NCBI GenBank assembly: GCA_021824565.1
Contig: JAKAKL010000110.1
Location: 1 to 64,000, forward strand
Reading direction: 5' to 3'
DNA: 64,000 nt
Source: Bacteroidota bacterium
Lineage (GTDB): Bacteria; Bacteroidota; Ignavibacteria; Ignavibacteriales; Ignavibacteriaceae
Part shown: piece after piece, positions 1 through 64,000 of the stretch
How positions within the stretch are numbered: the stretch's first letter is position 1
Layout: every line of letters starts with the position of its first letter
Notes under the pieces: model-generated
Databases searched by the model: none
Told to the model about the DNA's origin: nothing
Seen by the model: only the letters and a program-made list of their open reading frames with translations
Program-made: the position numbers and the translations under genes

Positions 1-74
1 TAACTCCAGTCGGGCTACGCCCTCCTTACGTTACCCGAATGCAGTACTTTAACTAACATATTTATTAACTTTAT

Positions 75-121
75 TACTGACATTTCTAAATAGTTTTATA
101 TACTGACATTTTTAAAGAGTT
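75..121. repeat. Two imperfect 21-bp direct repeats
   Basis: Positions 75-95 and 101-121 both begin TACTGACATTT and match at about 18 of 21 bases, with a 26-bp period. A weaker third copy may lie at 51-70. They sit just beyond the 3' end of the small membrane-protein gene that ends at 145. Their role is unknown. The first 40 bases of the window also contain a GGGC(G)TAGCCC-type hairpin and may be the edge of an intergenic repeat that continues outside the window. Confidence 0.4.
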
Positions 122-144
122 AATACATGGATTCTTTAAAAATA

Positions 145-588
145 TTACTGGACTTTTGCCGCAATAAAAGAAACTAGAAGCCCCACTAAAATTCCAAGAT
201 GAGTAGTCTCAATGTTTCCCATGCGGTCGTAAGCTACAAACAATTCGTCCATAATCATGAAGCCGCCGAAGAGAATAATACCGAAAGTAAACGGCGCAAG
301 AATTTTTTCATTCTTAAATTTTAAGTACGCATTGAAGAACAGCCAGCTTGTAATAGCTTCCCAAACAATTACAAAGAAAAATAAAATTGCATTAAGCCAC
401 GCAGCTAATAGATAAATTGAAGTAACGGCGCTTATGTATTGGAAATTCCCTGATACAAAGCGGAACCAGTCCGGCATTGCTCCAAGGTTTCTTAAAGCGT
501 CGAAAATATTTGTCAGCGATACAATTGTAAACCACAGCGCCCAGATTAATAAAATTATTTTCTTTAAAAGCTCATCAGAAAATTTCAT
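145..588 (-). CDS. Small multi-pass membrane protein of unknown function
   Basis: This 147-aa protein is almost entirely hydrophobic, with about four or five membrane segments (roughly residues 9-28, 51-88 as a pair, 95-116 and 129-145). I do not recognise a family or catalytic motif. It starts at an ATG preceded by an AAGGAG box about 11 bases upstream. It is the last gene of a minus-strand unit after the FAD oxidoreductase and the polyferredoxin, 26 bases behind the latter. That position suggests a membrane partner or anchor for their electron transfer, but this is inference only. Confidence 0.7.
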   Translation of the reverse strand: MKFSDELLKKIILLIWALWFTIVSLTNIFDALRNLGAMPDWFRFVSGNFQYISAVTSIYLLAAWLNAILFFFVIVWEAITSWLFFNAYLKFKNEKILAPFTFGIILFGGFMIMDELFVAYDRMGNIETTHLGILVGLLVSFIAAKVQ

Positions 589-614
589 ATGAAAATTTTC
601 TCCTTCCGAAAAGT

Positions 615-1937
615 TTAATCTACTTGATTATATTTTCCTTCGCGCGGAAGATTTTCCAACTTCAAAACTCCCCGCGGGCAAACAGCAGCGCAAATTCCGC
701 ATCCGACGCAGGACGAGCGAATAATATTTTGTCCGCGCTGCGCATACGATTTTACATCAATTCCCATTTCACAATACGTTGAACAATTGCCGCACGATAT
801 GCATTGCCCGCCGTTTGTCGTAATTCTGAATCTTGAAAAATATTTTTGAAGCATTCCAAGCGTCGCAGCCATCGGACATCCAAAGCGGCACCAGACTCGG
901 CTTCCGAAGATCGGGTAAAATCCTACACCGATAATTCCCGAAAATAAAGCGCCGATAATAAATCCGTACCATTCGGCAAAACCTTGCGATACCGTTCCGA
1001 GAACTTTTCCGTTTGACGCGGAATTAATCCATAGCAAAGAAGTCGTAACGACAACGAAAATTAAAACCGAATGAATCGAAATTCTTTCAAGCTTCCATGC
1101 CTTTAAGGATTTATCGGAGTTTTGCCTGAACAGATCGCCGGCTGTTTCCGCAAGCCCGCCGCAACCGCAAACCCACGAACAATACCAGCGCTTTCCGAAG
1201 AAGTACGTAAGAACCGGAGTAGCAATTACGAACATTGCCGCTCCCCAAAAAATCATAAAGTAGCCTAGCGCTCCTCCGCTGGAAGTTAAATATTTTATTT
1301 CATCAGGAAAAAGATATTGAAATTTTAAAGGCCAGAAATAATTAAAATAAAATTCCGGTTTGTTTAAGCTTACAAGAATTCCGGGAATAATAAATGAAAA
1401 AGCCAATTGAAAAAAACTGACAGAAACAGATCTGATAATCTGGTAACGATTATGCCGGTACTTGGCAATCATTCTAATTGCCATAATTATAACTGCGGTA
1501 GTGTAAAAAGATCCGTATAAAAACCACCGGTCAGCCGCGGTGCCGCGCAGAGTATAGCTAAGCGGATTTACCAGGTTGACTAAATTCTGTAAAGTCTCCG
1601 GGAACCAATATAGTAAAACGTAAAACCCGGTCAGTACAATTCCTAAGAGCCATGCAATTGCCTTACGAGAAGTTAAAGCGTCAAAAAAGATTCTGTTATT
1701 TTTTATTCCCGCGGGCGCTTCTTTAATTTGAATTGTAAAATAAAAAATTGAACCCGCCGTTAAGAGTCCGAAGCTTAAGAAAAAAAACAGAAGAGTCTGC
1801 CGGTTCGAAACACCGGTAAGGCTAATCATGAAGAACAAAAAACCGATTCCTATCGTTGTTAAACCAAGCTTCTTTAAAAATTCCAAATTCTTATTATGGC
1901 CGTAAACTTTATAAGGTTCTATCTGAATTATATTCAT
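615..1937 (-). CDS. Membrane-bound 4Fe-4S polyferredoxin, NapH/NosR/CcoG-like
   Basis: The 440-aa protein has about six or seven transmembrane segments in its first 340 residues. It carries two cytoplasmic CxxxC(P/G)-type motifs (YCSWVCGCGG near 253 and WCRFGCPM near 348). Two classical 4Fe-4S clusters follow at the C-terminus (C379, C382, C385, C389 and C410, C413, C416, C420). This is the architecture of the NapH/NosR/CcoG membrane ferredoxins, which pass electrons between the quinone pool or a flavoprotein and an acceptor. It begins 8 bases after the upstream FAD oxidoreductase with AGGAAG just before the ATG, so the two are probably co-translated. The terminal acceptor is not evident: no nap, nos or cbb3 oxidase genes are adjacent. 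Confidence 0.85.
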   Translation of the reverse strand: MNIIQIEPYKVYGHNKNLEFLKKLGLTTIGIGFLFFMISLTGVSNRQTLLFFFLSFGLLTAGSIFYFTIQIKEAPAGIKNNRIFFDALTSRKAIAWLLGIVLTGFYVLLYWFPETLQNLVNLVNPLSYTLRGTAADRWFLYGSFYTTAVIIMAIRMIAKYRHNRYQIIRSVSVSFFQLAFSFIIPGILVSLNKPEFYFNYFWPLKFQYLFPDEIKYLTSSGGALGYFMIFWGAAMFVIATPVLTYFFGKRWYCSWVCGCGGLAETAGDLFRQNSDKSLKAWKLERISIHSVLIFVVVTTSLLWINSASNGKVLGTVSQGFAEWYGFIIGALFSGIIGVGFYPIFGSRVWCRFGCPMAATLGMLQKYFSRFRITTNGGQCISCGNCSTYCEMGIDVKSYAQRGQNIIRSSCVGCGICAAVCPRGVLKLENLPREGKYNQVD

Positions 1938-1945
1938 ACATCTTC

Positions 1946-3277
1946 CTATGAAAAAATACCTGATAACATTTTTCTATTTAATATTAATTTCTGTCCCGAA
2001 TTTTCTTTGTTAAACTTATCTATGATTTCCTGTTCGTGTTTTTTATAAAATTCCGGATCAAAATTAGCCGAGTGTAAATTTTCCAAAGCATATTCTATAG
2101 TCTTTTTTTCCTTTATCCAAGATTCAAAAAGCCTGTGCCGCAGACGGATTCCAAAAACATTTACGCCGACAACCGAACGGTCGTCTGATTTATAAACCAG
2201 CCTCAAACATATTTTCCCGGATGAATGTTCCCAGTAAAAATTTTCCTCGCCTGCACGCGGGGCGGCGCTAACAAAGCCGTAGGTTTGATATTCGATATCC
2301 AAAAACTTAGCGGAGTTGTACCAGATGCCTCGGTCATATTTTATTTTGTTCCCCAAAATATTTTGCGCAAGAATTTTTCCCTGCATTTTCCCGGTGTACC
2401 AAAGCTGCTCGACTTTATTTTTATCGCCTTCAATATTCGATTTTATTTCCGCACAATCGCCGGCGGCATAAACATCGCAGATATTGGTTTCTAAAAATTC
2501 ATTTACCAAAACACCTCTGCCGGTTTCTATCCCGGAATTTTTTACAAGATCAATATTAGGATGAACTCCCGGCGTCAATCCTACAAACTGACATGGCATT
2601 TCTTCTCCCTTTGATGTAACAACAGCGCGAGCTCTTCCTTTTTCATCCGCTAAAATTTCTTTCAGCTCAACGCCAAGTTTTAGTTCCATGTTATGTTCTA
2701 AAATATGGCGGCTTACCATTGCCGCTTCTTCATCCGGAAGAATGCTGTTCCAATAAAGTTTTTCTCTGACTAAAAACATCACATGAATACCGCGGGAGTG
2801 AAGCATTTCTGCAAGCTCAATTCCAATCAGCCCTCCGCCGACTATTACCGCGCTGCGAATATTTTTTGTGTTCTCTTCCAGCAGTTCCAAATCTTGTTTA
2901 GAATACAAGCCTTGCACGCCTTTTAAATCCTGCCCGCTCCATCCAAACTTATTTGAATGCGAGCCGGTCGCAATTACAAGTTTGTCGTAAGAAATTTCCT
3001 CTCCGTTATCGAGTAAAACTTTTTTTGAATCGGTGTTAATTGAAGTTGCTTTTGCAAAAATCAATTCCAGCCTGTTTTTTTTCCAGAACCAATCTTCGTA
3101 AGGCTTGATGTTTTCCCACTTCATGTGTCCCATGTAAACGTACATCAATGCGGTCCTTGAGAAAAAATATTTTGATTCATTAGAAATAATAGTAATGCGC
3201 ATGCCGCTTTGTTTGCGTACATAGCGCGCCGTGGTGATTCCGGTAATTCCATTACCGATAATAACAAGATGTTCCAT
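1946..3277 (-). CDS. FAD/NAD(P)-dependent oxidoreductase
   Basis: This 443-aa flavoprotein belongs to the pyridine nucleotide-disulfide oxidoreductase class II group (rubredoxin reductase or NirB N-terminal type). An N-terminal FAD-binding GxGxxG motif (IIGNGITGITTARYV) is followed by a central NAD(P)-binding motif (VIVGGGLIGIELAEML, near 145) and the second FAD motif YAAGDCAE (near 270). No redox-active CxxxxC disulfide is seen, so it more likely passes electrons to a partner protein. The obvious partner is the polyferredoxin encoded 8 bases downstream. It leads a three-gene unit, and a TTTACAG motif lies about 75 bases upstream of its start. Confidence 0.88.
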   Translation of the reverse strand: MEHLVIIGNGITGITTARYVRKQSGMRITIISNESKYFFSRTALMYVYMGHMKWENIKPYEDWFWKKNRLELIFAKATSINTDSKKVLLDNGEEISYDKLVIATGSHSNKFGWSGQDLKGVQGLYSKQDLELLEENTKNIRSAVIVGGGLIGIELAEMLHSRGIHVMFLVREKLYWNSILPDEEAAMVSRHILEHNMELKLGVELKEILADEKGRARAVVTSKGEEMPCQFVGLTPGVHPNIDLVKNSGIETGRGVLVNEFLETNICDVYAAGDCAEIKSNIEGDKNKVEQLWYTGKMQGKILAQNILGNKIKYDRGIWYNSAKFLDIEYQTYGFVSAAPRAGEENFYWEHSSGKICLRLVYKSDDRSVVGVNVFGIRLRHRLFESWIKEKKTIEYALENLHSANFDPEFYKKHEQEIIDKFNKENSGQKLILNRKMLSGIFS

Positions 3278-3350
3278 TCCGGCTCCTTGTTAGAAATTAT
3301 AAATTTTGTTTTACCAAGTTAAGAAACGAATCCGCTGAAAAATGTCGTGC

Positions 3351-3360
3351 TGTTTACAGA
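3351..3360. promoter_or_regulatory. TTTACAG half-site upstream of the FAD oxidoreductase
   Basis: TGTTTACAGA at 3351-3360 matches one arm of the perfect dyad at 7699-7718 that precedes the porin operon. It lies about 75 bp before the start of the oxidoreductase gene. The shared motif suggests one regulator for both units, but a heptamer match in AT-rich DNA is weak evidence. Confidence 0.3.
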
Positions 3361-3402
3361 TTAAAATTTATTTCCGCGAAAAAAATTTTTTAGATAAAGG
3401 AA

Positions 3403-4203
3403 TTAATATTTTCCTTTAATTCTTTCCTTAGCCGGAAGAACTTCGAGACAGGTTGTCCACCAGCCGGTTAAAATAGTTTCAATAAATTCCGGCGGAAGTT
3501 TTTCCCGCCTCATTTCTTCGGCTAATTTTTTATAGTCATATTCAACCGGAATATATTGAATATTTAATTTTTCATTTTCAATTTCTAAAAGAGTATAGCC
3601 GACAAAAGTGTTTCCATCATTCTCCGGTCTTCCTATGACGCCGGCGTTAACAAAAAATTTTTCTTTTAACTTTTCCTTATGAAAGAATTTTCTGTTCCAA
3701 TGAATTCCGGTATGAGTTGCGCAAATAATATCGGCATCAAAATCATTGCAGAGTTTTTCAAGAAAGTGAGTCGGCGTAGCAGTTTCCCATAAAAACTCAT
3801 TTGTCTTTCGAGGCGAGCCGTGGCAAAGCAGAACTTTGTAACCGCCAAATTCAAATTTTATTTCTTTAGGAAGTTCCTTCATCCATATTTTAAATTCTTC
3901 GGAAGTATTTTTATAAGTATAATCGTAGCTAAGCTTCGCAAAATAATTATCGCGCGGATCGGTATAGCCGCACTGGCAGTCATCAAGACCGTTGCCAATC
4001 GAGTTATCATAATTTCCCTGGACTACCTTTACTTTATATTTTTGAAGCAAAGGAAAAACTTTGTTCGGATTAGGACCGAATGCGCCGAGATCGCCAAGGC
4101 AAAATATTTCATCAGCGCCGCGCAGGTTAATGTCTTTCAAAGTTTCTTCAAGAGAAAGATAATTGCTGTACACGCCGCCGAACATCGCGACTCGTTCAGG
4201 CAT
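3403..4203 (-). CDS. Metallophosphoesterase-fold protein with a degenerate first metal motif
   Basis: This 266-aa protein has the calcineurin-like phosphoesterase fold of the YfcE/ApaH-related group. Visible motifs are LGDLGAFGP (residues 36-44), GNYDN (near 63), LCHGSP (near 126), a THTGIH block (near 163) and NAGVIGRP (near 187). The usual first motif, D-x-H-(G/S)-N, is here G-V-Y-S-N (residues 9-13), so the two ligands that normally hold the first metal are missing. It may bind one metal, bind other ligands, or act non-catalytically. Its ATG lies inside the last codons of the radical SAM gene (8-bp overlap), which argues for coupled translation and a shared task. Confidence 0.8.
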   Translation of the reverse strand: MPERVAMFGGVYSNYLSLEETLKDINLRGADEIFCLGDLGAFGPNPNKVFPLLQKYKVKVVQGNYDNSIGNGLDDCQCGYTDPRDNYFAKLSYDYTYKNTSEEFKIWMKELPKEIKFEFGGYKVLLCHGSPRKTNEFLWETATPTHFLEKLCNDFDADIICATHTGIHWNRKFFHKEKLKEKFFVNAGVIGRPENDGNTFVGYTLLEIENEKLNIQYIPVEYDYKKLAEEMRREKLPPEFIETILTGWWTTCLEVLPAKERIKGKY

Positions 4204-5086
4204 CTCTGCCCGCCGAACTAAAGTTTGAACAAATTGCGCCGAATAAATAGCAAGTGTAGCATGCCTGGTGCTTTAATTCATAAGCCGCCGAAGCCTCCTT
4301 CAAGGTGCCGCCGAGATTCGCGTCCGGCGAATCTATTAATATCGGGCAAACATAAACGCCTTTGCTTGTTGCTATCCTGCTGTTGGCGCAAATTAAATTA
4401 TTTATTTCATAATCAACTAACATCTGATCGGTAACATATTCAAATTCTTCGTAGCCCTTTGTCCGCGCCGCTTCTTTTCCAATTTTTATTGAAGGAAGGA
4501 TTTTCAATCTCGGTCTCGGATAGCCGTAAGATTTTAATGTGTTAATAAATCCATCGAGGACAATGCCGTCATCTTTATCTTCCCAGGTTTTTGTAATAGT
4601 GATGATCGGAAGAAAATTATTTTCCGCAAGAAGCTTTACACCAGCCATCGCTTTTTTGAAAACGCCTTTGCCGCGGATTGCGTCATTCATTTCTTCAGTG
4701 TAGCCGTCGATGCTTATCCTAATTTCAAGCGAATAAATTGATTCATCCGAAATCTTTTTTAATCTTTCAGCAGTATCCGGCTTGATCAGCATTCCGTTCG
4801 TTAAAATCGTTGCCGGACCAAATTGCATTGTTCTCCGGATTATCTGCAAAAGATTTTTATTCATGAATGGTTCGCCGCCGGTGAAGTAATATTCTTTCAC
4901 GCCAAGTTCGACAGACTCTTCAAGAAATTTATTAACATCTTCGTAAGTCATAAATTCAAAATTATGATTAACCGGACTGCAGCTTATAAAGCAATGCTCA
5001 CACTTAATATTGCATAGGGTTCCGCTTACCTGGAACCAGAGATTGTCAAGAGAGTCGAGATATATTTCCGGATATTTTTGATTCAA
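4196..5086 (-). CDS. Radical SAM enzyme with SPASM/twitch-like C-terminus
   Basis: The 296-aa protein carries the radical SAM cluster motif CNIKCEHC (C25, C29, C32) and the FTGGEP motif (near 68-73) that helps bind S-adenosylmethionine. Additional cysteines in the C-terminal third, in a GVYVCP block and a CYTCYLFGAIC block, resemble the auxiliary 4Fe-4S ligands of SPASM/twitch enzymes. Those enzymes usually modify peptides or sugars. The start is a TTG with GACGGA upstream. It lies 15 bases after the symporter gene and overlaps the phosphoesterase gene by 8 bp. The substrate is unknown, and I see no small precursor-peptide gene beside it. Confidence 0.85.
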   Translation of the reverse strand: MNQKYPEIYLDSLDNLWFQVSGTLCNIKCEHCFISCSPVNHNFEFMTYEDVNKFLEESVELGVKEYYFTGGEPFMNKNLLQIIRRTMQFGPATILTNGMLIKPDTAERLKKISDESIYSLEIRISIDGYTEEMNDAIRGKGVFKKAMAGVKLLAENNFLPIITITKTWEDKDDGIVLDGFINTLKSYGYPRPRLKILPSIKIGKEAARTKGYEEFEYVTDQMLVDYEINNLICANSRIATSKGVYVCPILIDSPDANLGGTLKEASAAYELKHQACYTCYLFGAICSNFSSAGRDA

Positions 5087-5101
5087 ATTAATTCCGTCAA
5101 A

Positions 5102-6475
5102 TTAATTTTCGGCTACACTAATAAAATTTTCTTTCTTGCTGAATAAGAAAGGTACAAAGTATAAAATAAAAATTATTACTGTTGCGTAAATATTTATTGC
5201 AAGCAAATCAGCAAAACTTCCTTCGCCTAAGTATAATGATTTCGGCAGCAAACCAAAAACGAGCACAGCACCAGCCGCAACTCCGGTCCAGAGCGCAAGA
5301 TGAAATGAAATTTTCGGCGCGGGAATTTTCCACAATAGAAATATGGGCGCAAGTCCCAGAACCATAGTTCCGCTTAACGTTGTAGCGGATAAAATGCTTG
5401 GCGAAAAAATCAACGGGATCGTGCCTCCAACGGCGGTTAAAATCATTGTGATTCTTCCTCTTGATATCGAAGTTTTGTCTTTACCGGTAAGATCAACAGC
5501 TATGAGCTTTGAAACGGAGGAAAAAGTTGAATCGATACAGGAAGAGGCGGATGTGACCATTATAAAATTCATAACAATAAGAGTGAACACTCCGAATGAT
5601 TTTGAAACTTCTACGGCAGCTTCTCCTTTTAGACCTGCAAAGCTTCCGTAAATTCCTACGAAGCTGAAAAGCATAATTATTATTGAGCTGACGACGGTGG
5701 CGGTAATATAACTTTTTAAAGTGGTTTTCGGATCTGATAAAAATCCGCGGTCAGTTAATATTGGATCGTGAAACGGATAACTGAAAATTTGAATCAGCGC
5801 GACAAGAATTAAATCAACTCCCCCGGACAATGTCCAGCTTCCAGTTTTAATGTAAGGCGTGATCGAACCGGTGCTTGGAATTATAAAACTTAAAACGACA
5901 AAAAGTAAAACAGCAAACAATCCCATTTGAATCAGGTCGGTAACCATCGAAGTTCTAAACCCGCCTTTAAGCGTGTATGCAAGTGTTAGTCCGGTGAAAA
6001 CAATTATTGATGCTATATACTGCGGTGAGCCGGTTGCTCCGAAATATGAACCTATTACTTCGGTGTTCGACCAAATTTCATTCAGCAGTCTTATTGCAAT
6101 TACAATTGTAAATGCTGCTACAGCGCTTCGTCCAAACTTCTTTTCTAAAAATTGGTGCAGACTTCCAACTTTAGATTTTGTTCTTATTTTATAAATAACT
6201 ATTCCCGCGACGAGAAATGATAAGTAATAAGTTGCGTAAGCAACACCTCCGACAAACCCGAACTGCATTCCAAGATTTGAAACGTTGGTAACGGACTTAG
6301 CAAAGATCCAGGAGATGACCAAACTGAATGTAAGCATTGCATAGCCCGGTTTTTCCAGCTGTCTTGACGCGCCTTTGAAAAAACTTTCTTTGCTTATTAC
6401 CCGCGGCGATATAAAATACAATAACGTGCTTGAAAATAATACTACTCCCCATTGCCAATATAAAACTGTCGACAT
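5102..6475 (-). CDS. Sodium:solute symporter (SSS family)
   Basis: This 457-aa integral membrane protein has about 12-13 hydrophobic segments and the sodium:solute symporter pattern, including AYTLKGGFRTSMVTDLIQ and SYPFHDPILTDRGFL in the middle. Members of the family couple sodium influx to uptake of sugars, amino acids, organic acids, urea or similar small solutes. The substrate cannot be read from the sequence. CCGGAG lies 9 bases before the ATG. It follows the porin gene by 15 bases and precedes the radical SAM gene, so it is likely the inner-membrane step of an uptake route whose solute is handled by the enzymes downstream. Confidence 0.88.
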   Translation of the reverse strand: MSTVLYWQWGVVLFSSTLLYFISPRVISKESFFKGASRQLEKPGYAMLTFSLVISWIFAKSVTNVSNLGMQFGFVGGVAYATYYLSFLVAGIVIYKIRTKSKVGSLHQFLEKKFGRSAVAAFTIVIAIRLLNEIWSNTEVIGSYFGATGSPQYIASIIVFTGLTLAYTLKGGFRTSMVTDLIQMGLFAVLLFVVLSFIIPSTGSITPYIKTGSWTLSGGVDLILVALIQIFSYPFHDPILTDRGFLSDPKTTLKSYITATVVSSIIIMLFSFVGIYGSFAGLKGEAAVEVSKSFGVFTLIVMNFIMVTSASSCIDSTFSSVSKLIAVDLTGKDKTSISRGRITMILTAVGGTIPLIFSPSILSATTLSGTMVLGLAPIFLLWKIPAPKISFHLALWTGVAAGAVLVFGLLPKSLYLGEGSFADLLAINIYATVIIFILYFVPFLFSKKENFISVAEN

Positions 6476-6490
6476 AAATTTTTTCTCCGG

Positions 6491-7627
6491 CTAAAATTTC
6501 AACTGAACTGTTGAGAGAATTTCGAATTCATCATTCCTGTTTGCCAATCTTGTAAAAGGCAAATCCGATTTTTGGTTTGCATTTTCATAAATTAAATTTA
6601 ACTGGAAGCAAAAGATTGTGTTGGCATACCAGTTTGTGCCGAGCAAATAACTATTTAATGAGGTCGGACCGGGAAAGTTCGGGATTGTTTTTCCGTAACG
6701 AGCTGTTTCAAATCTTCCGACAAATTGAACGCCGCCGGTGTTATTTCCGCATACAAAATAGCCTGCTTCTAAATATCCGCCGAGGAAATTTTTTATTTCA
6801 TTCGCCGATGATAGATCTTCATTAAAATTATATTGGAAAACTTCGCCGCGGAATAAATAAGGATTTTTATCGAACCAAAAATCTCCAAGGTAACCGAATC
6901 TTCGTCCGAACACATTAGCATTATTAAAGCTTTCAAAAGTATGATCAAGAAGGCTTAGCTGCTGGGATTCTTCTTTGGTGTAATCAGCGCTGGCGCCGAA
7001 TCCAAAATTTTGAGACGTTTTATATTCAAGCCTAACAGTTACATCTTTGCTGTTGTTATTTTCCGGTATGTTTTGAGCGGCTTAGCCATTTCCGTTTGTA
7101 ACGCTTAAATAATAATTTAAATTTGAAGCCGAACCAAAAAACATAATTCCAAATTGTGTATCAAGCGCTGGAAGCAAGAACATCGAATTCAATCCCGAAT
7201 ATCTTTCAATCGTGCTGAGCCCGCTGGTAGACCGGTTATTTTCCGGCGAGAAAGGATTTATAAATTTCCCGATTAGAATTTTATTATCGGCAAAAAGTTT
7301 TGCCTGGAGCTGAGCCAAAACCATTTGCGTTCTTTGTCCGGCAGCGTCAAACTCAAAAAATATTTCGTAATCGTTTAGATAATCGAAAGCAAAATCTGTG
7401 CGGGCGCGGTGAACATAGAATGAGCTTTGCACGGAATTATTTTGATCGACATTATGAAAAGAATAAATATTGTTAAGGTAGCCGGTGAACAAGAACTGCC
7501 AATCGTTTTTCGCGGAGTTCAAATGAAGTCCGCCTCCCGGGACATAAGTCAGCGTCTGACTTTTGCATAACCCGGGAAAAATTATTAAGCTAAGGATAAA
7601 AAGATTAATAAAAAGCTTTCCTTTCAA
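6491..7627 (-). pseudogene. Phosphate-selective-porin-like outer-membrane channel, interrupted by an in-frame TAA
   Basis: A 377-residue reading frame begins with a signal peptide (MKGKLFINLFILSLIIF...) and continues as an outer-membrane beta-barrel of the porin O/P type, ending in aromatic-rich strands and a terminal F. The frame is closed once, by TAA at 7082-7084, after NYYLSVTNGNG. Reading resumes in the same frame as AAQNIPENNNSKDV and runs to the normal end. No base needs to be inserted or deleted. Related porins usually have a Gln or similar residue here, so a CAA to TAA change is the simplest cause. The downstream half has only a GTG (6913) far inside conserved sequence, so it is not a separate gene. 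It heads the symporter/radical SAM unit. A sequencing error or a strain polymorphism is possible. Confidence 0.8.
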
Positions 7628-7698
7628 CGGAATCTCCTGTGAAAGTTTTTAAATAAAGAAATTATGAGTAACGAAAATAAATGAATGAAATTCTAATT

Positions 7699-7718
7699 AC
7701 TGTAAAGCAGTTTACAGT
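7699..7718. promoter_or_regulatory. Perfect dyad operator candidate before the porin operon
   Basis: ACTGTAAA-GCAG-TTTACAGT is an inverted repeat with 8-bp arms and a 4-bp spacer. It is centred about 80 bp upstream of the porin start, in the space between the porin operon and the receiver gene. Its size suits a dimeric repressor or activator. A half-site copy is found before the FAD oxidoreductase at 3351-3360. Confidence 0.5.
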
Positions 7719-7744
7719 TTTGAAAACAAAGGGAAACTTTAAAC

Positions 7745-8137
7745 TTAATTATTTAATTCAGATTTTTTTAAACCGTCAATAATAGTTTGAATTCTTTGTG
7801 CGGTTGCTTCTGGATCAATGGGCTTAAGAATATAATCGGAAATGCCAAGACCAATTAATTCTTTAATAGTTTCTTTATCGTTATCGGAAGTTATGACAAG
7901 GACGGGAGTATTTTTAAATTTAATAGTCCTTCTAAGCTTGTGTAAAAATTCTTTTCCGTCCATTAAAGGCATAAAAAGATCAAGCAGGATAATATCAGGA
8001 TCAAATGCATGAATGACTTTTAGTCCTTCAAGACCGTTATTGGCTCTTTGGATTGAAAAATTAAATTTCTGTTTTATTACATGCTTTAAAATAGCGGCAA
8101 CTGTTTCGTTATCTTCTATTATTAAAATCTTGTACAT
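7745..8137 (-). CDS. Stand-alone response regulator receiver (CheY-like)
   Basis: The 130-aa protein is a single receiver domain without an output domain. The acidic pair E8-D9, the phospho-acceptor D53 (in LLDLFMP), T83 and K105 are all in the expected places, so it should be phosphorylatable. Its kinase and partner are not encoded next to it. The divergent neighbour is the large sensor kinase at 8298, but that one has its own NarL-type regulator. It may relay phosphate or act by protein contact. It reads away from the kinase and toward the porin operon across a 117-bp gap. Confidence 0.88.
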   Translation of the reverse strand: MYKILIIEDNETVAAILKHVIKQKFNFSIQRANNGLEGLKVIHAFDPDIILLDLFMPLMDGKEFLHKLRRTIKFKNTPVLVITSDNDKETIKELIGLGISDYILKPIDPEATAQRIQTIIDGLKKSELNN

Positions 8138-8297
8138 ATAAGATATACCTGATATTCTGCTTTACGAATATAAGAATTTTATTATAAACAAAATGTATGG
8201 ACAGAAAAAATTAAATTCTTAAATATATTTAGAGCATAAATTTCTTTTTGTCAATATTTTTTTGCAAATTTTATTATCAATACATGACGAAATTTTA

Positions 8298-11200
8298 ATG
8301 CGGTTAAAGTTTTTTATTATTACCTGCTGTATGCTCTTCTCCTGCTGTAATCTGGCTTTCTGCCAGATTTTTCCTCTTTTTAGTTATTCGTTAAGAGACG
8401 GACTTGTTTCGGATAATATTCAAGCGATTTGCCAGGATGCAATGGGATACCTTTGGATAGGCACCGGTGAAGGGCTTAGTGTTTTTGACAGCAAGCAGTT
8501 TCACAATTATTACACCACCGACGGATTATCTTCAAATAGTATTACAAGCATTTCGGCGGACAAAAAAAATCCCGGTTCGGTTTGGATTGGAACGGATCAA
8601 AACGGTGTCGATCTTTTTAGAAATGGAAAGTTCTTACACTTCGGACAATATCTCCCTTTAAGAATGAAAATTATAAATTCTGTTTATGCTGATTATAATG
8701 ACGATGTTTTTTGCGGTACCGACAGCGGCTTTTACATGATCCGCAACAATAATGTAAAATTAACAACCGCTCTAAAAATTGGATCGGTTTATTGTTTTGC
8801 ACAAACCTCCAGCGACAAAGTTTTAATCGGCGCTTCAAAAGGACTTTTTATATTTAACCCCGGGACAGGCAAAATAGAATCTGTTAATCTGCCCAATTTA
8901 AAACACGGTTCAATTCTGTCCATGATAACAGACAAGGATAAAATTATTTTTGCTTCTTCATCAAATGGGAAAATATATAGAATTAGCAGCGATGGTATTA
9001 AATACTATAATTTAAATTTTGCTCCAAGAACTATTGCCGAAGATGAAATAGGTAATTTGTGGCTAGGCGCCACGGACGGTTTATACAAACTAAATAAAAA
9101 TTTTTCCAGCAGAAGCTCACTTACAAAATTTACATCCGACAATGGATTAATCGAAAATAATATATCTGCGCTTTATCGTGATAGAGAAAATATTTTATGG
9201 ATCGGTACAAATGATAACGGAATTTCAAAGCTCACTTATCCAAATCTAATCAGATTTAAAATCCCTAAAAAATATAGCACGGCGAGTTGGTCTTCTTCAG
9301 CTTGCGACGTAAACGGTCACTTCTGGATTTCTCTTGCCGGCTATGCAATGGAAGTTTGGATGGATAAAGACGAATCTTGGCATAATTTTATTCACCCATT
9401 AAAAAAATATTATTCAAGAAACTATGCATACTTTTATTGCGCCAACAGCAATAAGCTTATCGTTACTAACCCTTCCGGATTGATTTTTATTTACGATATC
9501 ATTCAAAAAAATCCTCTTTCAGATACACCTTCACAAATGATTTTGAGAGAAAAAATTAATCTCTCGAACAAATACAAATTTTATGTAATTTATCAAACAT
9601 TAGAAGATGCAAACGGTTATTTGTGGTGCAGCGCTCTGGACCTCGGAGTTATTGTTCTCGATAATACTGCTAAGAGAAATGTAGTAAAAATTTATAGCAA
9701 AGCTGACGGGCTTCCCGATAATTCCGTGAGAGAAATTTATCAGGACCAGCAAGGCAATATTTGGCTCGGCGGTTATGACGGCGGGCTTTCTATGTTTTCG
9801 CACGGAAAAATTCTATCAGACATATTAAAAGAAAGATCTTCGGAGAAGAATTATATTATTCACTTTTCAACTGCCAACGGCTTGCCGGATAACGGCGTAA
9901 GATCAATAATTGAAAATGATTTAAATGAAATAATCATCGGAACAAGATACGGCGGCATTGCTATTTATAATAACGGTAAGATCAGCACCGTTACAAAAAC
10001 AAACGGTTTGATCAGCAATGCTATATGGAGCATGACTAAATCAGCTAAAGGAAATGTCTGGCTCGGCACCCAGTCTGGCATACAGGAATTAGATGAGAAC
10101 AATAAGCCGACTTATAAATTATTTGAAGGACTTCCTAAAGTACCGTATTATTCTATCTGCTCTGCCGCTGACGGAGATTTATGTTTTGCCAATCAAAGCG
10201 ATATATATATTTATCAACCTTTAAAAATAATTGATAGCAAAATTGGGTTGCCGATTTATATTAATCGTCTTTTAATTAATGGACAGCAAAGCAAGGTAGA
10301 GAACAACCTAACTCTCGACAATGGACAAAACACAATTACATTTGAATTTCTCGGCATCTTAAACCGTCAGCAAAAAGACTTAATCTATAAATACCGTCTC
10401 CTTGGCATTAGCAAAAACTGGAGCGAGTTGACAAACAAAAACTCCGTAACGTATGCGGCGCTGCGCCCGGGGATGTATTCATTTCAAGTAATGGCGATGA
10501 GCGGTAAATACCTGGTCAGTGAGCATCCTGCTGTAATAAATTTTATTATACAATCTCCTTTTTACTTTCAGCTATGGTTTATAATGCTCATGATAGTCTC
10601 TGCAGTTATAATTATCTTTTTCATTTCAAGAATCCGGATTAAACGCCAGCTTGAAATTGAAAAACTTAGGAATAAAATTGCCGCGGACTTGCACGACGAA
10701 ATTGGGTCGGGCTTAACAAAGATCGCAATCCTTTCCGAGAATGCTCTTCGCGAAACGCTTGCAAATTATCAGCCAAATGGAGATGGTCAAACAGATCCGG
10801 AAAAACTTTTTAAGAATAAATCGCTGGAAAGAGTCGGAAAAATTTCAAGAGCGCTTGTAGACTCGATGATCGACGTAATCTGGTCAATTGATCCTAAATA
10901 TGATTCGCTGCAGGATTTTGTTTCAAATTTTAAAACTTATGCTTATGAAGTTTGTGAAGCTAAGAATATTAAACTAATCGTCGAAACTTCGGGTATCCAA
11001 AACGTAAAAGCCAACGCTCAAACAAAAAGAAGCTTACAGTTAATTACCAAAGAAGCCTTGAACAATGCGCTTAAATATTCTGAGTGCCATACATTTAAAA
11101 TTTCCCTATCAATTATAAATAAATCTATAAATTTAATATTAGAAGATGACGGTATCGGATTCGATATTAATGCTTCAAGTAAAGGAAGAGGTCTATTTAA

Positions 11201-11300
11201 TATTTCAAAGCATGTCCGAGAACTGAACGGCAGCTTCAACATAAATTCAGACAAAGACGGAGGCACCAAACTGATAATCAAGTTTCCGGTTCTAAAATAA
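8298..11300 (+). CDS. Two-component sensor histidine kinase with periplasmic Reg_prop propeller and Y_Y_Y domain
   Basis: The protein is about 1000 aa. It begins with a signal-like segment (MRLKFFIITCCMLF) and continues with many propeller repeats (WIGT/WLGT...GL blocks, residues about 30-660), a Y_Y_Y domain (about 680-752) and one membrane helix (about 757-778). The kinase core is of the HisKA_3 (NarX/LytS-like) type, with H799 in ADLHDEIGSGLT, and a HATPase domain has the N-box near 920, DDGIG near 950 and KGRGLFNI near 966. I prefer the ATG at 8298, which opens the signal sequence, over a TTG 36 bases upstream. It should sense an extracytoplasmic ligand and phosphorylate the regulator encoded 68 bp downstream. 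Kinases of this build often control polysaccharide or surface-protein genes in Bacteroidota. Confidence 0.93.
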   Translation: MRLKFFIITCCMLFSCCNLAFCQIFPLFSYSLRDGLVSDNIQAICQDAMGYLWIGTGEGLSVFDSKQFHNYYTTDGLSSNSITSISADKKNPGSVWIGTDQNGVDLFRNGKFLHFGQYLPLRMKIINSVYADYNDDVFCGTDSGFYMIRNNNVKLTTALKIGSVYCFAQTSSDKVLIGASKGLFIFNPGTGKIESVNLPNLKHGSILSMITDKDKIIFASSSNGKIYRISSDGIKYYNLNFAPRTIAEDEIGNLWLGATDGLYKLNKNFSSRSSLTKFTSDNGLIENNISALYRDRENILWIGTNDNGISKLTYPNLIRFKIPKKYSTASWSSSACDVNGHFWISLAGYAMEVWMDKDESWHNFIHPLKKYYSRNYAYFYCANSNKLIVTNPSGLIFIYDIIQKNPLSDTPSQMILREKINLSNKYKFYVIYQTLEDANGYLWCSALDLGVIVLDNTAKRNVVKIYSKADGLPDNSVREIYQDQQGNIWLGGYDGGLSMFSHGKILSDILKERSSEKNYIIHFSTANGLPDNGVRSIIENDLNEIIIGTRYGGIAIYNNGKISTVTKTNGLISNAIWSMTKSAKGNVWLGTQSGIQELDENNKPTYKLFEGLPKVPYYSICSAADGDLCFANQSDIYIYQPLKIIDSKIGLPIYINRLLINGQQSKVENNLTLDNGQNTITFEFLGILNRQQKDLIYKYRLLGISKNWSELTNKNSVTYAALRPGMYSFQVMAMSGKYLVSEHPAVINFIIQSPFYFQLWFIMLMIVSAVIIIFFISRIRIKRQLEIEKLRNKIAADLHDEIGSGLTKIAILSENALRETLANYQPNGDGQTDPEKLFKNKSLERVGKISRALVDSMIDVIWSIDPKYDSLQDFVSNFKTYAYEVCEAKNIKLIVETSGIQNVKANAQTKRSLQLITKEALNNALKYSECHTFKISLSIINKSINLILEDDGIGFDINASSKGRGLFNISKHVRELNGSFNINSDKDGGTKLIIKFPVLK

Positions 11301-11347
11301 AACTATCCAATTGATTAGTTGTATTTATAATTTTAGCGAGTTAAGAT
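11301..11347 (+). promoter_or_regulatory. Dyad operator plus sigma70-like promoter of the response regulator gene
   Basis: The dyad AACTATCC-AATT-GATTAGTT lies at 11301-11320. Its last two bases start a -35-like TTGTAT (11319-11324). Seventeen bases later is TAAGAT (11342-11347), and the ATG follows at 11369. The right arm and the geometry match the dyads at 12029 and 20244, while the left arm is less perfect. This implies that the regulator controls its own gene separately from the kinase. Confidence 0.6.
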
Positions 11348-11368
11348 TGAGCATCCAGTTATAAAAAA

Positions 11369-12013
11369 ATGAACGACAAAAATATTATACGAGTTGCTAT
11401 TTTAGATGACGACGACGAGTTCCGGGAAATTTTCTCTGAAATCTTAAACCGATCCGAAGGATTCTGTTGTATCGCTGTGTATCAAAATTGTGAAGAAGCT
11501 TTAAAAAATATTGAAAAAGATCTTCCGGATATTCTCTTACTCGATATAGAAATGCCAGTCAAATCAGGCATTGAGAGCCTAAGAGAAATTAAAGCCGCTT
11601 TCCCCGCTGTTGTAATTATGATGCTGACCGTTTACTGCGATAGTGAAAAAATTTTCCAATCGCTTCGCAGCGGAGCAGTAGGATATCTGTTGAAAAAAAG
11701 CCCTACTGAAAAATTGCTTGATGCAATTCAAGAAGCCTATCACGGAGGCGCTCCATTCTCCGGCGAAGTTGCAAAAAAGGTGCTCCAATATTTCCAGATG
11801 CCGGTAATTCAAGTAAGTTCTGCTTTATTATCAGACAGAGAGAAAGAAGTTTTGAATTTATTAATCGAAGGACACGGCACCAAAGCGATTGCCGAAAAAC
11901 TTTTTGTTTCATTGCATACAGTAAGATTTCATCTACATAATATTTATAATAAGCTTCATGTAAGTTCAAGAGCAGAAGCAATAGCTAAAGCAATAAAAAA
12001 TAGAATAATCTAA
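11369..12013 (+). CDS. NarL/LuxR-family response regulator
   Basis: The 214-aa protein has a receiver domain (acidic cluster D13-D16, phospho-acceptor D59 in LLLDIEMP, and a lysine in YLLKKSP). A LuxR-type helix-turn-helix follows at about residues 148-210 (LSDREKEVLNLL, then TVRFHLHNIYNKL). It is the obvious partner of the HisKA_3-type kinase just upstream, since NarX/LytS-like kinases usually pair with NarL-type regulators. A 20-bp dyad overlaps the -35 of its own promoter and those of two downstream cargo genes. That fits the usual binding of these regulators to short inverted repeats. The direct link to the dyads is inferred. Confidence 0.93.
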   Translation: MNDKNIIRVAILDDDDEFREIFSEILNRSEGFCCIAVYQNCEEALKNIEKDLPDILLLDIEMPVKSGIESLREIKAAFPAVVIMMLTVYCDSEKIFQSLRSGAVGYLLKKSPTEKLLDAIQEAYHGGAPFSGEVAKKVLQYFQMPVIQVSSALLSDREKEVLNLLIEGHGTKAIAEKLFVSLHTVRFHLHNIYNKLHVSSRAEAIAKAIKNRII

Positions 12014-12028
12014 TTTCCTTTCTAAAAA

Positions 12029-12075
12029 AACTAATCGAATGGTTAGTTGACATATCGACTTTCGCGTGTTAATTT
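12029..12075 (+). promoter_or_regulatory. Dyad operator plus sigma70-like promoter of the 1780-aa surface protein
   Basis: AACTAATC-GAAT-GGTTAGTT lies at 12029-12048. TTGACA at 12047-12052 shares its first two bases with the dyad, and TAATTT follows after exactly 17 bp at 12070-12075. The arrangement is the same as at 11301 and 20244. The ATG is at 12258, leaving a leader of roughly 175 bases. Confidence 0.65.
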
Positions 12076-12084
12076 TTTTCACAT

Positions 12085-12106
12085 ACAAATTGCGGTTATA
12101 ATTTGT
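12085..12106 (+). other. 5' leader hairpin
   Basis: ACAAATT at 12085-12091 pairs with AATTTGT at 12100-12106 across an 8-base loop, just downstream of the predicted transcription start. It could stabilise the long leader of the surface-protein mRNA. The AT-rich stem is short, so the call is tentative. Confidence 0.3.
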
Positions 12107-12257
12107 AAAAATTGGCCTCTTTTCCATCGCTGTTTTTATTTTACTTTTTAGTTCTTTGGAATTTGACAAAGTTCTTTTATGAGTTTTTAAATACGAACAT
12201 AACAATCCTTTTATTCTTAATAGAAATTATAATTTAAAACTTTCTAAGGAGCATCAA

Positions 12258-15200
12258 ATGCGTATATTTTTTACAACTCTTCTTGCAGCGCTTGTTATAG
12301 CCTCTGTATCGGCTAAAACTAATCTCTCTGGAATCATTTCTTCAGATTCTACCTTGACATTAACCGGCAGTCCTTATCTTGTAACAGGCAATGTAACTAT
12401 AAATCATGGTGTCACTCTTACCGTCGATTCAGCAGTCGTCATTTTATTTACAAGTAATACCAGCATTACTGTTCTTGGAACAATGAATGCCGGTCATGCT
12501 ACATTTACTTCTTCTGCAGATACTGCCAGTGGTATTCCGCATAATGGCGATTGGGGCGACGTTCAAATTGGCGATTATTATAATATTGGAGTTGCCACAT
12601 TAGATACATGCAATATAAAATACGGCGGTAATTCCAATAACACTTCACTATACCTTTATAATGGTACATTGAATTTGAATTTTGATTTAATCTCAAATTC
12701 TAATCACGATGCAGTTGATGCCAATTCTGGAATGTTAAACTTAAATAATGTTAGCATTTCAAACTGCTCGGGAAATGGTACGACTTTTAATCAAGGAGTG
12801 ACGGTTAATTTTACAAATTCCAGCATTCAATCCTGTACGTGGCCCGTCGTCTATAACGGCACCGCATCACTTATCTTTAACGGTGTCAATTCAATTTCAA
12901 GCAATACGCACAATGGAATACTAATGAATTATGGTTCCACTTCCACTTCATTAGTCCTTGATACGATTAATGTCCCTTATGTCTTTAATGGTTTCACAGT
13001 AAATTCAGGTGCGACATTAACGATAGCTCCGTCAGACGTTCTTAAATTTAACGGAAGCGGCTTATATATTTCCGGATCTCTAAAAGCAATTGCCGTCATG
13101 GGTCAGCAAATTTATTTTACATCATATAAGAACGATAATCTATTCGGCGATACAAACGGCGACGGCGCAAACAGCGCTCCTGCCGCCCAGGACTGGTACG
13201 GAATAATTTTTAACGATGCAAGCGTTGACACTGCCTGCGTATTAAATAGATGCAACATCACCTTTGCAGGCGCGGGAAATACAGGCGGCATTACAACTAT
13301 AAACGCCAGCCCGACTATTGACAGCTCGTCAATATCCAATTGTTATTACGGCGCGATGATCCAGGGCTTATCAAATCCAATTTTTGTAAGCGATACTGTT
13401 GGCGCAAGCCAGATGGTTCCTTTCGCTCTATCATTTGAAGCGAATCCTATTTTCACTAACAATACTTTTTCATTCTCGGATAATCAGTACGATGCTATCG
13501 GACTGCTTGGCGGAACTCTTCTCGGCAGCGCCGTTCTTCCAATCAGATCGGTTACTTCTGTCCCGAATGTTACTTACTTAATGTTAAACTCCGTTACGAT
13601 TCCTTCGGGAATGAGTTTGACGATCAATAAAGGAGTTGTAATTAAAGCGTTCAGCAACTATCAAAGATTCATTGTTCAAGGAAAGCTAACTGCGGTTGGA
13701 AGTGCAGACAGCGCTATAGTTTTTACATCTGCAAAAGATGATAACTTCGGGCATCCCGGCGACACAAATAAGGACGGCACTCAAACTGTTCCAGCAGTAG
13801 GCGATTGGGGCGGAATTACTTTTGAAACCGGAAGCGATTCTACTTCAGAACTGCGGCATTGTATAATTCAATATGGTTCTCAGCCCGCGGCTTATTATTA
13901 CAATGGAATTTATTTGTACGGAGGAGAAATTACAACTATCAACGCTAGCCCTACTATTGACAGTTGTTCAATCAAAGATATGAACTACGGAATTTACGCC
14001 TTCTCATCTTCTCATCCGCTAATTCTTAACGATACTTTGGTTAACTCGACTTCTACGCCTATTGCAATGTCGGTCGCTTCAAATCCAACATTTACTAACG
14101 ACATTTTTGTTAATTCTAAAATTACTGCTCTCGGAATTATTGGAGAGAACGTTCCAACCAACGGAGAAATAAGAGTTAGAAATGTTGCGGGATACAATAA
14201 TATTACTTACGTGCTGCTTAGCGATCTTACAATTAATTCCGGTACCGATGTAACCGTTGACCCGGGTATCGTAATTAAATCCTCAGGAGCAGGAATTTAC
14301 GTAAACGGCGGATTCCGAGCGAAGGGAACTGTTGCTGGCGGTAAAATAGTTTTCACATCACTTAAAGATGATAATTTCGGAAATCCGTTTGATACTAATG
14401 GAGACGGTAATGCGACCTCCCCAGCGGCGGGAGATTGGAGTACAATAAGATTCCAGGCAACAAGCGATGATGTTTTTTCATTAATCGACAGCTGCTTAAT
14501 TAAGTTCGGCGGCAATGGAAGCTGGGGCGGCGTAACATACTCGGATGCAGGCAGTACAATTTCAAACTCAACCATTTCGGATTCTTATAACTTCGGAATT
14601 AGATGTGAGGGGGCAGCGACACCGAACGCTATTAATGTTACTCTTCAAAATTGCAGGCTTGATCCCATCGCAATGTCTTTGGCTTCCAATCCAACTTTTA
14701 CAAACATTACTTTTGCGGCGAATGGCAGCAAAGGAATCAGAATTCTTGAAGGAACACTTTCTTCGAATGCAACTTTGAATACAAGAAATGTTGCCGGAAT
14801 AAATAACATCGCATATATCATTGATCAGCTTACAATTTCTTCGAATGCTGTGTTAACTATCGAGCCGGGTGTTGTTATAAAATTCCCCAACTACTACGAT
14901 GGAATTAACGTTCAGGGCGCGCTGGTAGCCGATGGAACCGCTACACAAAAAATAGTGTTCACTTCTTTTAAAGACGATTCGAACGGCGGCGATACCAACA
15001 ACGACGGTAACGGCTCTGCACCTGGCAAAGGCGATTGGAACGTGATTGACTTTAACTCCACCAATCTCGATTCTCTCAACTCTTTGAAAAATTGCGTATT
15101 CAGATATGGAGGAAACGGAGTTTATTCTAGTAATAATACATACGGAAATATTAGAGTATTCAATACATTGGTTAATATCGACAGCTGTACAATTGAGCAG

Positions 15201-17600
15201 TCAAATACCAGCGCCATCGGTATTTTTGGAAGCGCTCATCCTAGCATTACAAACGATCAGTTGAACAACATCGCCTCAACTCCGATTTCGATGAGCATGT
15301 TTGCCAATCCAACATTCTCAAACATTACTTCGCTGAACGTCGGCATTATGGCAATTGGAATTATACCAGAAAATTATTCGGTCAATGCTACAATCCCGAT
15401 CAGAAATTTCGCGGGATATAACAACATTACTTATTATCTCTTCGGAACTTGCTCAATAAATTCCGGCACAACCATTACCTTTCCGGCAGGGCTTGTATTC
15501 AAGGGCGGGAACATTGTAGTGAGCGGTGCAATTGTGGTTCAGGGAACCCCAACTCAAAAAGTTGTATTCACAGATTTAGCCGATGACAGTTTCGGCAACC
15601 CGGGCGATTCAAATCAGAACGGAACCGCCACCTCGCCGTATATAGTAGGAGGCAGCAGAATCAGTTTCGCCGATGTCAGCATCGATAGCTTATCAATTAT
15701 TAATAATGCTATTTTAAGATATACAGATGTCGGAATCAACCTTACACAGGCATCACCAAGAATTGTAAATACAAACTTCGATCATGATAATTGGGGTGTT
15801 TATCTTACCGGAGTTTCAAATCCTTCTATTGATAGTTGCGTGTTCAGCAATCTTACTTATTGCCCGATGAGAATATCTTTAGTTTCTTATCCGACTTCCA
15901 CTGTTGCAGATTCAATTTCTGGAACAACGTACAAAGCTATCGGCATACTCGATTACGAAACGCTTGTCCAGGACGTAACACTTACAAAAAGAAACTTTGC
16001 CGGAATAAACAATATCCCATATTTGTTTGCTCATTATACTGTAGCAAGCAATGCTATCCTGACAATTAATCCAGGAGTAATATTGAAATTTTTCGGAGGA
16101 TGCGGATTGGATATAAACAAAGGCTTAATGGCAATAGGAGGATCTACCCCGGACAGTGCAATTGTTTTTACTGACTACAGAGACGATTTCTACGGCGGCG
16201 ATTCTAATTCAGACAGTACCGCAAGCAACCCTTATAATTATTATTCCGGATGGAATGGAATTACTTTTGAAGATCAATCGCTTGATCCCGATTGTCAGCT
16301 TTCACATTGTATAATTAGGTACGCCGGTCTTTCATACGGAGGTTCTGCAATTACGACAAACAATGCAAGCCCTACAATTACACATTCAACGATCATTAAT
16401 AACTATAACGGAGTGACTGCTAATGGCGCTTCAAATCCTTTAATTAATTTCTGCGATATTTATCAGAACGGAAATCTTGGTGTTAATAACGTTAACAAAT
16501 CTTTTGTAATTGATGCAACCAATAATTGGTGGGGAGACAATTCCGGACCAAAGAATGCTACTTCAAACCCAGCAGGCACTGGGCAGGCTGTAACTGACGG
16601 CGTTAATTTTAATCCGTGGCTCGGCAGCGGCGCTTCAAATCCAATAATGGGCGACGTAAGTTTGAATGGTCTGGTTCAAGCTTATGATGCTTCACTAATT
16701 CTAAAATATGTCGTTAATCCGCATGGTGCGGATTCACTTAACGCTATACAGCAGCAGGTTGCTGATGTATCAGGCAACGGAAGTATAACAGCTTATGATG
16801 CATCTTTAATTCTTCAATATTCTGTTGGATTAATTTCTGTCTTCCCGGCTGAAATCAGTCCGAAAGCTGCTCAGCCTAATGATATTAAGACAAAACAATA
16901 TTTAGCTCTTCAGAAAGTAGGTAATGTTCAAATTGATGTCTCCGGCGGTACTGCAAATTATGGCGATAAACTCACCATCCCTATTAAATTAAGCAATGTT
17001 GCGGGAGTTGTTTCAGTACAATTAAATTTAAAATTTGAACCGTCGATGATTTCGCTCGATAATGTTTCGCTCGGCAGTAATTATTCCGGTTACAATTTAA
17101 ATTATTTTGCAGACCAGAAAACAGGCAAACTTAATATTGCTATTGCAGGGACAAAGCCTATGACTGAAGATGGGAATTTATTATTGCTTACATTTAATGT
17201 ATCGAAAGATTTGAGAGGTATAGTAAATACTTCTCTTGATGTAAATAAGTTCATTGCAAATGAAACTGATTTTTCAAAATCCGTGAATGCTGAATCCATC
17301 GAGTTAATTGGAAAGCCCACCACGTATCAGCTTTCGCAGAATTATCCTAATCCATTTAATCCATCAACAATAATTTCATACGAAGTTCCGGATGACAACG
17401 TTCAGGTTAGTCTAATCATTTACGATATACAGGGACGAAGCGTTAAAACTTTGGTCAACTCTGTTCAAAATGCAGGCAGATACAAAATAACCTGGGACGG
17501 TACAAACAATAATGGCGAAAGAGTCAGCAGCGGCATTTATTTCTATCGTCTGGAAGCTAACAAGTTCATAGGCATAAAGAAACTGCTTCTTCTTAAGTAA
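12258..17600 (+). CDS. Secreted beta-helix protein with dockerin, cohesin-like and type IX sorting domains
   Basis: The 1780-aa protein has a signal peptide (residues 1-19) and then about seven right-handed parallel beta-helix modules of roughly 200 residues. Six of them carry a calcium-loop-like segment of the form D-(T/S)-N-x-(D/N)-G (near 295, 500, 710, 910, 1115 and 1310). A dockerin-like pair of loops (GDVSLNGLVQAYDASLIL and ADVSGNGSITAYDASLIL, about 1464-1530) is followed by a cohesin-like domain (about 1550-1660). The type IX C-terminal sorting domain begins near 1688 with YQLSQNYPNPFNPST. AAGGAG lies 7 bases before the ATG. It is probably exported through the type IX system and surface-attached, perhaps binding polysaccharide or a cohesin partner such as the next gene product. 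An enzymatic role cannot be shown. Confidence 0.92.
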   Translation: MRIFFTTLLAALVIASVSAKTNLSGIISSDSTLTLTGSPYLVTGNVTINHGVTLTVDSAVVILFTSNTSITVLGTMNAGHATFTSSADTASGIPHNGDWGDVQIGDYYNIGVATLDTCNIKYGGNSNNTSLYLYNGTLNLNFDLISNSNHDAVDANSGMLNLNNVSISNCSGNGTTFNQGVTVNFTNSSIQSCTWPVVYNGTASLIFNGVNSISSNTHNGILMNYGSTSTSLVLDTINVPYVFNGFTVNSGATLTIAPSDVLKFNGSGLYISGSLKAIAVMGQQIYFTSYKNDNLFGDTNGDGANSAPAAQDWYGIIFNDASVDTACVLNRCNITFAGAGNTGGITTINASPTIDSSSISNCYYGAMIQGLSNPIFVSDTVGASQMVPFALSFEANPIFTNNTFSFSDNQYDAIGLLGGTLLGSAVLPIRSVTSVPNVTYLMLNSVTIPSGMSLTINKGVVIKAFSNYQRFIVQGKLTAVGSADSAIVFTSAKDDNFGHPGDTNKDGTQTVPAVGDWGGITFETGSDSTSELRHCIIQYGSQPAAYYYNGIYLYGGEITTINASPTIDSCSIKDMNYGIYAFSSSHPLILNDTLVNSTSTPIAMSVASNPTFTNDIFVNSKITALGIIGENVPTNGEIRVRNVAGYNNITYVLLSDLTINSGTDVTVDPGIVIKSSGAGIYVNGGFRAKGTVAGGKIVFTSLKDDNFGNPFDTNGDGNATSPAAGDWSTIRFQATSDDVFSLIDSCLIKFGGNGSWGGVTYSDAGSTISNSTISDSYNFGIRCEGAATPNAINVTLQNCRLDPIAMSLASNPTFTNITFAANGSKGIRILEGTLSSNATLNTRNVAGINNIAYIIDQLTISSNAVLTIEPGVVIKFPNYYDGINVQGALVADGTATQKIVFTSFKDDSNGGDTNNDGNGSAPGKGDWNVIDFNSTNLDSLNSLKNCVFRYGGNGVYSSNNTYGNIRVFNTLVNIDSCTIEQSNTSAIGIFGSAHPSITNDQLNNIASTPISMSMFANPTFSNITSLNVGIMAIGIIPENYSVNATIPIRNFAGYNNITYYLFGTCSINSGTTITFPAGLVFKGGNIVVSGAIVVQGTPTQKVVFTDLADDSFGNPGDSNQNGTATSPYIVGGSRISFADVSIDSLSIINNAILRYTDVGINLTQASPRIVNTNFDHDNWGVYLTGVSNPSIDSCVFSNLTYCPMRISLVSYPTSTVADSISGTTYKAIGILDYETLVQDVTLTKRNFAGINNIPYLFAHYTVASNAILTINPGVILKFFGGCGLDINKGLMAIGGSTPDSAIVFTDYRDDFYGGDSNSDSTASNPYNYYSGWNGITFEDQSLDPDCQLSHCIIRYAGLSYGGSAITTNNASPTITHSTIINNYNGVTANGASNPLINFCDIYQNGNLGVNNVNKSFVIDATNNWWGDNSGPKNATSNPAGTGQAVTDGVNFNPWLGSGASNPIMGDVSLNGLVQAYDASLILKYVVNPHGADSLNAIQQQVADVSGNGSITAYDASLILQYSVGLISVFPAEISPKAAQPNDIKTKQYLALQKVGNVQIDVSGGTANYGDKLTIPIKLSNVAGVVSVQLNLKFEPSMISLDNVSLGSNYSGYNLNYFADQKTGKLNIAIAGTKPMTEDGNLLLLTFNVSKDLRGIVNTSLDVNKFIANETDFSKSVNAESIELIGKPTTYQLSQNYPNPFNPSTIISYEVPDDNVQVSLIIYDIQGRSVKTLVNSVQNAGRYKITWDGTNNNGERVSSGIYFYRLEANKFIGIKKLLLLK

Positions 17601-17618
17601 TGTTATTTGAAATGAAAC

Positions 17619-17639
17619 GGCGGCTTTCAAAAAGCCGCC
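17619..17639 (+). terminator. GC-rich hairpin between the two large surface-protein genes
   Basis: GGCGGCTTT at 17619-17627 pairs perfectly with AAAGCCGCC at 17631-17639 over a 3-base loop. No run of T follows on the plus strand, so it may be an mRNA-stabilising or partial termination element rather than a strong intrinsic terminator. No promoter-like dyad precedes the next gene, which fits partial read-through from 12258. Confidence 0.45.
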
Positions 17640-17661
17640 AATTAAAAATGATGGAAATAAG

Positions 17662-20214
17662 ATGAATAGGAAAATAAAAATATTTTTATTAACGCTGTTT
17701 TCATTTTGCACCACGGCAGGCTTCGCGCAGATCGGGATGTCGATTCACGATACAACATTCGTGAACGGAAATACAATTTACATCCCGGTCTATGTAGACA
17801 GCACGCTTACCGGGCAGAATGCAACTTCATTCAGACTGCAGCTTACATATAATCAAAGCTTGCTGGCGATTGATTCGGTAACCGCGGTTGGGGGAATGAG
17901 CCAAAGCTGGGGAAGCCCTACATTTAATACAGCCACTCCCGGCAGAATAGATATAGCTTCCGCAGGCACAACCGCTTTGACGGGAACCGGCGTTCTTCTC
18001 TATTTAAAAGTAACGGCTATTAACAGCGGTTATTTATATTTATCATTTACCGACACACTCAACAATTACTTTAACGAAGGCAAGCCGAAGATGGCGTTCA
18101 GTAACGGGTACATTAGTATTCAGGCGCTGCCGACAATTTCGGTGTATCCGAATACTGGTTTGCTTACTGTTGGCGAGACGCTGCAGTTCAACGCTTCCGG
18201 CGGCAAAGTTCCTTACGCCTGGTCCGTTACAAATTCCTCGGCAGCAAAGATCGATTCAAACGGACTGCTTACCGCACTGGCGATGGGGTCCACCAAAGTG
18301 GTTGTGAAAGATTCCAACGGAGTGGCGGATACTTCCGGCAGCGTTGAAGTAAGACCGTTCAAATTAAGTTTCAGAGATACGTCTTATTACCAAGGTCAAA
18401 CGGTTGAGATTCCAATCATCACTTCCGATTTAACAGGGCTGAATGTTTCTTCCGGTCAATTCACTCTTTCATTTAACGGTAATATTCTCTCGCCGGTCAG
18501 CATCATAAATGCCGGAACGATGACGCAAAATTTTTCCGCTCCGGCTTTTAGTTTCACCGCGGCAACAAATCAAATGAACATTTCGTTTGCCGGCAGCAGC
18601 AGTTTAACAGGAAGCGGAATATTATTTTATGTTAAATTTCAGATTACTCCGACAAACACGGGCTCAACGGGCTTATCAATTTCAAATATTATGTTCAATC
18701 AGAATTTGCCGGGAAATTCTACAACAGGAAATTTCACCGTCGTAAACCTGGCAACGCTTTACATCTCACCGTCAACAGCTTCGCTGATTAGCGGAGACAC
18801 ATTGCGCTTTTCTGCTTCAGGTGGAACGGCACCTTATCGTTGGTCGGTAAGCGATTCTTCCAAAGCATCAATAGATTCGACAGGATTACTGCGCGCTATC
18901 AAAGGCGGCGTGGTTGTGGTATCCGCAAAAGATGTTTTCGGCGGCAGCGGCAGTTCCGGGAATATTAATTTATACGATACAAAATTAAGCGCGCCTGATA
19001 CTTCATCCGTCAGCGGAGATTCGGTTGATTTTCCGATTTCATTGGGAACTCTTTCAAATTCATTTTCGGTTTCATCGTTCCAGACAACCGTAACATTTGA
19101 TTCGTCACTGATAAAATTTGTTCAGATTGTTTCCACAGGCACGCTTGCAAACGGCTGGTCTTTCCAGACGAACAACCAGGGCAATCAGGTTGTAATTGCC
19201 GCTGCAGGATCGGGAAGCTTTAACGGCGCTGGTGTGCTGTTCAAAATTAGGTTTAAAGTTTCCGCATCTGCTCAGGTGGGCAACAGAAGCGCGGTCAACC
19301 TTCAGCAATTTATGTTCAATGAAGGATCGCCGCTGCCGGAGGTAACAAACGGAAGCATTACAATTGCAAGCGTTTTATTACCGGTTGCACCTAGTAATTT
19401 ATCCGCCGCCGCTAACGGTTCAACAATTATAAACTTAACCTGGAGCGACAACTCGAACAACGAAAACGGATTCGGAATAGAAAGAAGCGCCGACAGCTTG
19501 AGCGGGTACTCAATAAGACAACAAATAAATGCGAACTCAACTTCATACGCTGATTCCGGTTTAACCGACGGTGCGAAATATTTCTACCGCGTTTATGCTT
19601 TCAACACCGGGGGCAACTCAAGCTACTCAAATATTGCATCCGCAATTACCGTGTTAAAAGCGCCGACAAACTTAAACGGTTCCGGTTCTTCAAAGATAAA
19701 TTTAACCTGGACGAACAACTCCTCGAACGAGCTGGGGTCGATAATTGAAAGAAAGCAAGGCGCCGCCGGTACTTATTCCGCTATCGATACTGCCGCCTCT
19801 AATGCTGCTGCTTTCACCGACAGCACCGTTGTTGTCGGACAAAATTATTACTATCGTGTTAAAGCCTATAACAGCCTGGTTCAATCGGCGTATTCGAATG
19901 AGTTTTCGATTACAGTAACTAACGTTGCTTCGGACCAGAAAAATATTCCGGATAAATTTTATCTTTACCAGAATTACCCGAATCCATTCAATCCGTCGAC
20001 GGTAATAAGATACGACATCCCTTCTGCGGCGTTCGTAACTCTGAAAATCTATAACGTCATCGGTAAGGAACTTGCGACGCTTGTAAGCGAAGAAAAGCAG
20101 CCGGGTGAATATTCTGTTTCGTTCAATGCGGATAGATTGTCGAGCGGAATTTACTTTTATAGAATTCTTGCCGGCAATTTTATGGAAACAAGAAAGTTCA
20201 TCTTGTTGAAATAA
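17662..20214 (+). CDS. Secreted multi-cohesin protein with Ig-like and FN3 domains and type IX sorting domain
   Basis: After a signal peptide (residues 1-22) the 850-aa protein alternates three cohesin-like beta domains (about 24-155, 234-362 and 441-572) with two BIG2-like Ig domains (about 156-233 and 363-440). Two fibronectin type III domains (about 573-665 and 666-757) and a type IX sorting domain (765-850, YPNPFNPST) complete it. Cohesins bind dockerins in cellulosomes, and a dockerin-like domain sits in the protein encoded just upstream. The pair may therefore form a surface scaffold. This is inference, since many cohesin-like domains in type IX cargo have no known partner. It starts 61 bp after the preceding gene and is probably co-transcribed. 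Confidence 0.9.
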   Translation: MNRKIKIFLLTLFSFCTTAGFAQIGMSIHDTTFVNGNTIYIPVYVDSTLTGQNATSFRLQLTYNQSLLAIDSVTAVGGMSQSWGSPTFNTATPGRIDIASAGTTALTGTGVLLYLKVTAINSGYLYLSFTDTLNNYFNEGKPKMAFSNGYISIQALPTISVYPNTGLLTVGETLQFNASGGKVPYAWSVTNSSAAKIDSNGLLTALAMGSTKVVVKDSNGVADTSGSVEVRPFKLSFRDTSYYQGQTVEIPIITSDLTGLNVSSGQFTLSFNGNILSPVSIINAGTMTQNFSAPAFSFTAATNQMNISFAGSSSLTGSGILFYVKFQITPTNTGSTGLSISNIMFNQNLPGNSTTGNFTVVNLATLYISPSTASLISGDTLRFSASGGTAPYRWSVSDSSKASIDSTGLLRAIKGGVVVVSAKDVFGGSGSSGNINLYDTKLSAPDTSSVSGDSVDFPISLGTLSNSFSVSSFQTTVTFDSSLIKFVQIVSTGTLANGWSFQTNNQGNQVVIAAAGSGSFNGAGVLFKIRFKVSASAQVGNRSAVNLQQFMFNEGSPLPEVTNGSITIASVLLPVAPSNLSAAANGSTIINLTWSDNSNNENGFGIERSADSLSGYSIRQQINANSTSYADSGLTDGAKYFYRVYAFNTGGNSSYSNIASAITVLKAPTNLNGSGSSKINLTWTNNSSNELGSIIERKQGAAGTYSAIDTAASNAAAFTDSTVVVGQNYYYRVKAYNSLVQSAYSNEFSITVTNVASDQKNIPDKFYLYQNYPNPFNPSTVIRYDIPSAAFVTLKIYNVIGKELATLVSEEKQPGEYSVSFNADRLSSGIYFYRILAGNFMETRKFILLK

Positions 20215-20243
20215 ATTGTTTATCCTTAATCACTAAAATCAAA

Positions 20244-20290
20244 AACTAATCGAATGATTAGTTGATGGTATTCTTCTCTAAAATTATTTT
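20244..20290 (+). promoter_or_regulatory. Perfect dyad operator plus promoter of the 619-aa cargo gene
   Basis: AACTAATC-GAAT-GATTAGTT at 20244-20263 is a perfect inverted repeat. TTGATG (20262-20267) overlaps its last two bases, and TATTTT (20285-20290) follows after 17 bp. Spacing is identical to the two upstream sites. The ATG is at 20411. Confidence 0.7.
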
Positions 20291-20292
20291 AC

Positions 20293-20331
20293 CCCGGAGG
20301 ATTTATTTTGCAGAGAAATAAATTCGCCGGG
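20293..20331 (+). other. 5' leader stem-loop with a possible 13-codon mini-ORF
   Basis: CCCGG plus ATTTATTT (20293-20308) pairs with AAATAAAT plus CCGGG (20316-20331), leaving a 3x3 internal loop and a 7-base apical loop. The left arm contains GGAGG, and a TTG seven bases later opens a frame reading MQRNKFAGYLFRG before a stop. The structure lies at the predicted 5' end of the 20411 transcript, so it could affect stability or translation. Whether the mini-ORF is real is unknown. Confidence 0.35.
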
Positions 20332-20410
20332 TACCTTTTTCGCGGATAGTTTCAAAATATTTTTCCCTTGCTTTGTCAAAAACTTTATTAATTTTTACGA
20401 GGAAATCTAT

Positions 20411-22270
20411 ATGAATCGTAACGGACTGTTTGTATATTTTTCTGTTATTTTTATCTTGCTCGTTCAGGCGTCCACTTTTCTGTTTGGTCAATCGACAAGC
20501 ACTCAAATAAAGCCGACGGTTTTTTACTTTGACTGCGACTATACTTCCGCAGCCAGCGATTCAACGGTATTAGACTCGACAGCAAAATTTTTATACCAAA
20601 CTATTGTTCAAGATACTCTTACCAAGCAAACGCTTTTTATTGCCCGTGAAGCATTGGATACGGCGGCGGAATCCGGTGCATTCTCGCTTCCATCTGATAC
20701 TGTTTTGCATGTCGGTGCGGATTATATTATCGGCAGTAAGATTACCATAAATTCCGGTAATTATGATTTAACAATTTATACCGAAGATGGATACGATAGA
20801 ACAAAAATAGATTCGGGCACGGCGGTTTTTTCTTCGGCTACTTTTTCTAATCTTAAAACTGCTTGCAAGACCGCGGCAACTAAAATCCTGCCGCTGATTA
20901 CTAATATTCGGACGTATCAAAAAAAGCTGAGATCGAACAATCCGCAATTAAGTATAGATCCTCAAATAATGATTAAGCCCGCAAAGACTCAACTAAAAGA
21001 TGGAGAAACTATCAACGTTACGATTACCGCGAGTGATTATGACGGCTCGCCTTTGTCCGGCAGGATTATAAACCTAACTTCGAACGGAGGATTCTTTTCT
21101 TCGAACAGCGTAACCACAGGCGGCAACGGACAAGTTGTTGTGCCTTTTACCGCGGTCAATTATGATATCATCGCAGACATCTCGGCTTCAATGTCCGGCG
21201 AAAAGTTAGTAACACATGATACTACAACCGTAAATAACGATGTAATGCTGATGGTCGGAACTCCACAAACTAACGAAACCTGGCAGCTCTCCTTCAATTA
21301 CACGGTAGAAAAGTTCGGGTTTGAAGATAAATATTCTTTTGATGGTCCCAACGAAGATTGGACTCAATCTTCAAATACATCTACTAGAAATGTCTCCGGG
21401 ATTGTAACCGGCTGGGGCATTTTGGTTTTACCGACGTTTATTTTTAATGCAAGCAGTAGTCCAAGTATTGGAGCTGGCGTGTACGAAAATGGATTTACTA
21501 CTGGAAAATATTTGGGTCATAATTTAACTGTTGGTACCGGGCACGATTACTTCCATGACTGCTACAGTTCTTCCTTAACTACTACGACGGACAATGGTAA
21601 TATTCCTTCTCCGTTCAAACTCTATAGCGCTTCTATGACCGTAAATAACAAAGACACAACCTTTTCATTGACAACAAACTTTAACCAAAATCATTCATAC
21701 CAATTAATGTATCGCGGCTGGGGCGGCACAGATTTTTGTAAAGCAGATGCAGATTCTAGCTTTAATAAATTTGATACCGGAAGTTTAAATCTTAACGCAC
21801 AAGCGGGAGAGCCAAATACTTTTATTACCTACAACGGTAAAGCATTTCTAATTACTCTTAATTCGGTAACGGTACAGCAATCCGATAATTTTGCCGCTTC
21901 AAATAACAGAGATTCAAAAATTGAAGTTATAGATTCTTCTTTCAATGCGATATTAGAGCCGCTGCAAATGCTGACAGATGTAAAAAGTGCCAAACAATCC
22001 AAACCTCTTTCGTTTTCTTTGTCTCAAAACTATCCCAATCCTTTTAATCCGTCCACTTTAATTGAATATCAAATACCTAATGATGCTCATGTAAAAATAA
22101 AAGTATTTGACGTAATGGGAAATCAAGTTGCGGTACTGCTTAACGGAAATGTTTCAGCTGGCAGCCATGTAATAAGATTTAATGGATCAAAGCTTGCAAG
22201 CGGAGTTTATTTTTATAGAATAGAAGCCGGGGGTTTTTCAGAAACAAAAAAATTTATTTTAATTAAATAG
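20411..22270 (+). CDS. Secreted protein with Ig-like domain and type IX sorting domain
   Basis: The 619-aa protein has a signal peptide (about 1-26). An N-terminal alpha/beta region (about 35-165) includes a stretch reminiscent of TolB-N-like domains (VLHVGADYIIGSKI). A Big_1-like Ig domain follows (about 185-280, with GNGQVVVPFTA), then a beta-rich, Asn/Ser/Thr-rich region. The C-terminal sorting domain (about 535-619) has LSQNYPNPFNPST. No catalytic motif is recognised. It has its own promoter with the perfect dyad at 20244, so it is likely under the same regulator as the upstream cargo. AGGAAAT precedes the ATG. Confidence 0.85.
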   Translation: MNRNGLFVYFSVIFILLVQASTFLFGQSTSTQIKPTVFYFDCDYTSAASDSTVLDSTAKFLYQTIVQDTLTKQTLFIAREALDTAAESGAFSLPSDTVLHVGADYIIGSKITINSGNYDLTIYTEDGYDRTKIDSGTAVFSSATFSNLKTACKTAATKILPLITNIRTYQKKLRSNNPQLSIDPQIMIKPAKTQLKDGETINVTITASDYDGSPLSGRIINLTSNGGFFSSNSVTTGGNGQVVVPFTAVNYDIIADISASMSGEKLVTHDTTTVNNDVMLMVGTPQTNETWQLSFNYTVEKFGFEDKYSFDGPNEDWTQSSNTSTRNVSGIVTGWGILVLPTFIFNASSSPSIGAGVYENGFTTGKYLGHNLTVGTGHDYFHDCYSSSLTTTTDNGNIPSPFKLYSASMTVNNKDTTFSLTTNFNQNHSYQLMYRGWGGTDFCKADADSSFNKFDTGSLNLNAQAGEPNTFITYNGKAFLITLNSVTVQQSDNFAASNNRDSKIEVIDSSFNAILEPLQMLTDVKSAKQSKPLSFSLSQNYPNPFNPSTLIEYQIPNDAHVKIKVFDVMGNQVAVLLNGNVSAGSHVIRFNGSKLASGVYFYRIEAGGFSETKKFILIK

Positions 22271-22332
22271 CGTTTCTATTTGAATTATGCTATTTTAAAG
22301 TTTATCACTAATTATTATAGGAGATAAATTAA

Positions 22333-23349
22333 ATGAAGTACATGAACTACGTAAAATTTTTCATTCTTGCTTCAATATTTTCTTTTCTAATTATTTGGAG
22401 CAATGGTTGTGGAGGGATAAACCAATTAGGGATTAACCTGTTCTCATTGAAAATTCAAGTGTTTGGTCAATCTAACTCACCTTTAACCGGCGCAGTTGTT
22501 AGCAGCAACAATGGCGAGGCAGTTACAGTTGATTCCACCGGAATTGCGACTCTTCACTTTTCCGGCGTCGGCGCTTATAATATTACGGTGAAATATGAGA
22601 ATAATATTGTTGCGTCATACAATGTGTCAATGCCTACCGATGCAGGGAAGACATTAACAGCTAATTATGTTGCCGCGTCTACTCCTCCGGCAACAACGAC
22701 TCCTTCCGGCGGTGGAAATGAAAATGTAGCTCCAGGCGGCGGAAGCAACTATTTTGCTATGATGGGAACAAGATTTTATCCCTTACTTTTCCAGTATGTT
22801 TTTAATGCATACGGCTATAGTATTGACTTAGGAAAATATGGAGAAGGACAATATACCGACTGGCAAATAAGCACAAACGGAGAAAATCAATTTACCACTA
22901 GGAAAGCTTATTTAAAGAAACTGCCGAACAGTCAGGAATGGTGGCAGGTAAGTTTTCGTGCGAAAGAAGATTCTATGCTGATGGAGGTTCTGTTCAGCGA
23001 CAAAATGGAATCAATTAGAAGGATGCGGGCAAAGTTTGGTAACGATGTTCCAAAAGAAATTCCTGTTACAGAAGGCTGGTACAATTCTCCAATGCAGTTA
23101 ACGCCCGAATCAATTGAAGGGTCAGTCGTAAAAAAAGGAGTTTCAGTAACAGTACCGGCAGGAACATTCACCTGTGACCAATTAGAATTCGGAGTTGCAC
23201 AAGGTATTACGTTACGCTTGTGGAGATCAACTAATGTTCCGGGAGGAGTTGTAAAATATGAAATGAGTGGCGGCGATGGAAAAGCTATGTACTCCGCAGA
23301 ATTAAAATCATACGGCGATGGTGCAAGCACTGATTTAGGCTCGTATTAA
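22333..23349 (+). CDS. Lipoprotein with carboxypeptidase-regulatory-like N-terminal domain
   Basis: The 338-aa protein has a hydrophobic leader ending in a lipobox-like SNGC, so it is probably a lipoprotein. Residues about 35-115 resemble a CnaB or carboxypeptidase-regulatory beta-sandwich (SPLTGAVVSSNNGEAVTVDSTG). A low-complexity PPATTTPSGGG linker follows, and then an unrecognised C-terminal domain (about 150-330) with many charged and aromatic residues. It lacks the type IX sorting domain of its three upstream neighbours. It follows the 619-aa gene by 62 bp with TAGGAG near the ATG, so it probably belongs to the same transcript. Function is unknown. Confidence 0.78.
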   Translation: MKYMNYVKFFILASIFSFLIIWSNGCGGINQLGINLFSLKIQVFGQSNSPLTGAVVSSNNGEAVTVDSTGIATLHFSGVGAYNITVKYENNIVASYNVSMPTDAGKTLTANYVAASTPPATTTPSGGGNENVAPGGGSNYFAMMGTRFYPLLFQYVFNAYGYSIDLGKYGEGQYTDWQISTNGENQFTTRKAYLKKLPNSQEWWQVSFRAKEDSMLMEVLFSDKMESIRRMRAKFGNDVPKEIPVTEGWYNSPMQLTPESIEGSVVKKGVSVTVPAGTFTCDQLEFGVAQGITLRLWRSTNVPGGVVKYEMSGGDGKAMYSAELKSYGDGASTDLGSY

Positions 23350-23364
23350 CATATTCTAATTTTT

Positions 23365-23395
23365 TGTGCTCTCATTTTAATTAAATGAGAGCACA
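23365..23395 (+). terminator. Long hairpin after the surface-protein cluster
   Basis: TGTGCTCTCATTT at 23365-23377 pairs perfectly with AAATGAGAGCACA at 23383-23395 over 5 bases. It lies 16 bp after the lipoprotein stop and is preceded, not followed, by a T run. It may mark the end of the transcript or be a stabilising element. Confidence 0.5.
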
Positions 23396-23601
23396 ATAGT
23401 ATCAATACCTTCTTAATAAGTATCTGTAAAAAATATTCTCTTTACATCTCATCATAAAAATCAATACTGAATTGCCTACGATAAAAAGTTAGATGCAGCT
23501 AACATAATTACTATACTCTAAATATTATCTTTCGTAAGTATAAATAAAGCTGAAACTTTTCAGCAAAAATAGAATCATATAACAACTAAATAATCACAAA
23601 T

Positions 23602-23991
23602 ATGAATGCATTTCAAATAATTTTAATTGTTTTAGCGGGATTAATATTTTTCGGCTATATTAAAAAATTTATTCAAACACGCGGCATACAAAACTACTCG
23701 GTGTCCGATACTTATAATAAGACTCAAAACAGCAGAAGCGTAATACTTCTTGACGTACGAACTCTTCAGGAAAGAAAAGCAAATATGATAAAAGGTTCGT
23801 ATCATATTCCTCTGCATGAACTCGGCACGCGGATGAACGAGCTGAATAAATTTAAGGATAAAGAAATAATATGTTACTGCCGCACCGGAAACCGAAGTCT
23901 CTCTGCTGCATCTAAATTGAAGAGAAATGGATTTAATTCTGCAAATCTTAGAGGCGGAATAAATTCATGGTTTGCAAACGGATTAAAATGA
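23602..23991 (+). CDS. Membrane-anchored rhodanese-like sulfurtransferase
   Basis: The 129-aa protein has an N-terminal membrane helix (residues about 4-20) and a single rhodanese domain (about 40-127). The active-site loop is CYCRTGNRS, with the catalytic Cys in the first position of the CRTGNR core. Rhodanese domains carry persulfide sulfur to acceptors. It is the first gene of a tight plus-strand run (gaps of 5-7 bp) of DUF2892, thioredoxin-fold, DUF302 and thioredoxin genes, which suggests sulfide/persulfide or disulfide handling at the membrane. Confidence 0.88.
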   Translation: MNAFQIILIVLAGLIFFGYIKKFIQTRGIQNYSVSDTYNKTQNSRSVILLDVRTLQERKANMIKGSYHIPLHELGTRMNELNKFKDKEIICYCRTGNRSLSAASKLKRNGFNSANLRGGINSWFANGLK

Positions 23992-23998
23992 AGTTATT

Positions 23999-24211
23999 AT
24001 GAAAAAAAACGTAGGAACAATCGATAGAGTTTTTAGAGCTTCGGCTGCTGTATTGGTCTTAATACTTTACTTAACAAAAACAATTGAAGGCGGTACGGCA
24101 CTGCTGCTGGGATTGATGGCTGTAGGATTTATCTTCACAAGCGCCACACGCTTTTGCCCATGCTATACGCGCTTTAATATCAGCACTTCTAAAAAACAAG
24201 CAGAGGAATAA
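23999..24211 (+). CDS. DUF2892 (YgaP-like) small membrane protein
   Basis: The 70-aa protein starts MKKNVGTIDRVFRA and has two membrane segments separated by a short turn, ending with a CPCY motif. This matches the DUF2892 family, which in YgaP is fused to a rhodanese domain. Here the two parts are adjacent separate genes (7 bp apart), so they probably form the same functional unit. The CPC cysteines may receive sulfur. Confidence 0.88.
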   Translation: MKKNVGTIDRVFRASAAVLVLILYLTKTIEGGTALLLGLMAVGFIFTSATRFCPCYTRFNISTSKKQAEE

Positions 24212-24216
24212 TTTAG

Positions 24217-24609
24217 ATGATGATCGTGCTTTATATTGTTTTCGGAATTATCGCTTTATTTATGCTGATGCAGTATGCTATGGTTTTTTCAGCGAAAAAA
24301 TCTAAAGGAACTAAGCTGAACGGATTAAAAGGAAATTTAAGAAAGCTTGAAGGAAAAGATACGAACGGGCTTGTATATTTTTTCAGCCCATCGTGCCATG
24401 CGTGCAAAGCCCAAACCCCGGTTATTAAAACTTTGCAGTCAAAATATAAAAATGTTTACGACGTGGATATATCAAAAGATTTTAACACCGCAAGAGTATT
24501 CGGTATCAAAGCGACACCAACAACTATTTCCGTGGAGAACGGCGTTATCAAGCAAGTTTTTCTCGGAGTTAAGCAAAAAGAATTTTTAGAAAAATATTTA
24601 AAAGGATAA
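24217..24609 (+). CDS. Membrane-anchored thioredoxin-fold protein (CHAC active site)
   Basis: The 130-aa protein has an N-terminal membrane helix (about 3-24) followed by a thioredoxin fold with FFSPSCHACKAQ as the active site and a cis-proline region AFGIKATPTT-like (here VFGIKATPTT). It is likely a dithiol oxidoreductase. Together with the rhodanese it may reduce persulfides or maintain membrane thiols. It follows the DUF2892 gene by 5 bp. Confidence 0.86.
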   Translation: MMIVLYIVFGIIALFMLMQYAMVFSAKKSKGTKLNGLKGNLRKLEGKDTNGLVYFFSPSCHACKAQTPVIKTLQSKYKNVYDVDISKDFNTARVFGIKATPTTISVENGVIKQVFLGVKQKEFLEKYLKG

Positions 24610-24615
24610 AATTCA

Positions 24616-24999
24616 TTGGAATATGGATTTTCAAAAATAGTAGATTTGTCCTTCGAAGATGCAGTTGAAAAAATTACTGCGGAATTGAAGAAGGAAGGAT
24701 TTGGCGTGCTTACTGAAATTGATGTTAAAGACACGATGAAGAAAAAGCTTAATGTCGATTTTAAAAAATATAAAATCCTCGGCGCATGTAACCCGCCGAT
24801 AGCTCATAAAGCTTTGCAGTTTGAAGAAGAGCTTGGACTTCTCTTGCCGTGCAATGTTATTGTTTATGAAAAAGAAGGAAAGAGCGCGGTATCGGTCTTC
24901 AATCCGATGATCATGACGCAAATTATTGATAACAAAGAGATGTCCGAAATAGCTGAAGAAGTAAAAACTAAACTTCTTGCAGCATTGAACAGAGTTTAA
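24616..24999 (+). CDS. DUF302 domain protein
   Basis: The 127-aa protein matches DUF302: the block GVLTEIDVKDTMKKKL, then ILGACNPPIAHKAL, then LLPCNVIVYE. Family members are often found beside sulfur-oxidation or thioredoxin genes, but no reaction is established. The start is a TTG with AAAGGA 9 bases upstream; no better ATG is in frame at the N-terminus. It lies 6 bp after the preceding thioredoxin-fold gene. Confidence 0.88.
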   Translation: MEYGFSKIVDLSFEDAVEKITAELKKEGFGVLTEIDVKDTMKKKLNVDFKKYKILGACNPPIAHKALQFEEELGLLLPCNVIVYEKEGKSAVSVFNPMIMTQIIDNKEMSEIAEEVKTKLLAALNRV

Positions 25000-25035
25000 T
25001 AAATTTAATAATATAAAAAGGCTAAGGAGAACAAT

Positions 25036-25398
25036 ATGCCGGAAGATTTAACAAAAGAAACTTTTTTAGAAAAAGTTTTTAATTATGAAACAAATAAAGA
25101 ATGGAAGTTTGAAGGCGAACTGCCGTGCGTGATAGATTTTTGGGCGCCGTGGTGCGGTCCATGCAGAATGGTTGCACCTGTAATGGAAGAACTATCTGTT
25201 GAATATGCAGGTAAGGTTAACTTCTATAAAATAAACACTGATGTCGAACAGGAATTAGGCGCTGCTTTTGGAATAAGAAGTATCCCGTCATTGTTATTTG
25301 TTCCGAAAGAAGGACAGCCGAAGATGGCGGTTGGAGCATTACCGAAAGAAAGCCTAAAGCGCGCAATCCAGGAAGAACTGCTTACTCAAGTTGCGTAA
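25036..25398 (+). CDS. trxA: Thioredoxin
   Basis: The 120-aa protein has the classical active site FWAPWCGPCRM, the GIRSIPSLL cis-proline region and standard length, with a slightly extended N-terminus. It should be a cytosolic protein disulfide reductase. AAGGAG precedes the ATG. It closes the rhodanese-DUF302 run and is followed by a hairpin terminator. Confidence 0.92.
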   Translation: MPEDLTKETFLEKVFNYETNKEWKFEGELPCVIDFWAPWCGPCRMVAPVMEELSVEYAGKVNFYKINTDVEQELGAAFGIRSIPSLLFVPKEGQPKMAVGALPKESLKRAIQEELLTQVA

Positions 25399-25424
25399 GA
25401 AAATATTTATTTCATAGAAAGCAT

Positions 25425-25460
25425 AGCGGAAAAACTTTTTTAGTATTTCCGCTTTATTTA
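25425..25460 (+). terminator. Intrinsic terminator after the thioredoxin operon
   Basis: AGCGGAAA (25425-25432) pairs with TTTCCGCT (25446-25453), followed by TTATTTATT. It separates the thioredoxin cluster from the rubrerythrin gene. Confidence 0.65.
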
Positions 25461-25541
25461 TTCTGTAAATGATCTTAATTTTGTATTAGTAAAAAATATT
25501 TTAGGAAAATTTATTTAATACAAATTCAAACGGAGGACATC

Positions 25542-26039
25542 ATGTCAAAGACAGAAACAAATCTAAAAGAAGCTTTTGCAGGAGAAAGCCAGGCAAATCA
25601 GAAATACCGAGCATTCGCAAAGAAAGCCGAGCAGGAAGGATTCACAAACATCGCAAAGCTGTTTTTAACCGCCGCTGAAGCGGAGAGAATTCATGCCGAA
25701 GGGCATCTTGGAGCTATGGAAGGAATCGGATCAACTAAAGAAAATCTTAAGGCTGCTATTGGCGGCGAGACTTATGAATATACAGAAATGTATCCACCGA
25801 TGCTTAAAGAAGCGCTGTCGGAAAATCATAAAGCAAAAAGGATGTTCGGATATGCGGTTAAAGCGGAAGAAGTTCATGCGAAGCTTTATAAGATGGCGCT
25901 AGAAGCCGCTGAACAAGGAAAGGATTTAACCGGAGTTGAATTTTATCTTTGTCCTGTTTGCGGCAACATTGAAATTGGAAAGCCGTCTGAGAACTGCCCA
26001 ATTTGCGGAACGCTCGCATCAAAGTACATAAAAATATAA
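25542..26039 (+). CDS. Rubrerythrin
   Basis: The 165-aa protein has a ferritin-like four-helix domain with the di-iron ligands in GESQANQKY, EAERIHAEGH and the later AEEVHAKL. A C-terminal rubredoxin-type site follows (CPVCG near 134 and CPICG near 151). Rubrerythrins reduce hydrogen peroxide in anaerobes and microaerophiles. AACGGAGG lies before the ATG. It is transcribed apart from the thioredoxin run but fits the same oxidative-stress theme. Confidence 0.95.
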   Translation: MSKTETNLKEAFAGESQANQKYRAFAKKAEQEGFTNIAKLFLTAAEAERIHAEGHLGAMEGIGSTKENLKAAIGGETYEYTEMYPPMLKEALSENHKAKRMFGYAVKAEEVHAKLYKMALEAAEQGKDLTGVEFYLCPVCGNIEIGKPSENCPICGTLASKYIKI

Positions 26040-26055
26040 ATGTCTTTTCAAGCAG

Positions 26056-26093
26056 ACGCCGTGCAATTTAAACTTGCACGGCGTTACTTTTTT
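26056..26093 (+). terminator. Strong intrinsic terminator after rubrerythrin
   Basis: ACGCCGTGCAA (26056-26066) pairs perfectly with TTGCACGGCGT (26074-26084) over a 7-base loop, followed by TACTTTTTT. It lies between the rubrerythrin gene and the convergent ABC permease gene. Confidence 0.85.
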
Positions 26094-26098
26094 AAAAA

Positions 26099-26845
26099 TT
26101 AAACTTCAATTCTTGAAAACAAAAAGCTGCCGGCAACTAACAGCAAAAAAGTAATTAATATTAAAACGACAAAGTCGATGCCGACGCCAAAGTGTGAAGA
26201 GCCGGTCAATGCAAACCTCAGTCCATCAACTCCATAAGACAGCGGATCAACCGCGGCAACTATTTTCATCGCTTCCGGCAGTCCTGTAAGGGGGAACAGC
26301 GCTCCGCTTAAAAAGAACAGCGGCATTACAAGGAAACTCATGATCAATTGAAAGCCCTGGAAGTCTTCAAGCATTGACGCAATTGCCGTTCCAAGCGCCG
26401 TGAACAACAGCGAAATTAGGATCATAAATATTATTGAAAATAGGATTAATAAAACCGAATTAATTCTAAAGCCCGCGATGAATGAAATTAAGAGCACGAT
26501 AATTCCCTGGAAGACGGCTGCGGTTGCTCCGCCGAACACGCGTCCGATCATAATATTCAATCGAGAAACCGGAGCGACCAAAGTTTCTTTTAAAAATCCG
26601 AACTGTCTATCCCATATCATTTCAACTCCGGAAAATATTGCGGTAAATAAAATACTCATCGCGATAATTCCCGGCGCAAGAAATTCAATATAGTTCCCCT
26701 GTCCGGCTTTTTGAAATATCGGACCGAAGCCGAATCCAAGCGCTACCAAAAATAAAATCGGCTGACCAAGGCTTCCTATTATTCTTGAGCGCGAGCGTAA
26801 ATATCTTTTTATTTGTCTGAGCCAAAGTATATAAATAGTTGACAT
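26099..26845 (-). CDS. ABC-2 type transporter permease
   Basis: The 248-aa protein has six membrane segments and the ABC-2 permease pattern (FLAPGIIAMSILF, then RQFGFLKETLVAPVSR). It is of the DrrB/NodJ type that exports drugs or lipids. Its ATG lies next to the stop of the ATPase gene, so the pair forms one exporter. The exported substrate cannot be told. Confidence 0.9.
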   Translation of the reverse strand: MSTIYILWLRQIKRYLRSRSRIIGSLGQPILFLVALGFGFGPIFQKAGQGNYIEFLAPGIIAMSILFTAIFSGVEMIWDRQFGFLKETLVAPVSRLNIMIGRVFGGATAAVFQGIIVLLISFIAGFRINSVLLILFSIIFMILISLLFTALGTAIASMLEDFQGFQLIMSFLVMPLFFLSGALFPLTGLPEAMKIVAAVDPLSYGVDGLRFALTGSSHFGVGIDFVVLILITFLLLVAGSFLFSRIEV

Positions 26846-26846
26846 T

Positions 26847-27638
26847 TTATCTCCTCCTTCTCCACATTTTGCTGTGCATTCTCATTCTATCAATACCGGA
26901 AGCTTCTTCTTCACGAATTTTTCTGCCGGTAAGTTCAAGAAAGGCATCTTCAAGATTATCTTTTCCGGTTTGTGCTTTTAGCTGTTCAGGAGTTCCGCTC
27001 GCAACAATTTTTCCGTGATCGATTATTGCTATTCTATCTGCAACGCGGTCGGCTTCTTCCATATAGTGAGTTGTAAAAAACACCGTTGTTTGCTCTTTCT
27101 TGTTCAAGTCGTTGATGTAATTCCACATGTAATTTCGTGTTTGCGGATCGAGTCCTAAAGTAGGCTCATCAAGGAAAATAATTTTAGGATGATGAAGGAA
27201 TCCGCGCGCTATTTCCAATCTGCGTTTCATACCGCCGGAATAATTTTTAACGAACTCGTCCTTTTTCTCCCACAGCTCTACAAAATTTAACAGCTCTTCA
27301 ATTCTTGTTTTGCGCACATCGGCGGGAACTTTATAAAGCACCGCGTGGAAGTTCATGTTCTCAAAGGCTGTTAATTCTTCGTCAAGGCTCGGGTCTTGAA
27401 AAACTATTCCGAAAGATTCTCTAACTTTATCCTGGTGATGCAGAGGGTTAATACCGTTAACTTCAATTTCTCCGCTTGTTGGATGAAGAAGCGTAGTAAG
27501 CATTTTTATCGTTGTTGATTTTCCTGCGCCGTTAGGTCCAAGGAAGCCGAATATTTCCGCCTTCTCAACATTAAATGAAATATCGTCTACCGCAGTGAAC
27601 TCGCCGAATTTCTTCGTAAGGTTTTTTACTTTAATCAT
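26847..27638 (-). CDS. ABC transporter ATP-binding protein (DrrA-like)
   Basis: From the preferred ATG at 27638 (MIKVKNLTKKFG) the protein is about 263 aa. It has Walker A GPNGAGKST, the Q-loop, the signature YSGGMKRRLEIARG and Walker B IIFLDEPTLGLD, with a C-terminal DrrA-like extension. An earlier start at 27680 would add 14 hydrophobic residues and is less likely. It energises the permease encoded directly downstream. Confidence 0.93.
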   Translation of the reverse strand: MIKVKNLTKKFGEFTAVDDISFNVEKAEIFGFLGPNGAGKSTTIKMLTTLLHPTSGEIEVNGINPLHHQDKVRESFGIVFQDPSLDEELTAFENMNFHAVLYKVPADVRKTRIEELLNFVELWEKKDEFVKNYSGGMKRRLEIARGFLHHPKIIFLDEPTLGLDPQTRNYMWNYINDLNKKEQTTVFFTTHYMEEADRVADRIAIIDHGKIVASGTPEQLKAQTGKDNLEDAFLELTGRKIREEEASGIDRMRMHSKMWRRRR

Positions 27639-27855
27639 AATTATAAATTGTATAAAATTTGTAGAGACAAATATAAACAAGATGCGGTTAAGGAAACGTT
27701 AAGTTTTCATGTCTTGAAAAAAGGAAAAACTGTTGACTAGCTTTATCGTCAAACATAAAGAAATTAACTCGTATGAAATAAGTTTTAGTTTTTATAATTT
27801 ATGGGCGTCTATAAATAGACATTAAGATAATGGAATTAAAATCCTGGAGGGAAAA

Positions 27856-29148
27856 ATGGAATTGCTAAAAGGCAAGCTGCTATTTTGCGTTTCAATAGTA
27901 TTATTTTTCATGGGCTGCAGTAATCAATATACTGAAAAAGAATTTTTTTCTAACGAAGATTATTATTCTACAATAAATAAAGAATTAAAAGATCGAAATG
28001 CCGATATAAGTTTTGTTGACGGGAAAAACGTAAGCAGCAACAATGTATATATCCAGAATGACTCTGTTTTCTGGTGGCACAAATATAAAGAGGCTAAATA
28101 CTCTTTCACTCCGCTTTCTCTCATAAAAAATATCCGCATGAAATTTTATGTCGAACAAGACCCTGTAGTTGTATTCAATGGTAATATTCAGTTAAGAAAC
28201 GATTCAACACTTGAAGTAAACAATGCCGTATTTTTAAAAGATACACTCCGCTATCAACTAACACATTTAAAATTATTTGATGAGCCTTTGAGTAACGTAA
28301 GTTCATTTTCATACTGTAATCATTGGGAAGGAATGCAACAATACGCATTTGCTGGAATTTTTGCCGGTGGAGTTTTAGGCTACAAAGCTGGAGGAGATGC
28401 GGCAGAACGAGAAAGAGATCCTGCCTTAGGCGCTGTTGCCGGCGCTATTCTTTTAGGGCTTGGCGGAGCTATAACAGGCGTAATAATAGGAAGCCCTCAA
28501 AATTATTTATTAAATGATAATGACTCGGAAACCTTAAGGTTTATAAAAAGATTCGGCATTTTTACCGGCATTACTTCTTCTTCACTGAGTGGAGGCTTTT
28601 CTGATAAAAGAGATTTTACAACTACCGATAAGGCACAATATACGGGAGGATTATATTATTTAACAAATATCTACGGCGCGCTGAAATTCAGACCTCAAAT
28701 AATTTACAGCATCAAAGGAGGAAATTATAATTACAGCGTGAATCCTCAAGAAGGCAATCTGCAATCTATTGAAGGAGGGACATCAACATTGTATCTGGAT
28801 ATAATTGAAACCTCATTGCTTCTTCAGGTTGAGCCGCCGACTTCCACTAATAGTCACTTTCTAAAATTTATCGCCGGTCCTTCGATAAATTTTCCAGTGC
28901 ACAGCGAACTGGACGAATATTATCTCGGTCCAATGGATAATATTTATGAGAATTCCATAAAGCAATTTAATTCTAAGCCTTACTTAAGCATAATGTACGG
29001 CATCGAGATAAAATGGGACCCGCATTTTTCAACTGATTTACTTTTAGATCATGGAATAACAAGCCAGGGTAATGCGCAAATGTCTGACGGTACAATATTG
29101 CATCTTCAGCAGGATGATGTTCTTATAACCACGGCTTTTTCGCTGTAA
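27856..29148 (+). CDS. Lipoprotein with glycine-zipper segment and beta-barrel-like C-terminus
   Basis: The 430-aa protein has a lipobox (FFMGC) after a short leader. A glycine-rich, zipper-like hydrophobic stretch (about 163-212, AGIFAGGVLGYKAGGDAAE and then GAVAGAILLGLGGAITGVIIGS) is followed by a C-terminal part of alternating beta strands ending in F-S-L, typical of outer-membrane barrels. CTGGAGG precedes the ATG. I do not recognise a named family. A cell-envelope role is likely, and the lack of operon partners gives no further clue. Confidence 0.75.
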   Translation: MELLKGKLLFCVSIVLFFMGCSNQYTEKEFFSNEDYYSTINKELKDRNADISFVDGKNVSSNNVYIQNDSVFWWHKYKEAKYSFTPLSLIKNIRMKFYVEQDPVVVFNGNIQLRNDSTLEVNNAVFLKDTLRYQLTHLKLFDEPLSNVSSFSYCNHWEGMQQYAFAGIFAGGVLGYKAGGDAAERERDPALGAVAGAILLGLGGAITGVIIGSPQNYLLNDNDSETLRFIKRFGIFTGITSSSLSGGFSDKRDFTTTDKAQYTGGLYYLTNIYGALKFRPQIIYSIKGGNYNYSVNPQEGNLQSIEGGTSTLYLDIIETSLLLQVEPPTSTNSHFLKFIAGPSINFPVHSELDEYYLGPMDNIYENSIKQFNSKPYLSIMYGIEIKWDPHFSTDLLLDHGITSQGNAQMSDGTILHLQQDDVLITTAFSL

Positions 29149-29171
29149 GAGAAAATAGCTAAATAGAAATA

Positions 29172-29368
29172 TAACCTAAACCCATTGTGTGAATTAAAAA
29201 TTAATCATAGAAAACTGTTGAAACAGTTACTAAATGAAAGAGCGATTTTATTAACCCACGGATTAATCCGTGGGTTAATAACAAAAAAGTCAGAACCCCA
29301 AACCGTTTCACCTGTCCGTCCTTCGGCGGAACGGTTTATAATTTAATTCACACAACGGGTAACCTAAA
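29172..29368. mobile_element. MITE-like element with 18-bp inverted repeats and 9-bp target duplication
   Basis: A 179-bp element (29181-29359) is bounded by CCCATTGTGTGAATTAAA and TTTAATTCACACAACGGG, which are inverted repeats differing at one base. The 9-mer TAACCTAAA flanks both ends directly (29172-29180 and 29360-29368), as a target-site duplication would. Inside are three hairpins: AACTGTT/AACAGTT, the AACCCACGGATT/AATCCGTGGGTT palindrome near 29254-29277, and AAACCGTT/AACGGTTT. There is no transposase frame, so it would move only with help in trans. It explains the 324-bp gap between the neighbouring genes. Confidence 0.75.
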
Positions 29369-29472
29369 CAATATTTCACAGAGTAAAAGCTGTTATTCAA
29401 AGTGTTATATAAGAATATTGGTAATGGTAAGAAACAAATGTAATTTTATACCAGGTAATAGATCAAAACATA

Positions 29473-29673
29473 TTGATGAAAAGTAAAATGACTTTAGTAA
29501 AAACAAAAACGCATATTAAAATTTCAAGAAAAGATTGGGAAAAAATGAAAAAAAAACCCGTCTTAAATGAAGCGATAGAATTGCTGGAAGATATATCTGA
29601 TCTTGAAAAAGCAAAAAAGGTTCGCGGCAAAAGCGTTACAATTGAACAGTATTTAAAAAAACGTGGCTTATAA
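29473..29673 (+). CDS. Putative RelB-like antitoxin
   Basis: The small protein (66 aa; an ATG at residue 2 is equally likely) is highly charged: a short basic N-terminal strand (TLVKTKTHIKISRKDW), then helical acidic and lysine-rich segments ending in TIEQYLKKRGL. It overlaps the start of a RelE/ParE-type toxin frame by 11 bases, the usual order for such pairs. I see no diagnostic family motif beyond size and context. It would neutralise the toxin and repress the pair. Confidence 0.65.
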   Translation: MMKSKMTLVKTKTHIKISRKDWEKMKKKPVLNEAIELLEDISDLEKAKKVRGKSVTIEQYLKKRGL

Positions 29674-29920
29674 AATATACATCAAGCCGTCAGCTTTCAA
29701 AGACCTTGATATTCTTCCCGATAAAGAGGAACAAAAAATAATTTTTCATATCTCTCAGCTATCTCAAGATCCCTGACCGGTCGGTATACAAAAATTAATT
29801 GGCGATAAGGGCTATCGTATTCGATCAGGCAACTATCGCATTCTATTTGAGATTAGTGATAAATCCAATACTGTTTTCGTATACAGAATAAAACACCGAA
29901 AAGAAGTCTACAAAAAATAA
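29663..29920 (+). pseudogene. RelE/ParE-type toxin interrupted by an in-frame TGA
   Basis: A GTG at 29663, overlapping the antitoxin end, opens an 85-codon frame. It reads AYKIYIKPSAFKDLDILP, continues to DP, meets TGA at 29774-29776, and resumes PVGIQKLIGDKGYRIRSGNYRILFEI with an ending KHRKEVYKK. The resumed part is typical of RelE toxins (KLxG, YRIRxGxYRI, HRxxVY). The family normally has DPRP where this one has DP-stop-P, so CGA to TGA is the simplest explanation. The frame is otherwise uninterrupted. The truncated 37-aa product would lack the catalytic basic and tyrosine residues. It is therefore probably an inactivated toxin next to an intact antitoxin. Confidence 0.8.
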
Positions 29921-30104
29921 ATTTACACATATTAGAATGTTACAAACCTTCAAGTACAAATGACGCGAGAGGTTTTTTATTGCATAATAAATTTTGGTTC
30001 TCTGTTTTGTCAAACGGTCAATAGATTCGGTTGATATTTTATATTTTTTCCTTCCTTATGGCTTACAGGTGGATAGCACTGTGAAGCAGGTATATCCTAT
30101 TTTT
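29921..30104. other. Gene-free stretch before the 21-bp repeat array
   Basis: This 184-bp stretch between the toxin pseudogene and the array contains no convincing reading frame, promoter or RNA. Together with the array (30105-30629) and 30630-30780 it makes 860 bp without a recognisable gene. Confidence 0.6.
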
Positions 30105-30629
30105 ACTCTAAATTCCGCTTTTCTTATTTAAAATACCGCTTTTCCCATTTACAATACCACTATTTTAAATAACAACTCCGCTCTTGTTAATAACAATTGC
30201 GCTTTCATTAATAACAACTCCGGACTTGTTAATAACAGTTGGGCTTTCATTAATAACAACTCCGCACTTGTTATTTGTGAAAGCACTATTGTCATTTGTA
30301 ATTCTGCTATTTCCAATTAGAACTCTGCAATTGTAATTTGAAATAGTGCTATTGAGAATGACAACTCTGCAATTGTAATTCCCGGAAGCACTATTACAAA
30401 TAACAACTCCGGACTCATTAATAACAAAAGCACTCTCATTAATAACGAAAGCGCTTTTGTTATTTAAAATAGTGCTTTTGGAATTTGAAATACCGCTTTT
30501 CCAAATTGAAATAGCGCTATTGCAATTTAAAATACCGCTTTTCCAAATTGAAATAGCACTATTGCAATTTAAAATACCGCTATTTATAATAGAATTCTTT
30601 CTATTTAAAACTTGAATAACACTCTTATT
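30105..30629. repeat. Tandem array of about 25 units of exactly 21 bp
   Basis: Units start at 30105 and recur every 21 bp without any insertion or deletion to 30629; the second-last unit and the edges are degenerate. Each unit has a conserved centre (such as AGCGCT, AGCACT or TCCGGA) and an AT-rich junction. Many centres and junctions are locally palindromic (AATAGCGCTATT; GTTATTAATAAC-like). Units alternate in type to give a 42-bp higher-order period, clearest at 30504-30587 and in units 4-8. Twenty-one bp is two DNA helical turns. On the minus strand the unit phase is free of stops from 30168 to 30728 and would read a heptapeptide near N-K-S-G-V-V-I, but it has no ATG, GTG or TTG. It has no spacers, so it is not CRISPR. 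Confidence 0.85.
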
Positions 30630-30780
30630 AAAGTATAACGAAGGCTTAGAATTTGCGACTTGCTTATGAAATATTATCCTGGCGAATTGTTCACGCGAAA
30701 TATAAACCTTTTCTTTCCTCTTTGCATCTTATGAGTTGAAAAAATACTAATTTTGTATCAAAAATAAGAAAGGTGAAATA

Positions 30781-31179
30781 ATGAAAATAGCAGTAGCATC
30801 TAACAATCAAGTTAAAGTAAGCGGTCATCTCGGACGCGTAAAATCATTTTTAATTTATGAAATCGAGAACTCGCAAATAATTAAAAAAGAGGTTCGTCCA
30901 AACACTTTTACACATCACGTTCAGCATAATCATCAGCATGAAGAAATGCATCAAGAGCACGTCCACGGCGAAGGCGCACACAGCCACGCAGAATTGATTG
31001 ATGCATTAAAAGATTGCAGCCATATTATTTTCCAGAGCGGCGGCTGGCGGGTAATTGAAGACTTAAAAGCTAATAATATTACTCCCGTTCTCACAGATGA
31101 AGTTGAAGCTGATGTCGCAGTTGAAAAATTTATAAACGGCACTCTGCTTCAAAAAGAAGAAAGCGGATGCGTTCACTAA
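30781..31179 (+). CDS. NifX/NifB-type dinitrogenase cofactor domain protein with His-rich insert
   Basis: The 132-aa protein has the dinitrogenase iron-molybdenum cofactor domain (MKIAVASNNQVKVSGHLGRVKSFLIYEI ... HIIFQSGGWRVIEDLKANNI). A histidine-rich loop (about residues 40-66, HHVQHNHQHEEMHQEHVHGEGAHSH in part) is inserted between strands, which suggests metal binding. No nif genes are nearby, so nitrogenase assembly is unlikely. Stand-alone members are often of unknown function in metal or redox homeostasis. AAAGG precedes the ATG. The OsmC gene follows by 27 bp. Confidence 0.85.
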   Translation: MKIAVASNNQVKVSGHLGRVKSFLIYEIENSQIIKKEVRPNTFTHHVQHNHQHEEMHQEHVHGEGAHSHAELIDALKDCSHIIFQSGGWRVIEDLKANNITPVLTDEVEADVAVEKFINGTLLQKEESGCVH

Positions 31180-31206
31180 AATAAATTTAAACATTAAGGA
31201 AAAACA

Positions 31207-31635
31207 ATGTCAACAAAAACAGCATACGTAAAACAGATTAAGGGAATTACTTTTGCGGGGAAAACGGATTCCAATCATTGGGTAACTATGGACGGTCCTG
31301 AAAATTTCGGCGGCAGCGATGCGGGCATAAGACCCAAGGAATTAATTCTCCTCGCGCTTGCAGGCTGCACAGGCAGCGACGTAATTTCCATACTTGAAAA
31401 GAAAAGAACTCCGCTTGCGGATTTTGAGATAAATATTAAAGCCGATGTTTCCGACGAACATCCGCAGGTGTTCACAAAGATCGATCTAGAATATGTTTTC
31501 TACGGGAAAAATTTAAATGTGAAAGACATAGAGCGCGCAATCGAACTTTCGCAGACAAAATACTGCAGCGTTACCGCAATGCTTCAGAAGGCTGTGGAAA
31601 TGAAGCATTCATACCGCATAGTTGAAGAGAAGTAA
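31207..31635 (+). CDS. OsmC/Ohr-family peroxide reductase-like protein
   Basis: The 142-aa protein has the OsmC fold with both redox cysteines in their usual setting (LALAGCTGSDV near 58 and TKYCSVTAML near 121). Family members reduce organic hydroperoxides or react with other small electrophiles. AAGGAAAA precedes the ATG. It is paired with the NifX-like gene and fits the oxidative-stress genes at 23.6-26 kb. Confidence 0.9.
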   Translation: MSTKTAYVKQIKGITFAGKTDSNHWVTMDGPENFGGSDAGIRPKELILLALAGCTGSDVISILEKKRTPLADFEINIKADVSDEHPQVFTKIDLEYVFYGKNLNVKDIERAIELSQTKYCSVTAMLQKAVEMKHSYRIVEEK

Positions 31636-31643
31636 GAAATAAT

Positions 31644-32258
31644 TTACACCGCGGTTAAAACAATATGAGAGGTAACAGGATTATTTATTACCTCTTTAAT
31701 AATTTTTAAGCCGCTCTGTTCGACAAGATAATTTACTCCGCCGCTGCTAAGGAACAATTTATAATTTTTATAATGATCTTTACCGGCGGAGAATTCTACA
31801 AGCTCATTCATTACTTCCCAAAATTTTGATTTCTTTTCAACCGCATACTCGCCGATAATAATTCGGCTGGAAATAATTTTCAACTGATCAATAACCGCCG
31901 TTCTTTCTTCAGGCGGCATTTCGTGAATTGCGTAAGTAAGGATCGAATAATCATATTTTGCAATTAATTTTTCCGCCAAACCGGAAGCGTCTGCGTGAAT
32001 AAAGCTCACATTATTAAATTTTTCACGCGACAATATTTTATTTGCAGTAAAAATATTTTTTGAAGAAAGATCAACTCCTGTAACTTTGGAACATCTATCT
32101 GCAAGCCGGAAACAAAGCCTTCCGGTGCCGCACCCGACATCAATTACGCTGGCTCCTTCAGTAATAAAATTTTTAATGACGGAAAACATTTTATCCTGGT
32201 TAGGGGCGATGATCCTATCGTAAAAATATCCGTCGTACCAATGTTTTTTGTCTCTCAT
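31644..32258 (-). CDS. Class I SAM-dependent methyltransferase
   Basis: The 204-aa protein has motif I (VIDVGCGTGRL near 40), the acidic VTGVD strand end (near 60) and a motif-III-like YSILTYAIHEM. It is a small-molecule or cofactor methyltransferase of the Methyltransf_11 type. Its substrate is unknown. Its start overlaps the stop of the metB-like gene by 4 bp, so the two are translationally coupled. That hints at sulfur amino acid or thiol chemistry. Confidence 0.85.
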   Translation of the reverse strand: MRDKKHWYDGYFYDRIIAPNQDKMFSVIKNFITEGASVIDVGCGTGRLCFRLADRCSKVTGVDLSSKNIFTANKILSREKFNNVSFIHADASGLAEKLIAKYDYSILTYAIHEMPPEERTAVIDQLKIISSRIIIGEYAVEKKSKFWEVMNELVEFSAGKDHYKNYKLFLSSGGVNYLVEQSGLKIIKEVINNPVTSHIVLTAV

Positions 32259-33370
32259 CTCAAGGCGTTCGATAAATCATTTATCAAATCGTCAGGGTGC
32301 TCAAGACCGATAGACATTCGCAAAAGATTCTGGGGAGTTTTTGTATCCGGTCCTTCAACGGAGGCGCGGTGTTCGATTAAACTCTCCGGTCCGCCGAGAC
32401 TTGTGGCGCGCACAAAAATTTTTACTTTAGACGCAACCCGCATTGCATCCTTCATTTTTCCTTTAACTTGAAAAGAGATCATTCCTCCGAATTTTTTCAT
32501 TTGAGTCGAGGCTACATCATGCCCTGGATGCGAAGGCAAACCCGGATAATATACTTTTTCAACTTTAGGATGAGACCGTAAAAATTCCGCAATCTGCATT
32601 GCGCTGTCAGACTGAGCCCGAATGCGCAGCGGAAGCGTTTGGATTCCTCTTAACACAAGCCAGCATTCAAACGGCGAAGGAACTGCGCCGCCTGCTTTTT
32701 GAATTTCTTTTATCTTCTGAAAAAACTCATCATCGCTATTGGAAATCACTGCGCCGCCGAGGACGTCGCTGTGTCCGCCAATGTATTTTGTGGTTGCGTG
32801 AAGCGATAGATCAGCGCCAAGTTCAAGAGGCGACTGAAGAATTGGCGTCGCCCACGTGTTGTCGCATGCTATTTTTATTTTTTTCTTTTTAACTAATGAC
32901 GAAATTTTATTTATATCTACAATTTTTAATAAAGGATTTGTCGGCGTTTCGATCCAGATTAATTTCGTTTTCTTAGTAATTGCGTTTTCAACATTCTTTA
33001 CATTTGTCATATCCACAAACGAAGAAGACACATTCCATTTCTGAAAGAGCTTAATCAGATTTCTTGTGCCGTGGTAAAGATCATCGGAAGCGATAATATG
33101 ATCTCCGGAAGAAAGCGCCTGGAAGATACTCATTGCTGCCGCCGATCCGGAAGAAAAAGCCGCGGCGGATTTCCCGCCTTCAAGCTGCATTAAACAATCT
33201 TCAAGCGATTCGCGGTTAGGATTGCTCGCTCTCGAATAAACAAATCCCTTAGGATACTCGCCGCTCGCATCGCGTTCGTATGTTGTTGATAAATGTATTG
33301 GAGGAGTGACCGCGCCGGTAGATTTATCCGGCTTTCTTCCCGCATGAACAGAAAGTGTTTCTATTTTCAT
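32255..33370 (-). CDS. metB: Cystathionine gamma-synthase/trans-sulfuration PLP enzyme
   Basis: The 371-aa protein is of the Cys/Met metabolism PLP family: SVHAGRKPDKSTGAVTPPIH at the N-terminus, SSGSAAAMSIFQALSSGDHI, and the PLP lysine in SLHATTKYIGGHSDVLGG (near 195). It would catalyse gamma-replacement or -elimination in methionine/cysteine metabolism. metB, metC, mgl and metZ are hard to separate by motif alone, so the symbol is a best guess. No riboswitch is seen in the 109 bp upstream. Confidence 0.85.
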   Translation of the reverse strand: MKIETLSVHAGRKPDKSTGAVTPPIHLSTTYERDASGEYPKGFVYSRASNPNRESLEDCLMQLEGGKSAAAFSSGSAAAMSIFQALSSGDHIIASDDLYHGTRNLIKLFQKWNVSSSFVDMTNVKNVENAITKKTKLIWIETPTNPLLKIVDINKISSLVKKKKIKIACDNTWATPILQSPLELGADLSLHATTKYIGGHSDVLGGAVISNSDDEFFQKIKEIQKAGGAVPSPFECWLVLRGIQTLPLRIRAQSDSAMQIAEFLRSHPKVEKVYYPGLPSHPGHDVASTQMKKFGGMISFQVKGKMKDAMRVASKVKIFVRATSLGGPESLIEHRASVEGPDTKTPQNLLRMSIGLEHPDDLINDLSNALR

Positions 33371-33479
33371 TATTAATTCCTTATTAAAAATCTATTTGAA
33401 AAACGCGAGCGTAAAATAATAAACATCAATTTAAATATTTCAGCTTTCAAGAAAGAATTAATTGATCTTGATTAAAAAG

Positions 33480-34091
33480 TCAATTGCGAGCCAGACGCAA
33501 AAAAATTTCCATAAACTCCGACTCGATTTCCTTACCTCGGTTTCTTCCGTACCAAAGATGAAGCTTTTCATAAAGTTCAGGCTTTACAATTCCGTCGTTC
33601 TTTAATTTACTAATAAGTTCCTTGGCAGCTTTAGGACGCGGTCCCCATTGAAATAATTCATTGCCGCTTTCATCAAAGGCAACGAGCTTTGGAATGCTTT
33701 TGGTCCCGTTGGTTAAATACAAATCCATGATATCCGGGTTAGAATCTCTCAATAGAATTTTTAGCCCGATGTTGGAGTTTATTTCCGTCATCTTCACAAT
33801 GAAGGGAAGATTTTGAGCGGAGTCTCCGCACCAGCCTTCGGTTATAACCATCCAGAGTTGTTTTGAATTAATTTTTTTTATTGCTCTTTCTAGCTCTTCG
33901 GGAACTGTATAAGTTCTATCTATTCTCGAGCTTCGCTGAAGGTTTAATTTTTTAAATTCGTATTTTTCTTTAAGATCGTCATCCAGAATTTCGGGATTTG
34001 TATTTGCGATTTCATCTATAATGTTTTGTGTATATTCTTTATACGACATTCCATTATGCGGTTTCCGGTTTACAAAAAATTGGTGCGGCAT
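33480..34091 (-). CDS. Thioredoxin-family protein with WCGDS motif
   Basis: The 203-aa protein has a helical N-terminal half (about 1-70) and a thioredoxin fold with the motif EGWCGDSAQNLPFI, a single active-site Cys instead of CxxC. It matches the thioredoxin_9-like group common in Bacteroidota. Monothiol members may act as reductants or chaperones; the partner is unknown. It stands alone, divergent from the DUF2203 gene. Confidence 0.8.
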   Translation of the reverse strand: MPHQFFVNRKPHNGMSYKEYTQNIIDEIANTNPEILDDDLKEKYEFKKLNLQRSSRIDRTYTVPEELERAIKKINSKQLWMVITEGWCGDSAQNLPFIVKMTEINSNIGLKILLRDSNPDIMDLYLTNGTKSIPKLVAFDESGNELFQWGPRPKAAKELISKLKNDGIVKPELYEKLHLWYGRNRGKEIESEFMEIFLRLARN

Positions 34092-34274
34092 CTAATTTCT
34101 CCGAGAAAATAAAATATGTTTTCAAAACTAATCAACTTTTTACATTTAATTTGAGTTTCATGTTACATTTGAAACATAAATAATTAAAAAGATTCAAAGC
34201 GCTGGAGGGCAATTAATAGATACATTTTATACAATTTTCTTTGTAAGTTTGATACAGAATTTGAAAAACGAATA

Positions 34275-34655
34275 ATGATAACAGAAGCGACAAAATATTT
34301 TACTGCCCACGAAGCGAATAAAACTTTACCTTTAGTAAAGAAAATTGTAAAAGATATTCTTGATACTTCAAGAGAGATTAAGCTTTTGGCGGATGACCTT
34401 GACGGAAAAATAGAAGATAATCCAGATGCCCGGAGATTGATCGGAAACATAAACGGATTTATAAGCGAGCTGGAAGAGATAGGTTGTTTTTATAAGGACT
34501 ACAGTTTCACTCTTGGGCTTGTGGATTTTCCCGCTTTAATAAACAACAAAGAAGTCTTACTTTGCTGGCGCAGCGACGAAGCAGAAATAAAATATTATCA
34601 CGACATTGACGCCGGTTATGCCGGAAGAAAATTAATACCCGGAGAATTATTGTAA
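34275..34655 (+). CDS. DUF2203 family protein
   Basis: The 126-aa protein matches DUF2203: FTAHEANKTLPLVKKIVKDI at the N-terminus, ELEEIGCFYKDYSFTLGLVDFPA in the middle and VLLCWRSDEAEIKYYHDIDAGYAGRK at the end. It is soluble and helical, and the function is unknown. It stops 4 bp from the convergent lipoprotein gene. Confidence 0.88.
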   Translation: MITEATKYFTAHEANKTLPLVKKIVKDILDTSREIKLLADDLDGKIEDNPDARRLIGNINGFISELEEIGCFYKDYSFTLGLVDFPALINNKEVLLCWRSDEAEIKYYHDIDAGYAGRKLIPGELL

Positions 34656-34659
34656 GATA

Positions 34660-35085
34660 TTAATCACCCACATTAAACGCAGCTTTTGAAACTGCTGTCT
34701 GCCCCGAGTTCACATCTTTTATTCTATAAATTAAAGTATAATTTCCATTTTTGTATGTCGAGTCCAGATCAAACTGAGCTTCAAGCGGAGTGTCGGACAT
34801 TTTTTCTTTGCTTGAGCGGTCAACAACTCTGGTCATCAACGATTTAACAGTATCTTTTGCCGGTGTAACAATATCAACCTGATAAGATAAAGCAGCTTTA
34901 TACATACCATTTTCCTGTATCTGGACAAATCCTTTTACACGAGTTGTTGCATCGACTTCAGAGCTGTCGCCCATATTATAAGCGAAGGCTTCCGGGCTGA
35001 ATGCTTCAAGCTTTGCTTCATTTTTCTTGCTGCATGCAGAAAATAATAATGCTAAGAAAAATAAAAATAAGGCTGCATATTTCAT
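34660..35085 (-). CDS. Small lipoprotein of unknown function
   Basis: The 141-aa protein has a lipobox (LLFSACSKK) and a beta-rich body of about 120 residues without a recognised family (QVDIVTPAKDTVKSLMTRVVDR). It is probably exported to the periplasm or outer membrane. It is transcribed in the same direction as serC, 68 bp downstream of it. Confidence 0.72.
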   Translation of the reverse strand: MKYAALFLFFLALLFSACSKKNEAKLEAFSPEAFAYNMGDSSEVDATTRVKGFVQIQENGMYKAALSYQVDIVTPAKDTVKSLMTRVVDRSSKEKMSDTPLEAQFDLDSTYKNGNYTLIYRIKDVNSGQTAVSKAAFNVGD

Positions 35086-35153
35086 TTATACCTCAACTCA
35101 ATAAAAGTCCGGGCGAAGAAAATCTCCGCCCTAAAATAATTTTTATAAATAAA

Positions 35154-36242
35154 CTAACCATTCTTCTTTTGAAAGTCTTTCATGAAGCTTACAAAATCTT
35201 CAACACCTTTTTTCGGGAAGGCATTGTAGATTGAAGCTCGTAAGCCGCCTACAGAGCGGTGTCCTTTAACTCCGTCAAAGCCTGCGGCAGTAGCTTCGGA
35301 AATTAATTTCTTTTCCAATTCTTCAGTTGCGAGATTAAAGGTAACGTTCATCAAAGAGCGGCTGTCTTTTTGCGCATGACCTTTATAATATCCGTTGCTT
35401 TCGTCAATACAGCTATATAAAATCTCCGCCTTCACTTTATTAGCATTATACATTGCATCGAGACCGCCGTTTTTCTTCAGCCATTTCGCTACAAGACCGA
35501 TAATATAAATGCCGAATGTTGACGGAGTGTTGTACATTGAATTATTTTCTGCATGAATTTTATAATTCAACATCGTATGAAGAGAATCGGCGCTTCTTTC
35601 AAGCAAGTCCTTCCTGATAATAACCAGAGTAACTCCGGAAGGTCCCATATTTTTTTGCGCGCCGGCATAAATCAAAGCGTATTTATTTACATCAATTTTT
35701 TTATGCAGCATGTCCGATGAAGTATCGCAGACGAGAGGGACATTGCCGACTTCCGGTTCCGAGTGCCATTCTGTTCCATAAATTGTGTTGTTGGATGTGA
35801 AGTGAACATAGGAAGCATCCGGATCCAATTTTAATTCCGATTGTTTCGGTATCCTGTTGAATTTCTCTTCTTCAGTTGAAGCGGCTACATTCACAGTTCC
35901 AACGCGCTTGGCTTCTTTCATCGCTTTCTTTGACCAGCTTCCGGTAAGAATATAATCCGCTTTATTTTTCGGCGGCATTAAATTAAGAGGTACCATAGAA
36001 AATTGGAGGCTTGCTCCGCCCTGCAGAAAAAGGATTTCATAATTATCGTTAACATCGAGAAGTGACTTTAAATCTTCCTTCGTCTCGCCGATTATTTTAT
36101 CAAATACTTTTGAGCGGTGGCTAATTTCGAGTATAGACATTCCCACGCCGGGAAGTGAAAATAAATTTTCCTGTGCTTCTAACAATACTTCTTCAGGCAG
36201 TATGGCAGGACCAGCACTGAAATTATAGATTCTTTTTTGCAT
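35154..36242 (-). CDS. serC: Phosphoserine aminotransferase
   Basis: The 362-aa protein is a class V aminotransferase starting NFSAGPAILPEEVL, with the PLP lysine in IYAGAQKNMGPSGVT (near 196). It converts 3-phosphohydroxypyruvate to phosphoserine in serine synthesis and can also serve pyridoxine synthesis. Length and motifs are normal. It follows the DUF1015 gene by 45 bp. Confidence 0.95.
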   Translation of the reverse strand: MQKRIYNFSAGPAILPEEVLLEAQENLFSLPGVGMSILEISHRSKVFDKIIGETKEDLKSLLDVNDNYEILFLQGGASLQFSMVPLNLMPPKNKADYILTGSWSKKAMKEAKRVGTVNVAASTEEEKFNRIPKQSELKLDPDASYVHFTSNNTIYGTEWHSEPEVGNVPLVCDTSSDMLHKKIDVNKYALIYAGAQKNMGPSGVTLVIIRKDLLERSADSLHTMLNYKIHAENNSMYNTPSTFGIYIIGLVAKWLKKNGGLDAMYNANKVKAEILYSCIDESNGYYKGHAQKDSRSLMNVTFNLATEELEKKLISEATAAGFDGVKGHRSVGGLRASIYNAFPKKGVEDFVSFMKDFQKKNG

Positions 36243-36287
36243 AGTTAATGTTCCTTTTTTATGAAAGTGAAAAAATATTTTAAATAC

Positions 36288-37535
36288 TTATATCAAATGT
36301 ACAAGCAATCCGTCTCGCAGCTTCGGTTCAAACCATGTTGATTTAGGCGGCATGATTTCTCCGGCATCTGAAATTTTCATTAAGTCTTCAACCGAAACGG
36401 GAAATAAAGAAAATGCGACCGCAGCTTTGCCGCTGTCTACAAGTTTTTCTAATTCTTTAGTACCACGTATACCGCCGACAAAATCGATCCGCTTATTAGT
36501 CCTTGGATCGTCAATTCCTAATACCGGGTTTAACAAAAAATCCTGAAGTATACTGACATCTAAATTTTCAGCAACAGATTTAGATAAACTTCCGCTGGCG
36601 CTAATCGAATCGTTTGCTTTTAACTGGTACCATTCTCCATCAAGATACATATCAAATGTTTTTCTGTTTTCCGGTTCTTTTACTGATGATTTTATAACAG
36701 AAAATTTTTCGCTTAGCTCATTCAAAAATTTTTGCTTTGTCCTGCCGTTCAAATCAATAACCACTCTGTTGTAAGGAAGTATTTTCAATTGATTAGCCGG
36801 GAATAAAACCGCGATAAAATAATTATACTCTTCGGAGCCGCTGTGGGAAGCGTTGGAATTCATCTTAACTTTTCTTGCGCGGCTTGCGCTCGCAGCACGA
36901 TGATGCCCGTCAGCAATATATAAATTTTTTACTTTGGCAATTTCATCGATAATGATTTGATTTTTCTCATCCGGTAAAATCCACACCGAATGCTGTATTC
37001 CATCTGACGAAGTAAAATCATAAATAGGCTTGGTCTGCTTTGTAGCTGCCTCGACAACGCTGTCTATAGCATCTACATTTTTATATGTTAAAAAAACCGG
37101 GCCGGTCTGAGCGCCGGTAGTAACAATATGATTTGTTCTATCGTCTTCCTTTTCTTTACGCGTTTTTTCATGCTTCATAATTACATCGTTGTCGTAATCA
37201 TCGACCGAAAAAGTCGCTGCTATTCCCGTCTGGGAACGTCCATCCATTGTTAATTTATAAATATAGAATTTAGGCGTTTCATCAACCTTTAATTCTTTGC
37301 TGCCTTTTAGTTTACTTAAATTTTCTTCGGCTTTTTTATAAACTTCTGTTGAATAAGGATTAATTTTCTCGTCTAATTCAATTTCTGCTCTTGTAATGCG
37401 GAGAAAGCTTAACGGATTTCCTTCAGCTAATTCTTTTGCTTCTTGACGGTTGACAACATCGTAAGGAACGCTTGCAATCAAGTTTTCTTTTCCTGGTGTT
37501 GGACGCAGTGCACGAAACGGTTTTATTACTGCCAC
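36288..37535 (-). CDS. DUF1015 domain protein
   Basis: From the GTG at 37535, which has GGAG six bases upstream, the protein is about 415 aa (an in-frame TTG at 37547 lacks a comparable site). It matches DUF1015: KPFRALRPTPGKE near the start, VASVPYDVVN-like (here IASVPYDVVN), and a YIADGHHRAASA block (near 210). DUF1015 genes are often found beside serine-synthesis genes, as here with serC. An HTH or kinase-like role has been proposed, but none is proven. Confidence 0.88.
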   Translation of the reverse strand: MAVIKPFRALRPTPGKENLIASVPYDVVNRQEAKELAEGNPLSFLRITRAEIELDEKINPYSTEVYKKAEENLSKLKGSKELKVDETPKFYIYKLTMDGRSQTGIAATFSVDDYDNDVIMKHEKTRKEKEDDRTNHIVTTGAQTGPVFLTYKNVDAIDSVVEAATKQTKPIYDFTSSDGIQHSVWILPDEKNQIIIDEIAKVKNLYIADGHHRAASASRARKVKMNSNASHSGSEEYNYFIAVLFPANQLKILPYNRVVIDLNGRTKQKFLNELSEKFSVIKSSVKEPENRKTFDMYLDGEWYQLKANDSISASGSLSKSVAENLDVSILQDFLLNPVLGIDDPRTNKRIDFVGGIRGTKELEKLVDSGKAAVAFSLFPVSVEDLMKISDAGEIMPPKSTWFEPKLRDGLLVHLI

Positions 37536-37747
37536 AATAATCTCCAAATATTGAAATATTTTCTACTGTAAAAATCTATAAATTATGGACAATAATCCAT
37601 TCCGTTCAACATTATTTAACACGAATTTAATTGTGTGCTGTGGTGTTTGTTTTTATTTTTGTTCTTAGTCACCAACTTGAAACATTTGAGTTTTAGCTAA
37701 GTTTAAACTTCATACTTAATTAAGTAAATTTATGAGCAGAAAACTTT

Positions 37748-39298
37748 ATGGATCACGCCGTTAAAAATAATGCTGACCGAAAAATCTTTTACATAATAAT
37801 CGGCTTCTCGCTTTTTGATCTTTTACTTCATTTTTACACAAATGCTTTTGCAAGCTATGGTTTTTTTCGCGACGAGCTTTATTATCTGGCTTGTGCGAAA
37901 CACCTTGACATTGGTTATGTAGATCAACCTCCTCTTTCAATTTATATTCTTGCATTAAGCAAAGCAGTATTCGGTGAATCTCTTTTCGCGTTAAGATTAA
38001 TCCCGGCGATTGTATCAGCTTTGACAATTTATTTTATCGGAAAAATTGTACTGGAATTTAACGGCGGCTCAACAGCTGTTATAGCTGCTTTAGTATCCGT
38101 CGTTCTTTGCCCGGTGTTTTTAGGAATGAATACTTTTTATTCTATGAACACATTTGTTTGGTTTTTTTGGTCGCTCGCATTTTATTTTATTATAAGATTA
38201 ATAAAAACCGATGATAAAAAATATTGGCTGCCGCTCGGATTAGTTGCAGGCTTGGCTTTATTAAATAAAATTGATTTCCTTTGGTTCGGCGCCGGTCTAG
38301 CTTTGGGAATGATATTCACTCCGGAGAGAAAATATTTCAGGATGAAAGAACCTTATATCGCGGCGGCAACTGCCCTGATAATTTTTTCTCCTTTTATCGT
38401 CTGGAATTTCACACACAACTTTGCTCATATTGAATTTATTCGTAATGCCACTTCACTTAAATATTCTTCCACAACCAGACTTGACTTTGTAATTACTCTC
38501 TTAAAAGATAACGGTCCTTCGACATTTCCCGTTATGCTTGCAGGAATTTACTTTTTATTCTTCCATACCGAAGGAAAAAAATTTAGACTCGGCGGATACA
38601 TTTTTTTAATTACATTTTTAATCTTAATTATAAACGAACACAGTAAAGCCGAATACTTATCACCGCTTTCAACTTTGTTATTTCCTGCCGGAGGAATTAT
38701 CGTAGAAAAGCTTTCTCTCATAAAAAATTTAAGATGGCTTAAATATGCCGTGCCTGCTTTCCTTTTTATCGGCGGCGTTTTTTTAATCCCGCTTGCGCTT
38801 CCGATTATGCCCGTGCAGAAATTCATTCAGTATGAAAAATTATTGGGAATAAAATCCGCTTCATCCGAAGCGCATAAATTAAATGATCTGCCTCAATTCT
38901 ATGCCGATATGTTCGGTTGGAAAAATATGGCGTCTTCGGTTTCAAAAGTTTATACTACACTATCACCTAAAGAGCAAAAGCACACTGTTGTCTTCGCAAG
39001 AAATTACGGTGAAGCTGGCGCAATAGATTTTTACAGAAAATATTTTCCGCTGCCGCCGGTGATTTGTCCCCATAACAGCTATTGGTACTGGAACGACTGC
39101 GATACTACAAAAAATATATTAATAATTATCGGGGGCAGCAAGACAGATAATCAAAAATATTTAAACTTTGTAAGAGAAGCGGGAGTTATACAATCTAAAT
39201 ATTCCATTCCTTACGAAAATAATTTGACCATTTTCATCGGCTGGGGGCTTAAGGTTCCGATAAAAGTTATCTGGAATAGAATAAGATTTTTTATTTAG
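37748..39298 (+). CDS. Glycosyltransferase family 39-like membrane protein
   Basis: The 516-aa protein has about 10-12 membrane segments and the ArnT/PMT-type N-terminal loop (GFFRDELYYLACAKHLDIGYVDQPPL), with acidic residues in RDEL that match the catalytic loop of lipid-linked sugar transferases. It probably moves a sugar from a polyprenyl-phosphate carrier. The acceptor is unknown. It stands alone and converges with the CPBP protease gene. Confidence 0.85.
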   Translation: MDHAVKNNADRKIFYIIIGFSLFDLLLHFYTNAFASYGFFRDELYYLACAKHLDIGYVDQPPLSIYILALSKAVFGESLFALRLIPAIVSALTIYFIGKIVLEFNGGSTAVIAALVSVVLCPVFLGMNTFYSMNTFVWFFWSLAFYFIIRLIKTDDKKYWLPLGLVAGLALLNKIDFLWFGAGLALGMIFTPERKYFRMKEPYIAAATALIIFSPFIVWNFTHNFAHIEFIRNATSLKYSSTTRLDFVITLLKDNGPSTFPVMLAGIYFLFFHTEGKKFRLGGYIFLITFLILIINEHSKAEYLSPLSTLLFPAGGIIVEKLSLIKNLRWLKYAVPAFLFIGGVFLIPLALPIMPVQKFIQYEKLLGIKSASSEAHKLNDLPQFYADMFGWKNMASSVSKVYTTLSPKEQKHTVVFARNYGEAGAIDFYRKYFPLPPVICPHNSYWYWNDCDTTKNILIIIGGSKTDNQKYLNFVREAGVIQSKYSIPYENNLTIFIGWGLKVPIKVIWNRIRFFI

Positions 39299-39301
39299 TG
39301 T

Positions 39302-40261
39302 TTACAATCTAACGGCAGAAACATTCCTGGTTATTTTCAAATAAATCCAGAACAGCCAGGCTGCGATTAAAAAAGAAATTATTACAATGATTAATGGAAT
39401 ACTCCAGTCTGAATTAATATTTAGACTTGTTTTTCTTGACTGAATGTACAGCAGCAATATTGCAAAAAAATTATTCGTAAAGTGTGCCGCACTTGAAGGA
39501 AAAATGCTCCTGCTCCTGTAATAAAAAAAAGAGAACAATAACCCGAGTATAGAAAGCGAGATCAAGCTTAATGGCTGCATGTGGAAAAGACCGAATAAGA
39601 TTCCCGTTATTATAAAGCTCTTCATGCCTAGGCTCCGTTCTAATGTTCGCTGGAAATATCCTCTGAAAAAAACTTCCTCGCAGATTGCCGGTGTTATGGC
39701 AACAACTAAAACTATCGCAAGAAATTGTCCCGGGCTATTTGCTGAGAATAATTGAGAGCCAAGCGTCTTGAATATTTCCGGCATTTTAAATTTCTGCAGT
39801 ATTGAATAAGACAAGTAATAACTGAGCGGCAGCAAAAAAATTGTAATCATAATTGCAAGAGACGTTTCTTTGACAGAAAAGCATCTCACTCTTAAATATT
39901 TTTTTACTTCTCCGGTATGCCATTTTCTTACAACCCACAAAGCCGGGAGAAGCATAAAAATGAATTCGGATAAAATTAAAGCGATTAGCGCCGGAGTCTT
40001 CAATTGAACAGATATCGCTTTCATCCTATCAATATAATTCGGTGGAATTTTTACATTATAAATTACTTTATAAACGGCGGCAAAAATCATCATCAATATT
40101 GACTGCGCGTTAAAATATATAACGCCGATTCCTATCAGACCGGTAACTGCTGCAGCGGTTATACTCCTATTTTTATTTTCCCACGAGCCGTTAAAGTTTA
40201 TGGCATTGCTTTCTTCTTTTGTTTTTTCGCCGGGAATATTTTCAAACCCTAAATCATTCAA
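39302..40261 (-). CDS. CPBP family intramembrane metalloprotease
   Basis: The protein has the three CPBP/CAAX motifs: EEVFFRG, FGLFHMQP and a final HFTNNFFA, in a membrane protein of about 8 segments. Longest start is at 40318, but a TTG at 40261 with GGAG seven bases before it overlaps the upstream stop (TTGAATGA), which I prefer (about 319 aa). These proteins cleave membrane-bound peptides or prenylated substrates. It is translationally coupled to the zinc-ribbon membrane protein gene. Confidence 0.85.
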   Translation of the reverse strand: MNDLGFENIPGEKTKEESNAINFNGSWENKNRSITAAAVTGLIGIGVIYFNAQSILMMIFAAVYKVIYNVKIPPNYIDRMKAISVQLKTPALIALILSEFIFMLLPALWVVRKWHTGEVKKYLRVRCFSVKETSLAIMITIFLLPLSYYLSYSILQKFKMPEIFKTLGSQLFSANSPGQFLAIVLVVAITPAICEEVFFRGYFQRTLERSLGMKSFIITGILFGLFHMQPLSLISLSILGLLFSFFYYRSRSIFPSSAAHFTNNFFAILLLYIQSRKTSLNINSDWSIPLIIVIISFLIAAWLFWIYLKITRNVSAVRL

Positions 40262-41456
40262 GCGATGTCTCCAGGCTTTGCTGATCGGTTCCCAAAGGAG
40301 CCGGATTCTCCAAATCATTTTTTCTAATTCTCAAATCGTAGTACAGAACAATAATAAATAACGGTTCAAGCATGTACTTTAATAATGTGCTGATAACAGC
40401 CACGATGCCTATATCAAAGCCAAAAGATTTCATCATGTTAATAACAGCGGATGGATCTTTGTCGCTTATAGCACCGGCGGCAGCGAGATTCATGTACTGT
40501 GAAATATAGTCCCACATAAAAATGAAAGACACCGGGGTTATGATTAATGAAACTGCAAATTGAATAATCAAGGAAATAAGAAAAACAATTCCGAAGGTTC
40601 TCCACCAGTATCCTTCAACAAGGAAAGAGCTTTTTGAAAAAGATTTTAGAACTCCATAATCTTTATGAATGATAATTATAAAAGCGAAGTACCATCTATA
40701 AACCAAATAGATAATAAATAAAACTGCTGCGAAAATGTAAAGACCTCCTATAAATTTCAGGATTGTGAAATCTCCAGCTTTAGCAACCGCAAAAATGATC
40801 ACTCCGCCTAAAATAATTCCGAGAACAATTACGGATATAAGAAGTATCTGCCCGACGCATCGCAAATAAGTTATGGAAAAGATTTTTTTGAAAGCTTGTT
40901 TTAGCCCTGCGCTCTCGCCATCCATCGCACAGCAGCCGATTTCAGTAATACCAATATTAACCGCAAGGCTTCCTACTGACAATAAAAAGGCAATAAAGAA
41001 AAATTTCCCCATCCCGAAAAACATTCCCAGCAACTGTGAAGGATTCGATGCCGCATCCGGATCATCTTTAACTGCATTCATATAATTTGCAATCGCAGTA
41101 AAAAAAGAATGAAACCCAAAAGCGAATATCAAGCCAAGCGGGACTAGAATTATTAAAGCTAAAATTAAATTTCTTAAAAATGTTTCTTTGATCAGGTTGA
41201 ATGCCGTGCTGAATATATCACCGAGCATCATTGGTCTGGTTTTGTCAAATATCTTTCCCGCGTCGTTAGTTTTAAATGCCGATTTATCCAAAGCATCTTG
41301 AAAAATTCCATCTGTTTTTTTTGAAGCGGCAAAATCGTTGCTTTGTCCCTTTTCTTTCTGCCATAAATAACGATGCATTGTATTACAGAAATAACGACCC
41401 TCCGATACGATTTCAGTACCGGCTGGAATTTCCTGGCTGCAGTATTCACATTTCAT
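40254..41456 (-). CDS. Multi-pass membrane protein with N-terminal zinc ribbon
   Basis: The 400-aa protein begins MKCEYCSQEIPAGTEIVSEGRYFC with a CxxC...C zinc-ribbon-like site and a basic linker. It then has about six membrane segments in two similar halves, like the glycerophosphoryl diester phosphodiesterase membrane domain or DUF4013-type proteins. No catalytic motif is visible. Coupling with a CPBP protease suggests it could be a substrate or partner. Confidence 0.75.
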   Translation of the reverse strand: MKCEYCSQEIPAGTEIVSEGRYFCNTMHRYLWQKEKGQSNDFAASKKTDGIFQDALDKSAFKTNDAGKIFDKTRPMMLGDIFSTAFNLIKETFLRNLILALIILVPLGLIFAFGFHSFFTAIANYMNAVKDDPDAASNPSQLLGMFFGMGKFFFIAFLLSVGSLAVNIGITEIGCCAMDGESAGLKQAFKKIFSITYLRCVGQILLISVIVLGIILGGVIIFAVAKAGDFTILKFIGGLYIFAAVLFIIYLVYRWYFAFIIIIHKDYGVLKSFSKSSFLVEGYWWRTFGIVFLISLIIQFAVSLIITPVSFIFMWDYISQYMNLAAAGAISDKDPSAVINMMKSFGFDIGIVAVISTLLKYMLEPLFIIVLYYDLRIRKNDLENPAPLGTDQQSLETSLE

Positions 41457-41696
41457 AATCTTCCCTAATATTTTTATAGCTATATTTAATTAGAATAAAA
41501 TCAATACAAAATTTTTTTTGAAGTCTTCCTGCCGCTTCCCATCATTCAAAAACATAATCTTCTCATATAACATCAAATTAAGCTTAAATGAAAATAGAAA
41601 TAAAATTATAAATTAACAATCGGCAAAGTTGCTTTTCTCTTTTCCTTTTACCTTTTTTCATACCGTAAAAATAAAATTACTTTAAAGAGAATGATC

Positions 41697-42335
41697 ATGA
41701 ATAAAACACGGGTAGTTTTTTTTCTTCTTACGACTTTATTAGCCGGCTGCTCAAGCGCCCCACTTAATCTTGAAATAGCTAAAGAAAGAGTAATGAAATA
41801 TTACAATTCAGGCAAATACGATTCTGACCTTAACGAAATTGTAAAGCATGCTGAGAATAAATTCGGCAGCATTACGCCGGACGACAGCACTGCCATTGTA
41901 TTTGACATAGACGAGACTATTTTTTCAAGCTACGAATTTGAAAAACAAATCGGCTTCGGGTATGTTGATTCGATGTGGTATAATTACCTCTCGGAATCAA
42001 AAGAACCTGTAATAAAGCAGACTAAATCCCTTTATGATTTTCTGATCGGCAAAGGCTTTAAAATAATTTTTCTTACCGGCAGAAATATTGATCAATACAA
42101 TGCTACTTACAAAAATTTAATTTATAACGGCTTCACAAAGTTTGACACTCTTATTGTAAGGCAGCCGAATGAATACGATTTTACAGCGCAAAAATTTAAA
42201 TCCATAAAAAGAGTCAAACTTACTAATAAAGGATATAAAATCGCAGGAACCGTAGGCGATCAATACAGCGACCTTGACGGACCGGATCACGGCGTGCAGG
42301 TAAAAATTCCAAATTATATTTATATTATAAAATAA
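41697..42335 (+). CDS. HAD-superfamily class B/OlpA-type acid phosphatase lipoprotein
   Basis: The 212-aa protein starts at the second ATG (41697, with AAAGAGA six bases upstream). It has a lipobox (LLAGCSSA) and the HAD motif I FDIDETIFSS (near 66). The order DIDETI, IIFLTGRN and GDQYSDLDGPD corresponds to HAD motifs I, II and IV of acid phosphatases. It probably removes phosphate from nucleotides or other monoesters at the outer membrane. Confidence 0.87.
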   Translation: MNKTRVVFFLLTTLLAGCSSAPLNLEIAKERVMKYYNSGKYDSDLNEIVKHAENKFGSITPDDSTAIVFDIDETIFSSYEFEKQIGFGYVDSMWYNYLSESKEPVIKQTKSLYDFLIGKGFKIIFLTGRNIDQYNATYKNLIYNGFTKFDTLIVRQPNEYDFTAQKFKSIKRVKLTNKGYKIAGTVGDQYSDLDGPDHGVQVKIPNYIYIIK

Positions 42336-42342
42336 TTAAAGA

Positions 42343-43269
42343 TCAGTAAGCGGCATTTTCTGCATACACAGCATCCTTGCTTAATGAGTTTATTGCAAAA
42401 TTCAGATCCTCATAAGTAGTGAAATTTTTTTGTATCCACTCAAATACAAACGGATTCAAAGTTTCATGATCTCTATTTAGCACTAATTTAATTTCACCGC
42501 CGCAGTACATTTTAAATCTTTTTGAAGTTTCTACAAGCACACCTGTAAAAGCTGAATCCATTCTTTCAAGCTGGCTCAAGTCAATCAGAATTTTTTTAGT
42601 CTTCAGTGCAATTATTGGAAAAATAAAATCACGGAATACAACAGCTTCCTTTTGATTTCCCACCGTTAAATTAACGATGATTAAAGTAAGATCGTTAAAG
42701 TTAAAGGTTTCATAATCATTTAGCTGACGCCTATTAATATTGAACGGGTGCCTGGCGGAAACAGCTTCTTCATTTGCTTTTGTTGTTTCTTCGCTGCTTT
42801 GCTTATGCAAAGACTGGGCATCGAAAACCATTGGCTTTGTTCTCTCGAAGTATCCGAGTTCACCTTTGCTTTTGAGAATTTTAGATTCAATCATGTCAAT
42901 TATTTCTTCATACTTTAAAGGTTTCAAAACAAATCCATCAGCGCCGAGTTCCATAGCCTCACGCGTAAAATACGTAGATGAGTATTTACTCATAAAAATG
43001 AAATGAGAATTTATTAGCGGCTTTAAGCGGTTTAACTCATGCTTAATTGTAAAACCGTCAATATCCGGAAGAGAAATTTCCGCAAATATTAAGTCCGGCT
43101 TATTTACAATTGTATTATAGATGCCGTTATTACCGCTATCTGCAATTACAACCTTAAATTTATTGTTCTCCAGAAATAATTTAAGATTGTTAGCCGATAA
43201 AAGATCATTATCGATAATTAATATTTTCCCTTTACACGCCGTGCTTGCTGAGTAAAGCTGGTCAATCAT
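42343..43269 (-). CDS. Receiver-STAS regulator with an atypical Glu at the phospho-acceptor position
   Basis: The 308-aa protein has an N-terminal receiver domain in which the usual Asp is Glu (E64 in LIFAEISLP); D20 and D22 in IIDNDLL and K (FVLKPLK) are present. A linker leads to a C-terminal STAS-like domain (about 180-295, ILIDLSQLERMDSAFTGVLVETSKRF), with a serine in the position of the SpoIIAA phospho-Ser. Glu can mimic phosphorylated Asp, so the receiver may be constitutively active or unregulated. The STAS half may control an anti-sigma or a second-messenger path. No kinase or phosphatase is adjacent. Confidence 0.8.
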   Translation of the reverse strand: MIDQLYSASTACKGKILIIDNDLLSANNLKLFLENNKFKVVIADSGNNGIYNTIVNKPDLIFAEISLPDIDGFTIKHELNRLKPLINSHFIFMSKYSSTYFTREAMELGADGFVLKPLKYEEIIDMIESKILKSKGELGYFERTKPMVFDAQSLHKQSSEETTKANEEAVSARHPFNINRRQLNDYETFNFNDLTLIIVNLTVGNQKEAVVFRDFIFPIIALKTKKILIDLSQLERMDSAFTGVLVETSKRFKMYCGGEIKLVLNRDHETLNPFVFEWIQKNFTTYEDLNFAINSLSKDAVYAENAAY

Positions 43270-43689
43270 ACTTCCTCCGTAATCAAAATTTAAATCATTA
43301 ATTTATCTATTGCGCAAAGCCATAAGTTCGGGGAACATCTCAAGATGTATGCCGCATGGGAAATTTGCCAATTCCCTTGTTTGCTTATAATTAGTACCGG
43401 AAGACTTCAGTAAAATAGTAACCGTTGAACACAGTAAGACGGAGAAAACATATACATAAGCAGCAGTTGTTAATTTAATATACGGCTGATTTTTATATGT
43501 GGCGCTTACATATACATTTTTATAATCTAAAAAAATTTTACACTTCGAAAAGAGAATAACAGATAGCTGTTTACGGTTAATTTAGCGGTTTTCAAAGATG
43601 AGCGATTAATTGCAAGTTAGAATTCTAATTTGTATTTATAAAATTGTTTTAAAAATATTTTGCTTTTGTAGAACCGTTATGTTTATGCC
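43270..43689. other. Intergenic stretch of 420 bp without recognised features
   Basis: The stretch between the receiver-STAS gene and the end of the APC permease gene has no convincing frame, promoter set or RNA. A short GGGAA...TTCCC arm pair near 43360 is weak. I see nothing supportable in it. Confidence 0.5.
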
Positions 43690-45048
43690 CTATTCTTTAT
43701 CAAAAGGAAAATCTTTTATGATGAAAGCGCGCAGGAAGTATACAGCCGCCCCGATTGACATAACCACCACTCCGCCAACGGCAAAGAATGTTCCGGTTGA
43801 AACAAACAATCCGATCCACATTAAAATTGCGATAAGCGCAGGCAAAGGATACAGCCACATTTTAAACGGGAAAAAATCCGCAGGCTTTTTCTTTCTGATT
43901 ATCATAATTCCAATAGCCTGCCCGATGAACTGAACCAGAATTCTCATTGCGAGTATCGCGCTTATTACTTCCTTCAATCTGAAGAGCAGGCTGAAGACAA
44001 ACGCAATCGCGCCGAGCACCAGCAAAGATACATGCGGAAAATTTTTCTTGGGATGAGTTTTCGCAAATACTTTGAAAAATGTTCCGTCAACCGCGGCGGC
44101 ATAAGGAATTCTTGAATAGCCTAGTGTGGCTGAAAATAATGATGAGAACGCAATCCACAAAATTAGAATTGTTGCAACTACGGCGGCTTTCGATCCGTAT
44201 ATCTTCTGAACAAATGAGCTGACAATAAATTCAGACTTCATTGCCTCGCGCCACGGAACTACGCCAAGTATGCTTAACTGCATAGCGAGATAAAGTATTG
44301 CTATGCCAATAATCGAAATGAAAATACTTTTCGGAATATTTTTTTCCGGTTCTTTTAATTCGGAACCGAGGTTGGTAATATTGTAATAACCTAAGTAAGT
44401 ATAAATTGTTTGAACCGTTGCGCTGCCGAGCCCGGCAAAAAATAAAAACGATAAATCGAAAGCGCCTTTAGGAAAATCAAATGCGAGTTTCGGGCTGAAG
44501 TGAGTTGCGCCTCCGAAAATAAGCCATGCAATAGTAGCGATAACTCCTATCCAGAGGAATAAAGAAATTTTTCCGACCGTTGTTATCTTTCTATAAAGAA
44601 GAAGAACTATTGCAATTACCAGAAAACCGGAAACAATTTTTTGTCCTACGACTCCTAGCGGAAATAAAAAAGTAAAGTACTGAGAAAATCCGATTGAGCC
44701 GGAAGCGATAACAAGCGGCGCTTGAAAAATTGTCTGCCAGATTAATAGAAAAGAAAATAATCTTCCCCAGCTTTTAGGTCCGTAAATTTCTTTTAAGAAA
44801 ACGTAGCTGCCTCCGGCGGCAGGCATCGCCGCGCCAAGCTCCGACCAGATTGCGCCGTCAACTAACGCAAGTACTGCGCCGAGAATCCACGCAAGCATGC
44901 ACTGCGGACCGTTCATTTCCTGTATTACAATCGGCAGAACGATGAACGGACCGATGCCGACCATATCGATCATGTTAAGTGCGGTGGCTTCTTTTAATCC
45001 AAGCCCGCGCTCTAGTGTTGGGCTTGCGTCGTTATTTGTTAATTGCAC
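43690..45048 (-). CDS. APC-superfamily amino acid permease
   Basis: The 452-aa protein has about 12 membrane segments and the APC signature near the start (LKEATALNMIDMVGIGPFIVLP, then GGSYVFLKEIYG). It resembles LAT/ApcT-type transporters. The substrate is probably an amino acid or polyamine. It lies 91 bp downstream of a DUF3267 gene and near a second APC permease, with modest similarity between the two. Confidence 0.87.
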   Translation of the reverse strand: MQLTNNDASPTLERGLGLKEATALNMIDMVGIGPFIVLPIVIQEMNGPQCMLAWILGAVLALVDGAIWSELGAAMPAAGGSYVFLKEIYGPKSWGRLFSFLLIWQTIFQAPLVIASGSIGFSQYFTFLFPLGVVGQKIVSGFLVIAIVLLLYRKITTVGKISLFLWIGVIATIAWLIFGGATHFSPKLAFDFPKGAFDLSFLFFAGLGSATVQTIYTYLGYYNITNLGSELKEPEKNIPKSIFISIIGIAILYLAMQLSILGVVPWREAMKSEFIVSSFVQKIYGSKAAVVATILILWIAFSSLFSATLGYSRIPYAAAVDGTFFKVFAKTHPKKNFPHVSLLVLGAIAFVFSLLFRLKEVISAILAMRILVQFIGQAIGIMIIRKKKPADFFPFKMWLYPLPALIAILMWIGLFVSTGTFFAVGGVVVMSIGAAVYFLRAFIIKDFPFDKE

Positions 45049-45139
45049 TTTAATTTCCTGGATAGTTTTAATTCAGTACTAAGCACAGCTCCAAATGGTC
45101 CGGTAACAAAAATAAATGATTAAATCCGCAAAGAGTAAC

Positions 45140-45742
45140 CTAATAATTTATTGAAGCATTCAAACCGTTGTCATTCACATACGTTTCTTCCGGCTTATTA
45201 AGCAGCATCGAGTTGAACCAGATGTCTCCAATACAAGCCGCGGAATGAGCGGCTAAAGGAATTAGAACAACGGATAAATAATAACTTCCGACAAGAAACA
45301 AGGAAACTACTCCGGCAAGAGTAATTAAAACAAACGGACTTAATCCAATCAAATAAAAATATTTTTTCTTAATAAACCAATCCGGCGCACCGACGTAAGC
45401 ATATAAAACTTTATATCCAAAGTCCGGCTTCTCTTTCGTTATCAAGTAGAAAAACAAACCGTGAATCAGTTCATGAATAACGGTGATGACAACCAGAATT
45501 ACAAAAATTAAAATCAGATATTTGTACGGCAAGAATTTAAAAAAGAAATAATACGCCATTTGATCTTGCCGCTCGATGATTCCAAACAGCCACGAGAAAT
45601 AATAAAAGAAAACGTAAAACACCGGAAATAATAAGACGCTGAAAAGATTAACGAGTATCAGAAGTTTTTTATCCTTCTGAAAATCTATAACAACTTTGTT
45701 CTTAAAAATTTTTTCCGAAGTCTTAAATGCTTTCATAATCAT
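45140..45742 (-). CDS. DUF3267 putative zinc metalloprotease
   Basis: The chosen ATG at 45742 gives about 200 aa; the longest frame, from 45796, would begin next to the APC permease stop. The protein has a hydrophobic helical body and an HEXXH-like site in VIHELIHGLFFY (near 98), as in DUF3267 zincins, with about 4-5 membrane segments. Substrate is unknown. It sits between two permease genes. Confidence 0.75.
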   Translation of the reverse strand: MIMKAFKTSEKIFKNKVVIDFQKDKKLLILVNLFSVLLFPVFYVFFYYFSWLFGIIERQDQMAYYFFFKFLPYKYLILIFVILVVITVIHELIHGLFFYLITKEKPDFGYKVLYAYVGAPDWFIKKKYFYLIGLSPFVLITLAGVVSLFLVGSYYLSVVLIPLAAHSAACIGDIWFNSMLLNKPEETYVNDNGLNASINY

Positions 45743-45796
45743 TTTCTTGGAAACATGATTGCATGTTGGCATGAATGCATTATTTAAAACATGCAT

Positions 45797-47302
45797 TCAT
45801 GCATTCATTCCTTCGTTCTCTTTGCGCAGCCTGCTCTTCTTGTAGCCGTAAGAAAAATAAACTACCATTCCGACCAGCAGCCATACGGCAAATCTTATGT
45901 AAGTAATCCACGGCAACCCGAGGATTAAATAAATGCATGAAATAATTCCGAGAATAGGAATAAACGGTACCCACGGTGTCTTAAACGCACGTGGTCTATT
46001 CGGCTCTCTCCTTCGTAGAATAATTATTCCGGCACAGACAAGAATAAACGCAAACAGAGTTCCAATGTTTGTTAGATCAACCATCTCATCAATCGTAGTA
46101 AACATTGCGCAGACACCAACAACCAGTCCGGTTAAAATTGTTGTAACGTGAGGAGTCTTGAATTTAGGATGAACTTTTGCAAAGCTCTGGGGAAGCAGTC
46201 CGTCGCGAGCCATTGAAAAGAAAATTCTCGGCTGACCAAGTTGGAATACAAGCAGCACTGCCGTATGCGCTATTACCGAACCGAAGGCAATTATTCCGAT
46301 AATAAGATTGCTGTACTTTTCAATATTCGCATACTGCATTGCCAAAGTAAGCGGCTCGGCTTGACTTGTTGCAAGCGTATGAACAAGGGCTTTATAAGGA
46401 ATGATTCCTGTAAATACTCCGGCAACCAGAATATAAATTATCGTACATACAATTAACGAACCGATTATTCCTATCGGCATATCACGTTTCGGATTTCGCA
46501 CTTCCTCCGCGACAGTAGAAACAGCATCGAAACCGATGTAAGCAAAGAATACAACCGCAGCGCCCGCTTGAATTCCCGACCAACCGTTTGGCGCAAATGG
46601 CGTCCAGTTTGCAGGCTTTACATAATGAAATCCTATCCAGACAAAAACTCCAAGGACTGCAAGCTTGATTAGAACCATTATCGTATTCAGTCTTGCACTT
46701 TCACGAATTCCGATTACCAAAACAATTGTTATCAAAGCAACAATAGAAAACGCCGGCAGATTGAAAACGATAGGCACTCCGAAGAAATGCGGCGCGTGTT
46801 CAAGTAATCCGGGAATCTTCGCAGCCGTTCGATAATCAATCGACATCCAATCCGGAATTATTATTCCGAATCCGGCGACAAATGTTTTAAAATAATTTGC
46901 CCAGCTTATCGCGACGGCAACGTTGCCTACAGCATATTCAATTATCAAATCCCAGCCGATAATCCATGCGACTAACTCGCCAAGAGTTCCATAAGAATAT
47001 GTGTACGCACTTCCCGAAATCGGAACCATCGAAGCAAACTCGGCATAGCACAACGCGGCAAATCCGCAGGCAATTCCGGTCAGCACAAAAGAAAGCATTA
47101 AGGCTGGTCCGGCACCCGGTCTCATCGCGTCACCGGCAGCCGCAGTTCCGATGGTTGCAAAAATTCCCGCACCGATGATTGCGCCGATGCCGAGCATTAC
47201 AACATCAAACGAGCCGAGAGCCCGCTTTAGCTGATGCTCGGGATTTTCTCCCTCGCCAACTAATGCATCAAGACTTTTTGTTCTGAATAATTGCTTTAAC
47301 AA
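45797..47302 (-). CDS. Cationic amino acid transporter-like APC permease
   Basis: The 501-aa protein has about 12-13 membrane segments and the APC motif LGIGAIIGAGIFATIG (near 38), with SGSAYTYSYGTLGELVAWIIGWDLIIEYAVGNVAVAISW in the usual place, as in YfnA/CAT-type transporters. It imports or exchanges amino acids. It ends next to the DUF3267 frame. Confidence 0.9.
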   Translation of the reverse strand: MLKQLFRTKSLDALVGEGENPEHQLKRALGSFDVVMLGIGAIIGAGIFATIGTAAAGDAMRPGAGPALMLSFVLTGIACGFAALCYAEFASMVPISGSAYTYSYGTLGELVAWIIGWDLIIEYAVGNVAVAISWANYFKTFVAGFGIIIPDWMSIDYRTAAKIPGLLEHAPHFFGVPIVFNLPAFSIVALITIVLVIGIRESARLNTIMVLIKLAVLGVFVWIGFHYVKPANWTPFAPNGWSGIQAGAAVVFFAYIGFDAVSTVAEEVRNPKRDMPIGIIGSLIVCTIIYILVAGVFTGIIPYKALVHTLATSQAEPLTLAMQYANIEKYSNLIIGIIAFGSVIAHTAVLLVFQLGQPRIFFSMARDGLLPQSFAKVHPKFKTPHVTTILTGLVVGVCAMFTTIDEMVDLTNIGTLFAFILVCAGIIILRRREPNRPRAFKTPWVPFIPILGIISCIYLILGLPWITYIRFAVWLLVGMVVYFSYGYKKSRLRKENEGMNA

Positions 47303-47561
47303 TGGATGTTTTCCTTATAAGGTTTGAATTGATGATTTAAATGAAATGACAAAACGGATTTCAAATTTTTTTTCTTACTGCAATAGTTTTTCAAAAAATT
47401 ACTCGCTGACTAAATTTAATATAAAGAATTATTAGCTTAATTTGAAAGGCGAAATTAAAAATTATTATTCTGTATTAAGAATTATAAAATGTATTTTAAT
47501 ACACAATCACAGTTTTTGATTCAATAATATATTTATTCCTGATTTTTAAAAGGTTCTTATT

Positions 47562-48311
47562 TTGATTACTTTCGGCTCAGCTTTACTTCTATTCGGCGTT
47601 GGACTAATAGCCGGCTTTATAAATATTAACGCAGGCGGAGGATCGACTCTAACTTTGCCTGCTTTAATTTTTCTCGGATTAAATTCTTCACTTGCAAATG
47701 GAACTAACCGCATAGGTGTTTTTCTTCAAACATTGACCGGCGTTTATTCTTTTAAGAAAGAAAATTATCATCAATTCGATGTCAGTTTAAAACTTTCTTT
47801 ATTAACGCTGCCCGGTGCAATTGCAGGCGCGTTACTTTCTTTAAGAATTGGAAATGAAGCATTCCATAAAATTCTCGCCGTGGTAATGATTGGAATTATA
47901 ATTTCGATGGTAATTCCTAAATCAAAATTTTCAAATGTTGAAGCTAAAAATAAAAAAATTACTCCTTCAGTTTTTATTGCAATGCTGTTGATAGGCTTTT
48001 ACGGAGGCTTCATACAGGTTGGCGTCGGTTTCCTTCTAATGGCGGTGTTAAATTACTTAATGAAGCTAAACCTTGTACATGTAAACATGCACAAAGTATT
48101 TATCGTTGCTGTTTATACTATACCGGCACTTTTAATTTTCATCTGGCAGGGAGATGTAAATTGGGTCTATGGTATTACGCTTGCCGCTGGAAATTCTTTC
48201 GGAGCATACTGGGCTGCAAAATTTTCTGTACGTGGCGGCGAGACTTGGATAAAAATATTTTTAATTGTTGCGGTACTGATCATGTCCGTTAAGCTTTTCG
48301 GATTTTTTTAA
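47562..48311 (+). CDS. TauE/SafE-family sulfite/anion exporter-like membrane protein
   Basis: The 249-aa protein has about 7-8 membrane segments with the duplicated motif (FININAGGGSTLTLPALIFLGLNSSLANGTNRIG and later GFYGGFIQVGVGFLLMAVLNYLMKLNL). It belongs to the TauE/SafE family of sulfite, sulfoacetate or organosulfur exporters. The start is a TTG with AAAAGG nine bases upstream. The substrate cannot be told. Confidence 0.88.
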   Translation: MITFGSALLLFGVGLIAGFININAGGGSTLTLPALIFLGLNSSLANGTNRIGVFLQTLTGVYSFKKENYHQFDVSLKLSLLTLPGAIAGALLSLRIGNEAFHKILAVVMIGIIISMVIPKSKFSNVEAKNKKITPSVFIAMLLIGFYGGFIQVGVGFLLMAVLNYLMKLNLVHVNMHKVFIVAVYTIPALLIFIWQGDVNWVYGITLAAGNSFGAYWAAKFSVRGGETWIKIFLIVAVLIMSVKLFGFF

Positions 48312-48438
48312 TGAGACTGTCAAAAAGACTGCTCGAACATCTTTTTTAATGACTCCGTAAGATAATTTAAATTGATTTTTTAACCGCTTAGCCGTACTTT
48401 TGTGGCAGATTAAAAGTAAGAAAAATAGACGAGATACT

Positions 48439-49020
48439 TTGGCTGTTAACACATCTTCAACAGATTTAGAGTTAATGAGACGCGTCGCATCGGGCGATTC
48501 AAAGGCTCTGGAGGCTTTGTACAACCGCTATTCACCGGTGCTTTATACAGTTATTAACAAAATCGTTAATGACGAAAAAACCGCAGAAGAAGTTCTCGCA
48601 GATGTTTTTGTAATTATCTGGCAGAAGAGCAAACAGTTCGATTTTAATTCTGCAAATGTTTACACGTGGATTATCACTCTTGCAAGAAATAAAGCGGTAG
48701 ATACTAACAGACGGATAAATATTGAAATCCCGGCAAAGAATTATTCTGATGATTTTGAAAATCAGTTTATAATTCCAAACTTATCTCCGGCAATCGATCC
48801 TCTTGATTTGAAAACTGCGTTAAGCTTGAAAGATAACATTGAGCTTGCTTTGAATAGGCTTACAGACGCGCAGCAATATGTAATTTACCTGGCTTATTAT
48901 GAAGGCTTAACTCAAAAAGAAATTGCCGCCAAGTTGAATATCCCGCTGCCAACCGTTAAATCAAAAGTTAAAATTGCTCTTTCAAACCTGAAAGAAAATT
49001 TAATAAAGGGGGAAGCATAA
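48439..49020 (+). CDS. ECF-type RNA polymerase sigma factor
   Basis: The protein has sigma region 2 (DLELMRRVASGDSKALEALYNRY ... DVFVIIWQKS) and region 4 (LTDAQQYVIYLAYYEGLTQKEIAAKLNIPLPTVKSKV). Of the possible starts, the TTG at 48439 gives a normal N-terminus of about 193 aa, and a further TTG at 48400 would add 13 residues. It overlaps the anti-sigma gene by one base (TAATG), so the two are co-translated. It resembles SigK-like ECF factors paired with an RskA-type anti-sigma. Confidence 0.88.
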   Translation: MAVNTSSTDLELMRRVASGDSKALEALYNRYSPVLYTVINKIVNDEKTAEEVLADVFVIIWQKSKQFDFNSANVYTWIITLARNKAVDTNRRINIEIPAKNYSDDFENQFIIPNLSPAIDPLDLKTALSLKDNIELALNRLTDAQQYVIYLAYYEGLTQKEIAAKLNIPLPTVKSKVKIALSNLKENLIKGEA

Positions 49021-50162
49021 TGCCGGAGCAAAATGAATTTTATGATCTACTTTTTGCATACTCTTTAGGTTGTCTGGACGAAGAAGATTTTCTTAAGCTA
49101 AAAGAATATCTTAAATCAAATGAAGAGTACTGGCAGGAGCTTGGCGAATATCAAAACCTAGTTTCACTTCTACCGTCGATTTTAAACATTGAAACCCCAA
49201 ACCCGGAGGTTAAGGATAATGTTGCTCGCAAGTTGTACAAACTGAAAGGCGAAGTCCCCAAGAAAAAAAATGTAAAAGAAAAACTACAAGTTGAAACAGC
49301 AGAATTAAATAAGGAAAAAGAAGATTCTGAGAATACTATTAATGCTGTGGAAGAAACTTTTTCAGAAAAGCTAAACACAAGAACAGACGGTTTTGAAGTT
49401 GTTACGGCTAAGAAAAAAGTAGAATATTTTAGACCTACTCAGGAAACTCAAATCCGCGGAAGAGACTTTGAAAATATTTCTGACGATGAAGACGAGAAAG
49501 AGAATGTTACTCATGAAGAACAAGAAACTCAAGCTAGCGAGTTAGCTAAAGATGGAAAAAGCCAGGCAGAAGCAGAAAAGAAAAAAACTTATACTCTGCA
49601 TGGAGATTACGGAAGCGACAAAAAAAGTGTAAAAGAAGGCAAGACCTTTTTGAGAAACATTTTGTTAATAATTTTATTAACTGCAGCGGCTGCGGGAATT
49701 TTATTTTTTTACTTTAAGGTTTCTTCGGAAGTAAGGGCTTATAAATCTAAAGTAGAGAGCTTAAATGAACAGGTAAAGGATCTCTCATCTACAACAGCAG
49801 TAAGCAGAGAACTTAGCGAACTGCTACAATCAAAGAATCTGAAAATAATTAATTTGGACGGAACCGATATCAACCACAGCGGCTTCGGAAAACTGATTAT
49901 CAGCCTCGAGAACAGCAGAGGATTTTTGCAGCTCTCGCAAATGCCAGGACTTTCTACTGGAAAGGTTTATCAGCTTTGGCTTAGCATGAATAAAAAATTT
50001 GTTTCAATGGGAACTTTTAGCCCCGTTCACAATGACGAATATTTTCCAGTAACGTTACCTGAAATTACCAACCAGCAAAGTGCAAAGTTTATGGTTTCGG
50101 AAGAACCCTTGACCGGTTCTTTGGAACCTGGGAACAAAATTTTCCTCACAGGCTCATTTTAA
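49020..50162 (+). CDS. RskA-type membrane anti-sigma factor
   Basis: The 380-aa protein has a short helical N-terminal anti-sigma domain (about 1-70) without the HxxxCxxC zinc motif, then a long charged linker (about 80-205). A single membrane helix (about 211-230), a coiled-coil-like segment (about 232-260) and a C-terminal RskA-like domain (about 275-380, GKVYQLWLSMNKKFVSMGTF) follow. It would hold the sigma factor at the membrane until cleavage. The linker is unusually long for the family. Confidence 0.87.
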   Translation: MPEQNEFYDLLFAYSLGCLDEEDFLKLKEYLKSNEEYWQELGEYQNLVSLLPSILNIETPNPEVKDNVARKLYKLKGEVPKKKNVKEKLQVETAELNKEKEDSENTINAVEETFSEKLNTRTDGFEVVTAKKKVEYFRPTQETQIRGRDFENISDDEDEKENVTHEEQETQASELAKDGKSQAEAEKKKTYTLHGDYGSDKKSVKEGKTFLRNILLIILLTAAAAGILFFYFKVSSEVRAYKSKVESLNEQVKDLSSTTAVSRELSELLQSKNLKIINLDGTDINHSGFGKLIISLENSRGFLQLSQMPGLSTGKVYQLWLSMNKKFVSMGTFSPVHNDEYFPVTLPEITNQQSAKFMVSEEPLTGSLEPGNKIFLTGSF

Positions 50163-50171
50163 AAAAATTTT

Positions 50172-50675
50172 CTATTCCTCTCTTTTCAAAAAAAGTAATA
50201 CAAAAAATAAAATTAACACGGCGATCCAGTATTTTTTCATGATATAAAATACCGCATAGAAAAAGCTTAAAAAACTAAGCGAGCCTAAAATAATTGCAAA
50301 CACAAAAGCAAAAATTATAAAGAGAAGAGAAATAAAAAGTATTTTTTTGTCAGACTTATCATCAACATAAAGCATTATGCCACCCGCTCCGAATATAAAA
50401 ATAACGGCAGGCATGATAATTTTGTAAGTATCAAAAAAAACAAACTTGTTTGTAATGAAAAGAAAAACGCCGGCAAGAAAAGTTGCTGTACCTGTAAAAA
50501 GCTCCAATCTTTTCTTTTTACCGAACGAATTATAAAAAACGGCAATGCCGTATATACAAAAAATATAACTTAACAACTCGCTAGCAGATATGTCAACAAT
50601 ATCAAACAACCGCAGTATCAGTACCGCTGCTAAAAACAAGATAACATAAAAAACAAGCGCGCTATTTTTTTTCAA
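50172..50675 (-). CDS. Membrane protein of unknown function
   Basis: The 167-aa protein has about six membrane segments and ends FLKREE. No motif is recognised. It converges with the anti-sigma gene and lies 39 bp downstream of the arginase gene on the same strand. Confidence 0.68.
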   Translation of the reverse strand: MKKNSALVFYVILFLAAVLILRLFDIVDISASELLSYIFCIYGIAVFYNSFGKKKRLELFTGTATFLAGVFLFITNKFVFFDTYKIIMPAVIFIFGAGGIMLYVDDKSDKKILFISLLFIIFAFVFAIILGSLSFLSFFYAVFYIMKKYWIAVLILFFVLLFLKREE

Positions 50676-50714
50676 ACGAATTTTCTTCGGCTTTATTTTA
50701 ATAGAGAATTATTA

Positions 50715-51638
50715 CTACAAAATTCTTTGTCCCATTACAGACGCAATAACATCAGAAGCAAAAATTGCGCTCTCATTTTTATTATCTAGAATCGGGTTAA
50801 TCTCGGTAACTTCAAGCGAAGACATGCAGCCGCACTCTGCAATTGATTCCATAAGCAGATGAGCTTCGCGGTAACTCAATCCGCCGCGAACCGGAGTACC
50901 GACTCCCGGAGCCACAGAAGGATCAACTGCATCAAGGTCGAAGCTGACATGGATGTGATCAACTTTTTCTCTGAACTGTTTCAGCACTCTTGAAATTATT
51001 CTATGAATGCCGAGTTTGTCAACATCTGTCATCGTATAAACTGTCGGATTCATTTTTTTAATATTTAATTTTTCAAGCTGATCGATGCTTCTTAAACCAA
51101 TGAGCGCACAGTTTTCAGGCTTGACTTTGGGAGCGAAGCCGTAAAAATGAGTAAGCTGCGTGTTGCCGAGACCAAGCGCCGCCGCCATTGGCATTCCGTG
51201 AATATTTCCTGATGGAGAAGTTTCATCTGTATTCATGTCGGCATGTGCATCAATCCAGATTACGCCAAGTTTGAGCTTATTCTTTCTGCAGTAAGAAGAA
51301 ATCCCTGCAATACTTCCCAGAGCCATCGAATGGTCGCCGCCGATGCAGATCGGGAATTGCCCTTTCTCCAAAACTTTTTCGACTTTAGACGCGAGGGCTT
51401 TAGACGTTTTTAAAATTTCATTTAGATATTTCAGCTTATGGTTCGTAATTTTTTGTCGCTCCATTATCTGGATATTTATATCGCCGCTGTCAAAAATTTT
51501 ATACCCAAGTCTCTCAAGTTTTTCCCTAAGACCCGCTATGCGTAAAGCGGACGGACCCATGTCAACGCCTCTTCTATCGGCGCCTAAATCCATCGGGAAG
51601 CCGATAATATTTACAATGTTTGAATGTATTTTGCTCAT
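50715..51638 (-). CDS. rocF: Arginase/agmatinase-family enzyme, probably arginase
   Basis: The 307-aa protein has the manganese-site motifs GGDHSMALG, DAHADMN and SFDLDAVDPSVAPGVGTPVRGGLSYREAH. The start GFPMDLGADRRGVDMGPSALR fits arginase more than agmatinase. It would convert arginine to ornithine and urea. No arginine-use genes are adjacent, although amino acid permeases lie 3-8 kb away. Confidence 0.92.
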   Translation of the reverse strand: MSKIHSNIVNIIGFPMDLGADRRGVDMGPSALRIAGLREKLERLGYKIFDSGDINIQIMERQKITNHKLKYLNEILKTSKALASKVEKVLEKGQFPICIGGDHSMALGSIAGISSYCRKNKLKLGVIWIDAHADMNTDETSPSGNIHGMPMAAALGLGNTQLTHFYGFAPKVKPENCALIGLRSIDQLEKLNIKKMNPTVYTMTDVDKLGIHRIISRVLKQFREKVDHIHVSFDLDAVDPSVAPGVGTPVRGGLSYREAHLLMESIAECGCMSSLEVTEINPILDNKNESAIFASDVIASVMGQRIL

Positions 51639-51792
51639 AAAATTTTATTATTGTATTTGTCGGAAGCAAATTAAAAAGTTTAATTATAATACCCAACTTC
51701 GATTGGTTATATATTTGTTAAAACATATTCTTATATTTTGAGCCCAAATATTGTTTATGTAAGTATTGATTTAATTGATTTAGACCACAGAA

Positions 51793-53148
51793 ATGATAGA
51801 CAGTTATTCAAAAGAACCGCTTGTAAGCGTTGGAATATTATCTGAGAAGAAAATCATTTTCGAACTTCACGGCGATTATAAAATTTCCGGGTTCAAACAA
51901 TCTTTTAGCGGAGTTTATTCCGCCGAGGTAGTCAACAGCAAAATAGTCTGCCAGAAAGGAAGTGAAAGAATTGAATTTGCCGGTGAGATATTTTTTGAGC
52001 CGGATGATTTTTATACAGAATCATTTCTACTGAGAGATGTAACAATCGGTGTAAAGTTTCACTGGGAAAGAAAAGAAAAACAAAGATTCAACGGTTCGCT
52101 TAAGCTGGTTGCAGACAATAATAAAGTAACAGTTATAAACATTCTGCCGGTTGAGAATTATCTTGTCAGTGTTATTTCTTCCGAGATGAGCTCAAAAAGT
52201 TCTACGCAGTTATTAAAAGCGCATGCAATAATTTCAAGAAGCTGGCTGTTGGCGCAAATGGGAAAATCAAAGCTCCATGAAATAGGAACCAAAAATTTTC
52301 AGAATCCAAGCATAAGCGAGTATGAAATAATTAAATGGTACGACAGAGGTGATCATAAATTATTTGATGTCTGCGCAGACGACCATTGTCAGCGTTACCA
52401 GGGAATTACAAAAATCTTTTCTGAAGGCGTTCGTCAGGCAGTTAGTCAAACAAACGGCATAGTGCTTACTGCCGGAAATGAAATTTGCGATACCCGTTAT
52501 TCAAAATCATGCGGAGGAATTTCGGAATCTTTCGAGAACGTTTGGGAGCCGGTAAAACACAGCTATCTTACCTCTGTGGTCGATTACAAATTTGAACCGG
52601 AAAATATTAATCTTAATTTTTCTAAGGAGCTGAACGCGCAAAAATGGATTAAGAGCAATCCTTCTTCATACTGTAATACCAGCGATAAAAAAATTCTTTC
52701 GCAAATTCTTTTAGACTATGATCAGGAGACTTCCGATTTCTACCGCTGGAAAGTTGTATATACCCAGAAAGAAATTTCTGAGTTGATAAATAAAAAGAGC
52801 GGAATTGACTTCGGAGAAATTATTGATCTTGTCCCGCTCAGGCGCGGAGCTTCTGCAAGAATAATTATGTTAAAAATAGTCGGGACAAAAAAAACATTAG
52901 TAGTAGGAAAAGAATTAGAAATACGAAGAATACTTTCTACAAGCCATTTATACAGCTCTGCAATTGTAATAGAGAAGCAGGAAATTGCAAATGGAGTTCC
53001 GCAAAAATTTTTAATCTACGGCGCCGGGTGGGGACACGGAGTCGGGCTTTGCCAGATCGGCGCTGCTGTCATGGCGGCTCGCGGTCATATGTTTGACGAA
53101 ATTTTGCTCCATTATTTTAAAAATGCAAAATTGAAAAAAATCTATTAA
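51793..53148 (+). CDS. SpoIID/LytB-domain protein
   Basis: The 451-aa protein has the SpoIID catalytic region (VENYLVSVISSEMSSKSSTQLLKAHAIISRSWLLAQ, near 115-150, with the key Glu in SEM), a middle region and the end motif GWGHGVGLCQIGAAVMAARG (near 415). SpoIID is a lytic transglycosylase that cuts denuded glycan strands of peptidoglycan. No signal peptide is obvious, which is odd for a cell-wall enzyme. It starts an operon with two glycosyltransferases and DUF4922. Confidence 0.88.
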   Translation: MIDSYSKEPLVSVGILSEKKIIFELHGDYKISGFKQSFSGVYSAEVVNSKIVCQKGSERIEFAGEIFFEPDDFYTESFLLRDVTIGVKFHWERKEKQRFNGSLKLVADNNKVTVINILPVENYLVSVISSEMSSKSSTQLLKAHAIISRSWLLAQMGKSKLHEIGTKNFQNPSISEYEIIKWYDRGDHKLFDVCADDHCQRYQGITKIFSEGVRQAVSQTNGIVLTAGNEICDTRYSKSCGGISESFENVWEPVKHSYLTSVVDYKFEPENINLNFSKELNAQKWIKSNPSSYCNTSDKKILSQILLDYDQETSDFYRWKVVYTQKEISELINKKSGIDFGEIIDLVPLRRGASARIIMLKIVGTKKTLVVGKELEIRRILSTSHLYSSAIVIEKQEIANGVPQKFLIYGAGWGHGVGLCQIGAAVMAARGHMFDEILLHYFKNAKLKKIY

Positions 53149-53157
53149 GCTTGATTT

Positions 53158-54276
53158 ATGAAAATTTTATACTCTTGTCTTTCAAAAAGCTGGGGCGGCA
53201 TGGAGATGTTCACGCTTACGGCAGTTAAGCAGCTTTTAAAAAGAAATATTTCCGTCGAGCTATTGTGTATTGCCGAATCGAGAATTCACATTGAGGCAAA
53301 TAACATTGGGATAATAATTCATCCGGTAAAATTATCTGGCGTTCTTCATCCTTACAGCATATTAAGAACAGCAAGCATAATACGACGCAGCCGCTTCGAT
53401 TTGATTCATACGCAGGCATCAAAAGATTTATGGCTCCTCGTGCCTGCATTAAAAATATTAAGAAGTAAAATTCCACTTATAATGACCAAGCAGGTCGGAT
53501 CGTTTATAATTAAGAAAGATATTTTCCACAAATGGATTTACCATCGGCTTAATTATGCTTTGGCGATAAGCAATGTCATTAAAAAAAACCTTCTTGAAAC
53601 ATGTCCTTTGACTGAAAATAAAATCCTACTTCTTCACAATGGCGTAGACACAGAAAAATTTAATCCTTTAAGGAAAGATTTAAAAAATATCCGTCTTGAA
53701 TTTGGAATTGGTCAGAATGAAATAATAATTGGTATGCTTGCACGATTCAGTCCAGGCAAAGGTCACGAAGAATTTTTATATGCGGCAAAAGGATTAAACA
53801 AAAATTTTTCCAACTTGAAATTTATGGTTGTCGGAGAAGCAAGCCGCGGAGAAAACGATTATGCTGAATCAATTAAAAAGCTTTCGGCAGATTTAAGTTT
53901 GCCGAACATAATTTTTACAGGATATCGTACAGACACTGCAGACGTGTTGAACGCAATGGATATTTTCGTTTTCCCTTCACACAACGAAGCTTTCGGAATT
54001 TCGCTGGCTGAAGCCATGTCAATGGGCAAACCGTCGGTGTGCGCCGATGCCGACGGCGTTCTAGACATTGCTGTAGAGGGAGGTACTTCCTTTTTATTTA
54101 AAAATAAAAATTCCGCCGATCTTTCTGAGAAAATCGAAAAATTAATTGTTTCTACAGATGAGCGCCGAAGGCTTGGAGAAGCTGCAAGAAAAAGAGCGAT
54201 TGAAAAATTCGATCTGGAAAAATTAACAACAAAAGTTATCGAGATTTATGAATCGACACAAAGATCGGAAAAATAA
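53158..54276 (+). CDS. Glycosyltransferase family 4
   Basis: The 372-aa protein has the GT-B fold of GT4 enzymes: SKSWGGMEMFTL near the start, HNGVDTEKFNP (near 159), GMLARFSPGKGHEEFL (near 186) and the EX7E donor site HNEAFGISLAEAMSMGKPSV (near 280). It transfers a nucleotide-sugar-derived residue to an unknown acceptor. It follows SpoIID by 9 bp. Confidence 0.92.
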   Translation: MKILYSCLSKSWGGMEMFTLTAVKQLLKRNISVELLCIAESRIHIEANNIGIIIHPVKLSGVLHPYSILRTASIIRRSRFDLIHTQASKDLWLLVPALKILRSKIPLIMTKQVGSFIIKKDIFHKWIYHRLNYALAISNVIKKNLLETCPLTENKILLLHNGVDTEKFNPLRKDLKNIRLEFGIGQNEIIIGMLARFSPGKGHEEFLYAAKGLNKNFSNLKFMVVGEASRGENDYAESIKKLSADLSLPNIIFTGYRTDTADVLNAMDIFVFPSHNEAFGISLAEAMSMGKPSVCADADGVLDIAVEGGTSFLFKNKNSADLSEKIEKLIVSTDERRRLGEAARKRAIEKFDLEKLTTKVIEIYESTQRSEK

Positions 54277-54324
54277 ATTCGGTGGCAACTCGTTTGTGTT
54301 TATTCTTCAAAACGAAAGATATTT

Positions 54325-55794
54325 ATGTCAAAGGAAATAACTGTTTTCTTACCATATAACGAAGACGATTTTACACGAGTTTCGATAAAGAAATTTTCCC
54401 AGAGCAGACTTGTTGACAAAGTTTTCCTACTAAGTCCGGAGAAAGTTCAAAATAATTTTAAAGATGCTGAGATTATTTATTCAAACAATTTAAGCGGCGC
54501 AAGTACTATCCGGCTCTTAAGGGAAAAAACTAAAACAGAATTTATATTTCTACTTTTAAAAGATGTCATGTTGATGCAAGGACAGAATTGTTTAGAAAGA
54601 TTTTTGGAGATTGCACAAAATACCGAAGCAGGGCTTGTATACTCTGACTTTTACGAAAACCAGTCCGGTAAGCTTATCCCGCATCCGTTAATTGACTATC
54701 AATACGGAAGTCTACGCGATGACTTTGATTTCGGCAAAGCACTTTTTATCAGCACCGATATGCTTAAAAATTATGAACCTGATAAAGCCTTTAACGCTGC
54801 AGGTTTTTATGATTTAAGATTATTTATTTCTCGTTCAAGTTCTATTGTTAGAATTCCGGAATTTCTTTACACAGTCAGCGGTGCTCCGGGTAAAAACAAA
54901 AACGACGAACATTTCGATTATGTTGATCCGAAGAATCGCAGTGTTCAGAATGAAATGGAACAGGCTGCAACAAATCATCTAAAAAAAATCAATGCTTATC
55001 TTGAACCGAATTTTCAATTTGTATCTTTTGATGACTATTCTTTTTCCTTTGAAGCTTCCGTGATTATTCCGGTAAAAAACCGCGTAAAAACTATTGCAGA
55101 TGCCGTTAATTCCGTTCTTAATCAAAAAACAAATTTCAGTTTTAATCTGATAGTTATAGATAATCATTCAAACGATGGCACCTCGGATATATTAAAAAAT
55201 ATCTCACGGAAGGACGAAAGATTAATTCATTTAATTCCGGAACAGAATGATCTGGGCATTGGCGGCTGCTGGAACGAAGCTCTAAATCATAAAAACTGCG
55301 GAAGATTTTCAGTTCAGCTTGACAGCGACGATATCTATAAAGATGAAAAAACACTGCAGAAAATTATCGACACATTTAATAAAGAAAAATGTGCAATGGT
55401 AATCGGCAGTTATATTATTACGGATTTTAACTTGAATGAAATTCCTCCAGGACTTATAGATCATCGTGAATGGACAAAAAAAAACGGTCGAAATAATGCG
55501 CTTAGAATTAATGGACTCGGTGCGCCTCGCGCTTACTATACTCCGGTTCTGCGGCAGATAAGAGTTCCGAATGTAAGCTATGGCGAAGATTATGCAGTCG
55601 GGCTCGCAGTGTCAAGAAATTTTCTCATCGGAAGAATTTACGAACCCATTTATATATGCCGCAGATGGGATGGAAACAGTGATGCCTCTTTGTCGATTGA
55701 AAAACAAAATCTTAATAATATTTATAAAGACAGAATACGAACTTTTGAAATATTGGCCCGTCAAAAAATGAATTCATCAAAAAAGAACTTTTAA
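54325..55794 (+). CDS. Glycosyltransferase family 2 protein
   Basis: The 489-aa protein has an unusual N-terminal half (about 1-235), itself like a diverged GT2 domain, and a typical GT2 domain (about 245-420, [22 protein letters not shown] with QLDSDDIY as the DxD site). It transfers an unknown sugar to an unknown acceptor. It lies 48 bp after the GT4 gene and 16 bp before DUF4922. Confidence 0.9.
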
Positions 55795-55810
55795 ATTTTA
55801 AGAAATTAAA

Positions 55811-56830
55811 TTGACTAATAATTATCTTTTAAATAATCTCGCGGTAAAAAAATTCATTGTTGCTAACAATTGGTCCTCAGCAGTAAAATTTCTTTTGGAA
55901 GACCAAAAGAAAAATTGGAGTCAGCTTTCGCGTAATTATGAATCTTTAAACTCGGTCGAAGTTAAAGAATTTGAATTCGACAGTTTCAAATTAAGAGTAC
56001 AGTTTAATCCCGGGAGAATAACATCAACTTCAGCTGATGTAGATAACAAAACAATTAGAAATAGAGCTTGTTTCCTTTGCATAGAAAATCTTCCGGTTGA
56101 ACAAAAAGGATTATTGTATAAAAATAATTTTGTTATTCTTGCCAATCCGTATCCAATTTTTCCCGCGCATTTTACAATTGTAAAAACTGAACACACACCA
56201 CAGGAAATTTTAATTTCATTTAAATACTTGCTGTCACTGAGCAAAGATTTATCAAATGACTTTACTGTTTTTTATAATGGACCACAGTGCGGTGCGTCGG
56301 CTCCGGATCATCTTCATTTCCAGGCTGGAAATAGTTTTTTTCTTCCGCTCGAATCAGATTATAAAATTCTAATGCAGAGATATGGCGATGTAATTCTATC
56401 TGATAATAATACAAGTGTTTCGGCAGTTGACGACGGGCTTAGAAGGTTTATTACTTTTGAATCTGACAAAGAGGAAGAGGCAACAAGTTTATTTAAAACA
56501 TTATATCATCTGTACAAGAAAAGTTCCGAGGCGAAGGACGAGCCGAAGCTGAACATTCTTTCTTCCTATGAACAAGGAAAAGGCTGGCGGATAATTTTTT
56601 TCCTGCGGGAAAAACACAGACCGTCGCACTATTTTGCCGCTGGTGAAGATAGAATATTATTAAGTCCCGCAGCGGTTGATTATGGCGGTGTATGCATAAC
56701 TCCGATAAAAAAAGATTTCGATATGATAACTAAAAATATTTTGATTGAAATCTTTAACGAGGTTTCTTACGATAAAGACAAATTCAAATACCTTGTGAAA
56801 ATTTTAAAACAAAAATGTAAAGTTCAATAG
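55811..56830 (+). CDS. DUF4922 protein, HIT/GalT-like nucleotide phosphorylase fold
   Basis: The 339-aa protein matches DUF4922. It has NRACFLCIENLPVEQKG (near 76), NFVILANPYPIFPAHFTIV (near 103) and NGPQCGASAPDHLHFQAG (near 160). The last holds H-x-H-x-Q, as in the GalT/Apa2 branch of the HIT superfamily. It may be a nucleotidyltransferase or phosphorylase that makes a sugar nucleotide for the preceding glycosyltransferases. The start is a TTG with AAGAAATT upstream, so the exact N-terminus is uncertain. Confidence 0.84.
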   Translation: MTNNYLLNNLAVKKFIVANNWSSAVKFLLEDQKKNWSQLSRNYESLNSVEVKEFEFDSFKLRVQFNPGRITSTSADVDNKTIRNRACFLCIENLPVEQKGLLYKNNFVILANPYPIFPAHFTIVKTEHTPQEILISFKYLLSLSKDLSNDFTVFYNGPQCGASAPDHLHFQAGNSFFLPLESDYKILMQRYGDVILSDNNTSVSAVDDGLRRFITFESDKEEEATSLFKTLYHLYKKSSEAKDEPKLNILSSYEQGKGWRIIFFLREKHRPSHYFAAGEDRILLSPAAVDYGGVCITPIKKDFDMITKNILIEIFNEVSYDKDKFKYLVKILKQKCKVQ

Positions 56831-56832
56831 AA

Positions 56833-57987
56833 TTATTCTTTGCTCATCAAGTCGCTGATAAATTTCATGTTCTGTGATTCCGAGTTTGAAATAATAATTT
56901 TAATTATCGCAGTCAACGGAACGGAAAGCAGCATACCGATAACGCCCCAGATGTATCCCCAAATTAATACCGCCATCAAAATTAGAAGAGGATTTAAATT
57001 TAATCTCCTTCCAATCACATTTGTCTCAATGATATTAAAAAATAATGTTTGAACTCCGGCAAGAATCAGTGCGATTATAAATGCATATGTAAACGACTCA
57101 TATTGAAGTAAAGTCATAATTACCGGTAATATTAATGCTAGAGCCGAACCAATAGAAGGTATAAAATTCAATAGAAAAGCGAATAAGCCCCACATAACGG
57201 CAAAGTCAACGCCGAAAATATATAGTAAAATTGTAATGACTATACCGGCGGCAAGATTAATTGCAATCTTCAAAATTATGTACCGTTGAATTTGCTCTGT
57301 TATTGCTTTAAATGTTTGAGCAAGCTTTTCTTCTTTGTCGTTCCTCTCAATGTTAAGCTTATCCTGCAGCCACTGGCTGAAATCAGTGTTCGGCTCATCG
57401 GCTGAGATTTTATATTTCTTTTTTATTTCTTTTAATTCAGGTTTTACTTTCTTAAAGACATATCGTTTTTTAATAGCTTCGTAAATGGTATTATGCCCGG
57501 TTACAACGAATATGAAGAAAAAAAGAATAAAAAGAACATTGCCTAACAAAGTAAAGGTCGACGTGAAAATTCCGCCGGCTAAAATTTTATAATCAATCTT
57601 GGAGATCATCCTTTGTATTGAAAAGTGCCGGAAGAATGAGTCGCGTATTCCCAAAGATGCTGCCGCATTGCTTACAATTATATTAAGTTTGTCTGCGTAC
57701 GCGGGAGCCTGGTCGCCGAAAGAAATAAACGAGCCGATTATAAACGATGAAACGCCCCAGGTAATAAATCCAATTATAAAAATATCAATAAGTATAACGG
57801 CGAAAAGAGGAACCTTTTTTTCTTTTAGATAATCGTTTACCGGTGAAAAAACAAAAAATAAAAAGTATGCTATTACAAATGGAATAAAGATGTGGCTCAA
57901 TTCCTTTAGCGATAGAGCAATTATTACGATCCCAATTACTGTAACAAAAAATCGAACTGTACCATCGCTTTTAATTTTTATTGACAT
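56833..57987 (-). CDS. AI-2E family transporter (PerM-like)
   Basis: The 384-aa protein has about 8 membrane segments with the AI-2E/PerM pattern (FIPFVIAYFLFFVFSPVNDYL, then FLLNFIPSIGSALALILPVI). A longer-than-usual charged loop lies at about 170-225. The family includes Na+/H+ antiporters and autoinducer-2 exporters; the substrate is unknown. It converges with the DUF4922 gene. Confidence 0.87.
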   Translation of the reverse strand: MSIKIKSDGTVRFFVTVIGIVIIALSLKELSHIFIPFVIAYFLFFVFSPVNDYLKEKKVPLFAVILIDIFIIGFITWGVSSFIIGSFISFGDQAPAYADKLNIIVSNAAASLGIRDSFFRHFSIQRMISKIDYKILAGGIFTSTFTLLGNVLFILFFFIFVVTGHNTIYEAIKKRYVFKKVKPELKEIKKKYKISADEPNTDFSQWLQDKLNIERNDKEEKLAQTFKAITEQIQRYIILKIAINLAAGIVITILLYIFGVDFAVMWGLFAFLLNFIPSIGSALALILPVIMTLLQYESFTYAFIIALILAGVQTLFFNIIETNVIGRRLNLNPLLILMAVLIWGYIWGVIGMLLSVPLTAIIKIIISNSESQNMKFISDLMSKE

Positions 57988-58039
57988 ATAATTTTTAAAA
58001 TTATTTTTAACCGAATGAAATTCATAAAAACAATTTCAA

Positions 58040-59380
58040 CTATTTCAAGCCTGACGGCGTTTGAGGCGTTGATAATAGCATCTTAAAAAGAGACCATCTT
58101 TTAGCATTATTATTTCCGCCGTACTTCAAAATATAATTTTTGATCAGGTCTTCGCCTAAATTATAGTTTATCACATAGCTTCTGTATTTCTCGATGAATT
58201 TTAATCGCTGCTCTGCTCTTTCTTTAGACATCAAAGAATATTTCATCAGCCAGTTTATAGTTTCCTTATTATTCCATTTGCCGTCCAAAAAATTTCTTGC
58301 TGCTTCATTGCCGGAATAATTTAATTGTTTCGTAAGATTTAAAACCTCATAACATTTTTCAGCGCTGTTTGGATTTAAACCAGCCAGCGGGAAAAGTACC
58401 TTTTTCTCGAATTCAATTCTGGAGTTTCCCGGGAATATCATTTCTATTCCGAAGTTTGCCGTCCCTTCGGCAATTAAGGATTGCGGGCTAAACAAAGGAT
58501 AAACCGTAAATTCAGTCCATCCGTTTTTCTTTACTAAATTTTCTTCGAGCAAAGAATTATAAACATGATGACCCGGATAGCCTTCATGAGCCGCTAAATC
58601 TATTGCGCGATCGATATATATCGGCAAATCGGTATTGATCTGAATCTGGCTGAAATAATTTCCTTTATACCAATTATAGCCGCTCCAGGGTTTGTTTGTA
58701 ACGTATTCTATTTTAAAATTTTCATTCGCCGGAAGCTGAATAAAATCCAAAGTCCTCTTTTTACATTCCGCAATTGCCGCATTGAAAACAGTATCCAACT
58801 TTTCTTTTGGAATTACAAACGACTTCCTAAATTCTTCCAGCCGCGTTAGAACATCGCCTCGACCGGGTAAGATCTTTGCCAGCTCGACAATAATTTTTTG
58901 ATAATGTTCTTTAGAATATGAAGGCGCAACAGCATCATATAAAACCTTACTCTCTTCATCGAAAGAAAAAGTTCCGCCGCTTAGCATAAACAATTTTGCT
59001 TTAACTGCCAGAAGCTGCTTGTACAGAAATTTATAACGAAGCGTTTCCAAATCGGTAGCTTTATAATTTTTCAGCTCTTCTAAATTGTTCAAAAGAGAAT
59101 CTGTTTCGGCATTACAAAAATTCTTTAGAGCCGTGGTATCGCCGCTTGTTTCAAGCTTATCATGCGGCTGCCAGCCTTCTGGACCATAATATGCATCTAC
59201 ATAATCGCCGTCAAGTTCTCCGACTTTTAGTACTAATTTAACATATCTTTCGGCAACATTATTCATTTTAGATTCCAGCTCATTATTTAGTGAATCTTTT
59301 TTATTCGAGCATGAGACAAAAAGAAAAGAGACTATTAATAATAAATATGAATTTTTCCATAACAAAGCTTTTAATCTCAT
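58040..59380 (-). CDS. DUF885 family lipoprotein, putative zinc peptidase
   Basis: The 446-aa protein has a lipobox (LFVSCSNKK) and the DUF885 motif AAHEGYPGHHVYNSLLEENL (near 259), a variant HExxH zinc site, with TANFGIEMIF after it supplying a likely third ligand. It may be an exported carboxypeptidase. Its start overlaps the amylase stop by 4 bp (ATGA), so the two are co-translated. Confidence 0.85.
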   Translation of the reverse strand: MRLKALLWKNSYLLLIVSFLFVSCSNKKDSLNNELESKMNNVAERYVKLVLKVGELDGDYVDAYYGPEGWQPHDKLETSGDTTALKNFCNAETDSLLNNLEELKNYKATDLETLRYKFLYKQLLAVKAKLFMLSGGTFSFDEESKVLYDAVAPSYSKEHYQKIIVELAKILPGRGDVLTRLEEFRKSFVIPKEKLDTVFNAAIAECKKRTLDFIQLPANENFKIEYVTNKPWSGYNWYKGNYFSQIQINTDLPIYIDRAIDLAAHEGYPGHHVYNSLLEENLVKKNGWTEFTVYPLFSPQSLIAEGTANFGIEMIFPGNSRIEFEKKVLFPLAGLNPNSAEKCYEVLNLTKQLNYSGNEAARNFLDGKWNNKETINWLMKYSLMSKERAEQRLKFIEKYRSYVINYNLGEDLIKNYILKYGGNNNAKRWSLFKMLLSTPQTPSGLK

Positions 59381-61782
59381 TTCAATTCAAAAAATTTATA
59401 ACCTTCCGAAGGAATCGTTAAAATAAAACTATTGTTTTCGATCTTGTCTTCGCTTCCGTCAAATAAATTAACCGCTTTATTCAGCCTATAAATTGCGGGC
59501 AGTTTAATTGTTAAAGTCTTTTCAGAATCGCTTTTGTTCAGCGCCACTAAAACTCTTTGGTTCATGTCCGAGCGTAAATAAACAAAGCACGAAGTATCTA
59601 CGTCAAGCGTTTGAAAGTCGCCGTATCTTAACGCTGAATTATTTTTTCTAAGCGAAACAATTTTCCTTACATCAACAAGATTTTCTTTTTCCCAGTTAGA
59701 AAGCTGGCTGCCGAAGCGCATCATCCGGCGGTTATCCGGATCTGCCGCGCCGGTCATTCCGATTTCATCTCCATAATCAATGACAGGAATTCCCGGAATA
59801 GTTAAGAGATAGCTTAAGTACAGTCTTAATTTTTTATAACTTGATTTATGTTCAACAGCCGGCGGGTTTTTCCAGCCGAGTTCAGAAGCGTCTACATTCC
59901 CGCTTAGTGGAATTTCTCCGTCTGCGTATGCCATGAAACGAACCTTATCATGGCTGTCCATAATATTTCCCATCAAGTTGTTATTTCCGTATACAAGAAA
60001 AGATTTCTGAAGTTCGTTTGCGAGCGGAACAAACGAAGCATTTTCGTTTATGAATGTTGGAATAGCAACATCGTAAAGATTAAAATTAAACTGCGCGTTC
60101 AATTGACCGTTATTCACATACGAGCTTATTAGCTTGTAGCTGCCGAACGTTTCTCCTATTTGATATATATTTTTTTTCTCGGGAATTTCAATTTCCTTTT
60201 TCAATTTATAAGTAAGCAGTCTCCAGAAACTGTTCGGAATATGCTTGACTGCATCGTGGCGGAAGCCGTCGGCATTGGTTTCTTTGAGCCACCAGACAGC
60301 ATTATCGGTCATTGCCTCACGCGCCGCTTTTGAGCCGACATAATTAAATGTAGGCAGATAAACATCAAACCAGGTTGTTAATCTTTCTTCATCCCACAGT
60401 CTTAAATTTTTTCTTCCATCCGGAAGATATAAAGATCCGAACCAATCACGATGCTTTTTATAAATAGGATTATCAATAAAAACATGATGAGCTACGTAAT
60501 CAAATAAAACTTTTAATTTATGCTGATGAGCAATTTTAATTAATTTTTTAAGCAGTGCCATTGTTCCGAAATGTTCTTCTACTCTGTAAGAATGAAGCGG
60601 CCAGTAGCCGTGATAGCCGGTGTACAAACGATGCGGCGCCGGATATTCTCTGTAAGCGCTGTCGGGATTGTCAACAACAGGCGACAGCCACAACGTGTTC
60701 ACGCCAAGCGAATCAAAATATCCCGAATTAATTTTATCTATTATTCCCTGTAAATCTCCGCCCTGATAATTTGCTTTGTAAGATAAGTCCGGAACTTTAA
60801 CTGGCTTATCATTTGACGAATCCCCGTCAAAAAACCTATCGATCATTATTGAATAAATTATCTGATCCTGAAGAGTAACATTTTTTTCTTCGCCTGCAGG
60901 TTTGCCACTAATAAACCTAATTGTCTGGATGTTCGTTGCTTCTCCATCCTGATTTACCGCTATTCTTACAAAAGGATTTTCTTTCAGATCATGTTTTTTA
61001 ATTTCGACAGTAATTTCATTTCCATTAATATTTATCTCTTTGGAAGAAATTTTTTCGTTGTTAATAAGCGCAATTACATTTGAATTTTTCAAAGCTCCTT
61101 TTTGATGTTCTTTATCAAAATAAAATTTCAGCTTAATTGATTCTGCTAAAAATTTCTTTCCGACAATTTCAAGAAAATTTGTCCCGGTATGCCTTGGCGC
61201 GACCGTAACTACAGAGTTAAAATCACCTACTCCGCTCGGCGTTTTCTCCGGGTTCGCTGGATCAGCTATTTCCTTACCGTCGACGAAAAATTTATATTCA
61301 TATCTACCTGCTTCAAGAGGAATTGTAATTCTGTAAGTGCCGTCTTCTCCGAGTTTCATTGGAAGACTTTGTCTGTTCCAGCCGTTAAAAGTTCCGAATA
61401 AATTTACCTGCTTTACTTTTTCTTCAGGTTTATAACTAAAGCTGCAATGCTGGGTCATAATAACCTGCGCCGGAATTTCATAATCCTTTTTACCAAGCTT
61501 AAAATTTATTAAAGTCATTCCTTCAAAATTTTTATCCGGAGTTAAGCATAATATCTTTGAATTTTTATCAAACGAAATTTTAACAGAAGAATTCGTGGAA
61601 AAACTCAAATTATAATTCGTTGAATAAAACAGATCGCTTGCAAGCAATGAGTCGGTAACACCGGCTGTCAAGTTTACCGGCTGAATTAGATCCGTAATTT
61701 GCTGCGCATCTATCGAGTTGAATGAAAGTATAAGAATTAAGCTTAAGAAAGTAAGTCTAAACTTTTTGTAGAAGGAATGCAT
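59377..61782 (-). CDS. Exported GH13 alpha-amylase-family enzyme
   Basis: From the ATG at 61782 (GGAG nine bases upstream) the protein is about 801 aa. It has a signal peptide (HSFYKKFRLTFLSLILILS), a CBM48/E-set domain (about 125-195, LFGTFNGWNRQSLPMKL) and a GH13 TIM barrel. The barrel motifs are DYVAHH (D428), GFRHDAVKH (nucleophile D510), GETFG (acid/base E544) and MDSHDKV (D612). A C-terminal all-beta domain follows. It should hydrolyse alpha-glucans such as starch, glycogen or pullulan outside the inner membrane. An in-frame TTG 15 bases upstream is less likely as the start. Confidence 0.93.
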   Translation of the reverse strand: MHSFYKKFRLTFLSLILILSFNSIDAQQITDLIQPVNLTAGVTDSLLASDLFYSTNYNLSFSTNSSVKISFDKNSKILCLTPDKNFEGMTLINFKLGKKDYEIPAQVIMTQHCSFSYKPEEKVKQVNLFGTFNGWNRQSLPMKLGEDGTYRITIPLEAGRYEYKFFVDGKEIADPANPEKTPSGVGDFNSVVTVAPRHTGTNFLEIVGKKFLAESIKLKFYFDKEHQKGALKNSNVIALINNEKISSKEININGNEITVEIKKHDLKENPFVRIAVNQDGEATNIQTIRFISGKPAGEEKNVTLQDQIIYSIMIDRFFDGDSSNDKPVKVPDLSYKANYQGGDLQGIIDKINSGYFDSLGVNTLWLSPVVDNPDSAYREYPAPHRLYTGYHGYWPLHSYRVEEHFGTMALLKKLIKIAHQHKLKVLFDYVAHHVFIDNPIYKKHRDWFGSLYLPDGRKNLRLWDEERLTTWFDVYLPTFNYVGSKAAREAMTDNAVWWLKETNADGFRHDAVKHIPNSFWRLLTYKLKKEIEIPEKKNIYQIGETFGSYKLISSYVNNGQLNAQFNFNLYDVAIPTFINENASFVPLANELQKSFLVYGNNNLMGNIMDSHDKVRFMAYADGEIPLSGNVDASELGWKNPPAVEHKSSYKKLRLYLSYLLTIPGIPVIDYGDEIGMTGAADPDNRRMMRFGSQLSNWEKENLVDVRKIVSLRKNNSALRYGDFQTLDVDTSCFVYLRSDMNQRVLVALNKSDSEKTLTIKLPAIYRLNKAVNLFDGSEDKIENNSFILTIPSEGYKFFELK

Positions 61783-61830
61783 TTTAAGAGACTCCAAAAT
61801 AATTCTGAAATTTTTTCCTCTCTAATTTAA

Positions 61831-63621
61831 TTAATTATTCAAATAAACTTTGGGTTGGAGTTCATTTTTTTCAAAATTGATTTCGCGCTCTCCTATTTGC
61901 TGACGCCACATTGCGTAGTATAAACCTTTTTCTTCAAGTAGTTCCTGGTGCGTACCGGATTCAATAATAATTCCTTTTTCAAGAACATAAATTCTGTCAG
62001 CATGAAGGACGGTTGAAAGCCTGTGAGCAATTAAAATTGTTATTAAATCTTTTCCGCGCGAAACCTCTTGTATTGTTTTGCTGATTTCTTCTTCCGTCAA
62101 TGAATCAAGAGCTGAAGTTGCTTCATCAAAAACCAGCAGATTGGGCTTTCTAAGCAAAGCACGCGCAATTGAAAGTCTTTGCTTTTCTCCTCCTGAAACT
62201 TTAACTCCTCCTTCGCCAATCACTGTACTGATTCCTTTGTCGGCTCTTGCAAGCAGAGGCTGGCAGGCGGCTTTCATTAGAACGTCCATGCATTCTTCAT
62301 CGGTGGCATCAGGGTTTACGAACAATAAATTTTCTTTAATCGTTCCGGAAAATAATTGAGTATCCTGTGTAACAAAACCTATTCTTTCTCTTAGTTCGTC
62401 GAAGTCAATTTCTGAACCGGAAAAGTTGTTATAAAATATTTTCCCTTCCTGAGGCGTGTAAAGACCAACAAGCAGTTTTACTAACGTAGTTTTACCTGAG
62501 CCGGAAGGTCCGACAAAAGCTATCGTCTCTCCAGTTTCTACTTTAAAAGAAATGTCACTTAACGCATTTCGCGAAGCAGTTAAATGTTTAAAGCTTACGC
62601 CGTTAAAAAAAAGTGATTTGATATTTCCCAGCCTTGCAGGCAATTTTGGTTTCTTCTCTTTGGGAAGTTTTAAAATATTTTCAAAATTATTTAAGGATAC
62701 TTCTGCTTCGCGGTAAATATTTATTATGTCTCCGAGGCTTTGCAGAGGTCCGAAAATAAAAAATGAATAAAGGAATAAAGAGAAAAATTCTCCCACAGTT
62801 ATTTTTTGAATGAAGATTAAGTAGAGCATAAGAAAGGTAATGCTTGTCCGGATGAAATTAACTATCGTTCCTTGGATGAAGCTTAAACTTCTGATATATT
62901 TTACTTTTTTTAATTCAAGAAATAAAATCTTGTCGGTGGTAGAATTTAATCTTTCAATTTCCTGCTGACCTAAGCCGAGGCTTTTTATTAATTCTATATT
63001 GCGAAGAGATTCGGTTGTAGTACCGGCGAGCGCAGTTGTTTCGCTAACAATAATTTTCTGAATCTTTTTTATTTTTCTGCTTAATACAGAACTTACCACT
63101 CCGAGAATTGGTATTGATGAAAAGAATACCGGAGCTATCAGCCAGTAAACGCTGATTGAATAAACCGTAACAAAAATAACGCCGACCAATGAAGTAAAAA
63201 GAATATTTACAAGCGCAGAGATCAGTCTTTCTACATCCGTTCTTACCTTTTGAAGAACGCCTAAAGTTTCACCGCTTCTCTGATCTTCAAAAAGAGCATA
63301 TGGAAGTTCCAGCGAGTGCCTTATTCCGTCGCTGTATATTTGAGCACCTAAACGCTGCGTTATCACATTCACGTAATAATCTTGAAAATTTTTTGCCAGC
63401 CTTGAAACAAATGCGACGCCAACAGCACAGGCAAGAAGGAAACTAACTCCTTGAAAAAATTGCATGGTGGTGTAGCGGCTAAATTTTGTTGCATACTTGT
63501 CAATTACAATCCTAAATATATACGGATCAAGAAGTGAAAAAACCTGGTTAATCGCTGCAAGGACAAGAGCAAATATTATTAGCTTCCAATATTTTTTAAG
63601 ATATACTAAAAGCAGCTTCAT
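61831..63621 (-). CDS. ABC exporter (MsbA-like half transporter)
   Basis: The 596-aa protein has a six-helix membrane domain (about 15-300) and an ATPase domain with Walker A VGPSGSGKTT, signature VSGGEKQRLSIARAL and Walker B LLVFDEATSALD. It is a homodimer-forming lipid or drug exporter. The substrate is unknown, and nothing nearby points to one. Confidence 0.92.
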   Translation of the reverse strand: MKLLLVYLKKYWKLIIFALVLAAINQVFSLLDPYIFRIVIDKYATKFSRYTTMQFFQGVSFLLACAVGVAFVSRLAKNFQDYYVNVITQRLGAQIYSDGIRHSLELPYALFEDQRSGETLGVLQKVRTDVERLISALVNILFTSLVGVIFVTVYSISVYWLIAPVFFSSIPILGVVSSVLSRKIKKIQKIIVSETTALAGTTTESLRNIELIKSLGLGQQEIERLNSTTDKILFLELKKVKYIRSLSFIQGTIVNFIRTSITFLMLYLIFIQKITVGEFFSLFLYSFFIFGPLQSLGDIINIYREAEVSLNNFENILKLPKEKKPKLPARLGNIKSLFFNGVSFKHLTASRNALSDISFKVETGETIAFVGPSGSGKTTLVKLLVGLYTPQEGKIFYNNFSGSEIDFDELRERIGFVTQDTQLFSGTIKENLLFVNPDATDEECMDVLMKAACQPLLARADKGISTVIGEGGVKVSGGEKQRLSIARALLRKPNLLVFDEATSALDSLTEEEISKTIQEVSRGKDLITILIAHRLSTVLHADRIYVLEKGIIIESGTHQELLEEKGLYYAMWRQQIGEREINFEKNELQPKVYLNN

Positions 63622-63693
63622 GCCAATAAAAAAAATAAATTACACCGGAATAAATAAAAAAGATGAGGAAGAAGATTTATGCTGGAACACAAA

Positions 63694-63717
63694 GAAGCCC
63701 GTCTAATAACGGGCTTC
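63694..63717 (-). terminator. Hairpin terminator of the HU-family gene
   Basis: GAAGCCCGT (63694-63702) and ACGGGCTTC (63709-63717) form a perfect 9-bp stem with a 6-base loop. It lies 16 bp beyond the stop of the HU gene on the minus strand, followed there by TTTGTG, a short U-rich tail. Confidence 0.6.
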
Positions 63718-63732
63718 ACGAAATTAGGCTTA

Positions 63733-64000
63733 TTACTTCTTAGGTAAAACGGCGTCTTTTGCCGCTTTTGCTATTCTGAACTTTAGAACCTTTTTAGCAG
63801 GGATAACCATAGTCTGTCCGGTGGCTGGGTTTCTACCCATTCTCTTCTTGCGGTTTACAAGAAGAAGTTTTCCTAATCCCGGAATTACAAATGATTTTTT
63901 CGCTTCTTTGTGTGCTAACGAAACAAGTTCATCCAAAAATTCTCCTGCTAGTTTTTTGGTCGAACCAGTCTTCGTCGAAAGGTGATCAAGAATTTGAGAC
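63733..64000 (-). CDS. HU-family DNA-binding protein, partial at the window edge
   Basis: The visible frame reads SQILDHLSTKTGSTKKL, then AGEFLDELVSLAHKEAKK, FVIPGLGKLLLVNRKKRMGRNPATGQT and IPAKKVLKFRIAKAAKDAVL. This is the HU/IHF fold with the GRNPATG arm that intercalates in DNA. The N-terminus lies beyond the window end, so the annotated start is open. It is probably a nucleoid protein of about 90-100 aa. Confidence 0.9.
   Translation of the reverse strand, partial: SQILDHLSTKTGSTKKLAGEFLDELVSLAHKEAKKSFVIPGLGKLLLVNRKKRMGRNPATGQTMVIPAKKVLKFRIAKAAKDAVLPKK

Follow-up and report, generated by a model that had tools for sequence, protein, structure and literature searches.

Gene organization of the locus

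The window, that is, the whole stretch of 64,000 nucleotides analysed here, begins with the first base of contig C103 and carries close to this end a set of minus-strand genes, which extends from position 7627 to 145 and is readable only down to the gene at 145. All the genes of the unit lie where the sequence-only reading had placed them (Table 1). Closely packed at the head of the set are a porin, a sodium/solute symporter (SSS), a radical SAM protein (rSAM) and a phosphoesterase (MPE). An FAD protein and a polyferredoxin (PFD) come next. The 15-bp gaps from porin to SSS and from SSS to rSAM, together with the 8-bp overlap of rSAM and MPE, bear out the earlier view that these four genes look like a single operon. 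The FAD gene follows MPE after 125 bp and is separated from PFD by 8 bp.

Table 1. Genes of the unit and their positions in the window
Feature	Position	Strand	Remarks
Porin_O_P-type outer-membrane porin	6491..7627	-	weak family match, C-terminal half; frame interrupted by TAA 7082-7084
Divergent SSS-type sodium/solute symporter (SSS)	5102..6475	-	457 aa; same four genomes as rSAM
Radical SAM protein (rSAM), core gene	4196..5086	-	296 aa, TTG start; PF04055 67 bits
Calcineurin-like phosphoesterase (MPE), core gene	3403..4203	-	266 aa; PF12850, Metallophos_2
FAD/NAD(P) oxidoreductase, Pyr_redox_2, NirB/PadH-like	1946..3277	-	443 aa; accessory, 3/4 Ignavibacteria loci
NapH-like membrane 4Fe-4S polyferredoxin (PFD)	615..1937	-	440 aa; accessory
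Membrane protein	145..588	-	147 aa

The stop codon at 7084-7082 is the single in-frame premature TAA of the porin frame (7627-6491), and both halves remain in the same frame. The orthologue of the related locus L015 (73% identity) is uninterrupted, hence the TAA in the window is either a lesion of recent date or an error in the sequence. The assignment of the symporter is weak, with 33.7 bits to TIGR00813 against a cut-off of 184. In contrast to the earlier reading, the porin and the FAD-PFD unit are not constant parts. The porin is present in two of the four Ignavibacteria loci and the FAD-PFD unit in three; at L009 the latter is reduced to a C-terminal remnant of PFD (83% identical), and other phyla use a different FAD family. 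At L008, the polyferredoxin is likewise followed by the 147-aa membrane protein (73%).

The radical SAM protein and its phosphoesterase partner

The placement of rSAM in the radical SAM superfamily is supported by its CX3CX2C motif, the Radical_SAM profile and fold matches. The motif corresponds to C25, C29 and C32, and these core cysteines are kept in 58-59 aligned rows with one R at position 32. Five further cysteines of the C-terminal part (233, 247, 276, 279 and 286) occur in 57/57 rows covering them, in a tail that resembles a shortened SPASM/Twitch domain. The model has a pLDDT of 83, the tail being modelled poorly. The best folds are BlsE, a cytosylglucuronate decarboxylase and the top match, and SkfB. 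The NCBIfam scores of 60 bits for TIGR04167 and 104 bits for NF049973 fall below the cut-offs, and the protein belongs to no named family; the sequence-only reading had likewise recognised no named pathway.

The calcineurin-like fold of MPE is evident from an AF2 model (pLDDT 89.9) and a Foldseek TM of 0.75 to 3qfm (SapH/Spr1479), the nearest solved fold. The enzyme had been described as altered, and its residues agree with this. Every full-length member has lost all three metal-1 ligands, which are replaced by G10, Y12 and G166 in all rows covering them, and has kept the metal-2 ligands D38, N64, H128 and H164; a complete dinuclear site (D, H, D, N, H, H, H) is absent from all covering rows. 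In the alignment to 3rqz, SDVHAN stands against GGVYSN of MPE and GHTH against THTG. Sister MPEs from Acidobacteriota genomes that lack rSAM (175-190 bits) keep their SDIHGN and GHTH motifs intact and have no C-terminal WWTTCLE tail, and thus the loss of site 1 and the gain of the tail accompany the partnership with rSAM. The cysteines C76, C78 and C252 are invariant in MPE. From the sequence, it is only an idea that they may bind As(III), and the CxC is no proof of arsenic binding, as it is already found in the canonical sisters.

Distribution and pairing across phyla

Among 59 relatives, rSAM is restricted to four members of a single genus, G000, G005, G006 and G009. SSS occurs in exactly the same four (hypergeometric p about 2e-6), which thus carry SSS, rSAM and MPE together. 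In a sample of 395 Bacteroidota, rSAM was present in G000 only. Outside, it was found in 7/40 Calditrichota, 28/396 Acidobacteriota and 16/82 genomes of the phylum of G071, as well as in one Planctomycetia, one Elusimicrobia and one unclassified MAG. The phyla that hold both rSAM and MPE are Acidobacteriota, Calditrichota, a KSB1/Caldithrix-like phylum, Planctomycetota and Elusimicrobiota, besides Ignavibacteria, and the rSAM identity across phyla is about 50-72%. In the tree, the four Ignavibacteria rows group next to Calditrichota in a set of 13 with good support (100/98), and the path from the window to L010 is 0.54 changes per column. The tree and the patchy distribution suggest a spread of rSAM by horizontal transfer.

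MPE stands beside rSAM in 44 of the 48 loci scanned with profiles. Three others (L170, L173 and L187) lie at contig ends, where adjacency cannot be judged; the missing part of the L173 rSAM, together with its MPE, lies on contig C127 of that genome. The distant and weak outlier L174 is the only locus with room and yet no MPE. In all other judgeable loci the two genes adjoin or have only ArsM or PiT between them. Likewise, the rSAM and MPE genome sets of the Acidobacteriota sample agree in 27/28 each way (Fisher p about 1.5e-39), and in the apparent MPE-only genome G517 an rSAM lies next door in a frame broken by masked letters. The gene set is therefore conserved together, as SSS-rSAM-MPE within the genus and as rSAM-MPE across phyla, which is the opposite of what the earlier reading had named as refuting it. 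The common solute-binding protein that the earlier reading proposed to look for was not conserved in the gene maps. The pair was not found in the open literature searched on arsenosugar, radical SAM and phosphoesterase clusters.

Arsenic genes around the pair in other genomes

The neighbourhoods of the pair in other genomes are rich in genes associated with arsenic. With profiles built in this analysis, the arsenite methyltransferase ArsM was detected within 6 kb of rSAM in 24 of 58 loci, against about 0.15 expected if there is about one such gene per 5-Mb genome. In the same span, the FAD protein was found at 37 loci, the TIGR04282 type at 15, the TIGR04169 type at seven and PHO4 at six. At least one of ArsM, TIGR04169 and TIGR04282 lies within this distance in 34/58 loci; none does in the other 24, which include the whole Acidobacteria clade L167-L172. 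The same markers were absent from 12 unrelated rSAM loci, of which three are only 3.4 kb long. The "arsenosugar" names of TIGR04282, TIGR04283 and TIGR04169 rest on association and not on assay.

ArsM often lies between or directly beside rSAM and MPE on the same strand. For example, the order FAD-rSAM-ArsM-MPE is seen at L016, L175, L177, L181 and L182, rSAM-MPE-PHO4-ArsM-AhpD-FAD at L178, L179 and L183, ArsM-rSAM-MPE-FAD at L152, L156 and L157, and GT-FAD-rSAM-(PHO4)-MPE-ArsM at L012 and L014. At L176 a single frame encodes a fusion of the FAD protein with rSAM. The four positions of the ArsM catalytic cysteines are kept in 25/25 rows, and the ArsMs of the L012/L014 group match PRK11873 at about 202 bits. 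The AhpD-like proteins of L183 and L185 pass TIGR04169 (126-128 bits, cut-off 120), whereas the glycosyltransferases of L013 and L014 stay below the TIGR04282 cut-off of 134 with 111-115 bits; L015 passes it with 206 bits and also passes TIGR04283. ArsS was absent from 13 cross-phylum rSAM genomes. A plasmid search with the cluster ArsM, with the unannotated Cupriavidus locus L190 left out, returned arsQML and staphylococcal ars regions and no annotated rSAM. Mercury-type genes were noticed by eye near L015 and L022.

Arsenic context in the Ignavibacteria

For the window, the arsenic context is visible only in other genomes. Neighbouring ArsM, TIGR04282, TIGR04283 or TIGR04169 genes occur at many loci of other phyla and at L015, and in the window, at L008 and at L009 the unit has neither ArsM nor any other arsenic gene beside it. 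G000 has a single full ArsM on another contig (C130), and a full ArsM is present in 51/59 relatives. The TIGR04282 copies of G000, G005 and G009 are elsewhere, in a sugar-metabolism cluster that looks unrelated. At L008, the membrane protein follows the polyferredoxin as in the window, with no glycosyltransferase nearby.

A link to arsenosugar genes is seen at L015, where a relative from the genus has this operon and the sequence continues into a TIGR04283-TIGR04282 fusion. This fusion (51-55%) is shared with L052 and L053, which are ArsS-bearing arsenosugar clusters from the same order. There, a protein of 826 aa comes before it, with a C-terminal half that matches the L015 polyferredoxin at about 30-32% and an N-terminal half made up of another, YpdA-like FAD domain. 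L052 and L015 also share a YHS protein and a 144-aa membrane protein (55-58%). In genome searches, ArsS was found in seven relatives and rSAM in none of those seven. Among the 13 genomes with TIGR04282, the four with rSAM and the seven with ArsS are disjoint (p about 0.02, the two sets being different genera), which no more than hints at a replacement of ArsS by rSAM.

Proposed role in organoarsenic biosynthesis

Across phyla, the pairing and the recurring neighbours make it very probable that the rSAM-MPE family is linked to arsenic. This link, though indirect there, probably holds for the window as well, with arsenic as its presumed substrate. That the window represents the Ignavibacteria version of an rSAM-MPE module, spread by horizontal transfer and serving organoarsenic biosynthesis, is an evenly poised reading, and that rSAM itself forms a C-As bond is a tentative one, to which we give somewhat less credence.

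In such a pathway, inorganic arsenic would be reduced and then, where ArsM is present, methylated. rSAM would join a SAM-derived radical fragment to trivalent arsenic, which could be the 5'-deoxyadenosyl group used by ArsS or the aminocarboxypropyl group used by ArsL. MPE, with one metal site left, may bind or trim the nucleotide or phospho part of the product, FAD proteins could provide electrons or hold arsenic in the trivalent state, and in clusters with glycosyltransferases these would complete the product. In the genome of the window, the porin and the symporter would move substrate or product, and the FAD protein and polyferredoxin would supply reducing power; that their electrons go to rSAM, as the earlier reading suggested, is a guess. 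The order of the steps and the direction of transport are presumptive.

The pair might instead modify a nucleotide, sugar or phospho-compound independently of arsenic, the arsenic genes co-residing in metal-resistance or secondary-metabolite islands. The unit of the window without an adjoining arsenic gene, the loci without any marker (L167-L172, L018, L019 and L021), BlsE as the best fold match and the mercury-type genes would all fit this. However, the excess of ArsM over chance, its same-strand position in or beside the pair and the recurrence of several different arsenic-linked families in three phyla render this account unlikely. Rather less likely still is catabolism or salvage, in which the porin and SSS import an organoarsenical or an arsenocholine- or betaine-like solute that rSAM and MPE degrade. 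Uptake-type transporters are confined to the Ignavibacteria version, where the sole solved-structure sequence match of SSS, a weak one, is the choline transporter SLC5A7, whereas the clusters of other phyla are of a biosynthetic kind (ArsM, glycosyltransferases and PHO4 permeases) and no ArsI-type C-As lyase was noticed. It is improbable, too, that MPE serves without catalysis, as a scaffold or regulator with a VPS29-like loss of the metal centre, leaving the chemistry to rSAM alone. The lost metal-1 ligands are compatible with it, as are the Pyrococcus relatives 1nnw/2gju, which likewise have no DxH motif, but a pure scaffold would not need the four metal-2 ligands, which are invariant in 52 or more rows. 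Finally, a RiPP system in which the SPASM-like rSAM, with SkfB, SuiB, EpeE and other peptide maturases among its top fold and profile matches, modifies a precursor peptide can practically be dismissed, since the 15-bp gaps and the overlap leave no space for a precursor, the check for one advised by the earlier reading yielded no small ORF matching between the four Ignavibacteria loci, and the partner is a phosphoesterase and not a peptidase or exporter.

Under the organoarsenic reading, the module may comprise a third class of C-As-forming radical SAM enzymes which, with a one-metal phosphoesterase, makes a novel organoarsenical in at least six phyla, although we incline slightly against this full form. 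If true, a third C-As route spread over Acidobacteriota, Calditrichota and further lineages would broaden what is known of the biological arsenic cycle, and would offer a further arsenical natural product as well as novel radical chemistry. The invariantly halved metal site of the phosphoesterase is a clean mechanistic question in itself.

Comparison with known systems

MPE has the fold of SapH/Spr1479 (3qfm; an asymmetric Ap4A hydrolase and phosphodiesterase) and of 3rqz, and differs from both in the replaced DxH and GHTH metal-1 ligands and in the extra C-terminal tail WWTTCLExLPxKER. The Rv1681-family radical SAM proteins (NF049973) are the best NCBIfam match of the rSAM core, whose score is far below the cut-off of 380 and whose match is confined to the core.

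In bacteria, the formation of C-As bonds by radical SAM enzymes is known from two routes, those of ArsS and ArsL (review PMC12159101). The arsenosugar clusters of ArsS resemble the present ones in the CX3CX2C motif and in the neighbouring TIGR04282, TIGR04283, TIGR04169, ArsM and FAD-polyferredoxin genes. They differ in that rSAM has a near-obligate modified phosphoesterase partner and that ArsS is missing from the rSAM genomes tested; rSAM is not ArsS itself, scoring 59.9 bits to TIGR04167 against a cut-off of 300. In the arsinothricin cluster ArsQML (PMC8552651), ArsL has 428 aa (424 in the P. amygdali copy) and transfers a 3-amino-3-carboxypropyl group to As(III). BLASTP of rSAM against the P. 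amygdali protein WP_054068372 gave a best segment of 24 bits (E 0.005) off the core and, at the cysteine motif, a match of no more than 20 bits, so that rSAM is not ArsL either. The clusters of the pair have no ArsQ, and carry MPE, PHO4 and the FAD protein instead. They share with ArsQML the pairing of a radical SAM protein with ArsM, and the ArsMs of the L016 group match best to NF040538, the arsinothricin ArsM (342-376 bits, below the cut-off of 500). On the favoured reading, rSAM would stand in for ArsS or ArsL in an undescribed organoarsenical pathway, while belonging to neither family.

Neighbouring genes and partners

The downstream region of the radical SAM (rSAM) and altered phosphoesterase (MPE) genes in L009, a same-genus locus, retains the C-terminal part of a polyferredoxin gene, and this remnant suggests that the FAD oxidoreductase-polyferredoxin pair was formerly present there and has since been lost. 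In the compared locus L176, the FAD oxidoreductase and rSAM are fused in a single open frame. The porin gene of the window is interrupted by an in-frame TAA, with the same frame on both sides, whereas its orthologue in L015, also of the same genus, is intact; the TAA may be a lesion or an assembly error. Three regulatory genes adjoin the operon and may control it (table).

Mercury-resistance-like genes (MerR/MerT/MerA, assigned by eye) lie close to rSAM units of two phyla (L015 and L022). Common arsenosugars have glycerol as their aglycone. In L184, L185 and L186, the rSAM-MPE-AhpD(-FAD) run is followed by a glycerol-3-phosphate-dehydrogenase-like gene, likewise identified by eye.

Features of the window and compared loci
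Feature	Locus	Position
Porin TAA	window	7082-7084
Response regulator	window	7745-8137
Two-component sensor, 1012 aa, propeller-like repeats	window	8262-11300
LuxR-type regulator	window	11369-12013
Polyferredoxin remnant	L009	11771-11938
FAD oxidoreductase-rSAM fusion	L176	8119-10323
Mercury-resistance-like genes	L015	1133-3837
Mercury-resistance-like genes	L022	15977-18473
ArsM and rSAM paralogue	L174	2913-4645
Plasmid ArsM	L191, L192	6007-7062 (each)
Canonical sister MPE and ArsM-like methyltransferase fragment	L199	1-490 and 4808-5545

Arsenite methyltransferase in other settings

In L174, an arsenite methyltransferase (ArsM) gene directly adjoins a distant rSAM paralogue (209 bits); there is no MPE, and the paralogue may represent another arsenic rSAM family. 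L199, a locus of an Acidobacteriota genome, has a canonical sister MPE and, ~4 kb away, a partial ArsM-like methyltransferase gene scoring 91 bits. On the staphylococcal plasmids L191 and L192, an ArsM ~53-54% identical to the cluster ArsM adjoins genes for a permease and ArsR, and genes for recombinase or transposition functions lie close by.
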